Assembly: GCA_015272325.1 (NCBI GenBank) | Contig: JACYLU010000016.1 | Coordinates: 124,001-188,000, forward strand | DNA from: Synechococcales cyanobacterium C42_A2020_086 | GTDB taxonomy: Bacteria > Cyanobacteriota > Cyanobacteriia > Elainellales > Elainellaceae | Direction of reading: 5' to 3' | Length of the DNA stretch: 64,000 nt | Part shown: positions 1-64,000 of the stretch, one piece after another | Layout of the letters: every line of letters begins with the position of its first letter | How positions within the stretch are numbered: the stretch's first letter is position 1 | Position numbers and translations under genes: made by a program | The notes under the pieces: model-generated | The model's input: only the letters and a program-made list of their open reading frames with translations | The model's database searches: none | Told to the model about the DNA's origin: nothing

Positions 1-264
1 TTGGCAGCTCTGCTTCGGAGGCAACAGCAAGCAAAGGCACAAGGTTAGTCTGGAGTGGAGCCCACAACATTCGATCGAAAGCGGCTATCCAGCCGGTAGA
101 ATCAACCATGCATTTGGCAAAACTCATCCAGTCTAATGTACATGGTTCGTAATAGTCAGAGGAATACCTGAAGCCGCGAATTCTCTAACTAGCTATAAAT
201 CTTGACTATCCCGTGATCCCCATCTCTCGATTCTGAAGCGAACCACTCTGAAGCGAACCACGCC
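1..264. other. Intergenic left edge, possible end of an upstream gene
   Basis: No complete gene is visible. The first 48 bases on the + strand read as fifteen codons ending in TAG (peptide LAALLRRQQQAKAQG), which could be the 3' end of a gene starting outside the window, but this is too short to support. The rest is non-coding DNA downstream of the copper ATPase on the other strand. A perfect 15-bp tandem duplication lies at 232-261. Confidence 0.3.
232..261. repeat. 15-bp perfect tandem duplication
   Basis: TCTGAAGCGAACCAC occurs twice in direct succession, three bases beyond the stop codon of the copper ATPase. It belongs to a wider set of short two-copy duplications in this window with unrelated unit sequences. 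Confidence 0.9.
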
Positions 265-2748
265 TCAGTTTAGCGATAGCTGCGATTGAAACCGACGCCG
301 CAGGAGTAGCGAGTTGGTGACGACGCTAACGGAGCTAAAAGCCATCAGTGCGCCGGCCATCGCTGGACTCAGCACGATACCCCAACTAGGCAGCAGCAGC
401 CCCGCCGCAATTGGAATTCCCAGAGCATTGTAGATCAGCGCCCAAAACAGATTTTGCTGAATTTTCTTGAACGTGGCGCGACTCAGTTCAAGAGCCGTCA
501 CGACATCGCTAAGGCGATTGTGCATCAAAATAATCCCCGCCGACTCGATAGCCACATCGGTACCGGAGTTTAGGGCAATACCAACATCAGCTTGAGCCAG
601 TGCCGGAGCATCGTTGATACCATCCCCGACCATAGCGACCGTACGCGGCAGGGATTTGGCAGCGCTATCCTCGCCTTGCTGCAGTGAGCGGATGACCTCT
701 GCTTTTTGATCGGGGCGTACCTGCGCCACAATATCTTCGGCAGTAAGACCCAGCGGACGAGCAACAGCCTCGGCAACAGGAAGCTGATCGCCCGTCAGCA
801 TCAACACGCGCAGCCCCATTTGCCGCAGACGCTGCACTGTCTCTACCGCATCGGGACGCAGCCGATCTTGCACCGCAATCAGCCCAGCCAGTTGCCCCGC
901 AACGCCAACCCCAATCACCGTTTTGCCTGCCGTAGCTAGGTGATGAAATTGTGCTTGTGCCGATTCGTCCACAGTAATATGATGCTGCCTCAGCCAGTCG
1001 GGCATGCCCAGCACCACCTCACGATCAGCTACCACCGCCGAAACGCCCTGCCCTGCCTCGGTATGAAACGCCTGTGCGGGAAGCACGGCCAACGCTTGCT
1101 GTTGCGCCTGTTGCTGAATGGCGGCAGCCAAAGGATGCTGAGTCCCCCTTTCTACCGTAGCGGCGAGTTGCAGTACATCAGCAGGCGAGACGGTATCCAA
1201 CAGAGAGATGCAATCGGTGACAACAGGGTGTCCCAAGGTCAGAGTACCGGTTTTGTCAAACACAATGGTTTGCAGCTGATGGGCCTTCTCTAAGACATCG
1301 CCGCCGCGGATCAGCAAGCCCCGCTCAGCCCCCAGCCCCGATCCAACCAGGATGGCCGTTGGTGTAGCCAGCCCAAGGGCGCAGGGGCAGGCAATCACCA
1401 GCACGGCAATGGCTAGCTTGAGGCTGAGCAACAGCGGCGATACTGCCATAGATGCCATAGAATGAGCTGGTCCCGGCATCGAGCTAACGTGGCTTCCGAG
1501 GGAGTGCAAGGACAACGACTCTGCCCAAAAGGGAATCCCGATGAAATACCAGAATAAAAAAGTCAGCAGGGCAATGGTGATCACGCCATAGGTGAAGTAG
1601 CCTGCCACCACATCAGCCACACGCTGAATTGGCGCTTTACGAATTTGAGCGGTTTCAACGAGGGCGATGATTTGGGCCAGGGCCGTATCGTGACCGACAC
1701 GAGTCGCTTGCACCACAATAGCGCCGCTCAGGTTCAGGCTACCTGCCACCACTGAGTCCGCCGGACCCTTGGCAACGGGGGTCGCTTCGCCGGTCAACAT
1801 TGACTCATCCACCGTAGTCTGCCCGATGACAATCTGCCCATCCACCGGGAATTTTTCGCCGGGCAACACTTGCAACCACTCTCCAACCTTAACGCGGTCC
1901 GCCGGAATCTCGATCGTTGTGTGACTCGTTGAGTGACCAACCAACGCTCGGGGATCAGGTGGGGCGTCTGCCGGAACCCCATCAGAACGAACCAGGCGAG
2001 CCACCGTTGGCTGCAGAGCCAGCAATGCCTGAAACGCTTGAGCCGCTCGGCTGCGGGCTTGCTGTTCCAAAGCGCGTCCTAGAAGAATAAACCCCAGCAG
2101 CATCACCGGCTCATCAAAAAAACATTCCCATCCGAGGTGGGGCACCAGGAGCGCCACCAGACTAGCGGTATAGGCCGTCAGCGCACCCAAGCCCACTAGG
2201 GTATTCATGTTGGGCATGCCATGACGCAGACCCCGCCAGCCGTCTACTACAATAGATCGCCCCGGACCAATCAGCGCCAGCGTTGCTAGCCCCCAGTGCA
2301 GCCAGATGTTGCTCAGCCCCGGAATCGGCATCCAACCGAAATGATCGAGATGCCCAACAGCAGAGCACACTAGCAGTATGGCAGCAATGACAAGTTGCCG
2401 CAGGCGGTGGTGAGCTTCTCGCTGCTGTTGCTCCACCGGATTGAGCGCATCGCACTTAGATGCTGCATCGGCATAGCGCAACTGAGTCGGAAACCCAGCA
2501 TCGGTCAAGGTCTGAGTGAGGGCTGAAAGATCCACCACACCCGGTTCACAGTCCACTAGAGCCGCTGCAGTTACCAAATTCACTGTTGCTGAAACCACCC
2601 CTGGCTGGCGCTTCAATTGATTCTCGACTGCCCGCACACAACCAGCACACTTCATACCGCCCACATCCAGCATCACCGTTTCTAAAGCGGGAGCATCATC
2701 GGATGGAGCGACCAGGGAGTTTTCGGGAATAACCTGCATACAAGCCAT
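265..2748 (-). CDS. Heavy-metal (copper) translocating P1B-type ATPase
   Basis: Membrane pump that uses ATP to move copper-type ions. An N-terminal HMA domain carries the metal-binding MKCAGC motif (residues about 32-37). The actuator TGE motif follows (in MLTGEATP), then the transmembrane CPC metal-selectivity motif (IACPCALGLATP, about residue 452), the phosphorylation motif DKTGT (about residue 497), the HP motif (GTQHPLAA) and the hinge motif GDGINDAP. The length of about 827 residues is typical. The HMA segment resembles cyanobacterial CtaA more than PacS, but I cannot separate these two copper pumps by eye. ATG at 2748 was chosen over a TTG one codon earlier; another in-frame ATG lies at 2739. 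It is divergent from the exosortase operon with 226 bp between. No metal-regulator gene is adjacent. Confidence 0.95.
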   Translation of the reverse strand: MACMQVIPENSLVAPSDDAPALETVMLDVGGMKCAGCVRAVENQLKRQPGVVSATVNLVTAAALVDCEPGVVDLSALTQTLTDAGFPTQLRYADAASKCDALNPVEQQQREAHHRLRQLVIAAILLVCSAVGHLDHFGWMPIPGLSNIWLHWGLATLALIGPGRSIVVDGWRGLRHGMPNMNTLVGLGALTAYTASLVALLVPHLGWECFFDEPVMLLGFILLGRALEQQARSRAAQAFQALLALQPTVARLVRSDGVPADAPPDPRALVGHSTSHTTIEIPADRVKVGEWLQVLPGEKFPVDGQIVIGQTTVDESMLTGEATPVAKGPADSVVAGSLNLSGAIVVQATRVGHDTALAQIIALVETAQIRKAPIQRVADVVAGYFTYGVITIALLTFLFWYFIGIPFWAESLSLHSLGSHVSSMPGPAHSMASMAVSPLLLSLKLAIAVLVIACPCALGLATPTAILVGSGLGAERGLLIRGGDVLEKAHQLQTIVFDKTGTLTLGHPVVTDCISLLDTVSPADVLQLAATVERGTQHPLAAAIQQQAQQQALAVLPAQAFHTEAGQGVSAVVADREVVLGMPDWLRQHHITVDESAQAQFHHLATAGKTVIGVGVAGQLAGLIAVQDRLRPDAVETVQRLRQMGLRVLMLTGDQLPVAEAVARPLGLTAEDIVAQVRPDQKAEVIRSLQQGEDSAAKSLPRTVAMVGDGINDAPALAQADVGIALNSGTDVAIESAGIILMHNRLSDVVTALELSRATFKKIQQNLFWALIYNALGIPIAAGLLLPSWGIVLSPAMAGALMAFSSVSVVTNSLLLRRRFQSQLSLN

Positions 2749-2974
2749 CAAGGTCGGTGAACTCAGGGATGCTTTTGAGCAAAAGACATCCTCTTCTTTA
2801 GAGCGTAGGCGAATTTTCTTCCCCTTGCCCAGGCTCTGTCGATTGATTTTAGAGTTGGCGTCTAGATGCGCCTAGATTAAGCTGTCGCCAAGCTAGTCCC
2901 AACCCGGGCACGCTCACCCTTGCCGATTTGCCGATTGCTGTTGCCAAAACCGTCGCTTCGGGAACGCTAAGCCT
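2749..2974. promoter_or_regulatory. Divergent promoter region with a weak dyad
   Basis: This spacer must hold the promoters of both the copper ATPase (-) and the exosortase operon (+). A short dyad, TCTAG-N6-CTAGA at 2861-2876, is the only symmetric element I noticed. It is too short to assign to a regulator. Confidence 0.35.
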
Positions 2975-3898
2975 ATGTTGTTCAGCCTTTCCGCCGCGTT
3001 GACCATGCACACCCATTCTAAACGACGTCAAACCCTAGGGCGTTATCACTCCGAATGGATTGTTTTGGGAATGCTCGGACTGCTCTACGTACCATTACTG
3101 GTGCACTGGAGCGATGGTTGGCTCAACAAAAGCATCAGCACCGAACACGAATACTTCAGCCACGGGCTGTTGGGCTTGCCCTTCGCCGCGTATTTGACTT
3201 GGCAACGGCGGCACCGTTGGCAGCAATTGCCCAATCGCACGACCGTTTGGGGGTTAGGACTGATCCTGCTGGGCGTGGGCTGCTATCTCAGTCCGCTCAT
3301 GGATTGGGTAAATCTATCCCTCGTGATTACGTTGAGCGGTCTCTGCCTCTGGTGGAAGGGTATGGCAGGGTTGCGTTTACTGTCCTTTCCCCTGCTGCTG
3401 GTCTTGTTGGCCACGCCGAATCAAGTGCCGTACCTCATTGCCCCCTACACCCTGCCCTTGCAGCAGTTCATTGCAGGGGTTGCGGGATTCATCCTGCTCC
3501 AACTGGGCATGGACGTCAGCGTTAACCAAATTTACCTCTTCGTTAATGACCGAATTGTTGAGGTGGCTCCCTACTGCGCTGGACTGAAGATGCTGTTTAC
3601 CAGCCTCTATGTGGGGCTAATCCTGCTCTACTGGACCGGATCCTGGACCTGTCGCGCTCGCGTCCTGTGGTTTTATAGCGGAATTGTGGTCATCAGCGTT
3701 GCCGCCAATATTCTCCGCAATACCCTGCTCACCTTCTTCCACGGCACCGGGCAAGAGGCGGCTTTCGTCTGGCTGCACGATAGCTGGGGAGGGGACCTCT
3801 ACTCGGCAGCCATGCTGGGCGTCTTGGTGGTGCTGCTGCGGAAGTTGGAAACCTGGATTCCCGAGGAGGCAGAGCTAACAGACTGCCCAACCTCCTGA
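2975..3898 (+). CDS. Cyanoexosortase (exosortase/archaeosortase family)
   Basis: Polytopic inner-membrane transpeptidase-like enzyme expected to process proteins with a PEP-CTERM-type C-terminal sorting signal, in strains that make extracellular polysaccharide. It has about eight hydrophobic segments. The family's catalytic pattern is visible: Cys near residue 201 in VAPYCAGLKM, Arg near 247 in NILRNTLLTF, and His near 267 in WLHDSWGG. At 307 aa it fits the family. ATG 2975 is used; an in-frame ATG at 3005 (MHTHSKRR) is equally plausible. The next gene begins inside its stop codon (TGATG), so the two are translationally coupled. The A or B type of cyanoexosortase was not settled, although the partner resembles the B-associated protein. 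Confidence 0.9.
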   Translation: MLFSLSAALTMHTHSKRRQTLGRYHSEWIVLGMLGLLYVPLLVHWSDGWLNKSISTEHEYFSHGLLGLPFAAYLTWQRRHRWQQLPNRTTVWGLGLILLGVGCYLSPLMDWVNLSLVITLSGLCLWWKGMAGLRLLSFPLLLVLLATPNQVPYLIAPYTLPLQQFIAGVAGFILLQLGMDVSVNQIYLFVNDRIVEVAPYCAGLKMLFTSLYVGLILLYWTGSWTCRARVLWFYSGIVVISVAANILRNTLLTFFHGTGQEAAFVWLHDSWGGDLYSAAMLGVLVVLLRKLETWIPEEAELTDCPTS

Positions 3899-4728
3899 TG
3901 AATTGCTCTGTCGCTCAGACTGAACCCGAGCGCTCAATCCCTATTCAACGCCTGACCGTCTCAGACTCAGATTGCTATCTTTGCTATCTCCCCATGCTGA
4001 CCCAGACTTCCTCGCCGCAACGCTTATCCCGCTTAAAACTGCTGGTTGTGCTGGGTATTCTCGCCATCGCGCTGATCAGGATTCTGCCCAGTTACGTCAC
4101 CGGACTCTGGCCCTGGCAGCGTTTGCCTGAACTGAGCCATACCCAATCGCTGAATGCGCTCAAACAAGACGGACTAACGCTACCCGGCTGGACGACCCTG
4201 AATCAACGAACGCTTGAGATTGGTGCCCATAAATGGTCGGTGCAGGGGATAGTTCCCACCGCCGGAGCCGCAACTCCAACCACAGCCATTCCAGCCAATG
4301 TGGTGTATCTGCTTCTGCGCCCCCAGACCTGGACGCGAGACATGCCCCAAGTCGAGTGGATGGACATCAACGGCGAACGCCAATGGACCACCGACTCGCA
4401 GCGGTCACTCTCCTTCACCGTGAAGGATCCAGCAACCCATCGCCCCCTCTCCATAACTGCCCGCTTTTTACGCGGCTGGACAACCCAGGGCACCTACGCC
4501 GTAGTGCAGTGGTATGCCTGGACGAATGGTGGACATCCAGCTCCTAGTCGCTGGTTCTGGGCCGATCAGCAAGTTCAGCTCCGCCAACGCCAGCGGCTGC
4601 CCTGGGTAGCCGTCAGCTTGCTGATTCCAATCGAGCCGCTAGGAGACATTGAAACCGTCCGCCCTCAGGCAGAAGCCTTGGCGCAACAGGTACAGACTGC
4701 CCTAATCACAACTGTCTTTGATCCTTAG
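3898..4728 (+). CDS. Cyanoexosortase-associated protein
   Basis: Protein of up to 276 aa with one N-terminal membrane anchor (about residues 43-62, LKLLVVLGILAIALIRILP) and a soluble domain presumably on the outer side. Its ATG overlaps the exosortase stop (TGATG). Cyanobacterial exosortases are regularly paired with a dedicated partner of this size and shape, so the assignment rests on position and the features DGLTLPGW, HKWSVQG and PQVEWMDI. The role of these partners in sorting is not known in detail. A later in-frame ATG at 3993 (MLTQTSS) places the membrane segment closer to the N-terminus and could be the true start. The polysaccharide-export gene follows within about 50 bp. Confidence 0.75.
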   Translation: MNCSVAQTEPERSIPIQRLTVSDSDCYLCYLPMLTQTSSPQRLSRLKLLVVLGILAIALIRILPSYVTGLWPWQRLPELSHTQSLNALKQDGLTLPGWTTLNQRTLEIGAHKWSVQGIVPTAGAATPTTAIPANVVYLLLRPQTWTRDMPQVEWMDINGERQWTTDSQRSLSFTVKDPATHRPLSITARFLRGWTTQGTYAVVQWYAWTNGGHPAPSRWFWADQQVQLRQRQRLPWVAVSLLIPIEPLGDIETVRPQAEALAQQVQTALITTVFDP

Positions 4729-4781
4729 CACCGTACTCATTGATTGTTCTGCTCTCGTTCCCCTATCGTTGCTTTCCTCCC

Positions 4782-5948
4782 ATGGCCCCTCGATTTTTGC
4801 CCGTTCCTCTATCGCTACTAGCATTGCTTGGAATGACTGCCCCTGCGCCGTCCCAGCCGGCCCCATCAGCGTTTGCACCCGATCCAGCTTCACCACAGCA
4901 GATCTTGGAAGAGGCTCGCCAGCGCCTAATTGAGCGGAGAGAATTAGTATCTCCTGGAGCAGAAGCAGAGGGTCTAGATGCCGCCGAGTTTGCTACCTAT
5001 CGGCTCGGGCCCGGCGACTCTCTGTTTGTGAATGTGCTGCGTTTCCCGGATCTCAGCTTTCAAAATACGATTGATCTAGAGGGCAATATGTTGGTGCCCT
5101 TGGTGGGAGCACTGCGGCTGCAAGGATTGACCATTCAGGAAGCCCGAGAGCAAATTCGGCTAGCGCTTGACCGCTATGTGGTTGATCCGGTGGTGGATGT
5201 GATTCTGGTGGCGCAGCGTCCAGTGCAGGTGACGGTGCTAGGGGAAGTAGTGCGACCGGGACTCTACCCTCTGGGAGCACCACAGTTGTCTACAGCGCTG
5301 ATCTCCGCAGGCGGCACAACCACATTAGCGGATCTGCGCACGGTGCGAATTCGTCGCCAGTTGGACGATGGGTCTATGGTGGAGCACGAAGTCGATCTGT
5401 TCACGCCACTGCGCGATGCCCAAACTATTCCCGAATTGCAGCTTGCTGATGGCGATACGGTGATTGTGCCTACCCTGACTGCCAACGAAGGCTATGACCG
5501 CAGTCTAATTGCTCGCTCTACCCTGGCTCAACCTCAGATTAGCGTGCGTGTGCTCAACTACGGGACCAGTGCGCGGGGCGGCAGCGTCGGCAGGCTGCAA
5601 TTACCGAACGGCAGCAGCTTTGTGGATGCTTTAACCTCCATTCCCCTAGATCTGGCCAGTGCCGATTTGAGAAAGATCGCCTTAGTCCGATTTGATGTGC
5701 AGCAGGGCAAAGCCATAACCCAGGAGTTGAACGGCAGAAATGCCCTAATGGGCGAACAATCCCAGAACCCGATTCTGGAGCACAACGATGTGATTGTCAT
5801 CGGACGGACATTGGTGGCTCGCATCACCTATGCCCTGAATACCTTCACTCAGCCCTTCCGAGACATTCTAGGGTTTGTGCTGTTTTTCCAATCTTTGACC
5901 GAGAGCGCTTCGGATCTGTTCGGTCCATCGGGAGGCGGCAGCAGATAA
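4782..5948 (+). CDS. Wza-like polysaccharide export protein (Poly_export + SLBB)
   Basis: Outer-membrane or periplasmic exporter of exopolysaccharide, 388 aa from ATG 4782, which gives a clear signal peptide (MAPRFLPVPLSLLALLG). An upstream TTG at 4740 stays in frame but adds an implausible leader. A Poly_export domain starts near YRLGPGDSLFVNV, with the typical DLEGNMLVPLVGALRLQGLT stretch. SLBB repeats follow (VTVLGEVVRPGLYPL, and a second near VRVLNYG). A hydrophobic stretch near the C-terminus (FRDILGFVLFFQSL) is usual in cyanobacterial members. It lies between the exosortase pair and the Wzc-like gene, which supports coupled polysaccharide export and protein sorting. Confidence 0.92.
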   Translation: MAPRFLPVPLSLLALLGMTAPAPSQPAPSAFAPDPASPQQILEEARQRLIERRELVSPGAEAEGLDAAEFATYRLGPGDSLFVNVLRFPDLSFQNTIDLEGNMLVPLVGALRLQGLTIQEAREQIRLALDRYVVDPVVDVILVAQRPVQVTVLGEVVRPGLYPLGAPQLSTALISAGGTTTLADLRTVRIRRQLDDGSMVEHEVDLFTPLRDAQTIPELQLADGDTVIVPTLTANEGYDRSLIARSTLAQPQISVRVLNYGTSARGGSVGRLQLPNGSSFVDALTSIPLDLASADLRKIALVRFDVQQGKAITQELNGRNALMGEQSQNPILEHNDVIVIGRTLVARITYALNTFTQPFRDILGFVLFFQSLTESASDLFGPSGGGSR

Positions 5949-6022
5949 CCCGACAGCGAATCAGAGTAGCGAATAACAGTTAAGTCGATGCATCCCCTGA
6001 ACACCTGAGTTGAGTAACCGGC

Positions 6023-8245
6023 ATGGTTCTACCCTTTATCAAGCGATACCTGATAGCGCTCGATCACTACAAATGGGCAGGGCTTGCGGGCGTTGCCATT
6101 GTTACCGGTGCTTCTGGCATCGTGGCAGCACTGCAACCTCCCCCAAGTGAGACTCATCTTGCTCAGGGCATTTTGACCTACAGCACGCCGCCGGATACCT
6201 TTTCAGCAACCGGAGCCGCCCTCCAACAGCAGGGACAAGCCGTAACCAAAGAGGCGCTGTTATCACCAACCGTGCTGGAATTTGCTCGTTTGCGGTTATT
6301 GCAGCAGCAGATAGACCTGCCCCCCGATACCCTAGCCAATAATGCCCGTGTCGCAATTGATGCGCCGAGCAGTGGCGGCAAAAACGAAAGGCGATCTGAA
6401 CCTGCCAATCCGGTTCTGAGGGTACGAGTCAGCTACCAGGATGGCAAGGCAGACCGAGCCAAGGCCGTCACCCTAGCCTTAATGGAGGGTATGGTGGAGC
6501 AGAGTCGCCAGTTCAACACGCAGCAGCTCGACCGGATTATTGAGAATCTGAATCAAATTTTGCCCAAGGTGGACCGAGAACTGCGCCAAGCGGAAGGCAA
6601 CCTAGAGCAGTTTGTGCGGCGCGAAGGCACAACCATCCAGGCGGCAGAGAGCGGCAGTTTGCTGAATGCGCTAACCAGCAACCAAGGTCAGCAGCGGCAG
6701 CTCCGGCTACAAATTGCCGGCATCACCGCCCAAATTCGCAGTCTCCAAGAGCGGTTGGGGCTAACACCCGACCAAGCCTATGCAGCTTCTGCCCTCAGTG
6801 CTGACCCAATCATTGCCGACCTGCGGGTGCGAATTTATCAGGCAGAGCAGCAGCAGCAGCTTTTGTCCAAAACTCTCCGCCCTGATCACCCCACCATGGT
6901 GGACTTGCAGAACCAGCTAGCTACCTTCGAGCAGCTGTTGCAACAGCGCGTAGGCGAGGTGATTGGCGGCAATCAGATTGCGGCTCCGCTGGCGGCAGGT
7001 AGCTCGATTCGCCAAGCGAGCAGCCTCGACCCCGCTCGCCAGACCTTAGCTTCAACGCTAGTCAATTTGCAAACGCAGCAGGAAACCCTACAGCAGCAGC
7101 TCGCCAACCTGACCCGAGCCGAACAGGAACTGCGGCGAGAATATGCCAGTATTCCCAATAAGCAGCTAGAGCAACAGCGCTTGCAACAGCAGGTAACCCT
7201 CAAGCAAGCCTTCTATGATCAAATCCAGGCGCGCCTGGCCGATGCCCGCTTAGCCCAGGAAGAAACCGTGGGCAGCCTCGTTGTAGTGCAGCCACCCCAA
7301 ACAGAACTTGTACCCGCAACCAGCCTCGATGAAACGGTCGTGCTGATTGTTGGAGGACTGGTGGGGCTGCTGGTTGGCGGCGGCTTGGTGATGCTGCTCG
7401 GCTCTTTAGACCCCACGTTCTATACCCTAGAAGATATTCAAGCAGCGTTGAAGCAAGAAGAAGTGCCGATCTTGGGCGTGCTGCCGCTGCTTCCCTGGGA
7501 CGAAGCAGACTCACTGCCAGTGACCGATACACCCACCTCGCCCTATGGTGAAGCCTTTGAGCGGTTACGCAGTAATCTGCGGCGCATCGGTGGCAGCAAA
7601 GCCCCGAAGGTTGTGCTGATCGCGAGTACCCTCGACGGCGAAGGTAAATCGGTGACGGCTTTTAATCTAGCCATTGCTTCGGCTCGAGCCGGCAAACGCA
7701 CCCTGCTGATCGAAGCCGATTTGCGCTCGTCCTCGCAAGCTGCCGTGCTGAACATAACCCCCGATCCTGAGGGGCAGCTAGAGCCATTGAAGTATTACGG
7801 CAACCTCAATGAGTGCATCCGCCTAGTACCGGAGATCGAGAATCTGTATCTGGTACCAAGCGTGGGACCCCAACGGCAGGCAGCGGCAATTCTGGAATCG
7901 AGCGAAATGCGCCGCTTGCTAGAAGATGCTCGAGTCCGATTTGATTGGGTGATCCTGGATACACCTGCACTCAGTCGCTATAACGATGCGCTGCTGCTAG
8001 AACCCTATACCGACGGCATGGCTTTGGTGGCGCGTCCCGGCTACAGCGAAGAAGGCGTGTTGAACGAGGCAGTGCAGCAATTCGTTGAATCGGAGACCAT
8101 TCAGTTTCTGGGAGCAATTATCAACGGCGCTGAGGTGGCTGTACAGGATCTCAAAGATGAAGACGAGGATCGGGTGGCTGAAGCGGAAATCGAGGAGTCT
8201 GACAGGGCCGACGTTAGCCGAGAAAAACTTGAGCAAGTGCGCTAG
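6023..8245 (+). CDS. Wzc-like polysaccharide co-polymerase / BY-kinase
   Basis: Inner-membrane protein of 740 aa that sets polysaccharide chain length and pairs with the Wza-like exporter just upstream. N-terminal Wzz region with a membrane segment (about residues 17-35), long coiled-coil periplasmic part (about 160-420, Gln/Leu rich), second membrane segment (about 435-460) and cytoplasmic CpsD-type ATPase. The ATPase shows Walker A STLDGEGKS (about residue 535), A' LLIEADLR and Walker B VILDTPAL. Bacterial tyrosine kinases of this type normally end in a tyrosine cluster that is autophosphorylated. Here the last 45 or so residues are acidic (DEDEDRVAEAEIEE) and contain no tyrosine, so kinase activity should not be assumed. 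Confidence 0.92.
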   Translation: MVLPFIKRYLIALDHYKWAGLAGVAIVTGASGIVAALQPPPSETHLAQGILTYSTPPDTFSATGAALQQQGQAVTKEALLSPTVLEFARLRLLQQQIDLPPDTLANNARVAIDAPSSGGKNERRSEPANPVLRVRVSYQDGKADRAKAVTLALMEGMVEQSRQFNTQQLDRIIENLNQILPKVDRELRQAEGNLEQFVRREGTTIQAAESGSLLNALTSNQGQQRQLRLQIAGITAQIRSLQERLGLTPDQAYAASALSADPIIADLRVRIYQAEQQQQLLSKTLRPDHPTMVDLQNQLATFEQLLQQRVGEVIGGNQIAAPLAAGSSIRQASSLDPARQTLASTLVNLQTQQETLQQQLANLTRAEQELRREYASIPNKQLEQQRLQQQVTLKQAFYDQIQARLADARLAQEETVGSLVVVQPPQTELVPATSLDETVVLIVGGLVGLLVGGGLVMLLGSLDPTFYTLEDIQAALKQEEVPILGVLPLLPWDEADSLPVTDTPTSPYGEAFERLRSNLRRIGGSKAPKVVLIASTLDGEGKSVTAFNLAIASARAGKRTLLIEADLRSSSQAAVLNITPDPEGQLEPLKYYGNLNECIRLVPEIENLYLVPSVGPQRQAAAILESSEMRRLLEDARVRFDWVILDTPALSRYNDALLLEPYTDGMALVARPGYSEEGVLNEAVQQFVESETIQFLGAIINGAEVAVQDLKDEDEDRVAEAEIEESDRADVSREKLEQVR

Positions 8246-8264
8246 CGCGATTCAATTGCTCTCG

Positions 8265-8283
8265 CCTGATCTCGCCGATCAGG
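8265..8283. terminator. Hairpin between convergent genes
   Basis: CCTGATC-TCGCC-GATCAGG forms a 7-bp stem with a 5-nt loop between the Wzc-like gene and the convergent TVP38 gene, overlapping the latter's stop codon. There is no T-run on either strand, so it is at most a weak or factor-assisted terminator. Confidence 0.3.
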
Positions 8284-8995
8284 AAACGCTCTCCTCCAAA
8301 GCTTTTTGAGCAATACGAGTCACATAAACAGTGACGATAACCGTAGCGATGAATCCCACTATCCGAGTGATCCACTGAATTTGTTGGGCTTCTGGGGAGG
8401 CGGTTTGATCCATTCCTAGCATGGCCAAGTTACCTGCCAAAGAACCAATGTAGACATACATGATGGTTCCGGGAATCATCCCCAGAAAACCGAGAACATA
8501 GTCTTTGAGGGAAACTTGAGTAATGCCTAAACCATAATTCAGTAAATTAAACGGAAAGATTGGTGACAGCCGAGTTAAGAAGACAATCTTGAATCCTTGC
8601 TGGGCAATGGCTCGATCAACAGCTTGAAATTTGCTATTTCCGGCAATCTGGCGAGCCACCCAGTCGCGAGCAGCATAGCGTCCAATTAGAAAGGACAGGG
8701 TCGCTCCAATCACTGCTGCGATGAACACATAGATTGAGCCGAGCACCACTCCAAAGAGGGCACCACCTCCTAAGGTCAGCAGGGAACCGGGTAGAAACAG
8801 AACGGTCGCCAGACTGTAGATCAGCATAAACGCGATCGCTCCCCAAGCTCCGAGATCATTGACCCAGGTTAGGGTAGACTGCAACCAGCTCTGCACGTCA
8901 ACCATTCGGCTCAGAATGACTAGTCCAGCAATTCCAGCCGCAAGAGCGACCCATTTGAAACGAGATCGAGAGCGTTGCTTTGCCGGTTTCTGCAT
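8279..8995 (-). CDS. TVP38/TMEM64 family (VTT domain) membrane protein
   Basis: Integral membrane protein of 238 aa in the VTT/DedA-related superfamily. Typical features are LFLPGSLLTLGGGALFG and the conserved block FKIVFLTRLSPIFPFNLLNY (glycine/proline-rich re-entrant loop motif of the family), plus about five hydrophobic segments. The physiological substrate is not known; family members have been linked to membrane lipid or envelope homeostasis. ATG 8995 was chosen because it follows a good AAGGAAAG ribosome site; a longer frame starts at 9052 without one. The YHS lipoprotein gene upstream on the same strand ends (in reverse) 87 bp away, so co-transcription is possible. Confidence 0.9.
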   Translation of the reverse strand: MQKPAKQRSRSRFKWVALAAGIAGLVILSRMVDVQSWLQSTLTWVNDLGAWGAIAFMLIYSLATVLFLPGSLLTLGGGALFGVVLGSIYVFIAAVIGATLSFLIGRYAARDWVARQIAGNSKFQAVDRAIAQQGFKIVFLTRLSPIFPFNLLNYGLGITQVSLKDYVLGFLGMIPGTIMYVYIGSLAGNLAMLGMDQTASPEAQQIQWITRIVGFIATVIVTVYVTRIAQKALEESVS

Positions 8996-9082
8996 GGTTT
9001 CTTTCCTTGCACCAACCCTTATGGTTTCAGGTATACTCCGCTGTTCACGCATGTTTGTGCTGAAGCATTCCCAGAACTCTTG

Positions 9083-9685
9083 CTACCGACGAAAATCGCG
9101 CAGTGCTTCGGGCCAGTTGGCGTTGCCGCGAGCAATATTGCCGGGAATATCCCGCTCCCAGCGATCGCGGATGCGAAGATCGAAATTGAGGTAGAGCTTG
9201 TTATCGACAATGCTCCAGGCTTCCGGGATGGTGGATGCGGTGTAGTTATTGGCAACGGCAAAAGCACAGTAGCCACCGTATTGCGGCGCATATTGTTCAG
9301 GATTGGCTGCAAATCGATCGCGGTTGGCAGCACTCGCAAAGTGCCAAGTAGCGCCCTTCCAGGTGTAGGCAAATTCGCTGCTGCCAATGACCGGCTGGCC
9401 TTCAGTGAAATAGGCAACTGGATCAGCTCCTCGAATCGCAATGCCATTTTCATCCGTAAACACGAATCCACGCTCGGCACCCTCTGGCAGAGGGGGACTT
9501 GTGGCCAGCGGAGACTGAATAGCAGGAGATTGAACAGGAGACTGAACGGGAGATTGAATAGCAGGAGAACTGTTTGCAGGAACGGTTGCAGTTCCTGATT
9601 TCACCGTTTGCCCCGCATGGCAGCCGGTCAAGACGCTAAAGGTTACTACAGAAACAGCAGCATAGGTCATAAATTTGCGTCTCAT
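9083..9685 (-). CDS. YHS-domain lipoprotein
   Basis: Secreted lipoprotein of 200 aa. The N-terminus is a lipoprotein signal with lipobox LTGC (Cys 22). A low-complexity linker follows with repeated QSP units (IQSPVQSPVQSPAIQSP, about residues 44-60), then a YHS domain running from about residue 80: GADPVAYFTEGQP, FAYTWKGATWHFAS and NPEQYAPQYGGYCAFAVANN. This is the family annotated as YHS-domain (seleno)proteins; here the position that can be selenocysteine is ordinary Cys in GGYCAF. YHS domains are usually thought to bind metal, but the function of this secreted form is not established. The start has an AGAGGT ribosome site. The QSP linker arises from tandem DNA repetition (about 9500-9560). 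Confidence 0.88.
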   Translation of the reverse strand: MRRKFMTYAAVSVVTFSVLTGCHAGQTVKSGTATVPANSSPAIQSPVQSPVQSPAIQSPLATSPPLPEGAERGFVFTDENGIAIRGADPVAYFTEGQPVIGSSEFAYTWKGATWHFASAANRDRFAANPEQYAPQYGGYCAFAVANNYTASTIPEAWSIVDNKLYLNFDLRIRDRWERDIPGNIARGNANWPEALRDFRR

Positions 9686-10397
9686 GAGATACCTCTAAGC
9701 AGGTTGAGTGGGCAGTTTGAGTACACTTCAGCGGAATAGTAGATCAGAACAGTAGACACGAAAGCGCATCTGATTTATTGGCAGTATAAAAGCTTCCCTC
9801 AGCCGACCATTAGCAATCCTTGAAAAGAACCTGATCGTTGCCATGCTATTTGCAAACGTTATTTGCAACTTGTAATCTGCCTCTGTTTTCAGCTCTTTCA
9901 ACTCTTTTCAGCACACCAGCGGGCAAATCAGAACAGCTCAGCTTTGCTCAGCCTTACTTTTCAGCTTCACTTTAGAGAAGCGGGCTAGGGTTTGGTGACT
10001 GGGTCCTGACTATCTCCTGACTATAGGGACGAATCTAACTTGAGCTGGTTCATCGTTTCTGATTCGAATGTGGAACTGAACTCAATGTGGACCATCTCCG
10101 TGAATCTGCTCTGAGGGCTATCTAAAAACTGTCTCATGAGTTTTTCAGGGGTTTCTCAGATCAACCCTACTCCAGAACAGTGCTCTAGAATCCGACAGGT
10201 GACAAGGCAGCACCGCTCATCTAGCCGCTGGATCTAACCGCTGGATCTAACCGCCGCAACCGAACTATTGACTTAAGTCATCAAACCCTAAGGAATTCGG
10301 CTCCAGTGCCAACAATCGGCAGCCCACGCCCTAAAATAGCTATTATTGTTACCGTTTTCTCGGAACTGGACTCACTTCACCTTATCAACGGCAGCTT
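9686..10397. other. 712-bp intergenic region upstream of leuA
   Basis: I see no gene here. It must carry the leuA promoter (+) and the YHS-lipoprotein promoter (-). It is notable for several short direct duplications: a 13-bp period near 9847-9872, an 11-bp period at 10004-10024 (TCCTGACTAT twice) and a perfect 13-bp one at 10225-10250. I see no leucine-rich leader peptide or T-box-like structure. Confidence 0.6.
10225..10250. repeat. 13-bp perfect tandem duplication
   Basis: CCGCTGGATCTAA occurs twice in succession and is followed by CCGC, the start of a third copy. It lies about 150 bp upstream of leuA. Confidence 0.9.
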
Positions 10398-12041
10398 ATG
10401 AATACCCCACAGCGCGATGTAGCAGCGGCAGCGTCCCGCGATCGGATCATTATCTTCGACACCACCCTGCGAGACGGCGAGCAGTCGCCCGGAGCAACGC
10501 TGAACGTAGAAGAGAAACTGACGATTGCGCGGCAGCTAGCGCGATTGGGTGTGGATGTGATCGAGGCCGGCTTTCCCTTTGCCAGTCCGGGAGATTTTGA
10601 GGCAGTCAACAAAATTGCTCAGCAGATCGGCACCGAGCAGGGACCGACAATCTGCGGTCTAGCCCGCGCTACCAAGGCCGATATCGAAGCGGCCGCCAGA
10701 GCCCTTGCTCCCGCTGCCAAGCCCCGGATTCATACGTTTATTGCCACCTCGGATATTCACCTGGAGTATAAGCTGAAGAAAACGCGCCAAGAGGTGCTGG
10801 CGATTGCGCCCGAGATGGTGGCCTACGCCAAGTCTTTCGTGAACGACGTCGAGTTTTCGCCAGAGGATGCGGGGCGCTCTGACCCGGAATTTCTCTACGA
10901 GGTGCTAGAAGCCGCTATTGCCGCCGGAGCAACTACGATTAATATCCCCGATACCGTTGGCTACACGACTCCTGCCGAATTTGGAGCGCTGATCAAAGGC
11001 ATTAAGGACAACGTGCCCAATATTGATCAAGCCATTATTTCAGTGCATGGACACAACGATTTGGGCTTGGCAGTAGCCAACTTTCTGGAAGCCGTCAAGA
11101 ATGGAGCGCGGCAGCTCGAATGCACAATCAACGGCATTGGCGAACGGGCTGGTAATGCCGCTCTCGAGGAACTAGTGATGGCGCTGCATGTGCGGCGGCA
11201 GTATTTCAATCCCTTCCTGGGGCGGGCACCCGAGTCGGAAGCACCGTTGACGAACATTGACACGCGCCAGCTCTACAAAACCTCGCGTCTAGTCTCCAAC
11301 CTGACGGGGATGCTGGTGCAGCCCAACAAAGCCATTGTGGGAGCGAACGCCTTTGCCCACGAATCTGGCATTCATCAAGATGGCGTCCTCAAGCACAAGC
11401 TGACCTACGAAATCATGGATGCTCAGTCCATTGGTTTGACAGACAACCAAATCGTTTTGGGCAAGCACTCGGGACGAAATGCCTTCCGTACTCGCCTCAA
11501 AGAGTTGGGCTACGAGCTGGCCGATCAAGAGCTGAATCGGGCTTTCCTGCGCTTCAAGGAGCTGGCAGACAAAAAGAAAGAAATTACCGATTGGGATCTC
11601 GAAGCAATCGTCAATGACGAAACTCAGCAGGCTCCAGAATTATTCCGCTTGGAGCATGTGCAGGTCTCTTGCGGCGACCATGCCCGCCCGACAGCCACGG
11701 TGACATTGCGAACTCCAGACGGCGAAGAGCTGACCGATGCAGCGATTGGCACAGGTCCAGTGGATGCGGTGTACAAAGCGATCAATCGCGTTATTGATAT
11801 TCCCAATCAGCTGATTGAGTTTTCGGTGCAGTCGGTTACGGCTGGCATCGATGCTATCGGGGAAGTGACGATCCGCCTGAAGCACGAAGACCGCATCTTC
11901 TCGGGGCATGGAGCCAATACTGACATTATTGTGGCGTCGGCCCATGCCTATGTGAGCGCCCTCAACCGCTTGGTGGCAACGCTGCAACATGAGAAGCCGC
12001 TGCATCCGCAGCACGATGAGGTCGCCCAACCCGTAGGATAG
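10398..12041 (+). CDS. leuA: 2-isopropylmalate synthase
   Basis: Condenses acetyl-CoA with 2-oxoisovalerate, the first committed step of leucine synthesis, in the cytoplasm. The TIM-barrel HMGL-like domain begins with the signature [16 protein letters not shown] (about residues 16-31). The metal-binding [12 protein letters not shown] motif and the second family signature around [14 protein letters not shown] follow. The C-terminal part (about 400-520) is the LeuA allosteric domain ([31 protein letters not shown]) that mediates leucine feedback. The length of 547 aa is normal for the long LeuA type. ATG 10398 fits homologous N-termini. It stands alone, convergent with phoX. Confidence 0.97.
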
Positions 12042-12130
12042 GGGATGATACTCAGCCGAGCGGGTTTTAGGGTGCCCGCGCCGACGACGTGACCTGAGCC
12101 GCCATTGGGCCAGCGCTAGAGTCTGCCAAC

Positions 12131-12160
12131 AAAAACTCCCCACTCGCACCGAGTAGGGAG
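12131..12160 (-). terminator. Intrinsic terminator downstream of phoX
   Basis: Read on the - strand, an 11-bp stem (one mismatch) with a 3-nt loop at 12136-12160 is followed by TTTTTG. It lies about 45 bp beyond the phoX stop. The + strand side lacks a T-run, so it serves phoX rather than leuA. Confidence 0.8.
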
Positions 12161-12205
12161 AGGAACGCAAGACAGGTTGCCTATACCATCTAGCGGCTCA
12201 GTTCA

Positions 12206-14428
12206 TTAAGCGCTGGTTAGGCGGCCGTTATCGATACGCCGGATGGCAATCACGGCTGGCTTGGGCGGGTCGTTGGCGGCTTTGCCCGGCCAGTTAGAGC
12301 CGATCGGCACTTCTCGGGTCTGGATGAACTCCTGACCATCGGTTGTTTTCATGGCATACTGGCGAGTTTCGGACGCCATATCCTTGCGGATACCGCCGAT
12401 TTCACCAGGATGCTGAGCCGAGATAAACAGCGTCTTCTCATCGTTGGTGAAGAAGGGTCCGGTCATCTCGCAGTCCATCGGGCCAAAGCCAAATAGGTAG
12501 GCTTCTCCGGCATTGGGGCCTGAGGTCGGCAAATACCAGATCGAGTTATTGCCAAACAGTCCCCGCAGGTTGGATTGGCTGACTTCTTTGCCTTCGGCAT
12601 CCACACGGCTGGGGATGGCCAGATTCAGTTTATCGCTGGACATGTCGGTCACCATCCAGAGATCGCCCTTGGCATCGATTTCCAGGTTGTCGGGATTGGC
12701 AAAGCCCATGCCACCCGCAGCAGGCTCACCGCCGAGGGCAAAACTGGACCAGCGGAAGGTCAGGGATGCCGGGTCATTGCCGGTTTCATCGAGCCGGACA
12801 ATCCAGCCAAACTCCCAGGGTGATTCGCCATTCGGTCCTCTAAAGACTCGCGCATCCGGGCTGCCATCGCTGCTGCTCGGCGAACCGGAGGTAAACGCGA
12901 TGAACAGGGTACCATTCGCATCCACCATGGTGTCTTCCGGGCGAGCAGTACAGGTGGCACCCGCAGCATTGGCGGCATAGTGGGCATCAATGAGGATGGC
13001 ACCTTGGACTTCTTCCGGCGTACCCTGATACAGATCGCCCAGGGTTTTAAACTGCTGGGTAAAGGCTGCAATGGCGGCGTCGTCTTCCACTTTAACAATA
13101 CCGCCCGCTGCCCGATCGGGATTGGGCAGAGTAATCATGCCGCCAGCATGAACACTGGGCAGATCGGGGTTGACCGGCGTATCGGCTTTGAGTGGAATCC
13201 AACGACCAGTGCCGTCGGAATTAAATTTAGCTGCATAGAGCATGCCGTCTTCTAGCAGGCGAGAGTTGGCCTTATCTTGGGGATTGCTGACCGTACCACT
13301 GCTGACGAACTTGTACAGGTGTCCACCACGCCGGTCGCAGCCCGAGTAGAATGCCAGCTTCTTGCCTGCCTCAACCCGCACGCCTACCGCTTCGTGGCGA
13401 TAGCGTCCTAGCCAAGTGTGCTTGGTGCCAAAGTCATTGGGATTGGCAGGGTCCACCTCAACCATCCAACCGTACTTATTGCCGGCCAATCCAAACACGT
13501 TGCCGGTACCGTTCACTCCCTCATCGTCAATGATGAATGGCTTCTTGGAGGGAGCCATCGAGGTGCCATCCGCGTTTACTGGCTCAGGCACAAAATCCTG
13601 GTAGTTTTCCTCGGCACTGAATACCGTACCCCACGGCGTGGTGCCACCGGCGCAGTTATTGAACGTGCCGATCGCGCGATCGCCTAGTCCATCGATATAG
13701 CCGATGCCCTCGGTTTTGCGGAATACAGCTACGGCCGGCCCGGTGGTCTTCAGATAGCGGCCATCGGTTAAGCCAGACGCTCCGGTAATCCGTCGATCAG
13801 CAGCAGAGTTGGTGCGCACCCACTGGCCATTGGCTTCGCGGCGCACAGAAATCACGCTGATACCCAAATCAATTAGCGCTTCCTTAGACACTTCAGCAAT
13901 CTGAGCTTTCAGCGGATCGCCATCTGGCAGCGCAAAGGCATCAACGCCTTCGTCTCCCGCTGCTTCTACGGCAGCCTTTACCGCATCGAAGGGCATCGCT
14001 TTGCCAATCACCTGCTCAAAGGTTTGCGTCCAGGGAATGGAGCTAATGTATTCGTGGTTGACAGTCAAAAATCCCTCGCCGGGAGCCGTCTCCACGAACG
14101 ATAGGTAGTCATTGTTGTAGCCAAAGCGAGAATCTCCTACCGGCTCGCCCCAGGCAGCAATCACATTGTAGGTATAGCCCTCGGGCAGCACTACATCGTC
14201 TTGCACGACAAACTGGCTGTAGTCGGCAAGTTGCTTGGCTCGGTCCATGCCATCATTCGCTAGGGGCATAGGTCCCTTAACAGGAGTAAAGGGAAGTGTG
14301 GTGGTTTGCGCCGTGGCAGATTGCCCGAGTAGCGAGCGCTGACCATTTTGAGACAATAGGGGTTGCAACGCTAGGGAGCCTGCACCTGCCCCCAAAAACA
14401 TTAAAAAATGTCTACGTTTAACTGACAT
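12206..14428 (-). CDS. phoX: PhoX-family alkaline phosphatase (DUF839), Tat-exported
   Basis: Extracytoplasmic phosphatase that releases phosphate from organic phosphomonoesters during phosphate starvation, 740 aa. The N-terminus MSVKRRHFLMFLGAGAG carries a twin-arginine motif (R5 R6) and hydrophobic core, consistent with Tat export of a folded metal enzyme. The body has the DUF839/PhoX pattern: NNDYLSFVET, LTVNHEYISS, FNNCAGGTTPWGTVFSAEENY, YRHEAVGVRVEAGKK and AQHPGE. ATG 14428 was chosen because it begins the Tat signal and follows GAGAAGAA; a longer frame from 14527 would bury the signal. A three-repeat Pho box lies about 226 bp upstream. PhoX is a standard member of the cyanobacterial Pho regulon, and pstS with its own Pho box is 2.4 kb away. 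Confidence 0.93.
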   Translation of the reverse strand: MSVKRRHFLMFLGAGAGSLALQPLLSQNGQRSLLGQSATAQTTTLPFTPVKGPMPLANDGMDRAKQLADYSQFVVQDDVVLPEGYTYNVIAAWGEPVGDSRFGYNNDYLSFVETAPGEGFLTVNHEYISSIPWTQTFEQVIGKAMPFDAVKAAVEAAGDEGVDAFALPDGDPLKAQIAEVSKEALIDLGISVISVRREANGQWVRTNSAADRRITGASGLTDGRYLKTTGPAVAVFRKTEGIGYIDGLGDRAIGTFNNCAGGTTPWGTVFSAEENYQDFVPEPVNADGTSMAPSKKPFIIDDEGVNGTGNVFGLAGNKYGWMVEVDPANPNDFGTKHTWLGRYRHEAVGVRVEAGKKLAFYSGCDRRGGHLYKFVSSGTVSNPQDKANSRLLEDGMLYAAKFNSDGTGRWIPLKADTPVNPDLPSVHAGGMITLPNPDRAAGGIVKVEDDAAIAAFTQQFKTLGDLYQGTPEEVQGAILIDAHYAANAAGATCTARPEDTMVDANGTLFIAFTSGSPSSSDGSPDARVFRGPNGESPWEFGWIVRLDETGNDPASLTFRWSSFALGGEPAAGGMGFANPDNLEIDAKGDLWMVTDMSSDKLNLAIPSRVDAEGKEVSQSNLRGLFGNNSIWYLPTSGPNAGEAYLFGFGPMDCEMTGPFFTNDEKTLFISAQHPGEIGGIRKDMASETRQYAMKTTDGQEFIQTREVPIGSNWPGKAANDPPKPAVIAIRRIDNGRLTSA

Positions 14429-14653
14429 AATGGGTTCTTCTCTCAGAAGGATAAAACGATTACAAGCGTTACTGACGGTATGGGTGTGTACGCCGGCGTG
14501 TAGTCGTAGGTTGAAAGCACGGACCATTGAGGGAATGGTTCACGGGCAGCTCATTGTGCCGCTTTAAAAAGCTGCATAGAGATGCCAAAGTCAAGGGTAC
14601 GAACTGGGCATACGCTGTCACTAAAACCCCCACTGTAGATATGTACTTACGTA

Positions 14654-14683
14654 TCGTTAAGAACAGGTAAGCACTCTATTAAG
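14654..14683 (-). promoter_or_regulatory. Pho box (SphR/PhoB-type) upstream of phoX
   Basis: On the - strand, three 8-mers at exact 11-bp spacing: CTTAATAG, GCTTACCT, CTTAACGA. This matches the cyanobacterial Pho box layout of three CTTAACCT-like repeats separated by 3 bp. It is weaker than the box upstream of pstS, and its distance of about 226 bp from the phoX start implies a long leader. Confidence 0.6.
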
Positions 14684-14843
14684 GATTCCAGATGAATTCT
14701 GTAGTTAATCTGTAATTTTTTAATGGATCATTTAACTAGGTATCCTTGTAATGCTCATTAGGCTCTAACCCTCGTTAGTAAAGTTGAGGGGACAAAGTTG
14801 AGGGGACGCCCGCAGTTCCCCTTCCGCTAAAGGAGATCAGCCT

Positions 14844-15653
14844 TCAGTTCTCGTCTTGCTCACGGGATTCGTCGTCTCCTACGCCATCTCCTAATTGATA
14901 GCCCACTCCCCGCACAGTAACGATGTACTCCGGGCAAGCGGGGTTGCGCTCTAGCTTTTTGCGCAGCTGCGTAATGTGGACATCTAACGTTTTGGGATTA
15001 CCGTCAAAATCGTCGCCCCAAACGCGTCGAATGAGCTCCTGGCGTGACCAAGGCTGCTGCGGTCGCTCCATTAGCAGGCGCAACAAACAAAACTCCTTGA
15101 AGGGTAGCCGCAGCTCATTGCCCCGCAGCATAACTCGCGCCTCATGGGGATAGAGGGCCAAGTCTTTGAATTGCAGCGGCGGCAGCGGGAACGAGCCAAT
15201 CGGCTGAACCAGCTTCTTGCAGCGTACTACCAGTTCTCGCAGGCTAAAGGGCTTTGTCAGATAATCATCGGCTCCCATGTCCAGGCCCTGCACCTTGTCT
15301 TCGAGGCTATCTCGGGCGCTCAAGATCAAAATGGGGACAGCACTCTGCTGGCGAAGAAATTGGCAGATCTCCCAGCCACTGACCTGCGGCAACAGCAGAT
15401 CCAAAATCACCAGATCGAAGGGAGTCTGTTGACAGGGGCCGAGCTGCTGGAGCAGGGTGAGAGCATCCTGTCCATTGTCGAGGCTGCGAACCGTAAAACC
15501 TTCAGCCTCCAGTGCCGACGAAACCGCGACCTGCACGAGCGCGTCATCTTCTACCACGAGGACATGCCTAGGCGGCTTATTGCAGTCAGTGCCGTTCATA
15601 GACGTTGTTTTAGAGTGGAAAGGCAGCGGCAGCGCATTATGCAAGCCATTCAC
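14844..15653 (-). CDS. OmpR/PhoB-family response regulator
   Basis: DNA-binding response regulator of 269 aa. The receiver domain has the acidic pair D36-D37 (VVEDDALV), phospho-acceptor D85 (VILDLLLPQ) and the conserved Lys in DDYLTKPF. The C-terminal winged helix shows RLPFKEFCLLRLL, WSRQELIRRVWG, DVHITQLRKKL and VRGVGYQLG. ATG 15653 follows a strong AGGAAAGG site; an alternative ATG at 15599 starts directly before the receiver. It begins 5 bp after the stop of the proline-rich gene, indicating translational coupling. No cognate kinase is adjacent. Its position between two Pho-box genes makes a phosphate-related role (SphR-like) possible, but the sequence alone does not show that. Confidence 0.9.
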   Translation of the reverse strand: MNGLHNALPLPFHSKTTSMNGTDCNKPPRHVLVVEDDALVQVAVSSALEAEGFTVRSLDNGQDALTLLQQLGPCQQTPFDLVILDLLLPQVSGWEICQFLRQQSAVPILILSARDSLEDKVQGLDMGADDYLTKPFSLRELVVRCKKLVQPIGSFPLPPLQFKDLALYPHEARVMLRGNELRLPFKEFCLLRLLMERPQQPWSRQELIRRVWGDDFDGNPKTLDVHITQLRKKLERNPACPEYIVTVRGVGYQLGDGVGDDESREQDEN

Positions 15654-15658
15654 CTTTC

Positions 15659-16513
15659 CTAAGGGGTAGGCACCCCGCTAGCAGCAGGGGTGGGGGACTG
15701 ATCGACAGGCAAACTGGGATTCCGCGTCCAGATCACCACAAAGGTGGCGGTGCGATCCTTTGCTCGGATCAAATTGATATAGCGGACCGTGGCACCCTTC
15801 TTCACCTCATACACCTCTCCGCCGCCGTAGGGTTGCACGGGTGTAAAGGTAAATCCTTCAAACCGGGATTGCAGCGCAGTCAGCAACTCATCCGGTCGTC
15901 GCCGCGACGCCCAAATCACGTTCTCGACACCCGGTAGCGGCACCACGTCCACAGTTTGTCCAGCATTCGCTGCCGCCAAGCTTTCAGGCGTGAAGATCAG
16001 CTCCGGCTGCGGAAAGTTGTAGTAGGGAATGCCAAACCCCTCCGTTTCCCCAGCCAGGCCTTGCAAATCGCCCTGAAATTGCCCTAAGTAATCCTGAAGC
16101 TGCTGTTCCTCCTGGCTCAGGGGGGTCGGCGTGGCGGCGACCGGCGAGGGGCTGGGCTGCGGTGTAGGGGATGCCTGCGGTGTAGGGGTGGGCTGGGGGG
16201 TGGGGACCGGGCTAGGAACTGGAGCCGGAGGCGGCGGTGCAGCAGTGGGGGGTGGCACGACAGCCTGGGGGGGTGGGGCAACTGGAGACGGAGGTGGGGA
16301 AGGCGGCGGAGACGGCCTCAGCAGCGGCGTCAGAGTGGAGAGCTGAATTTCTTCTTCCTCGGGTTCTGGTTCCTCCGGCTCTGCCTCGGGCGGAAACAGC
16401 GGCAAAGTTAGCAGAATGACATGCAGCACCACAGAAACAGCCAGCATGGGGCGAAACAAGCGTCGTCCCAGAGCAATCCACTTTTGGCGCTGCTGTTCTA
16501 GTGCGGTACCCAT
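15659..16513 (-). CDS. Proline-rich TonB-like membrane-anchored protein
   Basis: Protein of 284 aa with TonB-like architecture. A short cytoplasmic N-terminus is followed by one membrane segment (about residues 22-42, MLAVSVVLHVILLTLPLF), an acidic stretch (EPEEPEPEEEE), a long Pro/Thr/Ser spacer (about 66-140, PPPSPPPSP and PTPQPTPTPQ) and a globular C-terminal domain of about 130 residues. The C-terminal domain is not one I recognise as the TonB C-terminal fold. The end (TRNPSLPVDQSPTPAASGVPTP) is also proline rich. The family is unassigned; energy transduction to an outer-membrane transporter is only a guess from layout. It is first in a two-gene unit with the response regulator. Confidence 0.7.
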   Translation of the reverse strand: MGTALEQQRQKWIALGRRLFRPMLAVSVVLHVILLTLPLFPPEAEPEEPEPEEEEIQLSTLTPLLRPSPPPSPPPSPVAPPPQAVVPPPTAAPPPPAPVPSPVPTPQPTPTPQASPTPQPSPSPVAATPTPLSQEEQQLQDYLGQFQGDLQGLAGETEGFGIPYYNFPQPELIFTPESLAAANAGQTVDVVPLPGVENVIWASRRRPDELLTALQSRFEGFTFTPVQPYGGGEVYEVKKGATVRYINLIRAKDRTATFVVIWTRNPSLPVDQSPTPAASGVPTP

Positions 16514-16753
16514 TGCTGAGAGAGTTCTACCAGTACGTTTAACAGTTACAGAGAGGGTTATCTATCGCAAAGCAGTCGAAAAGTAATGAAAAATCATTAA
16601 GGGCGGCTGCCTAGCAAGCTCCGTGAAAAGGGAAAGCGCTGAAAAAAGCTATGGAGTCATAAGAGCTAGGTCCAGCGGCATCTCCCACTAGCAGCGACAT
16701 CGAACTGCCAATCGGACACCAATGGGCTTGTGACTCCAGCAGCCAAACAAGAG

Positions 16754-16790
16754 AGAGGGGGCTGCGTCCGACCACCAATCGACCCCCTCT
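16754..16790 (-). terminator. Possible terminator downstream of pstS
   Basis: On the - strand AGAGGGGG (16783-16790) pairs with CCCCCTCT (16754-16761) across a 21-nt loop, followed by CTCTTGTTTGG. The stem is strong but the T-run is poor. It lies about 35 bp after the pstS stop. Confidence 0.45.
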
Positions 16791-16823
16791 GCGTTCTGGG
16801 TGCAAAACAGATCCGCGGCTAGC

Positions 16824-17849
16824 CTACTGCACGCCTTCCAGACGCAACAGATCCGGAATCCGAACGCCGATGGTTTCCCGTCCGGCGAAGACCGAGCCTA
16901 ATTTGTTGTTATTAAAGTTTTGCAGTGCCACCTCGTAGGCTTCCTGGGGCAGACGCACATAGCCAACTTCGTCCACCAAATCGGGCCTGCTGAGATAGAA
17001 CTCTACAAATTGCTTCACCAAGGGATCTTGAGCCGACTCTGCATTCACGTAGATGAATAGCGGCCGCGATAGGGGCTGATAGGTCCCGTTCTCCACGGTT
17101 TCCCGGGTTGGGGGCACCGGACCGTCACCATTGTCGATAGGGACAGACTTGAGGCGCTGCCGGTTTTGCTCGTAGTAGGCAAAGCCAAAGTAGCCCAGAG
17201 CATTGCGGTCGCGGGTCACCCCTTGCACTAGCACGTTGTCGTCTTCGCTAGCCGTATAGTCAGCCCGGCTCGCCCCCGAATCTCCTACAATCGCCTCGGT
17301 GAAGTAGTCAAAGGTGCCCGAGTCGGTTCCCGGTCCAAACAGAACCAGCGGCGCATCGGGGAAGCCAGAGCGCACCTGATTCCAGTTGGTGATTCGGCCC
17401 TGAGCGTCCGGCTCCCAGATTTTCTTCAGTTCCTCAACCGTCAGGCTGTCCACCCAGTCGTTTTGCGGGTTCACCACCACACTCAGCGCATCGTAGGCGA
17501 TTGGCAATTCGATGAACTCTACCCCTGCCTGCCGACACGCATCAATTTCTTCTTGCTTGATGGGACGAGATGCATTTGAAATATCGGTCTCGTTATTGCA
17601 GAAGCGCTTGAAGCCACCACCCGTGCCGGAAATCCCCACAGTGACGCGAGCCGCACCGCCACTCTGATTTTGAAATTCTTCTGCCACGGCTTCGGTGATT
17701 GGAAAGACGGTGCTGGATCCATCAATTTGGATTTCGCGAGGACTCTGCGACAGCACGACCGTTGCAGAAAGACCAACAGCCGCTGCTGCAACAGCTCCAA
17801 TTGCTCCAATCACGGTAGAACGGTTCACCTTTACTCCGTTCGCCACCAT
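16824..17849 (-). CDS. pstS: Phosphate ABC transporter substrate-binding protein
   Basis: Periplasmic high-affinity phosphate-binding protein feeding the PstCAB transporter, 341 aa. The N-terminal hydrophobic segment ([20 protein letters not shown]) is a signal peptide or anchor. Ligand-contact motifs of the family follow: [40 protein letters not shown] and [16 protein letters not shown] 17849 follows AGGGAG. The pstC, pstA and pstB genes are not in the window, so pstS is separate here, as often seen for extra pstS copies in cyanobacteria. A strong Pho box lies 97-126 bp upstream, so induction by phosphate starvation is likely. Confidence 0.95.
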
Positions 17850-17945
17850 ACGTTACACTCCCTGGCGTTTAATCAATGATGAAACATGCCAAGAAGTAGA
17901 ATAAGGGGCGATGTTTAAGGACTGATAATGTAAAGAAATGCTTAA

Positions 17946-17975
17946 CGGTTAAGAGGAGGTTGTTTTTTGGTTAAG
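17946..17975 (-). promoter_or_regulatory. Pho box (SphR/PhoB-type) upstream of pstS
   Basis: On the - strand, three 8-mers at exact 11-bp spacing: CTTAACCA, AACAACCT, CTTAACCG. Two of the three are near-perfect matches to the cyanobacterial consensus (C/T)TTAA(C/T)(C/T)(T/A). A further CTTAACGG reads on the + strand at 17941-17948, overlapping the box. Confidence 0.8.
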
Positions 17976-18129
17976 AGTCTGACGTTTTGGTCGAGGAGCG
18001 TGTTGATTCACCCATTGATCTGCTCCACGGAGAGCTGAACAGAGCGCTGAGCTAGGGGTTGCTTTCCTTCCTCATATCCCTTGGCTCGCTACCAATGTTG
18101 AATATCTCGAAATATCTTGAATTTAATAC

Positions 18130-18588
18130 ATGATCTCCATTGATGACAGTTGGTATCATCCCTTGCCGAATTTGCCAGAAGAAACCTCAGCCGGTGGGAT
18201 TGTGGTGCGTCGAGCTGCTCAGCTTTGGGTAGCGCTCGTGCGGGAGCGGCGAAGCCCCAAATTTGTGTTGCCTAAGGGTCGGCTAGAACCCGGCGAGACC
18301 CTAGAGCAAGCCGCCTATCGAGAGATCGCAGAAGAAGCCGGCCTGACTGATTTGCAACTGCTTGCTGACTTGGGCCGTCGGGAACGGCTCAGCTTCTCCA
18401 AGCGCAGCTGGAAAAAAGTGCATTATTTCCTGTTCCAGACACGACAGATCCAACCCAATCCTTCCCGACAAGAACCCGACTCTGAGCTGCATTGGTTTCC
18501 CCTCGACGAATTGCCAGATCTGTTTTGGCCGGAACAAAAAGCCTTAATTGACTTCAACCGGGATCGCATTAAGTCTCTAATGCATTAA
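18130..18588 (+). CDS. Nudix hydrolase
   Basis: Cytoplasmic hydrolase of 152 aa acting on a nucleoside diphosphate linked to another moiety; the substrate cannot be read from sequence. The Nudix box is complete: G50-x5-E56-x7-REIAEEAGL (residues 50-72). The surroundings (AGGIVVRR, VLPKGRLEPGE, HYFLFQT, WFPLDE) resemble bis-nucleoside-polyphosphate or general cleaning-up Nudix proteins. The 3' end lies in a 16-bp tandem duplication: the stop codon TAA is supplied by the second copy, so the final residues (SLMH) are a product of the duplication. It is a single gene, convergent with cnfR. Confidence 0.9.
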   Translation: MISIDDSWYHPLPNLPEETSAGGIVVRRAAQLWVALVRERRSPKFVLPKGRLEPGETLEQAAYREIAEEAGLTDLQLLADLGRRERLSFSKRSWKKVHYFLFQTRQIQPNPSRQEPDSELHWFPLDELPDLFWPEQKALIDFNRDRIKSLMH

Positions 18589-18598
18589 GTCTCTAATA
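18567..18598. repeat. 16-bp tandem duplication at the Nudix 3' end
   Basis: CATTAAGTCTCTAATG is followed directly by CATTAAGTCTCTAATA (15 of 16 identical). The second copy provides the Nudix stop codon. Without it the frame would continue as IKSLIECPLN and about a dozen more residues. Confidence 0.85.
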
Positions 18599-18803
18599 GA
18601 ATGCCCGTTGAATGCATTGAGCCGCGCAATAAATGTAAAATAAATAATTAAATAATTTAAGGATAAACTAATAGCGTTTAGATAGCACTGAATAGCGATC
18701 TTTGAAATAGCGCTTTCCAAGAGATGAGGAGGAGCATGCCATTTCTGCAATCCTTCTGCAATCTGAACTGCTTTCTTTCCCCAACCCTCAGCCGGAGTAA
18801 AGG

Positions 18804-20402
18804 CTATCCTCCATCGCCCATATCTAGCACTTTTCGCAGCTTTAGCTGATCTTCCCACTTGACTTGAAATCGCCCACTTTCAACATCGCGGATCCAGCTT
18901 TGGCTTTTGCCCGTGAGTTTGGCCAGCTCCCGCTGACTAATTTGCAGCCTGCGGCGGGCTTCTAGGATCTGCTGAGCCGACAGGGTTGATGCGGGTTTCT
19001 GCCGCATTCGGCGCTGGGAACTCCGCGATGCCTTGTCTGACTTCTGCGACCGTTGCTGCCAGTCCATTGGCAGCTCAAACGATAAAATTCGAGCATTCAT
19101 CAAACGATTCCATTTACCCCGGGGAGCCGCATCTGTGAGGCGATGATTGCTACTGCCATCTTGCATCCAAAATTCCAGGGCCGCTTCGGCATCATCAGGC
19201 ACCTCCGCCAACTTCACCCAGAGCGGCTGAATTTCTGTGGGATAGGTCACCGGATCAAACCGAGGCTTCAATCCGTACTGGTGCAGCACTGCCAAATCGT
19301 TTTCAAAGGTGCGCATGAGTCGCTTACGCTCTTCGGTTTTGGTCGAGGCTTGCTGCAGTTTGTCATCACCATAGGCAACGCGCATCAGAGTTGGCACTGT
19401 CAGGCGCTGCTCGCGACCCATCTTAGTTTTAAACAGTAGCCATAGCATCATCCGAATTGCCCCCTCGTGCTGTTGCCAGCTACTCATCACCGCTGCCAAT
19501 AGCGATTTGGGGAGAATGCCGTATTGATAGAATGCGGTTCGCTGCTTGCAGGCCTGCTGGTTCAAAAAATACTCAGCCCAACCGCCTGCCCGCATCCGGA
19601 ACGTTAGTCCCGTTAAATGTTTGCATCCTAGCTCGTCTTCCTGGAAGTGGTGCTCTACCTTCACCAGATGCCATAGGCGATCGGACGCTAGAGAGAACCC
19701 TTTAACCCGCCCCTGTTGTGACCAGTGGATCTCAGCGGTTACTCGGCATATCTGATTAATCCACTCCCGCATTAACGAGAGCTTAGCAAACTTGCTCAAA
19801 TCTTTGCGCTTATCTAGTCCTAAATAGAGTTCAAGCTGCCGGTCATCCAATATAAACTCCTGTTCCCAAGGGCATTCTAACGTCGTTACATAGGCAGCGC
19901 AGATCAGGTGCAGGCTAGCAGCCCGAACGTCGAAGGCAGCCAAGGCGTCTAGTCCAGCCGCTCGATCTAGCCTGACCAAGGAGGTAGCACTATCGGTGAG
20001 GTGAAAGGTGATAGCACCCAAACCATGATTCACAATCCGGTGGTACTGCAATTGCCCGGCTGCATCACTTTCCCAAGGCAAGGATTGACGCTGAGTCAGA
20101 ATATTGCAGAGTTCCCAGATCACGATAGCGGAAGCAAATGGGTTGCTCTTGCCATCCGCAAACAGATAGGGAGTCGTCAGGGGACGATGAACCACCTTAC
20201 ACCGGCCTTTTTTGGCTTGCAGGGGCACCGGCGACCCCACTGGACAAAGCGTCAAGCATTGCGGTTCTGGATGCTCGCGACAATCATCACACAGCCCTGG
20301 ATCAATCCAGTAATCTTCTCCTTCTACTTTGATGGCTCCCGTTGGGCACTGCGGTAGACAGTCATTACATCGAATGCAGCGGTTCGTGATGGCATGAGAC
20401 AT
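18804..20402 (-). CDS. cnfR: CnfR/PatB-type regulator: ferredoxin domain plus helix-turn-helix
   Basis: Transcription regulator of 532 aa with a bacterial ferredoxin-like N-terminus and a C-terminal DNA-binding domain. The first 4Fe-4S motif is CIRCNDCLPQCPTGAI (Cys 9, 12, 15, 19). The second is CDDCREHPEPQCLTLCPVG. The central part (about 70-430) has no domain I can name. The C-terminal HTH (about residues 485-528) reads RRRLQISQRELAKLTGKSQSWI. This order and length match PatB of Anabaena and CnfR of Leptolyngbya boryana, which activate nitrogenase genes under micro-oxic, nitrogen-poor conditions, with the clusters thought to sense oxygen. No nif gene is in the window. Start ATG 20402 lies just before the first cluster and has only a weak ribosome site. 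Confidence 0.85.
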   Translation of the reverse strand: MSHAITNRCIRCNDCLPQCPTGAIKVEGEDYWIDPGLCDDCREHPEPQCLTLCPVGSPVPLQAKKGRCKVVHRPLTTPYLFADGKSNPFASAIVIWELCNILTQRQSLPWESDAAGQLQYHRIVNHGLGAITFHLTDSATSLVRLDRAAGLDALAAFDVRAASLHLICAAYVTTLECPWEQEFILDDRQLELYLGLDKRKDLSKFAKLSLMREWINQICRVTAEIHWSQQGRVKGFSLASDRLWHLVKVEHHFQEDELGCKHLTGLTFRMRAGGWAEYFLNQQACKQRTAFYQYGILPKSLLAAVMSSWQQHEGAIRMMLWLLFKTKMGREQRLTVPTLMRVAYGDDKLQQASTKTEERKRLMRTFENDLAVLHQYGLKPRFDPVTYPTEIQPLWVKLAEVPDDAEAALEFWMQDGSSNHRLTDAAPRGKWNRLMNARILSFELPMDWQQRSQKSDKASRSSQRRMRQKPASTLSAQQILEARRRLQISQRELAKLTGKSQSWIRDVESGRFQVKWEDQLKLRKVLDMGDGG

Positions 20403-20996
20403 AGAACTCTGATAAACCCTTCAAAACTACAACGCCTTGAGGTTCAATCCTCTGTAGCGGTCACTTGAACTCTGGCTGAAACGAACGACAATCCAATTTT
20501 GGAATAGTTTATTGAAGTAATTGCATGGCTCTATTCGGCTCCGGCAACTGCTCTTGCTACCCGCGCAATCAGTGCAATTTCAGTGCGATTTCAATCGTTT
20601 ATGCGATTGGCGACTCATCGGCAATTTATCAGTTCCTAACCATAAGCTTGTAGGCAATAAATGACAAACTTTTGTTCAAATTGAGCGATTAAAGAATTTC
20701 TTAATTTTTAATTTTGGCGTTTTCTGACAAATGGGTTTGAAAGCGAGTTAGGGAAAAGAATGAACGCTCGAGCAATTTAATCTGAGTTGTTCTTAATGAC
20801 GCAATTTTTACAATTTTCACAATTGTTTACCGTAGTTTATTCAACGAGACACTCAATCCACGGGAGCACCTTGTCTGTAGTGGTCTGCGGCGAAAATGGC
20901 CGCCTCTGCAATGCTGCTGCAATTCGACTAGAATTGTTGGGTGTGCTTCGCACCGCTAGGTAAAGACACCCAGACGGTACTTCCCCTGTTGAGTTT
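20403..20996. other. 594-bp AT-rich intergenic region between cnfR and a membrane-protein gene
   Basis: I see no gene. The region carries the cnfR promoter (-) and that of the following + strand gene. It is AT-rich (20640-20830). A hairpin GGTGTG-CTT-CGCACC is visible near 20939-20955. No clear NtcA site (GTA-N8-TAC) was found by eye. Confidence 0.5.
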
Positions 20997-21437
20997 GTGA
21001 GTGTTGCAGCGTTGAATAGAATCTTTCCGAAGTCGCCTCTGCTAGCGCTTATTCTCCTGATGGTGGCCTTTGCTCTAGTTGGATGGCAACTGACGCTTCA
21101 CCACCTCGTTTTATTTGTGAGCGTGTTGTGCTCAACGATTGCTTTAGTCATTTCCCAAGAAGCAAACCCCTGGATGGGTGGTATTTTCGGTCAACTGCCT
21201 CAGATTCTACTCTTCTCTCTATCGTTGAGCTTACTGATTACCCTCATCTTCACCCTACCGATCCTACTCACTTTAGTCGTGATTCCGGTGTTAACCACTC
21301 TGCTCGCATGGCAGGAAATTCGGCTGCTGTATCCCCGGTCGGTGATCTGGAGGCTGCTGCTGATCGTAGCGCTGTTGGGCGTAGGCCTTGGTGAACTCAT
21401 TGATCTGCTGATTCTGCCGAGTGCGAAATACTATTAG
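20997..21437 (+). CDS. Small integral membrane protein, unassigned
   Basis: Hydrophobic protein of 146 aa starting at GTG 20997 with about four membrane segments (LLALILLMVAFALVGWQ; LVLFVSVLCSTIALVIS; ILLFSLSLSLLITLIFTLPILLTLV; LLLIVALLGVGLGELIDLL). I do not recognise the family. It has coding character throughout and no overlap with another gene. A 15-bp tandem duplication starts at its stop codon (21436-21465). The malto-oligosyltrehalose synthase gene follows on the same strand about 200 bp later. Confidence 0.55.
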   Translation: MSVAALNRIFPKSPLLALILLMVAFALVGWQLTLHHLVLFVSVLCSTIALVISQEANPWMGGIFGQLPQILLFSLSLSLLITLIFTLPILLTLVVIPVLTTLLAWQEIRLLYPRSVIWRLLLIVALLGVGLGELIDLLILPSAKYY

Positions 21438-21465
21438 TGGCATTTAGGGTAGTGGCATTTAGGGA
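21436..21465. repeat. 15-bp tandem duplication
   Basis: AGTGGCATTTAGGGT is followed by AGTGGCATTTAGGGA (14 of 15 identical), overlapping the last two bases of the preceding stop codon. Confidence 0.85.
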
Positions 21466-21646
21466 CGTGTAGGGGCATTAAGCGCCGTTAACTGCTCTCA
21501 AGATTTTTCTCTTCAGGATCTCCCTTTGGATAGGTGCATCATTGGCTTGCATCTCGGATTCTGAGTAGGGCTTCACTTTCTGTGCCACGGCGAGCATTTT
21601 CTAGAGCATGTCCGCTGATCCAGCTGTTCTATTTATTCTGCTTTTT

Positions 21647-24436
21647 ATGAGAATTCCTACTGCTACCTATCGCATTCAATTTACGGCCGACTTTGGATTT
21701 GAATCCGCTCAAGCTATTACGCCCTATCTAGCCAAGCTAGGAATCTCTGACCTGTATGCCTCTCCTATCTTTAAAGCGCGATCGGGCAGTACCCACGGCT
21801 ATGATGTGGTAGATCCAACCCAGCTGAATCCCGAACTAGGAACACCCGAAGCCTTTGAAGCTCTGGTGCAGGACCTCCAGCAACGCCAGATGGGTTGGCT
21901 ACAGGATATTGTGCCCAATCACATGGCTTATGATAGCCAGAATCAATGGTTGATGGATGTTCTAGAGAATGGTCCTAGCTCTAATTATGTTGAGTATTTT
22001 GACATTGCTTGGAATGCACCTTTTGAAACTAAGCAAGAACCCATTCTGGTGCCATTACTGGGCGATTTTTATGGAACATGCCTAGAGAATGCAGAAATCC
22101 AGCTGCAATATGATGAACGCGGATTAAGCGTTAATTACTACAGCTTGCAAATTCCGTTGCGGCTAGAATCCTATGCGACCTTCCTCAGCTATAACCTTGG
22201 TCAACTCGCCCGGACGCTAGGACGCAAGAATCCTATTTTTATACGGTTGTTAGGGATTCTTTACACATTGAAGAATCTATCTCCTGAGATTATTGGAAAA
22301 CAACGGCAAGACCAAAGTGAATTTGTTAAAGGATTATTCTGGGAACTCTACACCGGCTACCCTGAAATTCAAGCCTTTATCGACGACAATATTCGCATTT
22401 TTAACGGCGAGAAGGGAAATCCCGAAAGCTTTAATCTCCTCGATGGACTGCTGAGCGAGCAGTTTTTCCGCCTTTCCTTCTGGAAGGTGGGAGCAGAAGA
22501 GATGAACTATCGCCGCTTTTTTGCAGTCAACGAGTTGATCTCGGTCAAGGTCGAAGAACTCAAGGTTTTCAACGCTACCCACGAGCTGATCTTTAAGCTC
22601 GTCAACGAAGGCAAATTCACCGGACTGCGAATTGACCACATTGACGGACTCTATGATCCAACCGAGTACCTCAGCCGATTGCGGGAGAAAACTGGTGATA
22701 CCTACATCACAGTCGAAAAGATTCTGCAGCCCGGTGAAAATTTGCCGCCCGTTTGGCAAATACAAGGCACGTCTGGCTATGACTATATGACCTTCATCAA
22801 CAGCGTCTTCTGTCAAACCGATCATCAAGCGGCTTTTGACGATCTCTACGCGGACCTTGCCCGCCAGCAGCCCTTCGAGGAATTGGCAGTCGAAAAGAAG
22901 CAGTTGATTCTCGATCGCAACTTGGCTGGCGATTTGGACAATCTAGCCGTGCTGCTGAAGCAAGTTTCTAGTAAATATCGCTACAGCAACGACTTCACGA
23001 TCAATGGGTTGAAGCGAGCCTTAGCAGCCGTGCTGACGCGCTTCCCGATCTACCGGACCTATACCAACGCCGATGGCTTGCTGGAGAGTGACCGCGCCTA
23101 TATTCAAACGGTCATCCAAACCGCCAAGGAGCATTCACCCCTGCTGCAAAACGAGCTGAACTTTATTGAAAAGCTGTTGCTGCTGGAGTACGACTCGTTC
23201 CTCAATCCCACGGAGAAAGCGCAATGGCTGTATTTGGTGATGCGCATTCAGCAGTATACCGGGCCCTTAATGGCTAAAGGCGTAGAAGACACCGCCCTGT
23301 ATGTTTACAACCGCCTTGTATCGCTGAATGAGGTGGGTGGCAATCCAGAGCGCTTTGGCATTCCGCTCGAGGAGCTGCATCAATTTCATCAGACGCGGCA
23401 GCAGCAGTGGCCCTATGCCATGAGTGCTACCTCGACCCATGACACTAAACGCGGCGAAGATGTACGCGCTCGCATCAATGTGTTGTCAGAAATGCCTCAC
23501 GAGTGGCAGCAGCAGGTGCAGCACTGGAGCGAGTTGAACCGCCGCTATAAGCAAGGCACCAAGGTAGCCCCAATGCCTGATCCCAATGACGAGTACGCCT
23601 TCTATCAAACTCTCCTTGGGGCTTTTCCCTTCCAGGACAGTGAGCGAGAATCCTTTATTGCTCGCATCAAGGATTATGTGATCAAGGCGATTCGCGAAGC
23701 CAAAATTCACACAACTTGGCTGCATCCCAATAGCGCCTACGAAACAGCCTTCACTGATTTTGTCAGTGCTGTGCTCACGCCTGCCCCAGACAATGCTTTT
23801 CTCCAGGTCTTTCTGCCGTTCCAGCAGCAGATCGCCCATTACGGTATTTTCAATTCCCTATCCCAAACGCTGATCAAAATGGCTGCTCCTGGCATTCCCG
23901 ATTTCTATCAGGGCAGTGAACTCTGGGATCTAAGCTTGGTAGACCCTGATAACCGCCGCCCCGTCGATTTTGAGCAGCGGCAGATGGTTTTAGATCAGCT
24001 ACACACTCAGATCCAGCAAGACCGGCTGGCGACGATAACTGACCTGCTTGACCATAAGGAGGACGGGCGCATCAAGCTGTTCCTAATAACCCAAGCCCTA
24101 CACGCTCGAGCTGCCCATCGCGATCTTTTCCAGGACGGTGCCTATCTGCCCCTGCAGGCAGCAGGTCGCTTTGCCCCTTCCGTCATCGCTTTTGCCCGGC
24201 AGCACGGCAATCGCACGGTTCTAGTGATCGCGCCTCGCTTCCTCACTTCGGTAGTCCAGCTGGGAGAGCTGCCCTTGGGTGACTGCTGGCACGATACCCA
24301 CCTCCTGCTGCCCGCCAATTCGGCTTCGGTCTGGCGAAATGTCTTTACCGATCAACCCTTGTCCGCGGAAGGCAAGCTGCCCCTGTCTGAAGCCCTCAGC
24401 CGGTTCCCGGTTGCACTGTTGATGGGTGAGTCGTAG
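21647..24436 (+). CDS. treY: Malto-oligosyltrehalose synthase
   Basis: Cytoplasmic GH13-family enzyme that isomerises the reducing-end glucose of maltodextrins to an alpha-1,1 linkage, the first step of the TreY/TreZ route to trehalose. The protein is 929 aa from ATG 21647 (MRIPTATYRIQF), the usual N-terminus of the family; a frame from 21608 adds 13 residues. Hallmarks: GISDLYASPIFKARSGSTHGYDVVDP, LQDIVPNHMAY, the catalytic region GLRIDHIDGLYDP, the large insertion between sheets typical of TreY, AKGVEDTALYVYNRL, STHDTKRGEDVRAR and GIPDFYQGSELWD. The partner TreZ is not in this window. Trehalose usually serves in desiccation or salt tolerance. Confidence 0.95.
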   Translation: MRIPTATYRIQFTADFGFESAQAITPYLAKLGISDLYASPIFKARSGSTHGYDVVDPTQLNPELGTPEAFEALVQDLQQRQMGWLQDIVPNHMAYDSQNQWLMDVLENGPSSNYVEYFDIAWNAPFETKQEPILVPLLGDFYGTCLENAEIQLQYDERGLSVNYYSLQIPLRLESYATFLSYNLGQLARTLGRKNPIFIRLLGILYTLKNLSPEIIGKQRQDQSEFVKGLFWELYTGYPEIQAFIDDNIRIFNGEKGNPESFNLLDGLLSEQFFRLSFWKVGAEEMNYRRFFAVNELISVKVEELKVFNATHELIFKLVNEGKFTGLRIDHIDGLYDPTEYLSRLREKTGDTYITVEKILQPGENLPPVWQIQGTSGYDYMTFINSVFCQTDHQAAFDDLYADLARQQPFEELAVEKKQLILDRNLAGDLDNLAVLLKQVSSKYRYSNDFTINGLKRALAAVLTRFPIYRTYTNADGLLESDRAYIQTVIQTAKEHSPLLQNELNFIEKLLLLEYDSFLNPTEKAQWLYLVMRIQQYTGPLMAKGVEDTALYVYNRLVSLNEVGGNPERFGIPLEELHQFHQTRQQQWPYAMSATSTHDTKRGEDVRARINVLSEMPHEWQQQVQHWSELNRRYKQGTKVAPMPDPNDEYAFYQTLLGAFPFQDSERESFIARIKDYVIKAIREAKIHTTWLHPNSAYETAFTDFVSAVLTPAPDNAFLQVFLPFQQQIAHYGIFNSLSQTLIKMAAPGIPDFYQGSELWDLSLVDPDNRRPVDFEQRQMVLDQLHTQIQQDRLATITDLLDHKEDGRIKLFLITQALHARAAHRDLFQDGAYLPLQAAGRFAPSVIAFARQHGNRTVLVIAPRFLTSVVQLGELPLGDCWHDTHLLLPANSASVWRNVFTDQPLSAEGKLPLSEALSRFPVALLMGES

Positions 24437-24549
24437 ACAACTTGGGGCATTGGCACTCCTTATAACTTTCGTCACTTTCCTATCACATTTGCTGGCGAAG
24501 GTAAGGATAAAACTTGAGTCCATGAGTACAGAAGAATTAGGAGAGCAGT

Positions 24550-25353
24550 ATGGATTGGCAAGCGGTTATGCACTGGCTGTATGTTGCGGGTATGGCCGTG
24601 GGGGCCCTACACTTTTGGGCGTTGAGCCGCGATCCAAAAGGGGTGCCGCAGTACGAATATCTGGTGGCCATTTTCATTCCCATCTGGTCGGGGTTAGCCT
24701 ACATGGCAATGGCGATCGATCAAGGCAAGGTGGAAGCAGCGGGGCAGGTGGCTCATTATGCCCGCTATGTAGACTGGATTGTCACGACACCGCTACTGCT
24801 GCTGGCGCTGTCCTGGACGGCGATGCAGTTTATCAAAAAAGATTGGACACTGATCGGATTTTTGATGAGTACCCAGGTCGTTGTGATCACCACCGGGCTG
24901 ATTGCCGATCTGTCGGAACGGGACTGGGTGCGCTATCTCTGGTATATCTGCGGTGTGGCGGCGTTTCTCGTGGTGCTGTGGGGAATTTGGGTACCTCTGC
25001 GGGCTAAAGCCAAAAGTCAGGGGCGGGAGTTGTCAGACCTGCATGACAAGCTGACGGTTTATTTCACCGTGCTGTGGATTGGCTATCCAATTGCTTGGCT
25101 GATTGGTCCCTCTGGCTTGGGCTGGGTGAATCAAGATATAGATACGTTGTTATTCTGCGTTCTGCCCTTCTTTTCTAAAGTGGGCTTTAGTTTTCTCGAT
25201 TTGCACGGTTTGCGCAGCCTGCAAGATCGTCGCTCCGAATCTAGGCTCGATCGAGCAGCCGATCAGGTGCTCCACTTCCTAGGACAAATTACGGCACTCT
25301 GGACTCCCCAATTCCCTCCCCGGCCGCAGCGCAAGCGACGCCTGCCCAGTTAG
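24550..25353 (+). CDS. Anabaena-type sensory rhodopsin (microbial rhodopsin)
   Basis: Seven-helix retinal protein of 267 aa, very close to Anabaena sensory rhodopsin along its whole length and colinear in residue numbering. The retinal-binding Lys is K210 in LPFFSKVGFSFLD. The primary counter-ion is D75 in ARYVDWIVTTPLLLL. The position of the bacteriorhodopsin proton donor (D96) is Ala 86, which is Ser in the Anabaena protein. The bacteriorhodopsin D212 position is Pro 206, a trait of the Anabaena protein, and D217 is retained. These features point to a sensor rather than a proton pump. The cytoplasmic tail is basic (RPQRKRRLPS). ATG 24550 follows AGGAGA. The soluble transducer gene that sits next to the Anabaena rhodopsin is absent; the next gene is a rhomboid protease 127 bp away. 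Confidence 0.95.
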   Translation: MDWQAVMHWLYVAGMAVGALHFWALSRDPKGVPQYEYLVAIFIPIWSGLAYMAMAIDQGKVEAAGQVAHYARYVDWIVTTPLLLLALSWTAMQFIKKDWTLIGFLMSTQVVVITTGLIADLSERDWVRYLWYICGVAAFLVVLWGIWVPLRAKAKSQGRELSDLHDKLTVYFTVLWIGYPIAWLIGPSGLGWVNQDIDTLLFCVLPFFSKVGFSFLDLHGLRSLQDRRSESRLDRAADQVLHFLGQITALWTPQFPPRPQRKRRLPS

Positions 25354-25480
25354 GATAAGCGTAGGGTCGCCCCCCATCCTTTCTGAAACTAGTGTGTTCT
25401 GAGACTAGTACGGTGAGGAAGGGAAAATCTGCACCCTGTGATCAGCCGTCCTAACGCAAGCCAAGCAGGAAAAAACAGCC

Positions 25481-26176
25481 GTGGTTCCTTTAACTGACAA
25501 CAATCCCACTCGGATCACGCCCTATGTCAACTACATGCTCATTGGTCTGAATATTTTCATCTTCCTGTATCAGATCAGTCTGCCAGCCCCGGAACTGCTA
25601 GCGTTTATTCAAACCTATGCGGTTGTTCCTAGCGAACTCACCGCCAGCTTGGCGAGCGGCGACCCAGCGCAGATCGGACCGCAGGTAATGACGTTGTTTA
25701 CCTCCCAATTCTTGCATGGTGGATTTATGCACCTAGCGGGCAACATGCTGTTTCTTTGGGTATTTGGTAACAACATTGAAGATAAACTAGGGCATTTCCG
25801 GTTTCTCATCTTTTATTTGCTGTGTGGCGCACTGGCGGCGTTAGCGCAGTGGTTTTTCTCAATGGAGTCGAGTGTGCCGTCTTTGGGGGCGAGTGGGGCA
25901 ATTGCTGGAGTGCTAGGAGCGTATCTGTTGCGGTTTCCCCGAGCCAAAGTTTTGACGCTGGTGCCGCTTGGCTTTTTCATCACCACTTTTAGAATCCCGG
26001 CTGTGTTTTTCCTGGGATTTTGGTTTATACAGCAGGCGCTGTTTGGGGTTGCCAGTCTGCAAGTGCGGGGAGCGGCAGATACCGGCGGCATCGCCTATTG
26101 GGCCCATGCAGGCGGCTTTGTCTTTGGTATTATTTTGGCTCCTCTGTTTGGGTTATTTCGGTCTCAGGAGACGTGA
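25481..26176 (+). CDS. Rhomboid-family intramembrane serine protease
   Basis: Intramembrane protease of 231 aa with about six membrane segments. It has the catalytic serine motif GASGAIAGVLGAY (GxSG) and the partner histidine in the last helices (YWAHAGGFVFG). The loop-1 region FLHGGFMHLAGNMLFLWVFGNNIED contains the conserved HxxxN helix-2 pattern of the rhomboid family. Substrates are unknown. The start is GTG 25481 behind a CAGGAAAA ribosome site. It lies on the same strand as the rhodopsin but is separated by 127 bp, so a shared transcript is possible but not shown. Confidence 0.92.
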   Translation: MVPLTDNNPTRITPYVNYMLIGLNIFIFLYQISLPAPELLAFIQTYAVVPSELTASLASGDPAQIGPQVMTLFTSQFLHGGFMHLAGNMLFLWVFGNNIEDKLGHFRFLIFYLLCGALAALAQWFFSMESSVPSLGASGAIAGVLGAYLLRFPRAKVLTLVPLGFFITTFRIPAVFFLGFWFIQQALFGVASLQVRGAADTGGIAYWAHAGGFVFGIILAPLFGLFRSQET

Positions 26177-26344
26177 AGGCGCTAACAGACAGCTAAGCTG
26201 ATGCTGCGGGGCACCTGTGGCTGATTCCGTTTTTCACAATCCGCCTTTGGGTTGATATGCGAGGGTTCACCTTCTCGATCAGAATGAGGATGGCTTTCGC
26301 AATTGATGAATCTTTAGCGTCTTGTCTGGATTAGGAGAGATGTC

Positions 26345-27682
26345 ATGCAACGGTTGTTGATGCACAACCCGATTGCCATTGCCGCCCTCTGGATTGTGGG
26401 TTATCTTGTGCTGACTTTATTCCCCTTGCTGGTGCTGCTTGTGTATCCGGCTCCGGTTGGGCGCGGCTTCTGGATTGAGTTTTCGGTGGCGCTGGGCTTT
26501 ATCGGGCTGGCCATGATGGCGCTGCAATTTGTGTTGACGGCTCGGGTGAATCGGATTGAAGCGTCCTACGGGATCGACATTCTGCTACAGTTTCATCGCT
26601 ACACCTCAATCGTGGCCTTTGTCATGGTGCTGGTGCATCCGATTATTCTTTTTATTGTTCAGCCCGAGACGCTGCAGCTCCTCAACTTTCCGCAAGCACC
26701 CTGGCGTGCTCGCATGGCTGTTTTAGGAACGCTCGCGTTTCTGGCTATGGTGGTAACCACGATCTGGCGTAAACCCTTGAAGATCCCCTATGAACCCTGG
26801 CGCGCCTCTCACACGGTGCTAGCAGTCTTGGCAGTGGGGTTGGGGTTTGGTCACGCCGTTGGGGTAGGCAACTATTTGGGACTGTTTTGGAAAGTAGTCC
26901 TATGGTCTGCCATTATGCTGGTTTCGCTTTGGCTGATTCTCTATGTGCGGCTTGTCAAGCCTTGGCTGGCGATGAAAAAGCCCTACGTTGTCGAGGCAAT
27001 TACCCCGGAGCGAGGAGATGTCTGGACCTTGGCTTTGCGTCCGTTAGGGCATGAAGGTTTCACCTTTGAACCCGGTCAGTTTGCTTGGTTAACGCTGAAT
27101 ATTACCCCCTTTAGTATGCGGGAACATCCCTTTTCCATGTCATCGAGTGGGGAGCGATCGGATCGGATCGAATTCGGCATCAAAGCCCTAGGGGACTTCA
27201 CCAAGCGAATTCAGGACTATCCGCCTGGCACGAAAGCCTACCTCGATGGACCCTACGGTGTATTCACCATTGACCGCTACTGGGATAGTGCTGGCTTTGT
27301 GTTGATCGCTGGAGGTGTGGGCATTACTCCTATTTACAGCATGTTGCGAACCGCAGCCGAACGCAAAGATGATCGTCCTTTTCTGCTGATTTATTCGGCC
27401 AACTCTTGGGAGGATATCACCTACCGAGAAGAGCTAGAAGCCCTGAAAGAGTCTCTCGATCTCACTATTGTGTATGTGCTGCGGAAAGCTGACGATGATT
27501 GGCAAGGAGAGACCGGCTATGTCGATCGAGACTTGCTAGAGAAATATATTCCGATTCATCGGGGCAGTCGCCATTACTTTGTTTGTGCAGCTCCGGTCAT
27601 GATGGATACGGTAGAACGGGCTTTGTTCGACTTGGATGTTCCGGTGACCAATGTTCACATGGAGCACTTTAACCTTGCATAA
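26345..27682 (+). CDS. NOX/ferric-reductase-like transmembrane flavocytochrome
   Basis: Membrane protein of 445 aa. The N-terminal half has about six membrane helices of the ferric reductase-like fold with haem-ligand histidines (FHRYTSIVAFVMVLVHP and ASHTVLAVLAVGLGFGHAVG, two His pairs). A ferredoxin-reductase-type FAD domain follows (FEPGQFAWLTL, REHPFSMSSS) and then an NAD(P) domain (IAGGVGITPIYSMLR, YFVCAAPVMMDTVE). It should pass electrons from cytoplasmic NAD(P)H across the membrane to ferric iron or oxygen; the acceptor cannot be read from sequence. ATG 26345 follows TAGGAGAG. The C-terminus is intact (EHFNLA). Confidence 0.9.
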   Translation: MQRLLMHNPIAIAALWIVGYLVLTLFPLLVLLVYPAPVGRGFWIEFSVALGFIGLAMMALQFVLTARVNRIEASYGIDILLQFHRYTSIVAFVMVLVHPIILFIVQPETLQLLNFPQAPWRARMAVLGTLAFLAMVVTTIWRKPLKIPYEPWRASHTVLAVLAVGLGFGHAVGVGNYLGLFWKVVLWSAIMLVSLWLILYVRLVKPWLAMKKPYVVEAITPERGDVWTLALRPLGHEGFTFEPGQFAWLTLNITPFSMREHPFSMSSSGERSDRIEFGIKALGDFTKRIQDYPPGTKAYLDGPYGVFTIDRYWDSAGFVLIAGGVGITPIYSMLRTAAERKDDRPFLLIYSANSWEDITYREELEALKESLDLTIVYVLRKADDDWQGETGYVDRDLLEKYIPIHRGSRHYFVCAAPVMMDTVERALFDLDVPVTNVHMEHFNLA

Positions 27683-27685
27683 CCC

Positions 27686-27713
27686 TTATTTCCCATGCGT
27701 TATTTCCTATGCG
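27686..27713. repeat. 14-bp tandem duplication
   Basis: TTATTTCCCATGCG is followed by TTATTTCCTATGCG (13 of 14 identical) and a further TTAT. The second copy contributes the ATG of the small downstream frame at 27709. Confidence 0.8.
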
Positions 27714-27873
27714 TTATAGCATTATGTTGCAGCTAGTTGCCGGTACTACGGCTGTGCTTTTGGGAGCGGCCGCATTATTTGCCTGGCTACAGAACCGCAC
27801 AGAACCCGTAGATTTAAGGCAAAATGCCGTTTCCACTGGCTGGCGCTCTGCTCGTCCTTCTCTAGAATCATGA
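27709..27873 (+). CDS. Putative 54-residue single-span membrane peptide
   Basis: Short frame MRYSIMLQLVAGTTAVLLGA... with one clear membrane segment (about residues 7-27) followed by a polar tail (NRTEPVDLRQNAVSTGWRSARPS) and a TGA stop. It lies in the 219-bp gap between the flavocytochrome and antiporter genes on the same strand. There is no good ribosome site, and its ATG lies in a short tandem duplication; a second ATG five codons later is possible. The hydrophobic-then-polar layout is gene-like, but no family is recognised. Confidence 0.35.
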   Translation: MRYSIMLQLVAGTTAVLLGAAALFAWLQNRTEPVDLRQNAVSTGWRSARPSLES

Positions 27874-27901
27874 CCACGGGGCAAAAATCAGCCACAATGG
27901 G

Positions 27902-29959
27902 ATGGCCCTGATTTTTAGTGCTTTATTTCCATCCGTGCAAAACTTTTTAGCCTCGCTGTTGCCATCTGGTCCAATTACCGATCCGGTGGCGATTTTTCTG
28001 ATCATCATGGCCATTATGCTGGTTGCCCCGTTGCTATTTGAACGGCTGCGGCTGCCAGGCATTGTGGGTTTGATCTTAGCCGGGGTACTGGTGGGTCCCC
28101 ACGGTTTCGGGTTACTCGAACGAGACAGCACAATTGTCCTGCTGGGAACCGTAGGACTGCTCTTTCTCATGTTTATGGCCGGACTGGAAACCAGCCTAGA
28201 TGACTTAAAGTACAACGCGAACAAAGCTATTGTCTTCGGGTTAACCACCTTTGGCGTTCCCATGGTGTTGGGCGTTGCCGCGATGGTGCTGCTGGGCTAT
28301 TCCTGGCTGGCGGCCGTCCTGGTAGCATCCTGCTTTGCATCCCACACGCTGCTGGCGCTGCCAATTGCGAGCAAGCTGGGCATCATGCGTTCATCTGCGG
28401 TGACTACCACCCTAGGAGGAACGTTAATTACCAACGTGCTGGCGCTGCTGGTATTAGCAATAGTGGTGAGAGCGCACCAAGGGGACTTGACGCTGCAATT
28501 CTGGCTGTTTCTGATTCCTTCGCTGGCTCTCTACACCTTTGCAACCCTTTGGGGCGTTCCGAAGCTTGGGCGCTGGTTTTTTCGTCGCTTTGGCCATGAT
28601 GAAGGCGCTGAGTTTACCTTTGTAGTGGCAACGCTGTTTGTGGTGTCTTATCTGGCAAGGCTGATCGAAATTGAGCCGATTATTGGGGCTTTTCTGGCAG
28701 GAATCGCCATTACGCAGTTGATTCCCCAGCTTAGCCCGCTGATGAACCGAATCCAGTTTATTGGCAACACGCTGTTTGTGCCCTTTTTCTTGATCTCGGT
28801 CGGGATGCTGGTGAATCCGCTGATTTTGCTGCAGGAACCTCGCTCGCTGCTGGTCTCGGCGGTGATGGTCGGCGTGGCTATTGTGGCGAAGCTGCTGCCG
28901 GCCTGGGGGTCTGGAAAACTCTTCCGGTTTGATTCCTCGAGCATCATGGTGATGTTTGGACTGTCGGTGGCTCAGGCAGCCTCCACATTAGCGGCTATCA
29001 CCGTTGCCTACAACATCCAGCTCGTTGATCAGCTCACCGTCAACGGTACGATTGCCATGATCTTGGTGACCTGCCTTGCCTCGCCTTGGATTACCGCCCG
29101 ATGGGGACAGAGTATGAAGCCCAGCCCGCGCCCCAAGGCAACGGCAACCGTGAGCCAAGCTCCTCCCCAATACCGCATCTTGGTGCCGGTCGCTAACCCT
29201 AGCACCGAAGATAACCTGCTGCAACTAGCCCTGATCTTGGCCAAAAGCACTGAGGGCACGCTGTTGCCATTGCATGTGCTGATTGATCCCTACACGCCTA
29301 TTCCTCCAGAAGCCAAACTCCAGCAAATGCGGTTACTCGCCGCTGCCGAGACCATTGCCCATGCTGCCGTCACTAAAGTTGAGCCAATTGGTCGCGTTGA
29401 TGACTCGATCGACAAGGGTATTCTGCGGACCGCGCAAGAGCACGACGCTAACCTGATCATCTGCGGTTGGAAGGGTTATTCTACCTATCGCGATAATTTC
29501 TTTGGCAGCGTCATTGACAATGTGGCTCGTCGCACACCTGTGCCAATGCTCATTACTCGCTTTGTGCATCCGATTGAGTCTACCCAGCGGGTTTTCTTGG
29601 CATTATCTGATCAAGAGCCAATCGAAGTGATCCAGCAGACGCTAGTGCTGACCCGCACTCTAGCCACAGAATTGAAAGCCTCACTGCAGGTGTTGCAGGT
29701 GGTCTCTCGGTCGCGCCTCAACACATTACCCGAGATTCCAGGATTAGACGAGGACACCCCAGTGCAGCGCGTGCAGGGAAATTTTGTAGATCAGGTATCG
29801 CGAATTCTGCAGCTCGACGACTTGCTTGTGCTGCCCCACAATGCCCAGCCGGAACTGAGAGGAATGCCTACGTTAGGCATGGCTCCCGAGGCATTAGCTC
29901 GCCAGCATCCCGACGTATCAATTATCGTTGCCCATTTTCCGCTCCAGTATGCTAGCTAG
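27902..29959 (+). CDS. CPA2 cation:proton antiporter with C-terminal universal-stress domains
   Basis: Kef/NapA-type antiporter of 685 aa. The membrane part (about 1-400) has about 12 helices with family features PGIVGLILAGVLVGPHGFGLL, FLMFMAGLETSLDDLK and GAFLAGIAITQLI. The remainder (about 420-685) contains two regions similar to universal stress proteins (YRILVPVANPSTEDNLLQLALIL; HDANLIICGWKGYSTYRDNFFGSVIDNV with the nucleotide-binding-like G-x2-G layout; ALSDQEPIEVIQQTL). It should exchange Na+ or K+ for H+ across plasma or thylakoid membrane, with the soluble domains as possible regulators. The ribosome site is weak and the adjacent ATG at 27897 is out of frame. Confidence 0.92.
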   Translation: MALIFSALFPSVQNFLASLLPSGPITDPVAIFLIIMAIMLVAPLLFERLRLPGIVGLILAGVLVGPHGFGLLERDSTIVLLGTVGLLFLMFMAGLETSLDDLKYNANKAIVFGLTTFGVPMVLGVAAMVLLGYSWLAAVLVASCFASHTLLALPIASKLGIMRSSAVTTTLGGTLITNVLALLVLAIVVRAHQGDLTLQFWLFLIPSLALYTFATLWGVPKLGRWFFRRFGHDEGAEFTFVVATLFVVSYLARLIEIEPIIGAFLAGIAITQLIPQLSPLMNRIQFIGNTLFVPFFLISVGMLVNPLILLQEPRSLLVSAVMVGVAIVAKLLPAWGSGKLFRFDSSSIMVMFGLSVAQAASTLAAITVAYNIQLVDQLTVNGTIAMILVTCLASPWITARWGQSMKPSPRPKATATVSQAPPQYRILVPVANPSTEDNLLQLALILAKSTEGTLLPLHVLIDPYTPIPPEAKLQQMRLLAAAETIAHAAVTKVEPIGRVDDSIDKGILRTAQEHDANLIICGWKGYSTYRDNFFGSVIDNVARRTPVPMLITRFVHPIESTQRVFLALSDQEPIEVIQQTLVLTRTLATELKASLQVLQVVSRSRLNTLPEIPGLDEDTPVQRVQGNFVDQVSRILQLDDLLVLPHNAQPELRGMPTLGMAPEALARQHPDVSIIVAHFPLQYAS

Positions 29960-30102
29960 CATACTCAAGCAATTATTTTGATATGGGTAATCCTAAGATA
30001 AGGGCGTAAAGAATTGGGGGTAGGTGCGAGTTTTACAGACCAATCCAAGATCGCCAAAATTTGCTTCGAGCCTGTATAAAGTCATGCCGGCTGAGTTCAA
30101 AA

Positions 30103-30642
30103 TTAGTTCAAAATTTGATAGCTAATTAGTTTTCTGATGCTATCAGCAGATAGTCCCAATTTTTGCGCCAAGATGGTCTCGATTTGATACGGCTGAGTCG
30201 CTGGAATCACATAAATCTTTTGGTGCACAGCTACATCCAACGGTCGATCTGAAGGCGAATCTGGTGATGAATCCAAATATGAGTCTGAATATGAAGAATA
30301 TGAATCTGAGTGTAGGTTGATGACATGGACAAAAACAGTGGTTTTCGCAGCGCGGCGGTCAACCTCAGCGCTAATTCTGGTCATGCCTCTCGTTCGTTCC
30401 CCGTGGAGGGGTTGATCGGCTTGCAACAAGTTTACTGAATCATTTGGTCGTGACAAAACCCAATCAGCCAGCCAATTGCCGCCTGCCCAAAAGAGCAAAG
30501 CAATTGCAGGTAGCGGCAGCCAAAACTCCCAACCGGAGCGATGCCAGAGAGAGAGCAACCGTGAAGCCATCATTGGATTCGAGTCGAGCCATCTGCGTTC
30601 TAACATTTGCGTTCTAACACGCTCTAATATCTGAGCCAACAT
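30103..30642 (-). CDS. Single-span membrane protein with Ser/Asp/Tyr-rich repeat, unassigned
   Basis: Protein of 179 aa. One hydrophobic segment (about residues 38-58, FWLPLPAIALLFWAGGNWLAD) is followed by a polar domain with a low-complexity repeat (HSDSYSSYSDSYLDSSPDSP) and a short C-terminal region (YVIPATQPYQIETILAQKLGL). The N-terminus itself is repetitive (LERVRTQMLERRW) because of a 14-bp-period duplication in the DNA near 30594-30621. In-frame ATGs at 30606 and 30570 could be alternative starts. No family recognised. Confidence 0.5.
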   Translation of the reverse strand: MLAQILERVRTQMLERRWLDSNPMMASRLLSLWHRSGWEFWLPLPAIALLFWAGGNWLADWVLSRPNDSVNLLQADQPLHGERTRGMTRISAEVDRRAAKTTVFVHVINLHSDSYSSYSDSYLDSSPDSPSDRPLDVAVHQKIYVIPATQPYQIETILAQKLGLSADSIRKLISYQILN

Positions 30643-30770
30643 CTGAGCCTGACAACATCTAAGCCTGATGCTAACCAGGGCAGTTTTGAAGGCGAGAACC
30701 TTCGTTTATTCACATCCTATCCCACTTTAGATGAGTCGAGATCTCACTTGTGAGGGACGCTCTTGCCCCA

Positions 30771-30804
30771 TGACAAAGTGTAATCTATGACAAAGTGTAA
30801 TCTA
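30771..30804. repeat. 17-bp perfect tandem duplication upstream of rppA
   Basis: TGACAAAGTGTAATCTA occurs twice in succession, ending 95 bp before the rppA start. As direct repeats in a response-regulator promoter they could be binding sites, but they also fit the general pattern of tandem duplications in this window. Confidence 0.9.
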
Positions 30805-30899
30805 CAGAGGCAAGATGGCAGTTTGATCTACACCCTATGCAGACGCAGTAAGACACAGTAAATAGTGGATGAAATAGTGGGTGCGTCCGGAGTTGTCCT

Positions 30900-31574
30900 A
30901 TGCGAATCTTACTAGTCGAAGATGATAGCGCTCAATTAGAACCACTCCATACAGCTCTAGTCGAGGCAGGGCACATCGTAGATGGGGTTCAGGATGGTGC
31001 CATTGCCCAATGGATTTTGGGTAAGCGCGACTACGATTTGCTCATCCTAGACTGGCTGCTGCCCCAAGTGAGTGGCTTGAGCCTGTGTCAGCAGTACCGT
31101 CAGCTTGGGAAAACTGCGCCGGTGCTGATGTTAACTGCTAAAGACACAACCTTTGACAAGATTAACGGTCTCGATGCCGGAGCCGATGACTATCTTGTTA
31201 AACCGGCAGATGTGTTTGAATTGCTAGCTCGAGTGCGTGCCCTGGGACGTCGCTCGCCACTCTGGAAGGGCGATACGTTACAGATTGAAGATCTCACCCT
31301 AAATCTGTCTACTTTGACAGTAGAACGGGGCGAGCAGCAGTTGCCGCTCTCGACTCGCGAATTTCAGTTGCTGGAATATCTAATGCGACATCCACGTCAG
31401 GTGCTGTCTCGCAACCAGATCGAGCAGACCCTCTGGGAGTGGGGCAGCGAGCCGGAAAGCAATGCGATTACGGCACTCGTGCGGCGATTACGACAGCGGC
31501 TGCAGATAGTTGGTGCAGCCCATTGGCTAGAAACTGTCTACGGCATGGGGTATCGACTCAATCCAGATGTTTAA
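30900..31574 (+). CDS. rppA: RppA/NrsR-like OmpR-family response regulator
   Basis: Response regulator of 224 aa. The receiver has VEDDSAQLEPL, phospho-acceptor D51 (LLILDWLLPQVSG) and the conserved Lys in DDYLVKPADVFEL. The winged-helix domain includes QLPLSTREFQLLEYLM, VLSRNQIEQTLWEW, LVRRLRQRL and ETVYGMGYRL. The EPL / DWLLPQVSG / GLDAGADDYLVKP pattern is that of cyanobacterial RppA (also called NrsR), which with RppB responds to plastoquinone redox state or nickel in Synechocystis. Its last 8 bp overlap the kinase gene (GATGTTTAA), so the pair is translationally coupled. A 17-bp direct repeat lies about 100 bp upstream. Confidence 0.88.
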   Translation: MRILLVEDDSAQLEPLHTALVEAGHIVDGVQDGAIAQWILGKRDYDLLILDWLLPQVSGLSLCQQYRQLGKTAPVLMLTAKDTTFDKINGLDAGADDYLVKPADVFELLARVRALGRRSPLWKGDTLQIEDLTLNLSTLTVERGEQQLPLSTREFQLLEYLMRHPRQVLSRNQIEQTLWEWGSEPESNAITALVRRLRQRLQIVGAAHWLETVYGMGYRLNPDV

Positions 31575-32847
31575 TCGCAGCCGCCGCAATTTAGCTCATT
31601 GGTTTACGCTGTCGATGGGCAGCATTTTGATCCTGTTTGCCGGAGTGGTTTACTATCAGCGGGCTGTGGATTGCCTAGAGGTCACAGACCGCCTGCTCTA
31701 TCGCAAAACCGGCGTCATGGCGGCTAATATCGACTACCGCAGCGAGCAGGGACAAGAAGTTGTTGACCTCAGCAACGTGCCAATTCTGGGGAATTATGCG
31801 CCACCCGTTGGCAGCAATCTAGTTTATGCCCGCTGGTATTCCGCTACAGGGACACTGCGGCAGTTTTACGGAATGCAGCCTCCCGAGCAGCTGCAGTACA
31901 CTGCGGCCTTCGAGACTCTACGCCCCAATGCTGTTTCCGATAATGCCCAAGATACTGCCTGGTTGCGCCAGCTAACGTTGCCCGTGACTCACAACGGTCG
32001 CCGTCTCGGGTATCTTCAGGTCGCCGTTCCCCTGACGGAAGCGCGAGCGGATCTCCACGAACTGCTGCGGGTGCTGCTGCTTGCGGTACCGCTGACCTTG
32101 GGGGGAATTGGCCTGGTGGGCTGGTGTCTGAGCGGGCTAGCGATGCGCCCTATCCGAGAGTCCTATAACCAGCTACAGCGATTTACTTCCGATGCGTCTC
32201 ACGAGCTACGAGCACCGTTAGCAGCCATTCTAAGCAATGCTCAAGTGGGACTGCTTAGCCCCATTGAAGCAGGACAGCCCAAGCATCTGCGCTTGAAAAA
32301 AATTGCCGCTGCCGCTAAGTCGATGAATACCCTGGTTAGCGATCTACTGTTTCTGGCCCGCCAAGCCGGACGTTTAGACCCTACCTCGCTACAGCCCGTT
32401 AACCTCAATGGATTGCTCAAGGACACGATTGTCACTGCCCCTGTGCAGCTAGCCGCCCAGCATTTGACGCTGCATCTCGCCCTCCCAGACGAACCCATCC
32501 TGATCCACGGCAATGCTGATCTGCTGCGCCAAGCCCTCACTAATCTTCTGATTAATGCCTGCAAATATACCCAAGCCGGAGGAACCGTCTGGTTGCGCTT
32601 GATCGGTCAATATCACCGTACAGTCATTCAGGTGGAAGACACCGGCATTGGCATTCCAGCCTCCGATTTGCCCCATATCTTTGAGCGCTTTTACCGAGTG
32701 GACGAAGAGCGAACCCGAGAAACCGGCGGTTCAGGACTCGGACTGGCAATCGCGCAGCAGATTGTAGAAGCTCACGGCGGTCGCCTAACCGCCACTAGCA
32801 TTGTCGGTGAAGGATCACTCTTTCAAATAGAGCTACCGTTGCTCTAG
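31567..32847 (+). CDS. rppB: RppB/NrsS-like sensor histidine kinase
   Basis: Membrane sensor kinase of 426 aa that pairs with the regulator directly upstream (8-bp overlap). N-terminal membrane segment (FTLSMGSILILFAGVVYY), extracytoplasmic sensor region of about 130 residues (about 40-170), and second membrane segment (VLLLAVPLTLGGIGLVGW). The HisKA domain has the phosphorylated His near residue 211 in DASHELRAPLAAI. The HATPase domain has N box LLINACKYT, G1 DTGIGIP, F box FERFY and G2 GGSGLGLAIAQQI. All kinase motifs are intact. The signal cannot be read from the sensor part; the assignment follows the partner and the overall layout. Confidence 0.88.
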   Translation: MFNRSRRNLAHWFTLSMGSILILFAGVVYYQRAVDCLEVTDRLLYRKTGVMAANIDYRSEQGQEVVDLSNVPILGNYAPPVGSNLVYARWYSATGTLRQFYGMQPPEQLQYTAAFETLRPNAVSDNAQDTAWLRQLTLPVTHNGRRLGYLQVAVPLTEARADLHELLRVLLLAVPLTLGGIGLVGWCLSGLAMRPIRESYNQLQRFTSDASHELRAPLAAILSNAQVGLLSPIEAGQPKHLRLKKIAAAAKSMNTLVSDLLFLARQAGRLDPTSLQPVNLNGLLKDTIVTAPVQLAAQHLTLHLALPDEPILIHGNADLLRQALTNLLINACKYTQAGGTVWLRLIGQYHRTVIQVEDTGIGIPASDLPHIFERFYRVDEERTRETGGSGLGLAIAQQIVEAHGGRLTATSIVGEGSLFQIELPLL

Positions 32848-32914
32848 CTTGTCCTGAGCGTCACTTTGATGTCATTTTTTAGCCTCATGCTGGAAGCCAA
32901 GGGAGCCACCGTCT

Positions 32915-34348
32915 ATGCCGCAGAATCCGATGTTAGTTCCGCAATTCCTAGGTTGGCAGGGCATCGCTAGCCCACTCCTAGGGCGGTTTCGCGGGTTGCT
33001 GTGCTTGGCGGGCATGGCAGGGGTGTTGCTGCTGGGTTCGGCTGCAGCGCAGGAAGCCCCGCCCCTTGCGACTCCTCCCCTGCAGACAACTGCCCCAGAA
33101 GGACTGTTTTTTGCTGATGTGGTGGTGCGAGGGCAACCCGTCTTTCAGATTGGCGGACTGTCTGATCTGAGCGCAACCGAGCGAGCCAGAATCGTCAATC
33201 GCCGCATCGCTAGCATTTTGGCGCAACCCGGCAGTGGGCGTACCGTCACCGTACAGGCCGATCCCACTCGCGGCATTGCCACGTTGCAGGTGAATAACCG
33301 CGTGTTGATGACCGTCACCCAACAGGACGCCCAAGATTTCAATCAGCCGGTAGGGATATTGGCGCAACAGTGGGCAACCCAGCTCACCCAATCCTTTGAG
33401 CAGCCGCCCTTAGCAATTGATGTGGGACAGCGGCTATACTCAACAGTACGGCAATTTCAGCGCGATCTGATCGACCAGTTGCCTGCCCTGATTGGGGCAT
33501 TACTGGTGATTGTCCTGACATGGCTGCTCGCGGTGAGTGTGCGTCGCCTAATGATGATGGGAGCGCGACACTGGGAGGTCGATCATAACTCCAAAGTGCT
33601 GGTAAGTCGTCTGGGCTATGGTGGCGTTTGGGTACTTGGCGCTGTCGTAGCCCTAGGACTACTGGGACTGGATTTTGCCACCATGCTAGGCACCTTGGGG
33701 TTGACGAGCGTGGCTATTGGTTTTAGTCTGCGCGATGTCTTGAGTAATTACTTTTCGGGCATTATTCTCTTGGCGTCGCGTCCATTTCGCTTGGGTGATC
33801 AGGTCGTGATCAGAGAGTTTGAGGGCACCGTGACGCAGATCCAGCTGCGGGCAACCACGATTCAAACCTACGATGGGCGCACGGTTTACATTCCCAACCA
33901 AGAGGTCTTTAACGCCAGCATCGTCAATAACACGTTGGCAACCATTCGCCGCAGCGAAATTACAGTGGGGGTCAGCTATGAGGCAGACTTGCATCGCGTC
34001 AAGCAGATTATTCGCCAAGCCGTATTAAGCACCGAAGGGGTGGAACCGGAGCCTGCCCCAGATATTTTTGTTTGGGAACTGGGCATGAGTACCGTCAACA
34101 TCCGCATCCGCATTTGGGTGAATTCCCGCCGTCTGTCGTTTTTGGAGAGCACGTCACGGGCAACACAAGCTATCAAAGAAGCTTTACAGCGGGAGCAGAT
34201 TGAGATGCCCAATGAAATTTATACCGTTAAATTAGAGACCCAGTCGCCTCTGGCAATGCCCAACGCCCAGTTTGCTTCAGCATCGTCCAATCATCACCAA
34301 CTTGCTGCGCTGACTCAGGATATGGAGGCTCACACAGATGATGCATAG
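32915..34348 (+). CDS. MscS-family mechanosensitive ion channel
   Basis: Membrane channel of 477 aa that opens under hypo-osmotic stress. N-terminal signal or anchor segment (LLCLAGMAGVLLLGSAAAQE), then a periplasmic domain (about 50-190), then membrane helices (LIGALLVIVLTWLLAVSVRRLM; LGYGGVWVLGAVVALGLL). The pore-lining segment and beta domain are typical of MscS: ATMLGTLGLTSVAIGFSLRDVLSNYFSGIILL and RPFRLGDQVVIREFEGTVTQI. The long periplasmic N-terminal extension places it with the larger MscS-like proteins common in cyanobacteria. A GGGAG ribosome site precedes ATG 32915. Confidence 0.93.
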   Translation: MPQNPMLVPQFLGWQGIASPLLGRFRGLLCLAGMAGVLLLGSAAAQEAPPLATPPLQTTAPEGLFFADVVVRGQPVFQIGGLSDLSATERARIVNRRIASILAQPGSGRTVTVQADPTRGIATLQVNNRVLMTVTQQDAQDFNQPVGILAQQWATQLTQSFEQPPLAIDVGQRLYSTVRQFQRDLIDQLPALIGALLVIVLTWLLAVSVRRLMMMGARHWEVDHNSKVLVSRLGYGGVWVLGAVVALGLLGLDFATMLGTLGLTSVAIGFSLRDVLSNYFSGIILLASRPFRLGDQVVIREFEGTVTQIQLRATTIQTYDGRTVYIPNQEVFNASIVNNTLATIRRSEITVGVSYEADLHRVKQIIRQAVLSTEGVEPEPAPDIFVWELGMSTVNIRIRIWVNSRRLSFLESTSRATQAIKEALQREQIEMPNEIYTVKLETQSPLAMPNAQFASASSNHHQLAALTQDMEAHTDDA

Positions 34349-34471
34349 CTTAATGCCTAACATTACACATAACATTTAATCCATGACATTTTCTAAATAT
34401 CTAACCCTGGTGTAGTTCAGCGTCACTCATTGTCTACTACATAGTACTCATCACTTAGTATTTCCAACCGT

Positions 34472-35377
34472 ATGGCTATCAAACGCTCGCGTCGCTCATG
34501 GGGTCGCTTACTCAAACGCACTACTGCTGAATGGCAACGACAGGAGGTATCGCTGCTCGCTTCCGCATTAGCCTACTCCACCGTGTTTTCCTTAGCACCC
34601 CTGATGATCTTAGTGATGCTGATATTGGGGGCCATTTTTGGTGAAGCTGCTGCTAGAGAGCAAATTGTCTCGCAGCTTGCCGAGTTAATGGGAGACGAAG
34701 GCGCAGAACTCATAGCCACTGCCATTACCAATCTGCGAGCGCAGACCCAAGGCGGTCGGTTGCAGCTTGTGCTCAGCTTGGGCTTCTTTGCTTTTGGTGC
34801 CTCTAGTGTGTTTGCACAAATTCAGAATTCTTTAGATCGCATTTGGGATGTCAAGCCGGTTCCCGGACGACATGTGTTTCATTTCCTGCGTAAACGGCTG
34901 CTATCGTTTGCCATGATCCTAGTGATCGCATTTTTGCTGCTGGTTTCTTCCATCGCCACCACGACATTGGCGTTGGTCGTTAGTAGCCTCAATCAATGGA
35001 TTCCAGGTCTAGGGTACTTTTGGCAAATTTTGCGCTGGATCGTTTCCTTCGGGGTTATTTCGGCTGTGTTTGCCGCTATGTATACGATTTTGCCCGATGC
35101 TGAAATTCACTGGCGCGACACGTTGATCGGAGCTATGATCACTGCCCTTCTGTTCCTGATCGGACAGAGCTTGTTCGGCTTGTTTCTCAACAATGTGGAC
35201 ATTGGCTCAGCTTACGGGGTTGCAGGTTCATTTTTAATCGTGATCACTTGGATTTTTTATGCAGCTCAAATCCTGTTTTCAGGAGCAGTTTTCACCAAAG
35301 TGTATGCTCGCCAGCGCGGCGTACCCATCGTACCATCCGACTTTGCAGTGTCCACGGCAGAAAATGAACGTCGCTAG
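34472..35377 (+). CDS. YihY/virulence factor BrkB family membrane protein (copy 1)
   Basis: Membrane protein of 301 aa with about six helices and the YihY/BrkB pattern: ASALAYSTVFSLAPLMILV, SSVFAQIQNSLDRIWDVKP, YTILPDAEIHWRDTLIGAM and YGVAGSFLIVITWIFYAAQILFSGAVFTKVYA. The molecular function of this family is unknown; it was once mistaken for ribonuclease BN. A second, diverged member lies on the other strand at 41086-42045. Close neighbours are an MscS channel and a kinase-like membrane protein, which suggests an envelope-stress setting but nothing firmer. Confidence 0.9.
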   Translation: MAIKRSRRSWGRLLKRTTAEWQRQEVSLLASALAYSTVFSLAPLMILVMLILGAIFGEAAAREQIVSQLAELMGDEGAELIATAITNLRAQTQGGRLQLVLSLGFFAFGASSVFAQIQNSLDRIWDVKPVPGRHVFHFLRKRLLSFAMILVIAFLLLVSSIATTTLALVVSSLNQWIPGLGYFWQILRWIVSFGVISAVFAAMYTILPDAEIHWRDTLIGAMITALLFLIGQSLFGLFLNNVDIGSAYGVAGSFLIVITWIFYAAQILFSGAVFTKVYARQRGVPIVPSDFAVSTAENERR

Positions 35378-35483
35378 CTTTTCATCAGCCGACTCATGTT
35401 TTTAACCTTTTTCGCTAAAACTCTTCTCTAAAACTTTTCTAAAACGCTTACTACATCTTAATTATCTATTTTTGGTTACAACA

Positions 35484-37061
35484 ATGAACAATCTACCAAG
35501 CTCGTCGCAGCTTCTAGGAGCCGGACGTTCCGGACAAGTATTCCGAATCAACAGTGAATCCGGTGAAATTGCTAGAAAAGTATTCTACTCGGATAAGCTG
35601 ACTAGTCTCGTTCACTATGTCTTCTTTGGGTCTCCCAATCCTTATATTTGGAATGAAGATGCTATTTACTGTGCGTTTTATCGCCGCAAATTACTGCTGG
35701 ATCTAGTACAGGTTTGGTTCGGTAACCGCTTGCAGGTGTCAGATGCCTTGGCTGTTGCCTGGAATCCTGAATTCAAAGCCTACCAACTAGATACTCAATT
35801 CGTTCGAGGCCGGCATGTGAGTCTGCGTCAACCTTGTAGCCAGAGTCGCAATCAGGAATTGGCAACTCTTGTGGATGAGATCATGCTTCCATTGCAACAG
35901 CTGCTGATGGAGGCGGGCTTGGATGGCTTAGTGTGGCAATCGGGCAAAGGCACACCGACTGCCCTCAATAACTTTCTCCTGACTGAACCAGTTACAGATC
36001 CGCCAATGTTCTGCTGGATTGACCTAGAATCCGGCGTTCCAGCTCTTTTTCCTATCAATATTCTCCAACTCTTTCAATTCTATTTACCCAAGTCGTTCCA
36101 CTATCGCCGACCTTTATTTGATGATGTCGATGGACCGAAGCTGAAGCGCTATCTGCACCGTCACCAGCAGCAACTCCAAGCCTGTTGGGGCCAGTCGCGC
36201 TATGCCAAAAACCTAGAGCGAGTCGAGCAGCTCGAATATCATCAAGCGCGGTGGAAATCCATGCGGCGGGTCGATCGCAGCATTCACTATCAGCTCAAAA
36301 AAGGGCGGATTGACCCCCAGCAAGCTCGCTGGTATTCGCAGCGTCCTCTGCTTTGGTATGGGCGAGAAGGCCTGCGTGCTATAGATTTACTCCTCAACGC
36401 GCTGGTGATCAAACTGCCCCGTCGTCTCTTGTGTTATTTACAAGCGTTAGCCCATTCAACATTTCTGCGCCATTTCTGGCAGTTTTTAATCTCCCACGGC
36501 TATCGAGTTAGCTTAGCGCGAGATTATATTATCGGACGAATTGAAACATGGCATCAACGTCACCATCTCACAGAGGAGGAATTCAACAACTTGATGGCGG
36601 AATTTCATCAGGAGCGTAGCAGCGAGTACATCAATGGGTTTGGGGTGCATATCGGGCTGAAAATTTTTTTCCAGGCGATGGAGATTGGAGTGCTGCCGCT
36701 GCTGTATTTCGCTGGGTTAATTAGTGCGGTCGGTGTGGTGACCTGGGTTGTTGTTGGCGGGCCCGTCTATCGCACCATCTATACTTTCTACAGGCTGGTG
36801 CGAGCCGCCACTAAGGGAAAACCCCTGCCCTGGATTGCGCTGTTTGTGGGCTTGCTGCCAACCGTGGGACTGCTTGCCTATCCTTGTCAAATTATCTATT
36901 CTGCCCATGAAGAGCGGAAGCAAATCGCGCAATTCGTGGTGTACGACTTCTTTACCCGAATTGGAGCAAAGATTCCCATTTGGGGAGGCGAAGATACTCA
37001 AACTGAACATGTGTTCAACCACATTGCGGATTACGTAGTCCGCTCAGAGCAAAGAGGTTGA
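35484..37061 (+). CDS. Membrane protein with protein-kinase-like N-terminal motifs, unassigned
   Basis: Protein of 525 aa from ATG 35484 (TTG 35472 also in frame). The N-terminus reads LLGAGRSGQVFRI followed by IARKVF, resembling a kinase glycine-rich loop and the Lys strand. About 150 residues later, TALNNFLL and then FCWIDLESG resemble the catalytic-loop Asn and the metal-binding Asp of atypical small-molecule or LPS-type kinases. A canonical HRD is absent. The C-terminal part (about 390-480) has two or three membrane helices (GVLPLLYFAGLISAVGVVTWVVVGG; WIALFVGLLPTVGLLAYP). I know of no named family. The kinase-like reading is inference from spacing and motifs. It stands alone between the BrkB and SLH genes. 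Confidence 0.65.
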   Translation: MNNLPSSSQLLGAGRSGQVFRINSESGEIARKVFYSDKLTSLVHYVFFGSPNPYIWNEDAIYCAFYRRKLLLDLVQVWFGNRLQVSDALAVAWNPEFKAYQLDTQFVRGRHVSLRQPCSQSRNQELATLVDEIMLPLQQLLMEAGLDGLVWQSGKGTPTALNNFLLTEPVTDPPMFCWIDLESGVPALFPINILQLFQFYLPKSFHYRRPLFDDVDGPKLKRYLHRHQQQLQACWGQSRYAKNLERVEQLEYHQARWKSMRRVDRSIHYQLKKGRIDPQQARWYSQRPLLWYGREGLRAIDLLLNALVIKLPRRLLCYLQALAHSTFLRHFWQFLISHGYRVSLARDYIIGRIETWHQRHHLTEEEFNNLMAEFHQERSSEYINGFGVHIGLKIFFQAMEIGVLPLLYFAGLISAVGVVTWVVVGGPVYRTIYTFYRLVRAATKGKPLPWIALFVGLLPTVGLLAYPCQIIYSAHEERKQIAQFVVYDFFTRIGAKIPIWGGEDTQTEHVFNHIADYVVRSEQRG

Positions 37062-37329
37062 TTCCCATGACACGCCAGCGATCTGCTGAGACGCTGGGCA
37101 CCGCTGATTTAAACCAATATCTAAGCCAATTGTAAAAAGCGTTACTTAGAGATTAGTTAGAGTGAATTCAAGATTGTTTGCGTTGATACTCTGTTTTCTC
37201 CTCTGTTGTTCCCCGCTGTTCCCCAAAAGACTGATCTCTGGATGTCCTCAACGCAATCTCTCACATAAGACAGACGATTCTCAGTGAATCAACCTGTACC
37301 GTCGCAAGTAGAGTTGAGAGGAATTACTC
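37062..37329. other. 268-bp intergenic region upstream of the SLH gene
   Basis: No supported gene. A 22-codon frame (37068-37136) is too short to accept. The region presumably holds the SLH-gene promoter; an imperfect 10-bp duplication (TGTTCCCCGC / TGTTCCCCAA) lies near 37207-37226. Confidence 0.4.
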
Positions 37330-38349
37330 ATGAATCGCTCCTTCCATTCAGCCGCTATCTGCGCCGCAGCATTGATGGGAATGACAGCAGGCGTGGTTCT
37401 GCCGCCGCTGCGGGGAGGCTTCAATCCAATTTTGCCTGCCGCTGCCGCAAGTACCAGCTTTCCGGATATTGAGAACCATTGGGGACAGCCCTTTATCCAG
37501 TCCTTGGCAGAGCGTGACATCGTTAAGGGGTATCTCGATAATACCTATCGTCCTGAGCAGCCTGTAGCGCGGGATGAATTTGCGGCAATTGTACGGCAAG
37601 CCTTTTCCCAGGAAGCTCAACGGCAAATTAGCAGTGGCAGTGTCTACCGAGACGTCCCTGAAGATTACTGGGCAGCCCAAGCCATTCAAGACGCCTACGA
37701 AATGGGATTTATGCACGGCTATCCAGGGGGAGAGTTTCGCCCCAACCAGCCCGTTACCCGTGTTGAGGCTCTAGTTTCGTTGGCGCAAAACCTTGATTTG
37801 ACGGCACCCACATCCCAAGCCACAACGACTCAAGATTCTGCTCAAGACGAGATTCAAGATACGGTCACTCCCGTTCCGGCAGCCTCTCCCCAGCAGCCCG
37901 TGCAACGACGCACCGCTCGCCGTCCGCTGATGTTTCCCTTGGCCATGACCACCCTCATGCAGCCATTGCTGACTCAGGCAGCGCAAGCAACACCGGCTAC
38001 CGGTCCAGCGGTTGCTCCAGATAGCGCACCTGAGACGGCCGATGCGTCTTCTCCAGAGGCAGATCAGCCTGATCCCGAGCCAGCCCTGCTGCAACGCCCG
38101 GTTTCGCTGATTGTCAGTGACTACTACGACGATGCGGACCAAATTCCCCAGTACGCGGTCGATGGGGTTGCTAGAGCCACTAAAGCGGGAATTGTCGTTA
38201 ATCATCCCAACCCACGCTTGTTGAATCCGAATCAACCGGCAACCCGAGGCGAAGTAGCTGCTCTGATTCATCAAGCGCTTGTCCATGAGGGACGCCTTGA
38301 CCCCTTACCCGCCGAAGAGCCTGCCACAACCTACATTGTGGGACGCTAG
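37330..38349 (+). CDS. S-layer homology (SLH) domain protein
   Basis: Exported protein of 339 aa with an N-terminal signal (SAAICAAALMGMTAGVVLPPL). Two clear SLH repeats follow: FPDIENHWGQPFIQSLAERD (about 43-92) and VYRDVPEDYWAAQAIQDAYE (about 102-153, with GYPGGEFRPNQPVTRVEAL). A Thr/Pro/Gln-rich linker of about 100 residues (about 155-250) separates them from a third, more divergent repeat (about 256-322, NPNQPATRGEVAALIHQAL). SLH domains anchor proteins to cell-wall-linked polymers. There is no porin domain, unlike the abundant cyanobacterial SLH-porins, and no enzymatic domain, so it is likely structural. A GAGAGGAAT ribosome site precedes ATG 37330. Confidence 0.9.
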   Translation: MNRSFHSAAICAAALMGMTAGVVLPPLRGGFNPILPAAAASTSFPDIENHWGQPFIQSLAERDIVKGYLDNTYRPEQPVARDEFAAIVRQAFSQEAQRQISSGSVYRDVPEDYWAAQAIQDAYEMGFMHGYPGGEFRPNQPVTRVEALVSLAQNLDLTAPTSQATTTQDSAQDEIQDTVTPVPAASPQQPVQRRTARRPLMFPLAMTTLMQPLLTQAAQATPATGPAVAPDSAPETADASSPEADQPDPEPALLQRPVSLIVSDYYDDADQIPQYAVDGVARATKAGIVVNHPNPRLLNPNQPATRGEVAALIHQALVHEGRLDPLPAEEPATTYIVGR

Positions 38350-38437
38350 AAAGACTGGCGTGCTTGGTTCCCTAACCCATCCAACCATTCCTGAATCGAT
38401 TCCTAAACCCACTCGGACCCCGTAGGCTGGACAGACA

Positions 38438-39043
38438 ATGCAGATCAATGTTGAGAAACCACCAGGCACCCATCTTGAGCAAGTTGCTGCTGTCCTGCGC
38501 CTAGCGGGATGGTCTAGCCTCGCCATTCAGATCGGCCTTGCTGCCGTTTCAGGCGTGCTGTTGCTGCTAGCTATTTCAGGACGAACGTTTAATCAGGCAA
38601 TCGTTGCCCCGCCAGGCGTTCCAGGAACGAGCCTTCCTCCAGCCCGGCCCACTACCCCAGGTTTGGGAATTGGTGTGTTTTGGGCAGTATGTGGCCTCTG
38701 CGTTTTGCTGTTCGGGATCTATCTAGCCTTTCGGCTGATCCGCTTTTCTAAGCGACTGCGCAACCCAAAGCCTGCAACCCATCCCAAACGAGCCAAGGTC
38801 ATGCAGGTGCTCCGGTTGGCTGTGCTGACAGGATTGGTGGGAATGCTACTGACTCTTTTGGGTACCGGAACAAGCATTGGAGTGCTGCTAGCAAAATCTG
38901 TCGCTCAGCCGCAGGGAGTGGCGATCTATGACCCCAATCGCATTATTCGTTCGCTGGATGTTTTGGTGGCAGCAGCCAATACAACGGGGGTAACGGCTCA
39001 CTTCGTAGGCACGGTAGCTTCCTTAGCGGTATGCACACGGTAG
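38438..39043 (+). CDS. DUF3611 family membrane protein, C-terminus altered by a tandem duplication
   Basis: Membrane protein of 201 aa with four hydrophobic segments (SSLAIQIGLAAVSGVLLLLAI; GIGVFWAVCGLCVLLFGIYLAF; LRLAVLTGLVGMLLTLLGTG; TGVTAHFVGTVASLA). It matches the DUF3611 family of cyanobacteria and plastids, function unknown. The gene ends inside a perfect 26-bp tandem duplication (39010-39061). Because 26 is not a multiple of three, the second copy shifts the frame: the protein now ends VASLAVCTR. With a single copy it would end VASLAVCNWLHRPSDPG. Family members as I recall them end with a short tail after the same HFVG-VASL stretch, so the original form was probably the longer one. Function may be little affected. 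Confidence 0.85.
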   Translation: MQINVEKPPGTHLEQVAAVLRLAGWSSLAIQIGLAAVSGVLLLLAISGRTFNQAIVAPPGVPGTSLPPARPTTPGLGIGVFWAVCGLCVLLFGIYLAFRLIRFSKRLRNPKPATHPKRAKVMQVLRLAVLTGLVGMLLTLLGTGTSIGVLLAKSVAQPQGVAIYDPNRIIRSLDVLVAAANTTGVTAHFVGTVASLAVCTR

Positions 39044-39061
39044 CTTCCTTAGCGGTATGCA
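39010..39061. repeat. 26-bp perfect tandem duplication (frameshifting)
   Basis: Two identical 26-bp units (39010-39035 and 39036-39061) beginning CACGGTAGCTTCC lie head to tail across the 3' end of the DUF3611 gene. The stop codon TAG falls early in the second unit. This is the longest of the window's short tandem duplications. Confidence 0.97.
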
Positions 39062-39130
39062 ACTGGTTGCATCGACCGTCCGACCCGGGTTGAACGTTTG
39101 AACTGAAGCAAGTCTAATATGTGCAGCAAT

Positions 39131-39244
39131 ATGTGCAGCGCACCGGCTGTGCTCACGGCAATTGGCTTGTTTGAACCCCTAACCAAACAGCGGGCAAAAG
39201 CAACGCGATTGAAGCAGCCTGTCAGATTACCAAGATTAGTTTAG
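39131..39244 (+). pseudogene. Orphan fragment of a brkB-like gene
   Basis: Positions 39145-39184 match the reverse complement of 41845-41884, inside the brkB copy 2 gene, at 39 of 40 bases. Translated, a 37-codon frame from ATG 39131 contains AVLTAIGLFEPLT, the same peptide as in that BrkB protein. Outside the 40 bp there is no similarity. It overlaps the end of the AMIN gene on the opposite strand by a few bases. It is most likely a copied DNA scrap, not a working gene. Confidence 0.6.
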
Positions 39245-40951
39245 TGCCCATCTAGGAGGCAACCCTGCCTTAGCGAGAGGATTGCGAGGGGGCAGCGGCA
39301 AAACAGACTGAGGGGCTGCTGGTGCAGCAGGGGGTAAGGGTTGCCCAAAGTCAATCACGAGTGGCGAGCTGAGGGGAGCTGGTGCTGGTGCTGGTGTTGG
39401 AGCGGTTGGGGCTGGAGATGCCGGAGCTGAAGCGGCTGGATCTGGGGCAGTCGGCGTCGCAACCTGCTGATTGGGAGCGGCTGTGCTTTCCGGCTCGCTG
39501 GGAGTGGATTGCCCAAAGGGAACTTCCGAACTAGGAGCGCCGGATGCAGCAGCAGGCAGGGCCGGGGGAACCGGGGCAGGAGGTGCCTGCGCGGCAGGAA
39601 TAGGTTGTCCGAATGGAATGACTCCACTGGCGTCTGGCAGGGTCACCGGATCCTGGGATGCCGGCAGGGTTGGTGGAATGGGCTGCCCAAAGGCTATGGT
39701 CGGATCAGGAGCGACAGCCGCAGGCTCAGGGGCATCGGCTGCTGGGCTGGGAATGGAATCTAAAGAGGGTACCGTGACCGTTGGCATTGACAAGGGAAGG
39801 GGTGCAGTGGAATTTGGAGTTGCCGCGGGATTCGGGTCTGCCAATGGCGTCGGTGCAGACAAGGCGGTTTGCCCTTGAGATGGAACCTGGAGCGCTGCCG
39901 CTTCTCCGGTCGCGGGTTCTAGCGTGGCGGGCTGGGAAAAAGATGGAGGGAATGCTGGCTCTGGGAATGGAGCTGGGGTGGTCGGCGTTGAGGCAGTTGC
40001 CGGATTTGGTGCTGCCTCAGTTGGTGGCGGGGAAGCGGGAATCGGTGATGCAGCAACCGCACTGCTGGTGGCAAGGGGGGGTGCAGGAGTGTCTGCGGCA
40101 ACCGGCGAGGGAGCTGGCTGAGTCGGTTCTGGGGGTTGCGGCGATTCGGCGGTGGTTGGTTCCTGAACCTCTGGGGTAGGAGGCGTCACGGCGGCTTCAG
40201 AGTCGGCTGGAGTGGACGGCGATTCAGACTGCGGCATCGCGGTCGGCGGCTGCACCGGAATTTCAACCGCTCCTGGTTCTAGGGGGGGCAGCGCTGCACT
40301 GTCCTCGCTGGACTCGCTGGACTCTGGAGCTGAAGGGTTTGGAGCCGCATCGTTGTCTAGCTCTGGGGTGGGCAGAGGGGCGGCAGGAGTTGGGGCAGTC
40401 GCACTAGCTGGATTGTCGGCAGCAGTTGGAGGGGCAGCAGCCGCAGTGGAGGGAGCCGGAGCAGCCGCGACCGAACTTGGCGGTACATCGGTCACTAGCA
40501 CGGGACGCAGCACCCAGCGCTCGGTCATACCGCTGCTTTCCGTTGCCACTCGCTGTAATTCCACCTGCTGCGGAGCCAGCACCGCATCGGGAGCTAACTC
40601 CAGCACAATTCGAGCCAAGCCCGGCTGAAACTGTGCTACTCGGATCTGGCGTACGGCTCCGCTGTAAGCTTGCTGCTCGGGCACGGCACCCACTTCGGTA
40701 TTCGGCAGATCGAGCACAATCCGCGCTGGCTCTGCCACCAGATAGTACCGCGGCACGGTTCCCTTCGGCACCGTGATTTCGAGCTGGCGAGTAGCTGGAT
40801 CGAACTGCCACCGGCTGAGGGTTGCTGCATAGCAGGGGGCACTAGCAACGAGAGCAGCAACCGTCATTGTTCCCGTTAAGGCTCCAGCCCAGCTCAGTCT
40901 GGCAACTCCTGCCAAGGCATTAATTCCTATATTCAACCCAACCTTCCGCAT
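39236..40951 (-). CDS. AMIN-domain protein with long Pro/Ala-rich tail
   Basis: Exported protein of 571 aa. An N-terminal signal (residues about 18-42, ending CYA) is followed by one AMIN domain (about 47-120: LSRWQFDPATRQLEITV, RIVLDLPNTEVG, VRQIRVAQFQPGLARIVLEL), which targets envelope proteins to peptidoglycan. The remaining 420 residues are low complexity (Pro, Ala, Ser, Thr) with no amidase, secretin or LytR domain. A short motif recurs four times near the end: AFGQPIPP, PFGQPIPA, PFGQSTPS and DFGQPLPP. The chain closes with PPRNPLAKAGLPPRWALN. The protein may be a peptidoglycan-bound scaffold; the AMIN call is firm, the role is inference. GGGGAA ribosome site. Long frames on the opposite strand are shadows of the biased composition. 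Confidence 0.85.
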   Translation of the reverse strand: MRKVGLNIGINALAGVARLSWAGALTGTMTVAALVASAPCYAATLSRWQFDPATRQLEITVPKGTVPRYYLVAEPARIVLDLPNTEVGAVPEQQAYSGAVRQIRVAQFQPGLARIVLELAPDAVLAPQQVELQRVATESSGMTERWVLRPVLVTDVPPSSVAAAPAPSTAAAAPPTAADNPASATAPTPAAPLPTPELDNDAAPNPSAPESSESSEDSAALPPLEPGAVEIPVQPPTAMPQSESPSTPADSEAAVTPPTPEVQEPTTAESPQPPEPTQPAPSPVAADTPAPPLATSSAVAASPIPASPPPTEAAPNPATASTPTTPAPFPEPAFPPSFSQPATLEPATGEAAALQVPSQGQTALSAPTPLADPNPAATPNSTAPLPLSMPTVTVPSLDSIPSPAADAPEPAAVAPDPTIAFGQPIPPTLPASQDPVTLPDASGVIPFGQPIPAAQAPPAPVPPALPAAASGAPSSEVPFGQSTPSEPESTAAPNQQVATPTAPDPAASAPASPAPTAPTPAPAPAPLSSPLVIDFGQPLPPAAPAAPQSVLPLPPRNPLAKAGLPPRWALN

Positions 40952-41085
40952 AGCTCATTCCCCTATGACGTGTATGACGTGCAGCAGCTTGGTCCTAACG
41001 GCACTGTAAGGGTATAGCATCTCATCGCCGCCGCGGTAGGGCTAATTTAAGAATTTTTTGTTTCTTAATACCCTGAAGCAAAGCG

Positions 41086-42045
41086 CTAGGGCAGTGGATC
41101 CTGGTTCCGCTTTCTGCTCTGGGCCTGACCACTTGCCAACGGAGACTCTGCTAAAGAACGCTGTCGCGATCGCCGCATCGACTCTCCAACCGTGACGTTA
41201 AGCTGATCGCCAAGCAACAGCACCAGCGAACTGAGATAGAGCCACAGCATCAGCACAATCACTGCACCGACGGTACCATAGACCTGGTTGTAATTGCCGA
41301 AGCGTCGCACGTAGACGCGAAACAGGTTGGAAATAATCGCCCACAATACCGAGGCCAAAACCGCTCCCGGCAGGATTGGCTTACCGCGCTGCCAGCGACT
41401 TGGACCAAAGCGGTAGATAAACGCAAAGGTGAGGGACATGATCCCCAGTACCAGCGGCAGCGTCAGCAGCCCCCAGAGTCGCAATAGGTCGGTCTCAAAG
41501 GCACCACTCTGCTCAGCCACCCGCCGCACCGCAATATCGCTAACAAAAATGATCCCCAATGCCGACAAGAGCAGCAGCAGCGCTCCAACTGTCAAGCCTA
41601 GGGCAATCAGCTTGGCTTTCCAGAAGGGGCGAGCCTGCTCTCGCGGGATCTGGTGAATCTGGTCGAGGGCAGCCATAGCCGCATTGAGTGCTCCCGAGGC
41701 CGTCCAAAGGGCAAAGGCAAAGCTCAGGGAAAACAGGTTCCGATCGCGGCTCGTGCTGACGGCATCAGCAAAGCCCTGAATAATTCCTAGAGCTTCGGTG
41801 GGGGCCACCTCGCTGAGTCGGTGGGATAATTCCATAAAGGTGACGGTTAGGGGTTCAAACAAGCCAATCGCCGTGAGCACAGCCAGAATCGCCGGAAACA
41901 GCGACAGCATGGCGTTGTAGGCCATCTCGGCAGCTAATCCGAACAGCCGTTGTTCGCCAGCCGACCGCAGCGCCACGCGGATCGTCTTGACATTCAAATG
42001 TCGAAAGAACCGGATAAATCGAGCAGACCGCAGGGACGGGAACAT
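41086..42045 (-). CDS. YihY/virulence factor BrkB family membrane protein (copy 2)
   Basis: Membrane protein of about 319 aa with the family pattern: AAEMAYNAMLSLFPAILAVLTAIGLF, SGALNAAMAALDQIHQIP, YRFGPSRWQRGKPILPGAVLASVLW, YGTVGAVIVLMLWLYLSSLVLLLGDQLNV. ATG 42045 was chosen because GAGGA stands 5 nt before it; earlier in-frame starts at 42099 and 42177 exist, the latter overlapping the kinase gene. It follows the GAF histidine kinase gene on the same strand with 58 bp between, so they may share a transcript. It is diverged from copy 1 at 34472-35377. A 40-bp piece of this gene is found inverted at 39145-39184. Confidence 0.88.
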   Translation of the reverse strand: MFPSLRSARFIRFFRHLNVKTIRVALRSAGEQRLFGLAAEMAYNAMLSLFPAILAVLTAIGLFEPLTVTFMELSHRLSEVAPTEALGIIQGFADAVSTSRDRNLFSLSFAFALWTASGALNAAMAALDQIHQIPREQARPFWKAKLIALGLTVGALLLLLSALGIIFVSDIAVRRVAEQSGAFETDLLRLWGLLTLPLVLGIMSLTFAFIYRFGPSRWQRGKPILPGAVLASVLWAIISNLFRVYVRRFGNYNQVYGTVGAVIVLMLWLYLSSLVLLLGDQLNVTVGESMRRSRQRSLAESPLASGQAQSRKRNQDPLP

Positions 42046-42103
42046 GGTCCTCAAGTCCTGTTGTAGGAGTACTTTAGAGTACTGTCTAACGCTTCGCATC
42101 GGA

Positions 42104-44149
42104 CTAGGGGTTAGAGATATCGAGCAATGGTAACTGCACCGTGAACCGAGTCCATCCCTCAGCGCTTTCCGCTTCAATGGTGCCCTGCAATCGCTCGACC
42201 AGCTTTTGCACCAAGGCTAGACCGAGGCCTGTGCCTCCTTGTTTCCAGGGATCGGCATTGGGGCAACGGTAGAATTTGTCAAAAATGCGCGGCAGCTCAA
42301 CTGCGGGAATATGGGCTTGGTTACTTAATCGGAACGTCGTCACCTGATTAAAGCAGCGGTCGTCGGCTTCTCCTAGAGGGCAGGACTGGCGCGACTGGCG
42401 AACGCTCAAGCGAATCGCCTGACCGGGGGCAGTATATTTGCAGGCGTTATTCAGCAGTTCAGCGAGAATGCGGCGCAGCAAAACGGGATCGGAAACAAAA
42501 GGCCGTAGATCGGCAGGACAATCGAGCTGAAAGGCATGGCGATTGCTAGCCAACCGCGGCTGGAAGGGTTCAATGAGCTGCGGCAGCCAGTCCGGCAGGA
42601 AAATGGTTTCTAGCTCGAGGGTGCGGGTTCCGGCTTCGAGCTGCTGCACATCCAACAAATCGTTGATTAAGTCTGCTTCCCGAATCGCTTCCTGTTCCAG
42701 AATGCCCAGGTATTTATTGCGTTTCTCGGGCGTTGCAGCCGATTTCAGCATCTGGATCGCCATTTTAATGTTGGTCATTGGCGTGCGCAGCTCGTGGGAA
42801 ACCGTGCTCAGGAATTCATCCTTGAGGCGATTCAGGGCTTCTAACTCCTGCACCTGACCCTGAGCCGCCTGGTAGAGGCGAGCCTGACGGATCGCAATCG
42901 CGCATTGATTCGCCACCTGCTGCACCAGCCGAATCTCGAACTCATCGAAAATGTGGTCTTTGGTATGGATGAGCCAGAGATCGCCCAGCACCGCCTGGCT
43001 AATGCCCTGCGACGAACGGGGATCGACGAAAATCGGGCAGGCTAGCATCGCCACCTTGCCCCGCGCCGGATTGGGCAGCAGCGAGCAGAATTGAAAGTAG
43101 TGCCCCTGCTGAAGCTGCTGATAAATTTCTGGAAAATCTTCCATGTGGGCCACTCGCCCCTGGGAAGCTGGCAGCGAACGCGTATATTCATAGCGGATCG
43201 TCGACGTGCCCTGGTTCAGGTCATACAGTGCGGCATTGCAGGCCCCCAACTCTAGAACTAGCGTTAGCTCGCGCACGGCCGCTTGCACAATTTGGGCTTC
43301 GTCAAGCGAGTCCCGCACACGGTCAGTAATTCGCTTCAACATCGACTCAAACTTGAGAGCCGTTTCCAGCTGGCTCGTGCGCTGCTGTACCTGTTGTTCT
43401 AGATCGGCATTCAGGTGTTGCGCCTGTTGATAGAGCTGCAACTGTTGCAGGGCAATGGCAACTTCGGTCGTGAGCTGTTGCAGCAGTTCCACTTCAAACG
43501 ATTGCCAGACATAGCTGGAACGGCGATGCAGGCACACCAGCCCCAGCAGCAGATCATCTTGCCGCATGGGGGCCGCCAAAACGGCCTCCGCCTGCTGTTG
43601 CTCAATAAAAGCGGCAATGTCTGGATTGGTAATGATTGGGCGAGTGCTGTTAACAATCAGAATGCCAATCTGCCGGCAGAAGGTTTGCATGGCTGCGGCC
43701 TGCGGTTCGGCTACAGTGGCGTGGAGTAGCTCCGGTGACAGTTCGTAGCCGGGCAAGGCTGCCGCTGCCGCCAACACCGCCGTGCCGTCGGGCTGGAACT
43801 GATAAATTACTACCCGGTCTACCTGAAGCAACTGCCGCACGGCATTGACGGTTTGCTGCAGCAGCTCTGTGGAATCAAGGGATTGGCGCAGATGCTGTGT
43901 CAGGCTGGCCACGCGCTGGTATCGCTGGTATTCTTCAAGCAGTAGCGTGTGGCGATACTCTTGCTCGCACTGCTGTTGGCGCAAAGCAGCAATTTCAGCC
44001 TGCTGGCTTACAAGCAAGGCTTGGAGCTGCTGCAGCAGGGGCACAAGAGATGCGTCAGCCGGTTCAAGGGTGCGATCTGCCGCAGAGTGCATCAGTGCAT
44101 TGAGCCGGTCACAAACAATTGCAATCTGAGACTCTAAGGCATTATCCAC
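42104..44149 (-). CDS. GAF-domain sensor histidine kinase
   Basis: Soluble sensor kinase of 681 aa. After an N-terminal coiled coil, a first GAF domain (about 85-240: VDRVVIYQFQPDGTAVLAAAA, LAAPMRQDDLLLGLVCLHR, WQSFEVELLQQLTTEVAIALQQ) has a phytochrome/CBCR-like layout but no obvious bilin-binding Cys near the expected helix. A coiled coil and second GAF domain follow (about 265-430: VELGACNAALYDL, FDEFEIRLVQQVANQCAIAI). HisKA has His near residue 452 (STVSHELRTPMTNIKMA). HATPase has N box ELLNNACKYTA and G2 GGTGLGLALVQKL. No receiver is attached and no response regulator is adjacent. It starts 3 bp after the stop of the small gene upstream, a coupled pair. Confidence 0.9.
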   Translation of the reverse strand: MDNALESQIAIVCDRLNALMHSAADRTLEPADASLVPLLQQLQALLVSQQAEIAALRQQQCEQEYRHTLLLEEYQRYQRVASLTQHLRQSLDSTELLQQTVNAVRQLLQVDRVVIYQFQPDGTAVLAAAAALPGYELSPELLHATVAEPQAAAMQTFCRQIGILIVNSTRPIITNPDIAAFIEQQQAEAVLAAPMRQDDLLLGLVCLHRRSSYVWQSFEVELLQQLTTEVAIALQQLQLYQQAQHLNADLEQQVQQRTSQLETALKFESMLKRITDRVRDSLDEAQIVQAAVRELTLVLELGACNAALYDLNQGTSTIRYEYTRSLPASQGRVAHMEDFPEIYQQLQQGHYFQFCSLLPNPARGKVAMLACPIFVDPRSSQGISQAVLGDLWLIHTKDHIFDEFEIRLVQQVANQCAIAIRQARLYQAAQGQVQELEALNRLKDEFLSTVSHELRTPMTNIKMAIQMLKSAATPEKRNKYLGILEQEAIREADLINDLLDVQQLEAGTRTLELETIFLPDWLPQLIEPFQPRLASNRHAFQLDCPADLRPFVSDPVLLRRILAELLNNACKYTAPGQAIRLSVRQSRQSCPLGEADDRCFNQVTTFRLSNQAHIPAVELPRIFDKFYRCPNADPWKQGGTGLGLALVQKLVERLQGTIEAESAEGWTRFTVQLPLLDISNP

Positions 44150-44152
44150 CGC

Positions 44153-44503
44153 TTAGCTGGTTGCTGCACTTTCAATAAGATGCCATTGTCGGTTTTCTTC
44201 GACTGCTCGGTTCACCTGATTGAACATTTCCCGGCAGTGATTGCTGCTGCGCAGCGGCAGTTCTTCGTTTTTAACAACGAAACTCATCTTAACTTCCGTG
44301 GCAGCAGGTGAAAAGTGATCAATCAGGACCTCCACCGTCACTAGCTTCGTGAAGGAGACGCGTCCGGGCAGCTCGCGGGCAACCCAGTAATCGTCTGAGG
44401 CATAGATAACATCAAGACTACAGGAACGAAGAATATCGGTTAGCAACTGCCGGAATCGGTCAAGCGATACTGCAACCGTAAATAGACTGGTATAGCGAGC
44501 CAT
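44153..44503 (-). CDS. Small conserved-looking protein upstream of the GAF kinase, unassigned
   Basis: Protein of 116 aa from ATG 44503 (MARYTSLFTVAVSLDRF), chosen for a GGAG site; a longer frame reaches 44632 but its extra residues look non-coding. It has balanced composition, no membrane segment, and mixed alpha/beta character (VSFTKLVTVEVLIDHFSPAATEVKMSFVVKNEELPLRSSNHC). No family is recognised. It ends 3 bp before the start of the histidine kinase gene, so the two are almost certainly co-translated and may work together. Confidence 0.65.
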   Translation of the reverse strand: MARYTSLFTVAVSLDRFRQLLTDILRSCSLDVIYASDDYWVARELPGRVSFTKLVTVEVLIDHFSPAATEVKMSFVVKNEELPLRSSNHCREMFNQVNRAVEENRQWHLIESAATS

Positions 44504-44866
44504 AGGCAACTCCGGACGTCTATCTCTGCAACCGTCTGATCCTACCCAACCTGAATTTAAATCCTGAGTCAAGACTGCACTGTAACAGGACTCTGACAAA
44601 TAAACTGGATTTTCCCAAGCTTGGTGAACCAAAACCGCTTCTTTACATATTAGCCTCTCTCTCTAGTCTGGGTAAGAGCAACCGTCAAATTCCCTTCGCA
44701 TATCTGCTCGGGACGAATAACCCCTAGACCCAGCAGACCAGGAGCCAGTATTCTGGGATGATTTTGCAGAGTGAACCGCCGCACCGAATCATGCTTAACC
44801 ATCATGCCCAACCCATGCCGCTTACCTCTTCATAGCACAACACCGCAAGCGAAAATGCCAGAGAAC

Positions 44867-45547
44867 ATGCTAGGAACAAGGCCAGGGAAACTAATTGTTT
44901 TTGAAGGAGTTGAAGGCTGTGGGAAGACCACACAGATTCAGCAAACGCAGGGCTGGTTGACAGCAAGCGGGTGGCTCGTCGCGCTCCAGCAGCAGCAGGT
45001 TCTTTCCGATCTAGTAATTACCCGAGAACCCGGCGGCACACCCCTCGGGCAGGCGCTGCGGCAGCTCTTGCTGCATGCTCCCCCAGACGACATGCTGCAC
45101 GACCGCACCGAGCTGTTGCTCTATGCCGCCGACCGCGCTCAGCATGTAGATACGGTTCTCAAGCCGCATCTAGAGAAAGGAGCACTGATCCTCTGCGACC
45201 GCTATACCGATTCCACTATGGCCTACCAGGGCTACGGACGCGGCCTCGATCGGCAGTGGATCGAGCAGCTCAATGCCATTGCTACCGGCGGGCTGCAAAG
45301 CGACCTCACCCTATGGCTCGATGTGGATGTTGAGTTAGGATTAGCGCGGGCCCAGCAGCGCGGCCGCCATGACCGGATCGAGCAAGCTCAGCTCGATTTT
45401 CATCAGCGGGTGCAGCAAGGGTTTCGCGAGCTAGCGGCTGCCCATCCCGAACGCATCGTCCGCATCGACGCTAGCCTCGATCCAGCAGCTGTCAGCCAGC
45501 AAATTCAGGAGGTGTTGCTGCGCCGCTTTGAGTCCTGGTTTCGTTGA
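44867..45547 (+). CDS. tmk: Thymidylate kinase
   Basis: Phosphorylates dTMP to dTDP, essential for dTTP supply. The protein is about 226 aa from ATG 44867 (MLGTRPGKLIVFEGVEGCGKTT), with the P-loop at about residues 13-21. Further motifs: ITREPGGTPLGQALRQLLL (the dTMP-binding REPG), LILCDRYTDSTMAYQGYGRGLD (DRY motif) and LWLDVDVELGLARAQQRGRHDRIE (LID region). Longer in-frame starts (44855, 44804, GTG 44771) are less likely given the family N-terminus. Its stop codon TGA (45545) lies 11 bp before holB, a common tmk-holB operon. Confidence 0.95.
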   Translation: MLGTRPGKLIVFEGVEGCGKTTQIQQTQGWLTASGWLVALQQQQVLSDLVITREPGGTPLGQALRQLLLHAPPDDMLHDRTELLLYAADRAQHVDTVLKPHLEKGALILCDRYTDSTMAYQGYGRGLDRQWIEQLNAIATGGLQSDLTLWLDVDVELGLARAQQRGRHDRIEQAQLDFHQRVQQGFRELAAAHPERIVRIDASLDPAAVSQQIQEVLLRRFESWFR

Positions 45548-45558
45548 GGGAGAAGACG

Positions 45559-46518
45559 ATGTCCGTTTTTAGCGCCTTGATTGGTCAGCCGCAGGCAGTA
45601 GAATTGCTGACTCGGGCAGTAGCGCTCCATCGCGTTGCCCCAGCCTATTTGTTTGTCGGGCCTGCGGGCGTAGGGCGGACTTTGGCGGCACGAAGGTTTG
45701 CCGAACTGCTGCTGGCTCCGACGGGGGCTGCGAGTAAGGTGGCGCAGCGGATTCAGCAGGGCAACCATCCAGATCTGCTTTGGGTCGAGCCGACCTATCT
45801 GCATCAGGGCAAGCGGATTTCAGCAGCCGAAGCCACCGAGCTGGGAATCAAGCGCCGTTCGCCGCCAGAAATTCGCCTGGAGCAAATCCGGGAGATTGCC
45901 CGCTTCCTCAGCCGACCGCCGCTAGAGGCACCCCGCGCCGTGGTGGTGCTAGAAGATGCCGACAGCATGGCCGAAGCCGCTGCCAACGGGCTGCTCAAGA
46001 CCCTAGAAGAACCGGGGCGGGCAACGCTGATTCTGATCGCCACTAGCCTGGAGGCGCTGCTGCCGACGCTGGTCTCGCGCTGTCAACGGATTCCCTTTCA
46101 GCGTTTAGATGCGGCCGCCATGGCACAGGTGCTGACCCAGCAAAACCAGTCCGAGATCTTGCAGCACCCTGACATTCTGGCGCTGGCACAGGGCAGCCCC
46201 GGAGACGCGATTCGGCACTGGCAGCGGCTGCAAACCCTGCCGTTCGAGCTGTTAGCGGCCGTTAAACACCTGCCAAGATCGCTGCGGGAGGCGCTGGATT
46301 TGGCGCGGCAGATTGATCACGCCCTCGACCCCGAGACGCAGCTTTGGCTGGTAGATTATTTGCAGCATTTTTATTGGCAGCAGGGGCAGTCGGGTTTATT
46401 GCCGCCGCTCGAGCAAGCCCGCCGCTACCTGCTGCAATATGTGCAGCCGCGACTCGTTTGGGAAGTGACGTTGCTGACCATCCACCACGCCACCGCTCAA
46501 GGGATGCCGGCTTCATAG
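45559..46518 (+). CDS. holB: DNA polymerase III subunit delta'
   Basis: AAA+ clamp-loader subunit, 319 aa from ATG 45559, which has a GGGAGAAG ribosome site. The P-loop is degenerate, GPAGVGRT (Lys to Arg, about residues 34-41), normal for a non-hydrolysing delta'. Further motifs: LEDADSMAEAAANGLLKTLEEP (Walker B/sensor region of the clamp-loader family) and LVSRCQRIPFQ (SRC motif with the catalytic arginine that acts on the neighbouring subunit). It lies directly after tmk, as in many bacteria. The gene ends 5 bp from the convergent CYTH gene. Confidence 0.93.
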   Translation: MSVFSALIGQPQAVELLTRAVALHRVAPAYLFVGPAGVGRTLAARRFAELLLAPTGAASKVAQRIQQGNHPDLLWVEPTYLHQGKRISAAEATELGIKRRSPPEIRLEQIREIARFLSRPPLEAPRAVVVLEDADSMAEAAANGLLKTLEEPGRATLILIATSLEALLPTLVSRCQRIPFQRLDAAAMAQVLTQQNQSEILQHPDILALAQGSPGDAIRHWQRLQTLPFELLAAVKHLPRSLREALDLARQIDHALDPETQLWLVDYLQHFYWQQGQSGLLPPLEQARRYLLQYVQPRLVWEVTLLTIHHATAQGMPAS

Positions 46519-46523
46519 CGACC

Positions 46524-47000
46524 TCACAGCGTATTACCCCATTCGCGAAACGGACGCTGTGCCAGATTAACGTTGAAATAGCGTGGATCAGCCGATACCT
46601 CGCTGCCAATCCACTCGGGCAGAAGCAGCGGCTGCTCCGGGTCGGTCAGTTCTACCTCGGCCACAATCAGACCAGCATTTTCCCCCAAAAACTCATCGAC
46701 TTCCCACACCACACCATCTTGGGGAATTCGATAGCGGATTTTCTCGATTAGCGGTCGCTGACAGAGCGTATCCAGCAATTCCGTCGCATCGCGCAGGGGA
46801 ATGACGTACTCAAACTCGGAGCGGCTGACGCCCTGCGTGGCTCCCTTGATGGTAATAAAGCCCTGCTCGCCAACAACCCGCACCCGCACCGAGCAACGCG
46901 GACTCGCCACTAAATAACCCTGCCGGTACAGCACACCCGTCCCCAGCGCCCGCCAGCCATCGCCGATCACCAAAAACTTGCGCTCAATCTCAACACCCAT
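46524..47000 (-). CDS. CYTH-domain protein (triphosphate tunnel metalloenzyme)
   Basis: Protein of 158 aa with the defining ExExK motif at the N-terminus (EIERKF, residues 4-9). Alternating basic and acidic beta strands of the tunnel follow: YRQGYLVASPRCSVRVRVVG, FITIKGATQG, SEFEYVIPLRDA, IEKIRYRIPQ, VWEVDEFLGENAGLIVAEVEL. Small bacterial members of this kind mostly hydrolyse inorganic triphosphate; adenylate-cyclase or thiamine-triphosphatase activity is less likely but not excluded. ATG 47000 follows AGAGGG. It is convergent with holB, with only a 5-bp gap. Confidence 0.9.
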   Translation of the reverse strand: MGVEIERKFLVIGDGWRALGTGVLYRQGYLVASPRCSVRVRVVGEQGFITIKGATQGVSRSEFEYVIPLRDATELLDTLCQRPLIEKIRYRIPQDGVVWEVDEFLGENAGLIVAEVELTDPEQPLLLPEWIGSEVSADPRYFNVNLAQRPFREWGNTL

Positions 47001-47618
47001 CACCCTCTGGCTCCTTGCTTGTGTCTCTGCTTACTAATTACTAATTGATCGGCTCATTACACTAGGAATAGGAAGCTTCTTTGCAACATCTACAGTTGCT
47101 CCACTCGTTTTAGTAGCAGATTACTGAACCAAGAAAAAGCTTCCGGAAACACTTCCGGAAACAGCAACTAGTCAAGTAGAGATCTTGAAGGCGACAAAGA
47201 GACAACTCGTGCGTTTTACAGACTTGCGACTCTCGTTTACAGTGAGGCAAATCTTTCGCACTCTCCTGCTACCTGATATTCTGGCGCAGTGTAAATAGAC
47301 AAAAACTGAAGCAACAGAGGACTAGCCAGACCGTTTAAAGAGCAGGTGGTGTAAAGAGCACAGGGAAAAAGTGTTCTTTATTGAACCTTCATTGAACATT
47401 GAACAAGGATTGGGGGCGGAAGTACGTTGGTTCTTCACTCAGGCAGTTCAGGCTTTGAAAAGTGAGCTTGACCTACCTGCATGTACAAGCTTTCTGAACG
47501 GAATTGAAGCTTCGATTAGGGTCACAACGGTTCAAATTGAAAAGCCTGCCAGAGTTGTTGAGCTTGATCCTCTCAAAGCTTTGAGCAATAAGCTTCTCTT
47601 GTTCCCTTGGTTCTATGC
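47001..47618. other. 618-bp region without a supported gene
   Basis: I see no convincing gene. A + strand frame from GTG 47371 stays open for about 85 codons of ordinary composition but then runs antisense through the next gene, so it is not accepted. An 11/12 tandem repeat with the palindrome TTCCGGAA in each unit lies at 47141-47164. Confidence 0.5.
47141..47164. repeat. 12-bp tandem duplication containing palindrome TTCCGGAA
   Basis: TTCCGGAAACAC is followed by TTCCGGAAACAG (11 of 12 identical). Each unit holds the perfect palindrome TTCCGGAA, so the pair could act as an operator. It is about 140 bp upstream of the CYTH gene on that gene's strand. Confidence 0.75.
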
Positions 47619-47963
47619 TCAAGATTCCTGGATCAGGTTCTGCTCAGGCTCCTCTTCGCGCACCGTGCCGTTGACCGCGCCCAGTTGCTGCCGCACATCG
47701 TCGATAGCGTCATTGAGCTGGGCAATTTTGTCTTCTAGTCCGCGTCGGGCTACTTCGATGCTCTGCTCGGTGGGAGGCTTGAGCGCCCGTTTCTTGCTCG
47801 ATTTGTCGGGCTTCGCTTCTAGCTTTGAGAAGGATTTCTCAGCGTCGGTGGGTTCCACAGGAGAGAGCCGCGACGCCGCCAACGTGCCAACAATGCCGCC
47901 GACGACACCGCCCACGACCGTTCCCAGCAGGAATCCACCCCAAAAATTTCCTTGTTGGCTCAT
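47619..47963 (-). CDS. Small membrane-anchored coiled-coil protein (YtxH-like layout)
   Basis: Protein of 114 aa with one glycine-rich N-terminal membrane segment (GGFLLGTVVGGVVGGIVGTLAA, about residues 9-30). A charged linker (KLEAKPDKSSKKRALKP) and a predicted amphipathic coiled coil (IEVARRGLEDKIAQLNDAIDDVRQQL) follow. This general shape is shared with YtxH-type and similar small envelope proteins; no specific function can be given. The start has a strong GGAAGGG ribosome site. An 18-bp perfect tandem duplication lies 17 bp upstream. Confidence 0.75.
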   Translation of the reverse strand: MSQQGNFWGGFLLGTVVGGVVGGIVGTLAASRLSPVEPTDAEKSFSKLEAKPDKSSKKRALKPPTEQSIEVARRGLEDKIAQLNDAIDDVRQQLGAVNGTVREEEPEQNLIQES

Positions 47964-47979
47964 AATCCCTTCCTACAGT

Positions 47980-48015
47980 TCCTCTTTATCTATAGCTTCC
48001 TCTTTATCTATAGCT
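47980..48015. repeat. 18-bp perfect tandem duplication
   Basis: TCCTCTTTATCTATAGCT occurs twice in succession, in the gap between upp and the small membrane-protein gene. It lies in that gene's presumed promoter or leader. Confidence 0.92.
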
Positions 48016-48099
48016 CCCTCTTCTACGACTCCCTAACCAGGATGCACATTCACCTGTTCACAGCTTACCGCATCTCTAATCCCCCTGAATTCTCTGAAA

Positions 48100-48756
48100 T
48101 TATCCCTGGGTGCCAAAGGTGCGGTCGCCAGCATCGCCCAACCCTGGCACGATGAAGCCGCGCTCGTTGACCACTTCATCTATGGCGGCTGCATACACCA
48201 CCAAGCCCGGATAGGCAGTATTCAGCTTTTGCAGGGCTGGTGGAGCCGTCACCACCGAGATGATCCGCACGAGGCTTGGATTAATGCCGCGCTGAGTCAA
48301 CTCGTCCATCACCGTCGTGATCGTGCCCCCCGTTGCCAGCATGGGTTCACTGATCAGCACCCGCGTCTGGGGATCAAACTGTGGCGGAAATTTATTGAGG
48401 TAGACACTCGGTTCCAGCGTCTCTTCGTTACGCACTACGCCAATGTGGTAAACCGACGCCAATGGCAACAGCGTTTGTGCTCCGTCTAGCAGCGACAGCC
48501 CTGCCCGCAGAATCGGTACGACCGCCACGGGCACCTCTGGATTGATAAAGGTCGCGGCACAGGGAGCCATGGGTGTATTGATCTGGGTGTCTAGGGTCGG
48601 CAGCCATTCCCGAGTCGCTTCGTAGGTGAGCCAGCGTCCTAGTTCAGTCATGGCGCTGCGAAACAGCACCGATGGGGTAGCTTCGTCGCGAGCAACCGCC
48701 AGCCAATGCTTAATCAACGGATGGGGAGGAACGTAGACACGCAATTGCAGAGTCAT
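48100..48756 (-). CDS. upp: Uracil phosphoribosyltransferase
   Basis: Salvage enzyme that makes UMP from uracil and PRPP, 218 aa from ATG 48756 (MTLQLRVYVPPHPLIKHWL). An in-frame start at 48789 is less likely. Family features: PVAVVPILRAGLSLLDGA, VRNEETLEPSVYLNKFP, the PRPP loop LISEPMLATGGTITTVMDEL (usual DPMLATG has Glu for Asp), the nucleobase segment IDEVVNERGFIVPGLGDAGDRTFGT at the C-terminus. All the binding segments are present, so it should be active. It stands alone, divergent from sufU with about 280 bp between. Confidence 0.95.
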   Translation of the reverse strand: MTLQLRVYVPPHPLIKHWLAVARDEATPSVLFRSAMTELGRWLTYEATREWLPTLDTQINTPMAPCAATFINPEVPVAVVPILRAGLSLLDGAQTLLPLASVYHIGVVRNEETLEPSVYLNKFPPQFDPQTRVLISEPMLATGGTITTVMDELTQRGINPSLVRIISVVTAPPALQKLNTAYPGLVVYAAAIDEVVNERGFIVPGLGDAGDRTFGTQG

Positions 48757-49036
48757 GGGCGTAAACGAGTAGAAGGACCGAAGAATCAATGCGGCTTGTG
48801 CCTCAAAGGCAGCAACACGCGAGCGAATTCACCATGTCAGAAAGGAGCGGCTTCTGTCAATCAGGAGAGGCAATTAGCAGAGACAATTAGCAGGAGCTAG
48901 TTTGAGATGATGCTTTCGCTGCTCCGGGCATTGATCTGGAATATTGTGTCTCATCGCCCCTTCTATCTGGTGACTGACCGGCGACTGATAGGATCAAACA
49001 AGATGAAATCGATATATCGTCGCAGTTGCACCCCCT

Positions 49037-49501
49037 ATGTCGTTGGATAATTTGCGGGATCTCTATCAACAGGTGATCCTGGAACGCTACAAAAAGCCTC
49101 GCAATCGAGGCAAAACCGACCCGGTAGATCGCTACCAGAAGGGGCACAATCCCTCCTGTGGTGACACGATTGAACTGACGCTCAAGTTCAATGAAGCGGG
49201 CGACCGTATTGATGATGTCAAATTTGAAGGCGAAGGCTGTGCCATTTCGATGGCGTCGGCGGACCTGATGGCAGAGGCATTGCGGGGTCGCTCGCCGGCA
49301 GAAGCGCTAGAGATGGTGCAGAAATTTCAGGCAATGATGCGCGGTGAAGCCGAATTTCCGCAGGAGTTCCGCAAGCTCAATGTAATGCAGGGCGTTGCTC
49401 AGTTTCCGGTGCGGATCAAATGTGCCAACCTCTCCTGGCACACCCTTAAGGCGGCGTTAGAGCTGGCTCAAGATGCGCCGGAGTTTGTCAGCAACGAGTA
49501 A
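49037..49501 (+). CDS. sufU: SufU-type Fe-S cluster assembly scaffold
   Basis: IscU/SufU-like protein of 154 aa. The three conserved cysteines are in place: C41 in NPSCGDTIEL with Asp 43, C68 in EGEGCAISMASADLM, C129 in IKCANLSWHTL. The roughly 18-residue insertion between the second and third cysteine regions (GRSPAEALEMVQKFQAMMRGE) marks SufU rather than IscU. SufU proteins act as zinc-dependent sulfur-transfer partners of the SufS desulfurase. The remaining suf genes are not in this window. The ycf51 gene follows 59 bp downstream. Confidence 0.92.
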   Translation: MSLDNLRDLYQQVILERYKKPRNRGKTDPVDRYQKGHNPSCGDTIELTLKFNEAGDRIDDVKFEGEGCAISMASADLMAEALRGRSPAEALEMVQKFQAMMRGEAEFPQEFRKLNVMQGVAQFPVRIKCANLSWHTLKAALELAQDAPEFVSNE

Positions 49502-49560
49502 CCTTTAACCTCAAATCTCTTAACCTCGACATCCTGTAACCCCCATTTTATGAAACCCTT

Positions 49561-50091
49561 ATGCCAACGACTGCTGACTTTTTGACCTACAGCCAGTGGG
49601 CTGGGCTGACGACCCTAGCCTTGGGGCTGCTCACTCTGATTGCCTTTCTACTGAAGTGGGGATTGCGCTTTCGCCTAGTCGGCGTGACAGGCTTTATGCT
49701 CGTGCTCACCAGTGGTTTGTTTGCCTTGGGTTTGGTACCCTTTACCCGCACCACCGTTCCTGGTGCCGTTCGTTTTGCGCGGGTGTACGATACGGGCGCT
49801 ACTCAGGCTGTGATTGCTGTGCCGCCGACCATTACCCCCTCAGAACTAGAAGCCACCCTAAAGCAGGCCGCCAATGATTTGTTCTCTCCTGGTCGTTTGG
49901 GTCGTCGCACTGATCAACTCACGATTCGCGCCCGCACAGTGCTGCACCCGGAACCCGGCGTCTCTCAGCCCTTGTTTCTGGGACAAATCAAGCGCTCGCT
50001 GCTTGTCCGCGACGATGACCAGATGACGATCGAGCTGTTTACCGACAACCTGGCCAAGTTGCCACCTGCGTCGGTGACTTCGGATACCTAA
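49561..50091 (+). CDS. ycf51: Ycf51 family protein
   Basis: Membrane protein of 176 aa in the Ycf51 (DUF2518) family, conserved in cyanobacteria and some algal plastids, function unknown. Two N-terminal membrane segments (WAGLTTLALGLLTLIAFLLKW; LVGVTGFMLVLTSGLFALGLVP) are followed by a soluble domain with recognisable features FTRTTVPGAVRFARVYDTGATQAV, LEATLKQAANDLFSPGRLG and LTIRARTVLHPEPGVSQPLFLG. It is a good marker for the cyanobacterial origin of the DNA. It lies 59 bp after sufU. Confidence 0.92.
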   Translation: MPTTADFLTYSQWAGLTTLALGLLTLIAFLLKWGLRFRLVGVTGFMLVLTSGLFALGLVPFTRTTVPGAVRFARVYDTGATQAVIAVPPTITPSELEATLKQAANDLFSPGRLGRRTDQLTIRARTVLHPEPGVSQPLFLGQIKRSLLVRDDDQMTIELFTDNLAKLPPASVTSDT

Positions 50092-50181
50092 ATCTCAGGA
50101 TCGGTAAGATGAGAACAGGTCGAGTGTAGTAAAGTAATCTTTACCTCGCGTTTCCATCTCCTGAGGTTTTCTATTCGGTTT

Positions 50182-51360
50182 ATGACAGATATACCCTTGC
50201 CTGTGCACCCTACTCGGATGGATGCTGCACCGTTGACGCTAATGGTTGCGCCTGCTCAGGTTGTTCGGGGAGGGCAGGCGATCGCTCAGGCAGGAGAAGC
50301 CATCGCCCGGTTGGGGCAGCGTCCTTTGATCGTCGGCGGCACCCAAACCCTGGCCGTGATTCAGCCGGTGTTGCAGCCAGTGCTACAGCAGCAGTCGCTA
50401 GTGGCCACAGCCGCGTCCTACAGTCCTGACTGTAGCGAGTCGAGCTTGACAAGGCTGCGGCACGCCGTGACGGATCATCAGGCAGACCTAGTCATTGGTG
50501 TGGGGGGCGGCAAAGCCTTGGATGCGGCGAAACTGCTGGCGTACCAGTGCCACCTGCCCGTGGTGACGATTCCTACCTCGGCAGCCACCTGTGCCGCCTG
50601 GACGGCCTTATCTAACGTATACAGCGATCAAGGCGGATTCCTCTACGATGTCGGGTTGCCCAAATGCCCGGATCTGCTGGTGCTCGACTATGACCTGATT
50701 CAAACCGCACCGCCGCGCACCTTGGTGGCTGGCATTGGGGATGCCTTGGCCAAGTGGTATGAAGCCTCAGTGAGCAGTGGGCACTCGGAGCAAACCCTAG
50801 TTATTGCTGCCGTGCAGCAGGCGCGAGTGCTGCGGGATCTGCTCTTCCAGAATTCCCTAGCTGCACTCCAGGAGCCGGGTAGCGCTGTCTGGCGAGAAGT
50901 GGTAGACGCGACGGTGCTGCTAGCAGGTGTGATCGGTGGTTTGGGTGGAGCTCAGTGCCGCACGGTGGCTGCCCACGCGGTACACAACGGCTTGACCCAC
51001 TTGCTGCAAAGCCACGGCACGCTGCACGGCGAGAAGGTAGCCTACGGGATTTTGGTGCAGCTGCGTCTGGAAGAACTGGTGCAGGGGAATCAGTTGGCGG
51101 CGACGGCGCGGCAGCAGCTCCTCAAGTTCTACAGCGACATCGGACTACCGCAAACTCTGGCAGATCTGGGACTACAGCAGATAACCGTAGCGGAACTGCA
51201 GTATGCTGCCGAACTGGCCTGTCAGCCGCAGTCGGATATCCACCGTTTGCCATTCGATGTGACGCCCAGCCAACTCATGGCGGCGATGGTGTCCACAACT
51301 GCCCCCTGCTCGGATCGTCGCAGCGACCGAACCGCAGACCCTTCCACGCCGCTAGGTTAA
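50182..51360 (+). CDS. Iron-containing alcohol dehydrogenase, glycerol-dehydrogenase-like
   Basis: NAD(P)-dependent dehydrogenase of 392 aa in the GldA-type branch. The nucleotide motif is VIGVGGGKALDAAKLLA followed by TIPTSAATCAAWTALSNVYS. Metal-binding residues are visible: Asp in GIGDALAKWYE, His in AAHAVHNGLTHL and His in LHGEKVAYG. The physiological substrate in cyanobacteria is not known. A later in-frame ATG (50221) may be the start. The aminotransferase gene follows 38 bp downstream on the same strand, so the two are likely co-transcribed. Confidence 0.9.
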   Translation: MTDIPLPVHPTRMDAAPLTLMVAPAQVVRGGQAIAQAGEAIARLGQRPLIVGGTQTLAVIQPVLQPVLQQQSLVATAASYSPDCSESSLTRLRHAVTDHQADLVIGVGGGKALDAAKLLAYQCHLPVVTIPTSAATCAAWTALSNVYSDQGGFLYDVGLPKCPDLLVLDYDLIQTAPPRTLVAGIGDALAKWYEASVSSGHSEQTLVIAAVQQARVLRDLLFQNSLAALQEPGSAVWREVVDATVLLAGVIGGLGGAQCRTVAAHAVHNGLTHLLQSHGTLHGEKVAYGILVQLRLEELVQGNQLAATARQQLLKFYSDIGLPQTLADLGLQQITVAELQYAAELACQPQSDIHRLPFDVTPSQLMAAMVSTTAPCSDRRSDRTADPSTPLG

Positions 51361-51397
51361 CACTCTTCTGTTCCTCTCTCAATCACCCTGTGAAAGC

Positions 51398-52609
51398 ATG
51401 TCTCTAAGTTGGATTCCTCCTGCCGATCGCCTCAGTGCCCTGCCGCCCTACGTCTTTGCCCGCCTCGATGAACTGAAGGCGCGCGCTCGGGAACAGGGAC
51501 TGGACCTGATTGACCTCGGCATGGGAAATCCCGATGGAGCTACCCCGCAACCTGTCGTAGATGCCGCCATTGCCGCTCTGCAAAACCCAGCCAACCACGG
51601 TTATCCGCCCTTTGAAGGAACTGCCAGTTTCCGCCGTGCCATTACCGATTGGTACCAGCGTCGCTATGATGTGGAGCTAGATCCCGACGGCGAAGCCCTA
51701 CCGCTGCTCGGTTCAAAGGAAGGTCTGGGGCATCTGGCCATGGCCTATGTCAATCCCGGCGATCTGGTGCTAGTGCCAAGTCCGGCCTATCCTGCCCACT
51801 TTCGGGGGCCATTAATCGCCGGCGGCAAAATCTATCCCCTGCTCCTCAAACCCGAGAACGACTGGCTGATTGACCTCGCCAGCATTCCCGATGCCGTAGC
51901 CGAACAAGCCAAAATCCTCTACTTCAACTATCCCAATAACCCCACGGCAGCCACCGCGCCCCGCGAGTTTTTTGAAGAAATCGTCGCCTTTGCCCGTCGC
52001 TACGAAATTCTACTGGTGCATGACCTCTGCTACGCTGAACTGGCGTTTGATGGTTATCACCCCACGAGTCTGCTGGAAATTCCTGGTGCCAAAGAGATCG
52101 GGGTTGAGTTCCACACGCTCTCGAAAACCTACAACATGGCAGGCTGGCGGGTCGGCTTTGTCGTTGGCAATCGCCACATCATCCAAGGGCTGCGCACCCT
52201 GAAGACGAATCTCGACTACGGTATCTTCGCTGCTCTGCAGTCTGCGGCCGAAACTGCCCTGCGCTTGCCCGACATGTATCTCCACGAAGTGCAGGCCCGT
52301 TACCGCGCTCGCCGTGACTTCCTGATCCAAGGCTTAGCCAACCTCGGCTGGGATGTTCCTAAACCGAAGGCGACAATGTACCTCTGGGTGCCCTGTCCGC
52401 CCGATACCCACTCCACTGATTTTGCCCTCTCGGTGCTGCAACAAACGGGCGTTGTCGTTACTCCGGGCAATGCCTTTGGCAGCGGTGGTGAAGGCTACAT
52501 TCGCATCAGTTTGATTGCCGAGCAAGACCGCTTGCAGCAGGCGCTGAATCGCTTTCAGCAAGCCAATATCCGCTATTCGTCTTCGCTTGTGTCGCCGCAA
52601 AAAAGCTAA
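51398..52609 (+). CDS. PLP-dependent class I/II aminotransferase (aspartate / LL-DAP type)
   Basis: Cytoplasmic aminotransferase of 403 aa. The N-terminus IPPADRLSALPPYVFARLDEL and LIDLGMGNPDGATPQPV are typical of the aspartate/LL-diaminopimelate group. PLP contacts: GSKEGLGHLAMAYVNPGD, YFNYPNNPTAATAP, VHDLCYAELAFDG (Asp to pyridine nitrogen). The PLP-lysine is near residue 243 in HTLSKTYNMAGWRVGF, and the substrate-carboxylate Arg is in GEGYIRISL. Whether it makes aspartate, diaminopimelate or another amino acid cannot be decided here. It follows the GldA-like gene by 38 bp. Confidence 0.92.
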   Translation: MSLSWIPPADRLSALPPYVFARLDELKARAREQGLDLIDLGMGNPDGATPQPVVDAAIAALQNPANHGYPPFEGTASFRRAITDWYQRRYDVELDPDGEALPLLGSKEGLGHLAMAYVNPGDLVLVPSPAYPAHFRGPLIAGGKIYPLLLKPENDWLIDLASIPDAVAEQAKILYFNYPNNPTAATAPREFFEEIVAFARRYEILLVHDLCYAELAFDGYHPTSLLEIPGAKEIGVEFHTLSKTYNMAGWRVGFVVGNRHIIQGLRTLKTNLDYGIFAALQSAAETALRLPDMYLHEVQARYRARRDFLIQGLANLGWDVPKPKATMYLWVPCPPDTHSTDFALSVLQQTGVVVTPGNAFGSGGEGYIRISLIAEQDRLQQALNRFQQANIRYSSSLVSPQKS

Positions 52610-52641
52610 CGCAGTTTTCCTATGCAGAGGTGAATCAGAAC

Positions 52642-52665
52642 GAGGATAGAACGGAGGATAGAACG
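52642..52665. repeat. 12-bp perfect tandem duplication
   Basis: GAGGATAGAACG occurs twice in succession just upstream of the start codon at 52690. Each unit contains GAGG, so it multiplies Shine-Dalgarno-like sequence in the leader. Confidence 0.9.
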
Positions 52666-52689
52666 AAGGAAAAGCGAGGATCACACTCT

Positions 52690-53223
52690 ATGACCACTCC
52701 CCTATCGATACCAGAATCTGTGAGCTTTGAAGAAGCAATTGCTCTGACTCAAACCCTGATGGCGCAGCTAGAACAGCACCAGCTTTCGGAATCTGAGCTG
52801 GAAACGATTGTTTCGGCACTGGTACGTAGTGAAAATGGAGCGCGGGGGTTTTTCGTAACCTATCTCACCGATGACCGCCCACTCGCAGATCAGCCTTCCG
52901 AAGCCATCATTCGCGCTCTACGCTCTGCGCCTGCCATCGTCGCGGAACTGCTGGTGAAAAATCTGGCAATGTCTACGGCTATGGGGATTACGCATCGCCG
53001 CAACCAGGATGATGCTATGGCTCAAGGCTCAGACCGGGTGCAGCACCGTACCGCCGCCCTGATGCAGCAACTGCAGTTGCCCGAAATTACCGACCAGGCC
53101 AGAAAACTTCAGCAGAGCGTCACTACAGGTAGGGGCGACTATCAGACATTTCTCGACCGCTGGGGCTATGATGCGGAGCAACGACAGCAAATCCAGCAGG
53201 TGTTTCAAGCAACCTTGGGTTAG
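52690..53223 (+). CDS. Conserved-looking cyanobacterial protein, unassigned
   Basis: Soluble, mostly helical protein of 177 aa from ATG 52690 (MTTPLSIPESVSFEEAI) with GAGGA 10 nt upstream; a longer frame from 52630 runs through the duplicated leader. It is Gln/Ala/Leu-rich with segments ALVRSENGARGFFVTYLTDD, IIRALRSAPAIVAELLVKNLAMSTAM and FLDRWGYDAEQRQQIQQVF. No membrane segment and no motif I recognise. It stands alone between the aminotransferase and a membrane-protein gene. Confidence 0.75.
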   Translation: MTTPLSIPESVSFEEAIALTQTLMAQLEQHQLSESELETIVSALVRSENGARGFFVTYLTDDRPLADQPSEAIIRALRSAPAIVAELLVKNLAMSTAMGITHRRNQDDAMAQGSDRVQHRTAALMQQLQLPEITDQARKLQQSVTTGRGDYQTFLDRWGYDAEQRQQIQQVFQATLG

Positions 53224-53377
53224 CCAGACCGCCGAGCTGTACTAGCATAAAAATAGTCTGTAAAGCCACCGTCTAGAGTCATTGTCTAGAAAGTTAATGT
53301 TCAAGAGTTTAACTTCAAGAGTTTAGACCCCTCTAGAAGCACGCTCTGGAAACAATATTAGAAAAAACAATTTAGAA
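53224..53377. other. Short spacer with a 14-bp imperfect duplication
   Basis: TTCAAGAGTTTAAC at 53300 is repeated as TTCAAGAGTTTAGA (12 of 14 identical). The motif GTCTAGA is also present twice nearby. No gene. Confidence 0.5.
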
Positions 53378-53911
53378 ATGGGTGGTATTGAAGCAGCATG
53401 GGGGCAAGCAGATATGCCGTGGGGATTCAATCAAAGCATGCTCGATCGGTTCTGGGAGTCGCTCACTGCTCCTATTTGGGATTGGTTGAATCAATATCCA
53501 GTGCTCTATTGGCTGATGCTACATCCCATCTGGCTGCTGGTGACTTTGGTGACTCTGCTGTTTTTGCTCTCGGGGTTGCTAGGAGCCATTGCTCGCCTGA
53601 CTGAACGGCTGTGGCTGGCTATTCTGCGCTCGCCCATTACCCTGATGCAGTGGCTCTGGCGAGGCAGTCTCTTTTTGTTGAGCCGCCTGTTTGCTGCCAA
53701 ATCAACCGCGGTTCATTCAGTCTCGGCAAAATCATCAGTCCCAACCCTAGGAACGGCCAGTTTAACGCCCAGTACTTCGCTAACTTCACAGGTAACTTCA
53801 CAGGATCGTCTCACCGAGGTCCTAAATCGTTTAGAGGTGCTGCGCCAAGAGCAAGATGAACTGCTGCGAGAGGTCAAACTGCTGCTTGGCACCCAATCAG
53901 TGAGCCGCTGA
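53378..53911 (+). CDS. Membrane protein with C-terminal coiled coil, unassigned
   Basis: Protein of 177 aa. A hydrophobic helical hairpin (LYWLMLHPIWLLVTLVTLLFLLSGLLGAIARL, about 45-75) and a second amphipathic segment (SPITLMQWLWRGSLFLLSRLF) are followed by a Ser/Thr-rich linker and a C-terminal coiled coil (LTEVLNRLEVLRQEQDELLREVKLLL). The family is not recognised. The layout suggests a membrane-anchored oligomer. ATG 53378 has only a weak ribosome site; an internal ATG (53414) is possible. Confidence 0.7.
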   Translation: MGGIEAAWGQADMPWGFNQSMLDRFWESLTAPIWDWLNQYPVLYWLMLHPIWLLVTLVTLLFLLSGLLGAIARLTERLWLAILRSPITLMQWLWRGSLFLLSRLFAAKSTAVHSVSAKSSVPTLGTASLTPSTSLTSQVTSQDRLTEVLNRLEVLRQEQDELLREVKLLLGTQSVSR

Positions 53912-54047
53912 GGAGCGATCTAGATGGTGTCACTCCTTACCGCGATGGGGATCACGTCTGCTGTCTGCCTGAATCACTCCTAGCGTTTGGGTAATATCAC
54001 TTAATAACGCCAACACTTTAGCCATAGTGAGGTTAGTTTCACCTAGG

Positions 54048-54275
54048 ATGCTGCCGATGCCCGTCCAACTTTGCCTCCTCGATTGGGCGCTTGCCGATCT
54101 ATTTGCCACTGTTGCCGACTCCGGCACCCTGACTCTAGCCGATCGCTACGGATTGCTGGCAGCTCTCCTGCAGGAATCGCTGACTGAGGAAGAACGGATG
54201 ATGGTCGATCGGATGCTCTATGCAATCTGGCGTGGACGGATAACCGTCGTAGATGAATTATCGGTGGTGCAATAA
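54048..54275 (+). CDS. Small soluble protein, unassigned
   Basis: About 75 aa (MLPMPVQLCLLDWALADLF...). It is mainly helical and acidic, with LADRYGLLAALLQESLTEEERMMVDRMLYAIWRGRI. Alternative starts are GTG 54027 and ATG 54057. It reads like a genuine small cyanobacterial gene, but no function is known to me. The stop codon lies in a 14-bp-period duplication (54263-54291) that repeats GTGCAATAAAG, so the stop itself is present twice. Confidence 0.6.
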   Translation: MLPMPVQLCLLDWALADLFATVADSGTLTLADRYGLLAALLQESLTEEERMMVDRMLYAIWRGRITVVDELSVVQ

Positions 54276-54358
54276 AGGTAGTGCAATAAAGATTGATCTC
54301 TAAAGCAGAGCAAAACGGAGCAGATTCTTCATGACCATGGCTTCATGACTTTAACCCA

Positions 54359-54775
54359 TCACTCGCCAGCAATGTGGACGAATAGCTCCCGCAGGTGACT
54401 GTGCCGACGGTGCTCCCAGATGTAAATTCCCTGCCAAGTTCCTAGAACCAAGCGCCCGTGGGCAATGGGAATTTGCTCTGACGTATGGGTAAGCACGGTG
54501 CGGATGTGAGCCGGCATGTCATCTGGGCCTTCGGTGTCATGAATATAGCCATCTCCTTCGGGCACCAGCTTAGATAGAAAGGTTGCGAGATCCCGCAATA
54601 CATCGGGGTCAGCATTCTCCTGAATGATCAGGCTGGCAGAGGTGTGGCGCAAAAACAGCGTGCATAGCCCTGTTTGAATCCCAGACTCAGCAACCACTGC
54701 TGCTACCTGAGAAGTGACTTTGTGAAAGGACTTACCACTCGTTTGAACTTTAATAATCTGCTGATGATGCGCCAT
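54359..54775 (-). CDS. YjbQ/UPF0047 family protein
   Basis: Compact soluble protein of 138 aa in the UPF0047/YjbQ family, annotated as secondary thiamine-phosphate synthase because some members can complement thiE mutants. Conserved features: GLCTLFLRHTSASLIIQENADP, DMPAHIRTVLTHTSEQIPI, GRLVLGTWQGIYIWEHR and the C-terminal HLRELFVHIAGE. The metal-site histidines (RHTSAS, DMPAHI, LTHTS) are all present. The real cellular role remains unclear. It is downstream of a small gene on the same strand (44-bp gap). Confidence 0.92.
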   Translation of the reverse strand: MAHHQQIIKVQTSGKSFHKVTSQVAAVVAESGIQTGLCTLFLRHTSASLIIQENADPDVLRDLATFLSKLVPEGDGYIHDTEGPDDMPAHIRTVLTHTSEQIPIAHGRLVLGTWQGIYIWEHRRHSHLRELFVHIAGE

Positions 54776-54818
54776 CGGTTCAGAAGTCTAGAGGGTACAG
54801 CCAGTCCAGACTATCCAA

Positions 54819-55166
54819 CTAAGCCGCGTCTTCCAAGGCCGGCGCAGCGATTTCGGTCTCTTCGGTGAATTCAGAGCATTCAGAGTCGTCAAACTCAGGA
54901 TCGCCGCTTTCTGTGTTCTCGCTTTCTGCACCTTCTGAAGTCGGCTGCGCGGATGTATTCCCCACTGCAGGTGCATGACCATTGGTGTAGCCATTGCTAT
55001 GCCCATGGATCTGCGCTTCTGTGTCCAGCCAAGAATCGTAGTGGTTCCACGGCAAAATCGGCGTGTCGGGCAAACCATCCGAGAGCGCAGTAATATTTTT
55101 CAGATCGGGCTGAGGTAGCTTAATCCGACCGGCGATCTTGCTTCGGTGTTTGGAGGTAAGGGTCAT
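54819..55166 (-). CDS. Acidic low-complexity protein, unassigned
   Basis: Protein of 115 aa. A basic N-terminal part (MTLTSKHRSKIAGRIKLPQP) is followed by a short ordered-looking stretch (LPWNHYDSWLDTEAQIHG) and a disordered acidic tail (SEGAESENTESGDPEFDDSE). No motif or family recognised. Codon usage and the absence of a competing frame make it plausible as a gene. It lies between the YjbQ gene and a membrane-protein gene, all on the - strand. Confidence 0.6.
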   Translation of the reverse strand: MTLTSKHRSKIAGRIKLPQPDLKNITALSDGLPDTPILPWNHYDSWLDTEAQIHGHSNGYTNGHAPAVGNTSAQPTSEGAESENTESGDPEFDDSECSEFTEETEIAAPALEDAA

Positions 55167-55226
55167 ACGCTGATCTGGGCAAATATGCCTAGGCGAATGG
55201 ACAGAACGGGGGCCGCACTCAAAACT

Positions 55227-55904
55227 TTACTGCATTGGCGGTGGAGCCGTCATCAGCACAGCCATGAAGATATGCAGCAAGGTTAAAACAACCGTTGTCC
55301 ACACGGCGTAGCCTGCAAGCTGCAAAGCCTGGATGATGTCATCTAGACGCTGCTTATTTGCATTATAAACCTCGATCAAGTTAGTCAGCATTTGCAGCCG
55401 ATAGTCATCCGGTGCCAGGGCCAGATAGCGCTCGATTGACTCCCGATCATCCAAATTTGGCGTAATAAATACACGACGCGGCAGCAAGGCGTAAATCAAC
55501 AGGCTAAAGCTGATTAGAAATCCTGCAATTTCTGCGAAGCTGAGCAGTCCACCGTTGAAGATCAGCCGCGAGATGGAGAGCAACGTCAGCAGGGCAGTAT
55601 TGACCACGAACAGAATATTCAGCTGAGTTAAGGAAAATTGCCGTAGCTGCTGCTGTTGTTCTAGCACAGAGCGGGCATCGTGAAGCGCCAAATCCAGCGT
55701 CACAAAGTCGGCGGCTCTTCCCTCTTGAGTTGGGGCTACCGCTGATGGTTCGACCGATTCAGCTGAGGGCGCGGCTGGCGATTCGATAAACTGGCTTGGT
55801 ACTGGGTCTGGTATTAGGTCCGGCGTTGGGTCTGGCGGCGGTTCAGGCAGGTTGTCCGCCGTGGAGGTATTCAACGACCGCGCGAGCGATTGCTTCGTTT
55901 CCAT
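55227..55904 (-). CDS. Membrane protein with Pro-rich N-terminus, unassigned
   Basis: Protein of 225 aa from ATG 55904 (METKQSLARSLNTS), which overlaps the end of the glycosyltransferase gene by 62 bp in another frame; a longer frame from 56048 would overlap it further. The N-terminal 60 residues are Pro/Asp/Ser-rich (PEPPPDPTPDLIPDPVPS). A helical region (ALHDARSVLEQQQQLRQF) and about three membrane segments follow (LNILFVVNTALLTLLSISRLIF; SFAEIAGFLISFSLLIYALL; AVWTTVVLTLLHIFMAVLM), ending in PPPMQ. No family recognised. The overlap suggests coupled expression with the glycosyltransferase. Confidence 0.65.
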   Translation of the reverse strand: METKQSLARSLNTSTADNLPEPPPDPTPDLIPDPVPSQFIESPAAPSAESVEPSAVAPTQEGRAADFVTLDLALHDARSVLEQQQQLRQFSLTQLNILFVVNTALLTLLSISRLIFNGGLLSFAEIAGFLISFSLLIYALLPRRVFITPNLDDRESIERYLALAPDDYRLQMLTNLIEVYNANKQRLDDIIQALQLAGYAVWTTVVLTLLHIFMAVLMTAPPPMQ

Positions 55905-56934
55905 CTTTAGCAACGGGCTGAGAGGTGCGGGGCGGTAGAGGAGGATGGTGCAGAAAATCCCAGGAGCCTTGGAAAAACTCCTCAGGCTGCAAAATTTGGT
56001 GCGGATTGTGATCCTGCATGCCTGCCAGCAAAATCGCTGCTTCGGCAAAATCGGCGCGAGTCATGGAAATAATTGGCACTTCCAACCGGCAGGCTTCGGC
56101 AAAGGTGCTATATCCCGGTTTGGACATCACCCGCCCGCAAAGCGGCATAACATCCACTGGGCGATAGCGCGAATCATGGATGTTCACCAAATTGGGCAAG
56201 TTAGGGGCGTTGCGGTCGAAGGTAATGAACTGCCAGTCGGGAAAACGCTCCAGATTCGCGTAGGGAATTTGCTCTAGCCCCAATCCGCCAAAGGTCATCA
56301 AAATCGTGCGCTCGCGGGGAGCCGTGAGGTGAAATGTGCTGCGTAGATCGACGAGGTCATAGCGGGGGGAGCCGCCAGTCAATCCCACATCAGTGACTTG
56401 CGGAAAGGCGCTCATTGGCTCGTGGAACGGCAAGCGAAACAGGTGATCGCACTGCCCAAACCGCTCGGCGATCCAGTCTGCAATCTCGACAAATTCACCG
56501 CCCCAGGGTCGGTAGATGAAATCCCAGCCAAAGTTGCTCAGCATCCAGCAGGGCACATCAGCAGCATGGGCAATAGCGCTGGCCATTGGCGGAATATCTG
56601 CCAGTACTAGCTTCATGCGGTTTTGGCGAATGAAGTTGGCTTCTCCTGCCACGAGTCGCTGCTCTTGCTGCCGCAACTGCTGCAGCTTGTCGAGGGTTGC
56701 TGCCTTGTCCATTGATAGACTATCGCTCTGAATCACACCAATGTCGAGAACCGCATGGCGATGAATAAAGTCCCCATCTAGATAAGACTCCAGTAACCAG
56801 CGCGGCGCCGTCGTGACGAGGGCAATCAGAATATCAGGGCAAAGTCGCTGGATCTCTGCCACTACTGAGGCTGTGCGGGTGGCATGACCAAAGCCGTGAT
56901 TGGTGATTGCAACATACAGAGAAGGCTGGGGCAT
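55843..56934 (-). CDS. GT-B-fold glycosyltransferase (MurG / UDP-glucuronosyltransferase-like)
   Basis: Cytoplasmic or membrane-associated glycosyltransferase-like protein of 363 aa. The N-terminal domain starts with the loop NHGFGHATRTASVVAEI, characteristic of GT-B enzymes and of the N-terminal domain of plant L-arabinokinase-like proteins. The C-terminal domain has ILMTFGGLGLEQIPY, ADVPCWMLSNFGWDFIYRPW earlier, and the nucleotide-sugar region GRVMSKPGYSTFAEACRLEVPIISMTRADFAEAAILL. Donor and acceptor sugars cannot be told. An intrinsic terminator on the same strand lies 127 bp upstream of its start (57061-57088). Confidence 0.82.
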   Translation of the reverse strand: MPQPSLYVAITNHGFGHATRTASVVAEIQRLCPDILIALVTTAPRWLLESYLDGDFIHRHAVLDIGVIQSDSLSMDKAATLDKLQQLRQQEQRLVAGEANFIRQNRMKLVLADIPPMASAIAHAADVPCWMLSNFGWDFIYRPWGGEFVEIADWIAERFGQCDHLFRLPFHEPMSAFPQVTDVGLTGGSPRYDLVDLRSTFHLTAPRERTILMTFGGLGLEQIPYANLERFPDWQFITFDRNAPNLPNLVNIHDSRYRPVDVMPLCGRVMSKPGYSTFAEACRLEVPIISMTRADFAEAAILLAGMQDHNPHQILQPEEFFQGSWDFLHHPPLPPRTSQPVAKDGNEAIARAVVEYLHGGQPA

Positions 56935-57060
56935 GGGTCGTAGGGAACATTTAAGAGAGGATGTTCAGCGAACACTCACAACTTAACCGATCCCGCCCTG
57001 AATCCTCCACCCGAATGGCGGCTGAAGACATCCCCTAACAACGCCCACTACCTCGGCATG

Positions 57061-57109
57061 AAAAAGCCCCCAGTGGGAAACCAGGGGCAGATAATCAGGG
57101 TGCATCTAC
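57061..57109 (-). terminator. Intrinsic terminator preceded by the GTAGATGCACCCTGAT motif (locus 1)
   Basis: Read on the - strand: the 16-nt motif GTAGATGCACCCTGAT (57109-57094), a 5-nt spacer, a GC-rich stem (GCCCC ... GGGGGC, 57088-57066) and TTTTT. It ends some RNA that starts further right on the - strand, either a small RNA from the gap between here and the tRNA gene or a leader of the glycosyltransferase gene. The same motif and layout occur at 61606-61656. Confidence 0.75.
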
Positions 57110-57302
57110 CACTTCCCTATACTGAGGTGTCGCAGTTTCATCCGGATAGTTTTCTAACAATCCGTTTTCTAACCCTGCGATCAATGCAATTCAGGCATGC
57201 GATCAGCCCGCTGGGGCAGTTCCGGGAAGCGAATGTCTCCAGCTTGTTGTCAAGCTTGATTTATCTTGCTAAGATAATCCACTGTGCGCAAAGCATGCCT
57301 CC

Positions 57303-57375
<73 letters not shown>

Positions 57376-57548
57376 TTATTAATTTGCGGTTATTATTTGT
57401 AGCGGTTTTCAGATGATAACCCGTTCAGCCCAGCCTCAACCGAACTGGTGGACTTGACTGCTGAGGTTGCTAAGATTGTGGGATCTCAAGTCCTGCAGGG
57501 AATGCTGTAAGCTGTTTCCACAGCTATACACTTCCACAACCACATACA

Positions 57549-57971
57549 ATGCCACCTACAATGCCGCGCCGAGGTGAGGTGCTGGTTGCCATTGTCAATA
57601 GCGTGCGGGATATGGAAATTGCTCGCCATCACCACTGGTACCGTATTCCAGTCGAAACAGTGGAGAAACGGCTAAGCCGCTATTGGGCCCCGCAATGGAT
57701 TGCCTTTTACCAGCCGAAGGTGTTTGGCAGCGAAGCGTTTGCTATTCACTACTATGCCCAGGTTGTTTGCATTCAGCAGGTCTATCGCTGGCAGCTGTTC
57801 CCCAATGAAGCCGAAAATCCCAAGACTTGCAAACAGTATTACAAACTGACGCTGGCGGATTTGGAGGAACTGCCGCAACCCATTGTCAGCCGCCGGCAGC
57901 GTCGCATTAGCTTTATTCCCACAAATTTAGTGAAACTAACTACCGCCCTCGACGTTCAAGAACTGTACTGA
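57549..57971 (+). CDS. Conserved-looking protein of 140 aa, unassigned
   Basis: Basic soluble protein with aromatic-rich conserved-looking blocks: RRGEVLVAIVNSVRDMEIAR, HHWYRIPVETVEKRL, YWAPQWIAFYQPKVFGSEAFAIHYYAQV, and a C-terminus RRISFIPTNLVKLTTALDV. I have a sense of a widespread bacterial family with this WYRIP ... WIAFYQ layout but cannot name it; an RNA- or nucleic-acid-binding role is only a guess. The start is uncertain because a 12-bp-period duplication at 57545-57568 supplies two in-frame ATGs (MPPT and MPRR, four codons apart). Confidence 0.75.
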   Translation: MPPTMPRRGEVLVAIVNSVRDMEIARHHHWYRIPVETVEKRLSRYWAPQWIAFYQPKVFGSEAFAIHYYAQVVCIQQVYRWQLFPNEAENPKTCKQYYKLTLADLEELPQPIVSRRQRRISFIPTNLVKLTTALDVQELY

Positions 57972-58849
57972 ACGGTACTACTGAAGCAGAAGCGGACTGC
58001 AGGTCTGCGTCATGATAATGCAATCGTTACGCTGACGCACCGGAAACAGGCAATGGAAGATCACCTCTCGGGGTAGAGCGAAAGACGCAAAAAGTACCAT
58101 GAATTAAGAAATTTCTATTCACCCCCAAATAAAGTTAAACGATACCAATCTTGTGTTTTGGTTCATTTGTGAATACAGTACAGAACAGGAGGGGATATTG
58201 CCTAATCAGCTGAGTGTCGGAATGAGCTTGTCTAATTCACAGAATCAATCAGCCTAATTAGCGGAGCTAATCCATTTGGTTTAATTACCATTCTGCAATA
58301 CCATTCCACACCCATCTTCTACAGCATTGTGCTGAGCTAGGTTGAGAGCTACGTCAAAGTCATCTCAAGTTCTTACTTGAAATGGTCAATTGAGTAGAGC
58401 AAGGGCAAGCAGCGCATTGATCGTGGGTGGGTTGCAGTGGCTACCTGCGTAGTGATGTTTGCTCTGTGCTGAGCGGATGATACTTGAATGTGGGGTCGCT
58501 TGTCTGTACTGCGATGAGGTATTGGTAGCTGTGTTGTAGTCATTGGGACGGAGAGCGTGTGACTCCCCTGAATCTCTCTTTGAGCGCTCTCTCTAGGTTA
58601 CTAGCTGTTGCAGGCTGCTCCTCTTGTTCTCTCAAAAGCCTCTAGGAGGACGGGTTAGGGAAACAGCCCGATTGCCAGGGTGATAGGCTCTCTGAAAACT
58701 GACGTTCAGGCGGGACTCCTGGAGCGAGGGCAAAGCCAGAGCAGGATCAGAATTCTGAATACCGTTAGGATGCAGTCAGAATGCAGTTTGGTTAAACGCA
58801 GTTCAGATACCGTTCGGATGTGGATTGGATTACAGTTGGGAGGATGATG
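57972..58849. other. 878-bp region without a recognised gene
   Basis: I find no convincing reading frame or RNA gene on either strand. Near its right end (58745-58820) there are loosely repeated pieces of the type GGATGCAGT / GAATGCAGT and ATACCGTTAGGATG / ATACCGTTCGGATG, perhaps the promoter of the small gene that follows. Confidence 0.5.
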
Positions 58850-59086
58850 ATGCCAAAGGTTACGAAGGAGACGGTAGAGTTCAATGAAGGCTGGATTATT
58901 CACGTCTATGGTCGCGATCGGCGGTTACTGTGCTCCTTGGAGCCGTCCCATTGCTGGATGTTTGTCGCAGGATTAGCCCTCGGAGCTTTACTGATGGCAA
59001 CTTGGGTGCGAGGAGAGCCTTCCAGTGCGCAGCCAGAAACGTCTCCAATTGAGGTTCCAGCATCCGCTCCTCTGGCCGTCGATTAG
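58850..59086 (+). CDS. Small single-span membrane protein, unassigned
   Basis: Protein of 78 aa (MPKVTKETVEFNEGWIIHVYG...). A soluble N-terminal 35 residues (GRDRRLLCSLEPSHC) precedes one membrane segment (WMFVAGLALGALLMATWV, about 38-55) and a Pro/Ser-rich tail. Three consecutive ATG codons occur at 58844, 58847 and 58850; GGGAGG immediately before the first makes the third the best spaced start. Family not recognised. Confidence 0.6.
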   Translation: MPKVTKETVEFNEGWIIHVYGRDRRLLCSLEPSHCWMFVAGLALGALLMATWVRGEPSSAQPETSPIEVPASAPLAVD

Positions 59087-59131
59087 GCGGAAGGACGCGA
59101 CTTGCTAAGCCGTGCCCCAAGAACTGAGTAA

Positions 59132-59155
59132 GCCCCTGAGCGGTGACTCAAGGGC
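59132..59155. terminator. Hairpin between convergent genes (bicA and small membrane protein)
   Basis: A 9-bp stem (GCCCCTGAG / CTCAAGGGC, one G-U) with loop CGGTGA. It lies between the small + strand gene and bicA on the - strand. T-runs are weak on both sides (TTACT on -), so bidirectional termination is plausible but not certain. Confidence 0.5.
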
Positions 59156-59208
59156 TGGAACAATGGATTTGTAGGCAGGGTTTGAACCAGTGGCAGCTTG
59201 TTTATTCT

Positions 59209-59234
59209 GCCTGTTTAAAGCCTGTTTAAACAGG
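59209..59234. repeat. 11-bp tandem duplication and 14-bp palindrome at the bicA stop
   Basis: GCCTGTTTAAA is present twice in succession (59209-59230). The second copy forms part of the perfect palindrome CCTGTTTAAACAGG (59221-59234), which contains the bicA stop codon. Confidence 0.85.
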
Positions 59235-60926
59235 TTCTAAGCCAGCTGCAGAGACCTCTGAATTCACCGGAGTCACAACCTGCCCACCAGTCGCAGCAAC
59301 AGCACGCCGGATGGCCTCGGTGCGGTCGGTAAAGAGGTGGCTCGGAGGCAGAAGTTCAAAGATGCCCAGCTTCTCTAAACGCCGCTTTACCTTGCCTGCA
59401 GCACCGACGAGATAGACCTGACGCCCCTTCTCCACGGCATCTCGGATTGCGCTCTCTATCTCTAAGGAAGCCGTGACGCCAGTGTGGGGGACATCGCTCA
59501 AGTCCATTACGAGTGCATCGCAATCTTTGAGGGCATTGTGCTGCCGCGCAATGGCTTTAGAAACCCCAAAGATCATCGGACCGCTGAGATAGAATAGCTG
59601 GACCCGCCCCTGACCTTGATCGAGCAGATACTTTTCTTCTGGCGTCAGCACCACATCATCATCGGTGTCGCTAATTACCTTGACGCCTCGAGACTGCAAC
59701 TCACTCAACCGTTCAATCGTGAGAATGTTGGCAATGAAAACACCGACGCCAACTGCCACAATGAGATCGACAAAAACTGTCAGGAAGAGGACCCCATACA
59801 TAATCACAGAGCCTTTCCAAGACACCTTGTGGGACCGCTTCAGGAAGCTCCAGTCTAGGATATCAATCCCCACTTTGAGGGCAATTCCCGCGAGCACTGC
59901 CATCGGGATGCTGCTTGTTAGCCCCGCTGCCCACAGCACTACCACCAGCAGAATGATGGCGCGGGTCAACCCAGACAACGCCGACTGAGCGCCAGTTTGA
60001 ATATTCACCACGGTACCCATTGTGGCTCCGGCACCGGGCAAACCGCCACACAGACCCGAGACGAGGTTGCCAATCCCCTGTCCAATTAACTCTTTATTGG
60101 AATTGTGCTCGGTGCGGGTGAGGCTGTCGGCAATCACCGCAGTCAATAGCGTATCAATACAGCCCAGCATCCCCAGCATTGCACTATCCAGCAGCATCAC
60201 CGTCAGTTGACCTGGCGTGAACGTCGGCAATTGCAGAGTCGGTAGCCCCATGGGAATCTCACCAATCCGCTGAATGTCCGCATTTGGGAAGAACAGCAGC
60301 GACACCACAGTTCCCACAATCAGAGCGACCAACTGGGGAGGTACAATCCGCTTCAGCTTGCGCGGCCACAGGAAGATGATAGCCAGGGTCAGGGCCGCCA
60401 GAATTGCAGCAGCTGGATTGATATTAGCCAGTAGGGTTGGCAGGTTGGTGATGGTGCCCATCACGCCCCCTTTCGGCGCTTTTTGACCCAAGAAGGGTGC
60501 AATTTGCAGCACAATCAGAATCACCCCAATCCCCGACATGAAGCCGGAAATCACACTGTAGGGCATGAGGGTGATATATTTTCCAAGGCGGAAGACGCCA
60601 AAAACGATTTGAAAGATACCAGCCAGCATCACGACGGTGAACGCCATGGCTAGCCCATTTTCAGGATTACTAGCCGTCAGCGAAGCCACGATAGACGTCA
60701 TCACCACGGTCATCGGACCCGTAGGTTCAGAAATCAGGGTGGGAGTGCCGCCAAATAGAGCTGCAAAGAACCCCACACACACAGCACCATACAGCCCAGC
60801 AACCGGACCAGCACCGGAAGCAACCCCGAAGGCGAGGGCAAGGGGTAATGACACGATAGCTGCGGTGACGCCTCCAAAAACATCACCCCGAACGTTCCTG
60901 AAATTGATTTGATTGGTTATTCCCAT
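59226..60926 (-). CDS. bicA: SulP-type Na+-dependent bicarbonate transporter
   Basis: Plasma-membrane transporter of 566 aa that takes up bicarbonate for the CO2-concentrating mechanism. The membrane domain (about 10-410) shows the BicA pattern closely: NFRNVRGDVFGGVTAAIVSL, ALAFGVASGAGPVAGLYGA, GGTPTLISEPTGPMTVVMT, FMSGIGVILIVLQIAPFLGQ, LTRTEHNSNKELIGQGIGN, GATMGTVVNIQTGAQSAL and LDWSFLKRSHKVS. The cytoplasmic STAS domain (about 440-545) has FYLSGPMIFGVSKAIARQHN, DALVMDLSDVPHTGVTASL and VYLVGAAGKVKRRLEKLGIF. The similarity to the Synechocystis BicA protein over its full length makes the call firm. No carbon-uptake regulator is adjacent. Confidence 0.95.
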   Translation of the reverse strand: MGITNQINFRNVRGDVFGGVTAAIVSLPLALAFGVASGAGPVAGLYGAVCVGFFAALFGGTPTLISEPTGPMTVVMTSIVASLTASNPENGLAMAFTVVMLAGIFQIVFGVFRLGKYITLMPYSVISGFMSGIGVILIVLQIAPFLGQKAPKGGVMGTITNLPTLLANINPAAAILAALTLAIIFLWPRKLKRIVPPQLVALIVGTVVSLLFFPNADIQRIGEIPMGLPTLQLPTFTPGQLTVMLLDSAMLGMLGCIDTLLTAVIADSLTRTEHNSNKELIGQGIGNLVSGLCGGLPGAGATMGTVVNIQTGAQSALSGLTRAIILLVVVLWAAGLTSSIPMAVLAGIALKVGIDILDWSFLKRSHKVSWKGSVIMYGVLFLTVFVDLIVAVGVGVFIANILTIERLSELQSRGVKVISDTDDDVVLTPEEKYLLDQGQGRVQLFYLSGPMIFGVSKAIARQHNALKDCDALVMDLSDVPHTGVTASLEIESAIRDAVEKGRQVYLVGAAGKVKRRLEKLGIFELLPPSHLFTDRTEAIRRAVAATGGQVVTPVNSEVSAAGLEPV

Positions 60927-61605
60927 AGAGGCAGATCAATCAGCAGATGAATGGATTATGCATCAATAAATACCTATGAAGCCGGAGGGATATATTGACT
61001 AAAGTCGATGATAAGAGTAGAGGAAACTCATTAGCAAGCACATCTTGATAATTTTTGCTAATCACCTCAATAACTTATCAGACTTCTGCCTATATCTTTT
61101 TTTAAGATTTTCTCAGTGGCGTGATGAATTCTCTTTGACTTTCTTAAGCACCCAGACCTGCTCAATCAATCTCTTGCTGCACCTTCGCCGGTCTAAGTTA
61201 CCCAACCTGCCGTTAGCCACCCAGCACCGACTTCAGTTGCCATAGAGTTAACTTGATAATCAACAGCGGAACTTTTGAATAGTTTTGAATAGATTCAAAT
61301 CGGCGAGTTGACCCACGTGTATTGAGCCAGAATCTTTGAACGGCTGAACGATTGGAGAATTGGGGTTGTTGAAGGTTCGTTGAGCTAGTCTGCCCGAGGT
61401 TCGACCCGGAGAGTCTAGAGAATGTTCTCTCTAGAATGGGTTTGCTTCCGTGACTGGCGATGATCGGTAGGTGATACTGAGCTGCCGGGACCAATTGCTC
61501 CTGCATTCCTAGCTGGGGCACGATCGAAGCTAGCCGGTCGAAGCTAGCCATTGTCTAGGCTGCCAAACTGCCACACCCGTACTTGCTGAATTGGCAACGA
61601 CATGC
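60927..61605. other. 679-bp region upstream of bicA
   Basis: No gene recognised. It holds the bicA promoter (-). Short duplications are present: TTTTGAATAG twice at 61273-61292, and TCGAAGCTAGCC twice with a 14-bp period at 61524-61549. The segment 61020-61150 is AT-rich. Confidence 0.5.
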
Positions 61606-61656
61606 AAAAAAGGGAGAGCCGTTTGCAAACTCTCCCAACCATCAGGGTGCATCTAC
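61606..61656 (-). terminator. Intrinsic terminator preceded by the GTAGATGCACCCTGAT motif (locus 2)
   Basis: Read on the - strand: GTAGATGCACCCTGAT (61656-61641), a 4-nt spacer, stem GGGAGAG/CTCTCCC with an 11-nt loop (61636-61612) and TTTTTT. This is a textbook terminator about 165 nt after the glutamine-synthetase-like gene. It is either that gene's terminator or the end of a separate small RNA. The 16-nt motif and layout are the same as at 57061-57109. Confidence 0.85.
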
Positions 61657-61819
61657 ATAACACATTATGCCATTAACGTGGTGTGGGGTGTCACCCCCCA
61701 GAGAAAATTTATTCCCCAAAATGAGGGCTTGATCACCCTCAGTATCGAGGGAACATTCGGTGAAGCATTTTGGTGGAGCATAGAGAGGCGTCCAAGAAAA
61801 TGAGCCATAGCCTGGGCTG

Positions 61820-63142
61820 CTAGTACCGTTCCAGCAGCAGTTCAACTTCTTCTTCCAAGGTCAGCCCCTTGAAAAACTCCCACTCGGCGCGACGCACCGC
61901 TAGTAGTGCTTGTGTCAGCTCTGCCCCCAAAACAGAAGTGAGCAGCGAATTTGCCGCAAACTGGGCAATGGCTGTACCCAAGTCTGCGGGCAGTCGATCA
62001 ATGCCTCGCTGTCGTTGCTCTTCGGCCGTGAGATAGCCTGGATCAACTGCGACCGGCTCACTCAGTTCTAGCTGCCGCTCAATGCCATCCAGACCAGCGG
62101 CAATGACAGCCCCTAGCGCCAAATAGGGATTGGCTGAGGCATCGACCGTTTTCAGCTCGATATGGGTAGGACTGGGCAGCACCGGATTTGTGGGAATACG
62201 TATGGCAGCTTCCCGGTTGTCCCACCCCCAGCAGCGAAACGCACCGCTCCAATAATGAGGCTGCAAGCGGCGATAAGAGTTAACGCTGGGCGTTGTCAGC
62301 GCCATCAGAGCCGGCAGATGATCGAGGATGCCAGCCACAAACGAACGTGCAACTGGCGATAGGTCACCGTTCCCCGCCGATGTCCTATTCTCGCCACCTT
62401 GCCAAAGGCTGAGGTGAAGATGACAGCCACTGCCAGCTTGATTCGCCAAAATCTTGGGCAGAAATGATGCCCGCAGTTGATGCTGCAGGGCTACGCCGCG
62501 CACAGTTTCTCGAAACGCAATCTGGCGATCGGCGGCCTGGAGTGCCTCGCTGTAGCGCACCGATAGCTCGTGTTGCCCCGGTCCCGACTCGGGATAATAG
62601 CGCTCGACCGGAATGTTTTGCTGTTGCAAGGCCTCAGCGATGGCATTGATTACGGATTGGTTCAGGTCCATGCTCAGGGTGGCAGCAAACACAGTGTGAT
62701 CAGCTGGTTCGATGCCCTGTGCCGTGGGGCGCAGCAGATAAAACTCATTCTCGAAGGCTGCCATGATTTGTAGATCTAGCGCTGCAGCCCGAGCGATCAT
62801 GCGCTTCAGAAAGCCACGCGGACAAAGCTGCCACAGCTGCCCAGCATGGTGCATATCCGCCATCACCCGAGCATGACCGGGGGCGTAGGGCAAGGGCATC
62901 AGCGTGGACCAATCCGGCACCAACCAGGCTTCACCAACCGGACCCAACCCGCTGTTAGGCGCAACAGCATCGTACATCACTGGAATCGCCTGTTGTGCGA
63001 GCGAGATGCTAACGCCGTGTTGCTGATGCTCTGCCAGTCGATCCACATGAAAGGCCTTGGCGCGAATCACGTTGGCATTGTCGCACCAGAGTACTCGCAC
63101 AAAGCGAACTGCTGCTGTCTCTAGCTGTTCCCGAATGCCCAT
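61820..63142 (-). CDS. Glutamine-synthetase-like protein (FluG/NodGS type)
   Basis: GS-fold ligase of about 440 aa from ATG 63142 (MGIREQLETAAVRFVRVLWCD), chosen for GAGAG upstream; in-frame starts at 63229 and 63256 would extend it. Catalytic segments: AAFENEFYLL (ExE), ESGPGQHELSVRYSEAL, GSGCHLHLSLW, WGWDNREAAIRIP and IELKTVDASANPYLALGAVIAAGLDGI. The last differs from classical glutamine synthetase, where an Arg stands in place of Lys (ELK). The same ELK/EIK-type sequence is found in FluG and plant NodGS proteins, so the substrate may not be ammonia. The N-terminal amidohydrolase domain of full FluG is absent. Its terminator is about 165 nt downstream. Confidence 0.85.
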   Translation of the reverse strand: MGIREQLETAAVRFVRVLWCDNANVIRAKAFHVDRLAEHQQHGVSISLAQQAIPVMYDAVAPNSGLGPVGEAWLVPDWSTLMPLPYAPGHARVMADMHHAGQLWQLCPRGFLKRMIARAAALDLQIMAAFENEFYLLRPTAQGIEPADHTVFAATLSMDLNQSVINAIAEALQQQNIPVERYYPESGPGQHELSVRYSEALQAADRQIAFRETVRGVALQHQLRASFLPKILANQAGSGCHLHLSLWQGGENRTSAGNGDLSPVARSFVAGILDHLPALMALTTPSVNSYRRLQPHYWSGAFRCWGWDNREAAIRIPTNPVLPSPTHIELKTVDASANPYLALGAVIAAGLDGIERQLELSEPVAVDPGYLTAEEQRQRGIDRLPADLGTAIAQFAANSLLTSVLGAELTQALLAVRRAEWEFFKGLTLEEEVELLLERY

Positions 63143-63349
63143 AGGTTGTGTTCTCTCTTGCAGAGGCTGAACAGTCTGAATGTAATAATTCAACAATTCT
63201 GGATGATGGTGCTGTGTACCGAAATGCTTCATGGTATAGCAGTTCAGCCACAGCAACCCAACCCAAAGCAGGATGTCCTGAGGCGCTAGGAGGCTTTATT
63301 CCTCTTTAACATTTCGTTACAATGGTCTCATCGTGCGATGGATACTCTT

Positions 63350-64000
63350 ATGAACTTAACTTGGTTGGACAGCAACTCCTGGCTGATCGAGATGGGAGGG
63401 CAGCGCGTTCTGCTCGATCCTTGGCTTGTAGGTCCTCTGGTATTTGGCAACTTACCCTGGCTATTTAAGGGAGATCGTCCGATGGCTCGCACCATTCCTG
63501 ATGCCATTGATGTCATTTTGCTGTCCCAAGGATTAGAGGATCATGCCCACCCCCCGACGCTGCGCCAGCTTGATCACGCTATTCCGGTGGTGGGTTCTGC
63601 GAATGCCGCTAAAGTCGTGCAAAAACTGGGCTACACACAGGTAACGGCACTAGCCCACCATCAGAGCACCACGATAGGAGGCTTGAAAATTCAGGCGGTT
63701 CCGGGGTCACCGATTGGACCCACCCTAGTGGAAAACGGCTACCTGCTTACCGATCTCAGCGAAGGCACCACACTCTACTACGAACCTCACGGCTACCACT
63801 CCCCCACGTTGCAGTCTGTGGCTCCGGTTGATGTCGTGATTGCGCCCATCATCGACCTGGAAATTCCTCTTCTAGGTCCGATTATTAAGGGCAGCCAAAG
63901 CGCCCTGCAGGTGGCTGAATGGCTGCGACCCCAGGTGCTCGTCCCGACGGCAGCCGGTGGTGATGTCAGCTTTGAAGGCTTGCTGATGTCAGTATTGCGA
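63350..64000 (+). CDS. MBL-fold metallo-hydrolase-like protein (truncated by window end)
   Basis: The frame is open to the last base, at least 217 codons, with no stop. The N-terminus MNLTWLDSNSWLIEMGGQRVLLDPWLVG and later VILLSQGLEDHAHPPTLRQL, IQAVPGSPIGP and YYEPHGYHSP follow the UlaG-like/beta-lactamase-superfamily pattern. The usual SHxHxDH metal motif reads SQGLEDH, so the first two histidines are Gln and Leu while Asp-His remains. Related cyanobacterial and plastid proteins, as I recall them, carry a similar Q-L-DH-H version, so this may be a family trait. ATG 63338 is an alternative start. Divergent from the glutamine-synthetase-like gene. Confidence 0.8.
   Translation, partial: MNLTWLDSNSWLIEMGGQRVLLDPWLVGPLVFGNLPWLFKGDRPMARTIPDAIDVILLSQGLEDHAHPPTLRQLDHAIPVVGSANAAKVVQKLGYTQVTALAHHQSTTIGGLKIQAVPGSPIGPTLVENGYLLTDLSEGTTLYYEPHGYHSPTLQSVAPVDVVIAPIIDLEIPLLGPIIKGSQSALQVAEWLRPQVLVPTAAGGDVSFEGLLMSVLR

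Follow-up and report, generated by a model that had tools for sequence, protein, structure and literature searches.

A cyanobacterial sensory rhodopsin gene with an operator-like repeat in an apparent two-component stress regulon

Anabaena sensory rhodopsin (ASR), discovered in 2003, belongs to a family of proteins that bind retinal and isomerise it in light; photochromic cis/trans switching without pumping is expected of its clade. Its tail reportedly affects transcription. In Anabaena PCC 7120, ASR and its transducer ASRT are encoded in one operon. The accessible text of De Souza et al. (2009; PMC2739507) describes ASR-ASRT linkage only in Nostoc, and that of Ugalde et al. (2011; PMC3198991) reports no ASRT in the other xenorhodopsin genomes then known. 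The cellular role of the clade was called unclear in 2020, in the available part of PMC7541481. What we add is the regulatory and genomic context; no report of the repeat or regulon described below was found in the accessible parts of the open-licence literature.

CcaR is a two-component regulator of the OmpR class, and operators of the OmpR/PhoB class consist of tandem half-sites about 11 bp apart. The G-box read by CcaR, CTTTCCGATTTCTTTACGATTT, consists of two 11-bp direct repeats (PMC8256508, available part). A motif has also been published for RppA (PMC13421787, available part), of the RppA/RppB system of Synechocystis. The OrrA regulon of Nostoc/Anabaena (osmotic/desiccation) controls osmolyte genes for trehalose and sucrose (PMC13131328). 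The accessible portion of this source gave nothing usable on a binding-site motif, TCAC, a direct repeat or rhodopsin, and that of PMC12157317 nothing usable on a motif, TCAC or rhodopsin.

We analysed a 64,000-nucleotide stretch of DNA from Synechococcales cyanobacterium C42_A2020_086 (the window). By an operator-like repeat and by repeated linkage, its ASR gene looks like a member of an apparent two-component stress regulon. The features concerned are as follows (window coordinates, strand).

21608..24436, +, TreY, malto-oligosyltrehalose synthase, next gene upstream of ASR (TIGR02401, 953.7 bits; cut-off 498.65)
24471..24492, +, operator-like 11-bp direct repeat GTCACTTTCCTATCACATTTGC, located 34 bp downstream of the TreY stop and 57 bp upstream of the ASR start codon
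24550..25353, +, ASR-clade rhodopsin gene, 267 aa (D75, A86, P206, K210, D217)
25481..26176, +, rhomboid protease gene (PF01694, E 2.8e-35)
26345..27682, +, ferric-reductase-like flavocytochrome, FRE (PF01794, PF08022, PF00175)
27902..29959, +, CPA2-type cation/proton antiporter with a Usp domain (PF00999, PF00582; TIGR00932, 124 bits, below the cut-off of 238)
30103..30642, -, FAM3, small protein lacking Pfam and NCBIfam matches; divergent from the response regulator gene
30900..31574, +, OmpR-class response regulator (RR), RppA equivalog (NF041734, 262.5 bits; cut-off 250)
31567..32847, +, sensor histidine kinase (HK), RppB-like (NF041735, 296.4 bits, below the curated cut-off of 400)
32860..32881, +, second operator-like repeat, between the kinase and MscS-type channel genes (17.0 bits)
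32915..34348, +, MscS-family mechanosensitive channel (PF00924, PF21082)
34472..35377, +, BrkB/YihY-family membrane protein (PF03631)

The rhodopsin, ASRT and the retinal source

The rhodopsin ORF matched Pfam Bac_rhodopsin with an E value of 1.2e-69 and was the sole PF01036 match in its genome; its best solved relative was Anabaena sensory rhodopsin (1xio, E 6.6e-138). ASR numbering is valid for the window protein because its alignment with the ASR chain 2m3g had no gaps over residues 2-229. A sequence-only reading of this DNA had described an ASR-type protein with K210, D75, P206 and D217, and this numbering confirmed all four. Among 46 distinct clade proteins, each of at least 220 aa, the Schiff-base lysine K210, the counter-ion D75 and P206 were invariant, and D217, in the cytoplasmic half, was present in 44, with Glu in two. 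P206 occupies the position of BR Asp212, where a Pro has been suggested as diagnostic of the xenorhodopsin clade (PMC3198991, accessible text).

Two further traits had been singled out, Ala86 in place of the Ser86 of Anabaena and a long basic tail. The residue was read correctly but is not unusual, Ala being the majority state in the clade (Ala 31, Ser 13, Thr 2). The tail is indeed basic, as it is throughout the clade (net charge +2 to +10, 46/46); with 47 aa beyond residue 220, however, it exceeds that of 1xio (a protein of 261 aa) by little and lies within the 38-50 aa of 36/46 clade proteins, the other 10 having 17-24 aa. This tally ruled out both traits as peculiarities of the window protein, which, judged by its residues, is an ordinary ASR-clade (xenorhodopsin-clade) retinal protein. 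Because the tail is positively charged in all 46, contact of the tail with DNA or lipid is a plausible question. A short-tail subclade (L100, L105, L109, L110, L111) carried E198, S178 and mostly T123, and two ASR paralogues of one genome (L078 and L107; G265:C57 and C128) had a natural Glu217.

No match to ASRT (PF07100) at E 0.001 was found in the whole genome (5.93 Mb, 99.99% complete, 38 contigs); the same profile found ASRT in 15 of 388 cyanobacterial genomes and in a Thermotoga control. We did not file the window as an ASR-ASRT system, since ASRT was found neither in the operon nor elsewhere in this genome. The reported absence of an adjacent transducer held, and so did the 127-bp gap between the ASR stop and the start of the rhomboid gene. 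Of the two options that had been left, a transducer elsewhere or a different mode of signalling, the former is excluded within the detection range of PF07100. The suggestion that a missing linked transducer is unusual was not supported. A search with seven ASRT queries placed ASRT beside ASR in 1 of 63 ASR loci (56 distinct, window included; the seven duplicates were removed in later counts), so linkage is the exception. That locus, in Spirirestis rafaelensis (L053, 10001-11178), is a linked pair outside PCC 7120, with ASRT at most 10 bp after ASR, where the window has the rhomboid gene. ASR-clade genes or relics were present at 52 places in 44 of the 388 genomes. ASRT was absent from 36 of the 44; in the eight with both, the two genes were never neighbours, lying on different contigs or, in G025, 2.6 Mb apart.

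The genome-wide search also covered a carotenoid oxygenase as a source of retinal. The gene G000:C37:201166 matched the Synechocystis apocarotenoid-15,15'-oxygenase (2biw) with an E value of 1.9e-199 and thus encodes a retinal-forming type of enzyme. By homology, the retinal route expected of an ASR-ASRT system appears to be present.

An 11-bp direct repeat upstream of ASR and of other genes

Absent from the sequence-only reading were a repeat upstream of ASR and a FAM3-RR-HK module (30103-32847) about 5 kb downstream, both in the same window. The 11-bp direct repeat, GTCACTTTCNNATCACATTTGC, has the half-sites TCACTTT and TCACATTT. It was first noticed on inspection of ASR upstream regions, and a 22-bp matrix was trained on it. 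The repeat was present upstream of ASR in 36 of the 52 loci and missing from 16. The 36 sites scored at least 23 bits on the better strand, and the next score was 10.6; left out of training one at a time, they still scored at least 19.8, and the maximum of 2600 shuffles was 13.9. At 14 bits or more, the matrix matched 36/52 ASR upstream regions versus 28/410 other genes of the same loci, the thresholds (14 or 16 bits, and the strong-FAM3 limit below) having been chosen after data inspection. Among 25 of the 28 non-ASR matches listed, seven were FRE genes.

The window ASR site (24471..24492) scored 33.3 bits, the highest of the 52 regions, and 33.1 when left out of training. Only one other window site reached 13 bits, that before the MscS gene (32860); 60 order-1 random windows contained a mean of 0.07 sites of at least 16 bits. 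Pairs of half-sites (TCAYHTT) 5-29 bp apart were at 11-bp spacing in 36 of 38 cases, which is the spacing of OmpR/PhoB-class operators. The CcaR G-box shares this direct-repeat geometry but differs in sequence from both half-sites. The repeat also preceded the ASR of the linked L053 pair, at 240 bp from its start and with a score of 27.4 bits. In the short-tail subclade (L100, L105, L109-L111), the repeat lay between ASR and a divergent P-type ATPase gene, at several loci as an inverted pair.

Within the ASR loci, 92 sites scored at least 16 bits, 11 of them without a named ORF. A site between divergent genes being scored for both, such sites lay within 350 bp before ASR in 33 loci, AI-2E-permease genes in nine, FRE genes in nine and P-type-ATPase genes in eight, with fewer for other families; MscS and trehalose-synthase-like genes were also preceded by the repeat. 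A window scan found no repeat before TreY, and there was none upstream of the window FRE. ASRT was ruled out as a hidden member of the regulon, the repeat lying upstream in 1 of 15 ASRT loci and that one with an apparent ASR relic between. This locus (L036; G107:C21) has the repeat about 420 bp upstream of ASRT, then an apparent gutted ASR relic consisting of its start and tail, then ASRT; read by eye, it looks like a decayed ASR-ASRT operon. The two RPE65-type oxygenase genes were likewise ruled out, with no repeat upstream.

The window's own genome contained 20 matches to the pattern TCAYWTTNNNRTCAYWTTT with at most one mismatch, versus three to the reversed pattern. On contigs other than that of ASR, sites were found before the gene of an alpha-amylase-family enzyme that shares 85% identity with the trehalose-synthase-like enzyme encoded after ASR in another genome (G186), before a short-chain dehydrogenase gene, and divergently before an AI-2E-family permease, which is of another subfamily because it is only 33% identical to the ASR-linked one of L102. 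In G186, homologues of two window genes followed operator copies: that of the rhomboid gene (70% identical; copy about 290 bp upstream, L215) and that of the BrkB-like gene (63% identical, L217). The repeat was also found there before an AI-2E permease.

Linkage to a FAM3-RR-HK module

Clustering of genes within 8 kb of ASR (54 loci) gave AI-2E permease (15), FRE (13), FAM3 (13), P-type ATPase (12), DUF389-type (10) and Na/H antiporter (8) families, and kinases/regulators (21, a broad class). Pfam and NCBIfam searches of individual members supplied the names, except that the DUF389, amino-acid-permease and Na/H labels are provisional ones given by eye (TIGR00271 in one DUF389-type member); some loci are short, and neighbours may be missed. 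Another small protein without a name, FAM8 (L081 8350-8721 and relatives), combines a hydrophobic stretch with a C-x2-C...C region; it occurred close to ASR in 7 of 54 loci and followed repeats in five. FAM3 is probably a membrane protein, judged by eye from a hydrophobic stretch near its N end.

A FAM3 profile search matched 91 of the 388 genomes, of which 88 were used after weak or fragmentary rows (G265:C108, G170:C32, G317:C79, G200:C79:40604, G193:C227, G053:C32) had been dropped and split rows merged. The 47 best rows, scoring at least 128.8 bits in 40 genomes, were termed strong FAM3. FRE, searched at E 1e-100, was found in 63 genomes. The ASR set (52 places, 44 genomes) included fragments, and 53 other rhodopsin places of at most 37% identity, without the 26% fragment G095:C31, served as the comparison set. 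Match coordinates and counts for the linkage, repeat-pattern and tree tallies were entered by hand.

In genomes with FAM3 or FRE, ASR lay within 10 kb of either at 24 of 48 places and other rhodopsins at 0 of 32; the number of linked ASR places expected from copy number and genome size, with relatedness ignored, was 0.37 over all 52. In 14 of the 44 ASR genomes, FRE lay no more than 10 kb from ASR. Order and orientation varied: ASR followed by a convergent FAM3 and then RR-HK, ASR-FRE-FAM3, RR-HK divergent from ASR, and ASR divergent from FRE. In 27 of the 30 FAM3 loci inspected, which included loci with and loci lacking ASR, FAM3 stood beside an RppA-type RR and divergent from it. FRE-FAM3 neighbours also occurred in genomes without an ASR-clade gene (G145, G190, G240, G251, G129), so the module also occurs independently of ASR.

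A quick ASR tree placed the linked state in five families (f1, f13, f16, f21, f25), with at least eight changes needed, five of them forced by starred branches. It is also clustered (8 changes versus 14.6 in shuffles), so the linkage and pattern tallies count related genomes repeatedly. The repeat was carried by 18/18 linked and 14/28 unlinked rows of the tree.

Perfect matches to the pattern numbered 212 in the 388 genomes, versus 69 for the reversed-pattern control. Their abundance follows FAM3 even in genomes that lack ASR: the 40 strong-FAM3 genomes held 106 matches versus 3, and the 11 of them without ASR held 23 versus 1. Counts were 12 versus 3 in the 15 ASR genomes without strong FAM3, 10 versus 10 in the 48 with weak FAM3 only, and 94 versus 63 where both ASR and strong FAM3 were absent. 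FRE was ruled out as a tracker of the repeat, since the 24 genomes with FRE and neither ASR nor strong FAM3 gave 8 versus 6. The 300 genomes without FAM3 showed a mild excess (96 versus 56), with 18 of the 96 in G038 alone. In that genome, which has no ASR-clade or FAM3 match, there were nine per strand and no control match; they are perhaps a repeat family. Among 150 matches listed, 56 were within 6 kb of ASR, FAM3, FRE or ASRT, and 33 of these were not near ASR. In the ASR-less genomes G145 and G073, sites lay in the gap that separates a P-type ATPase gene from a divergent neighbour, and also before an amino-acid-permease-like gene beside the kinase.

For individual ASR loci, the association of the repeat with strong FAM3 was real but loose: the repeat was present at 25 and absent at 6 loci with strong FAM3, and present at 6 and absent at 9 without it (p 0.009). 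Of the six repeat-bearing loci without strong FAM3, two are in assemblies of at least 300 contigs (G071, G293) and three in G265, which holds a FAM3 fragment.

The regulator and the place of ASR

We propose, with a probability of about 0.58, that ASR is expressed from its own promoter through the repeat, probably bound by the RppA-type RR, as an output of an osmotic- or envelope-stress response, and that in this genome it works without ASRT. FAM3 and HK would sense the stress and the RR would then be phosphorylated. This OmpR-class, RppA-type regulator would bind the 11-bp repeat, as the co-distribution of repeat and FAM3 suggests, and asr would be transcribed together with osmotic and envelope genes. 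The module's set would comprise MscS, the trehalose-synthase-like enzyme, the AI-2E permease, a cation ATPase and the ferric-reductase-like protein; like the OrrA regulon, it would be an osmotic gene set that includes trehalose. As in the rest of its family, ASR is expected to bind retinal and isomerise in light. It might then act through its basic cytoplasmic tail or directly on membrane physiology. Two findings make this stress-regulon reading slightly less secure: linkage is clustered on the tree, and no repeat precedes the window FRE.

If this holds, the repeat, being common to MscS, trehalose-synthase-like, cation-transport and ferric-reductase-like genes, gives ASR a concrete physiological setting; a candidate regulator and growth conditions for an ASR phenotype follow from it, for a rhodopsin whose proposed partner ASRT is mostly absent.

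The window module resembles RppA/RppB in that its RR scored above the RppA cut-off and RppB was the best NCBIfam match of its kinase. It differs in its extra FAM3 protein and in the kinase, which we call only RppB-like because it scored below the NF041735 cut-off. The published RppA motif was ruled out as a window signal (24 matches, 21.7 expected).

We consider it rather unlikely that ASR belongs to the regulon but that another OmpR-class regulator (e.g. of OrrA or RcaC type), one that accompanies the FAM3 module, binds the repeat, while the linked RR uses another motif, AAATCTNACTNNNGANAGACGYT. This motif was found upstream of RppA-type RR genes (window 30900; L127-L156), and in 18 of 27 loci its distance to the RR was 50-60 bp. 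Left out of training, 24 of 27 FAM3-RR intergenic regions exceeded the shuffles' 99th percentile for it, versus 1 of 27 with the TCAC repeat. The repeat may belong to another regulator because the RR promoter lacks it and has this different conserved motif. Against this, the pattern counts track strong FAM3 closely, and neither FRE alone nor weak FAM3 alone. The RR-promoter motif scored higher on average in ASR upstream regions than in those of other genes (3.8 versus 1.4, p 0.0003), but was ruled out as the ASR operator, since 2 of 51 reached 12 bits (6 of 414 for other genes). Other regulators also act on asr, because asr-asrt of Anabaena PCC 7120 is listed as a FurA target (-50-fold; PMC12282138, accessible part).

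Our preferred reading could be extended to a closed circuit, in which FAM3-HK-RR, on sensing osmotic or envelope stress, induces ASR through the repeat and illuminated ASR acts back on that kinase or on the channels and transporters so induced. We regard this as unlikely. If true, the drying/osmotic response would be gated by the colour or intensity of light and would need no ASRT, and the ASRT of Anabaena would have been added locally to a rhodopsin/two-component stress circuit of greater age.

We give less credence to ASR as an input, a light-changed rhodopsin that touches FAM3 or HK in the membrane and so tunes the RR. Such contact would suit the five short-tail loci (L100, L105, L109-L111), in which FAM3 is convergent after ASR at no more than 60 bp and is followed by RR-HK, and L096, in which RR-HK is divergent at 145 bp from ASR; for Cyanothece PCC 7424, the available text of Ugalde et al. 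(2011; PMC3198991) mentions a two-component system close to the gene. Half of the unlinked tree rows, however, have the repeat although neither FAM3 nor FRE lies nearby, which fits an output better.

Similarly doubtful is the view that ASR does not signal but, driven by light, weakly carries protons inward and so serves the stressed membrane. Xenorhodopsins such as 7zmy are relatives of the window protein, and the clade is termed light-driven inward H+ pumps in the accessible part of PMC7541481. D217E makes ASR an inward transporter (cited in the available text of PMC3198991), and the two G265 copies have this Glu naturally. The window protein has D217, however, and the same part of PMC7541481 records no detectable ion transport by Anabaena ASR.

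That ASR merely hitchhikes on a mobile stress island, with linkage of no functional meaning, is improbable: ASR rows of different families do group together, the linked label is clustered and several copies are broken or partial, but the repeat precedes ASR even where no module gene is near and is common to unlinked genes of the window's genome. An ASRT gene missed by the assembly or profile is least probable of all, the assembly being unclosed (38 contigs) but 99.99% complete and PF07100 having worked in cyanobacteria and Thermotoga.

The broken or partial ASR copies were L087 and L088 (G040), L084 (G113), L079 (G265:C61), L125 (G220) and L126 (G109). Several of them still adjoin the module or the repeat, and their presence suggests repeated loss of ASR.
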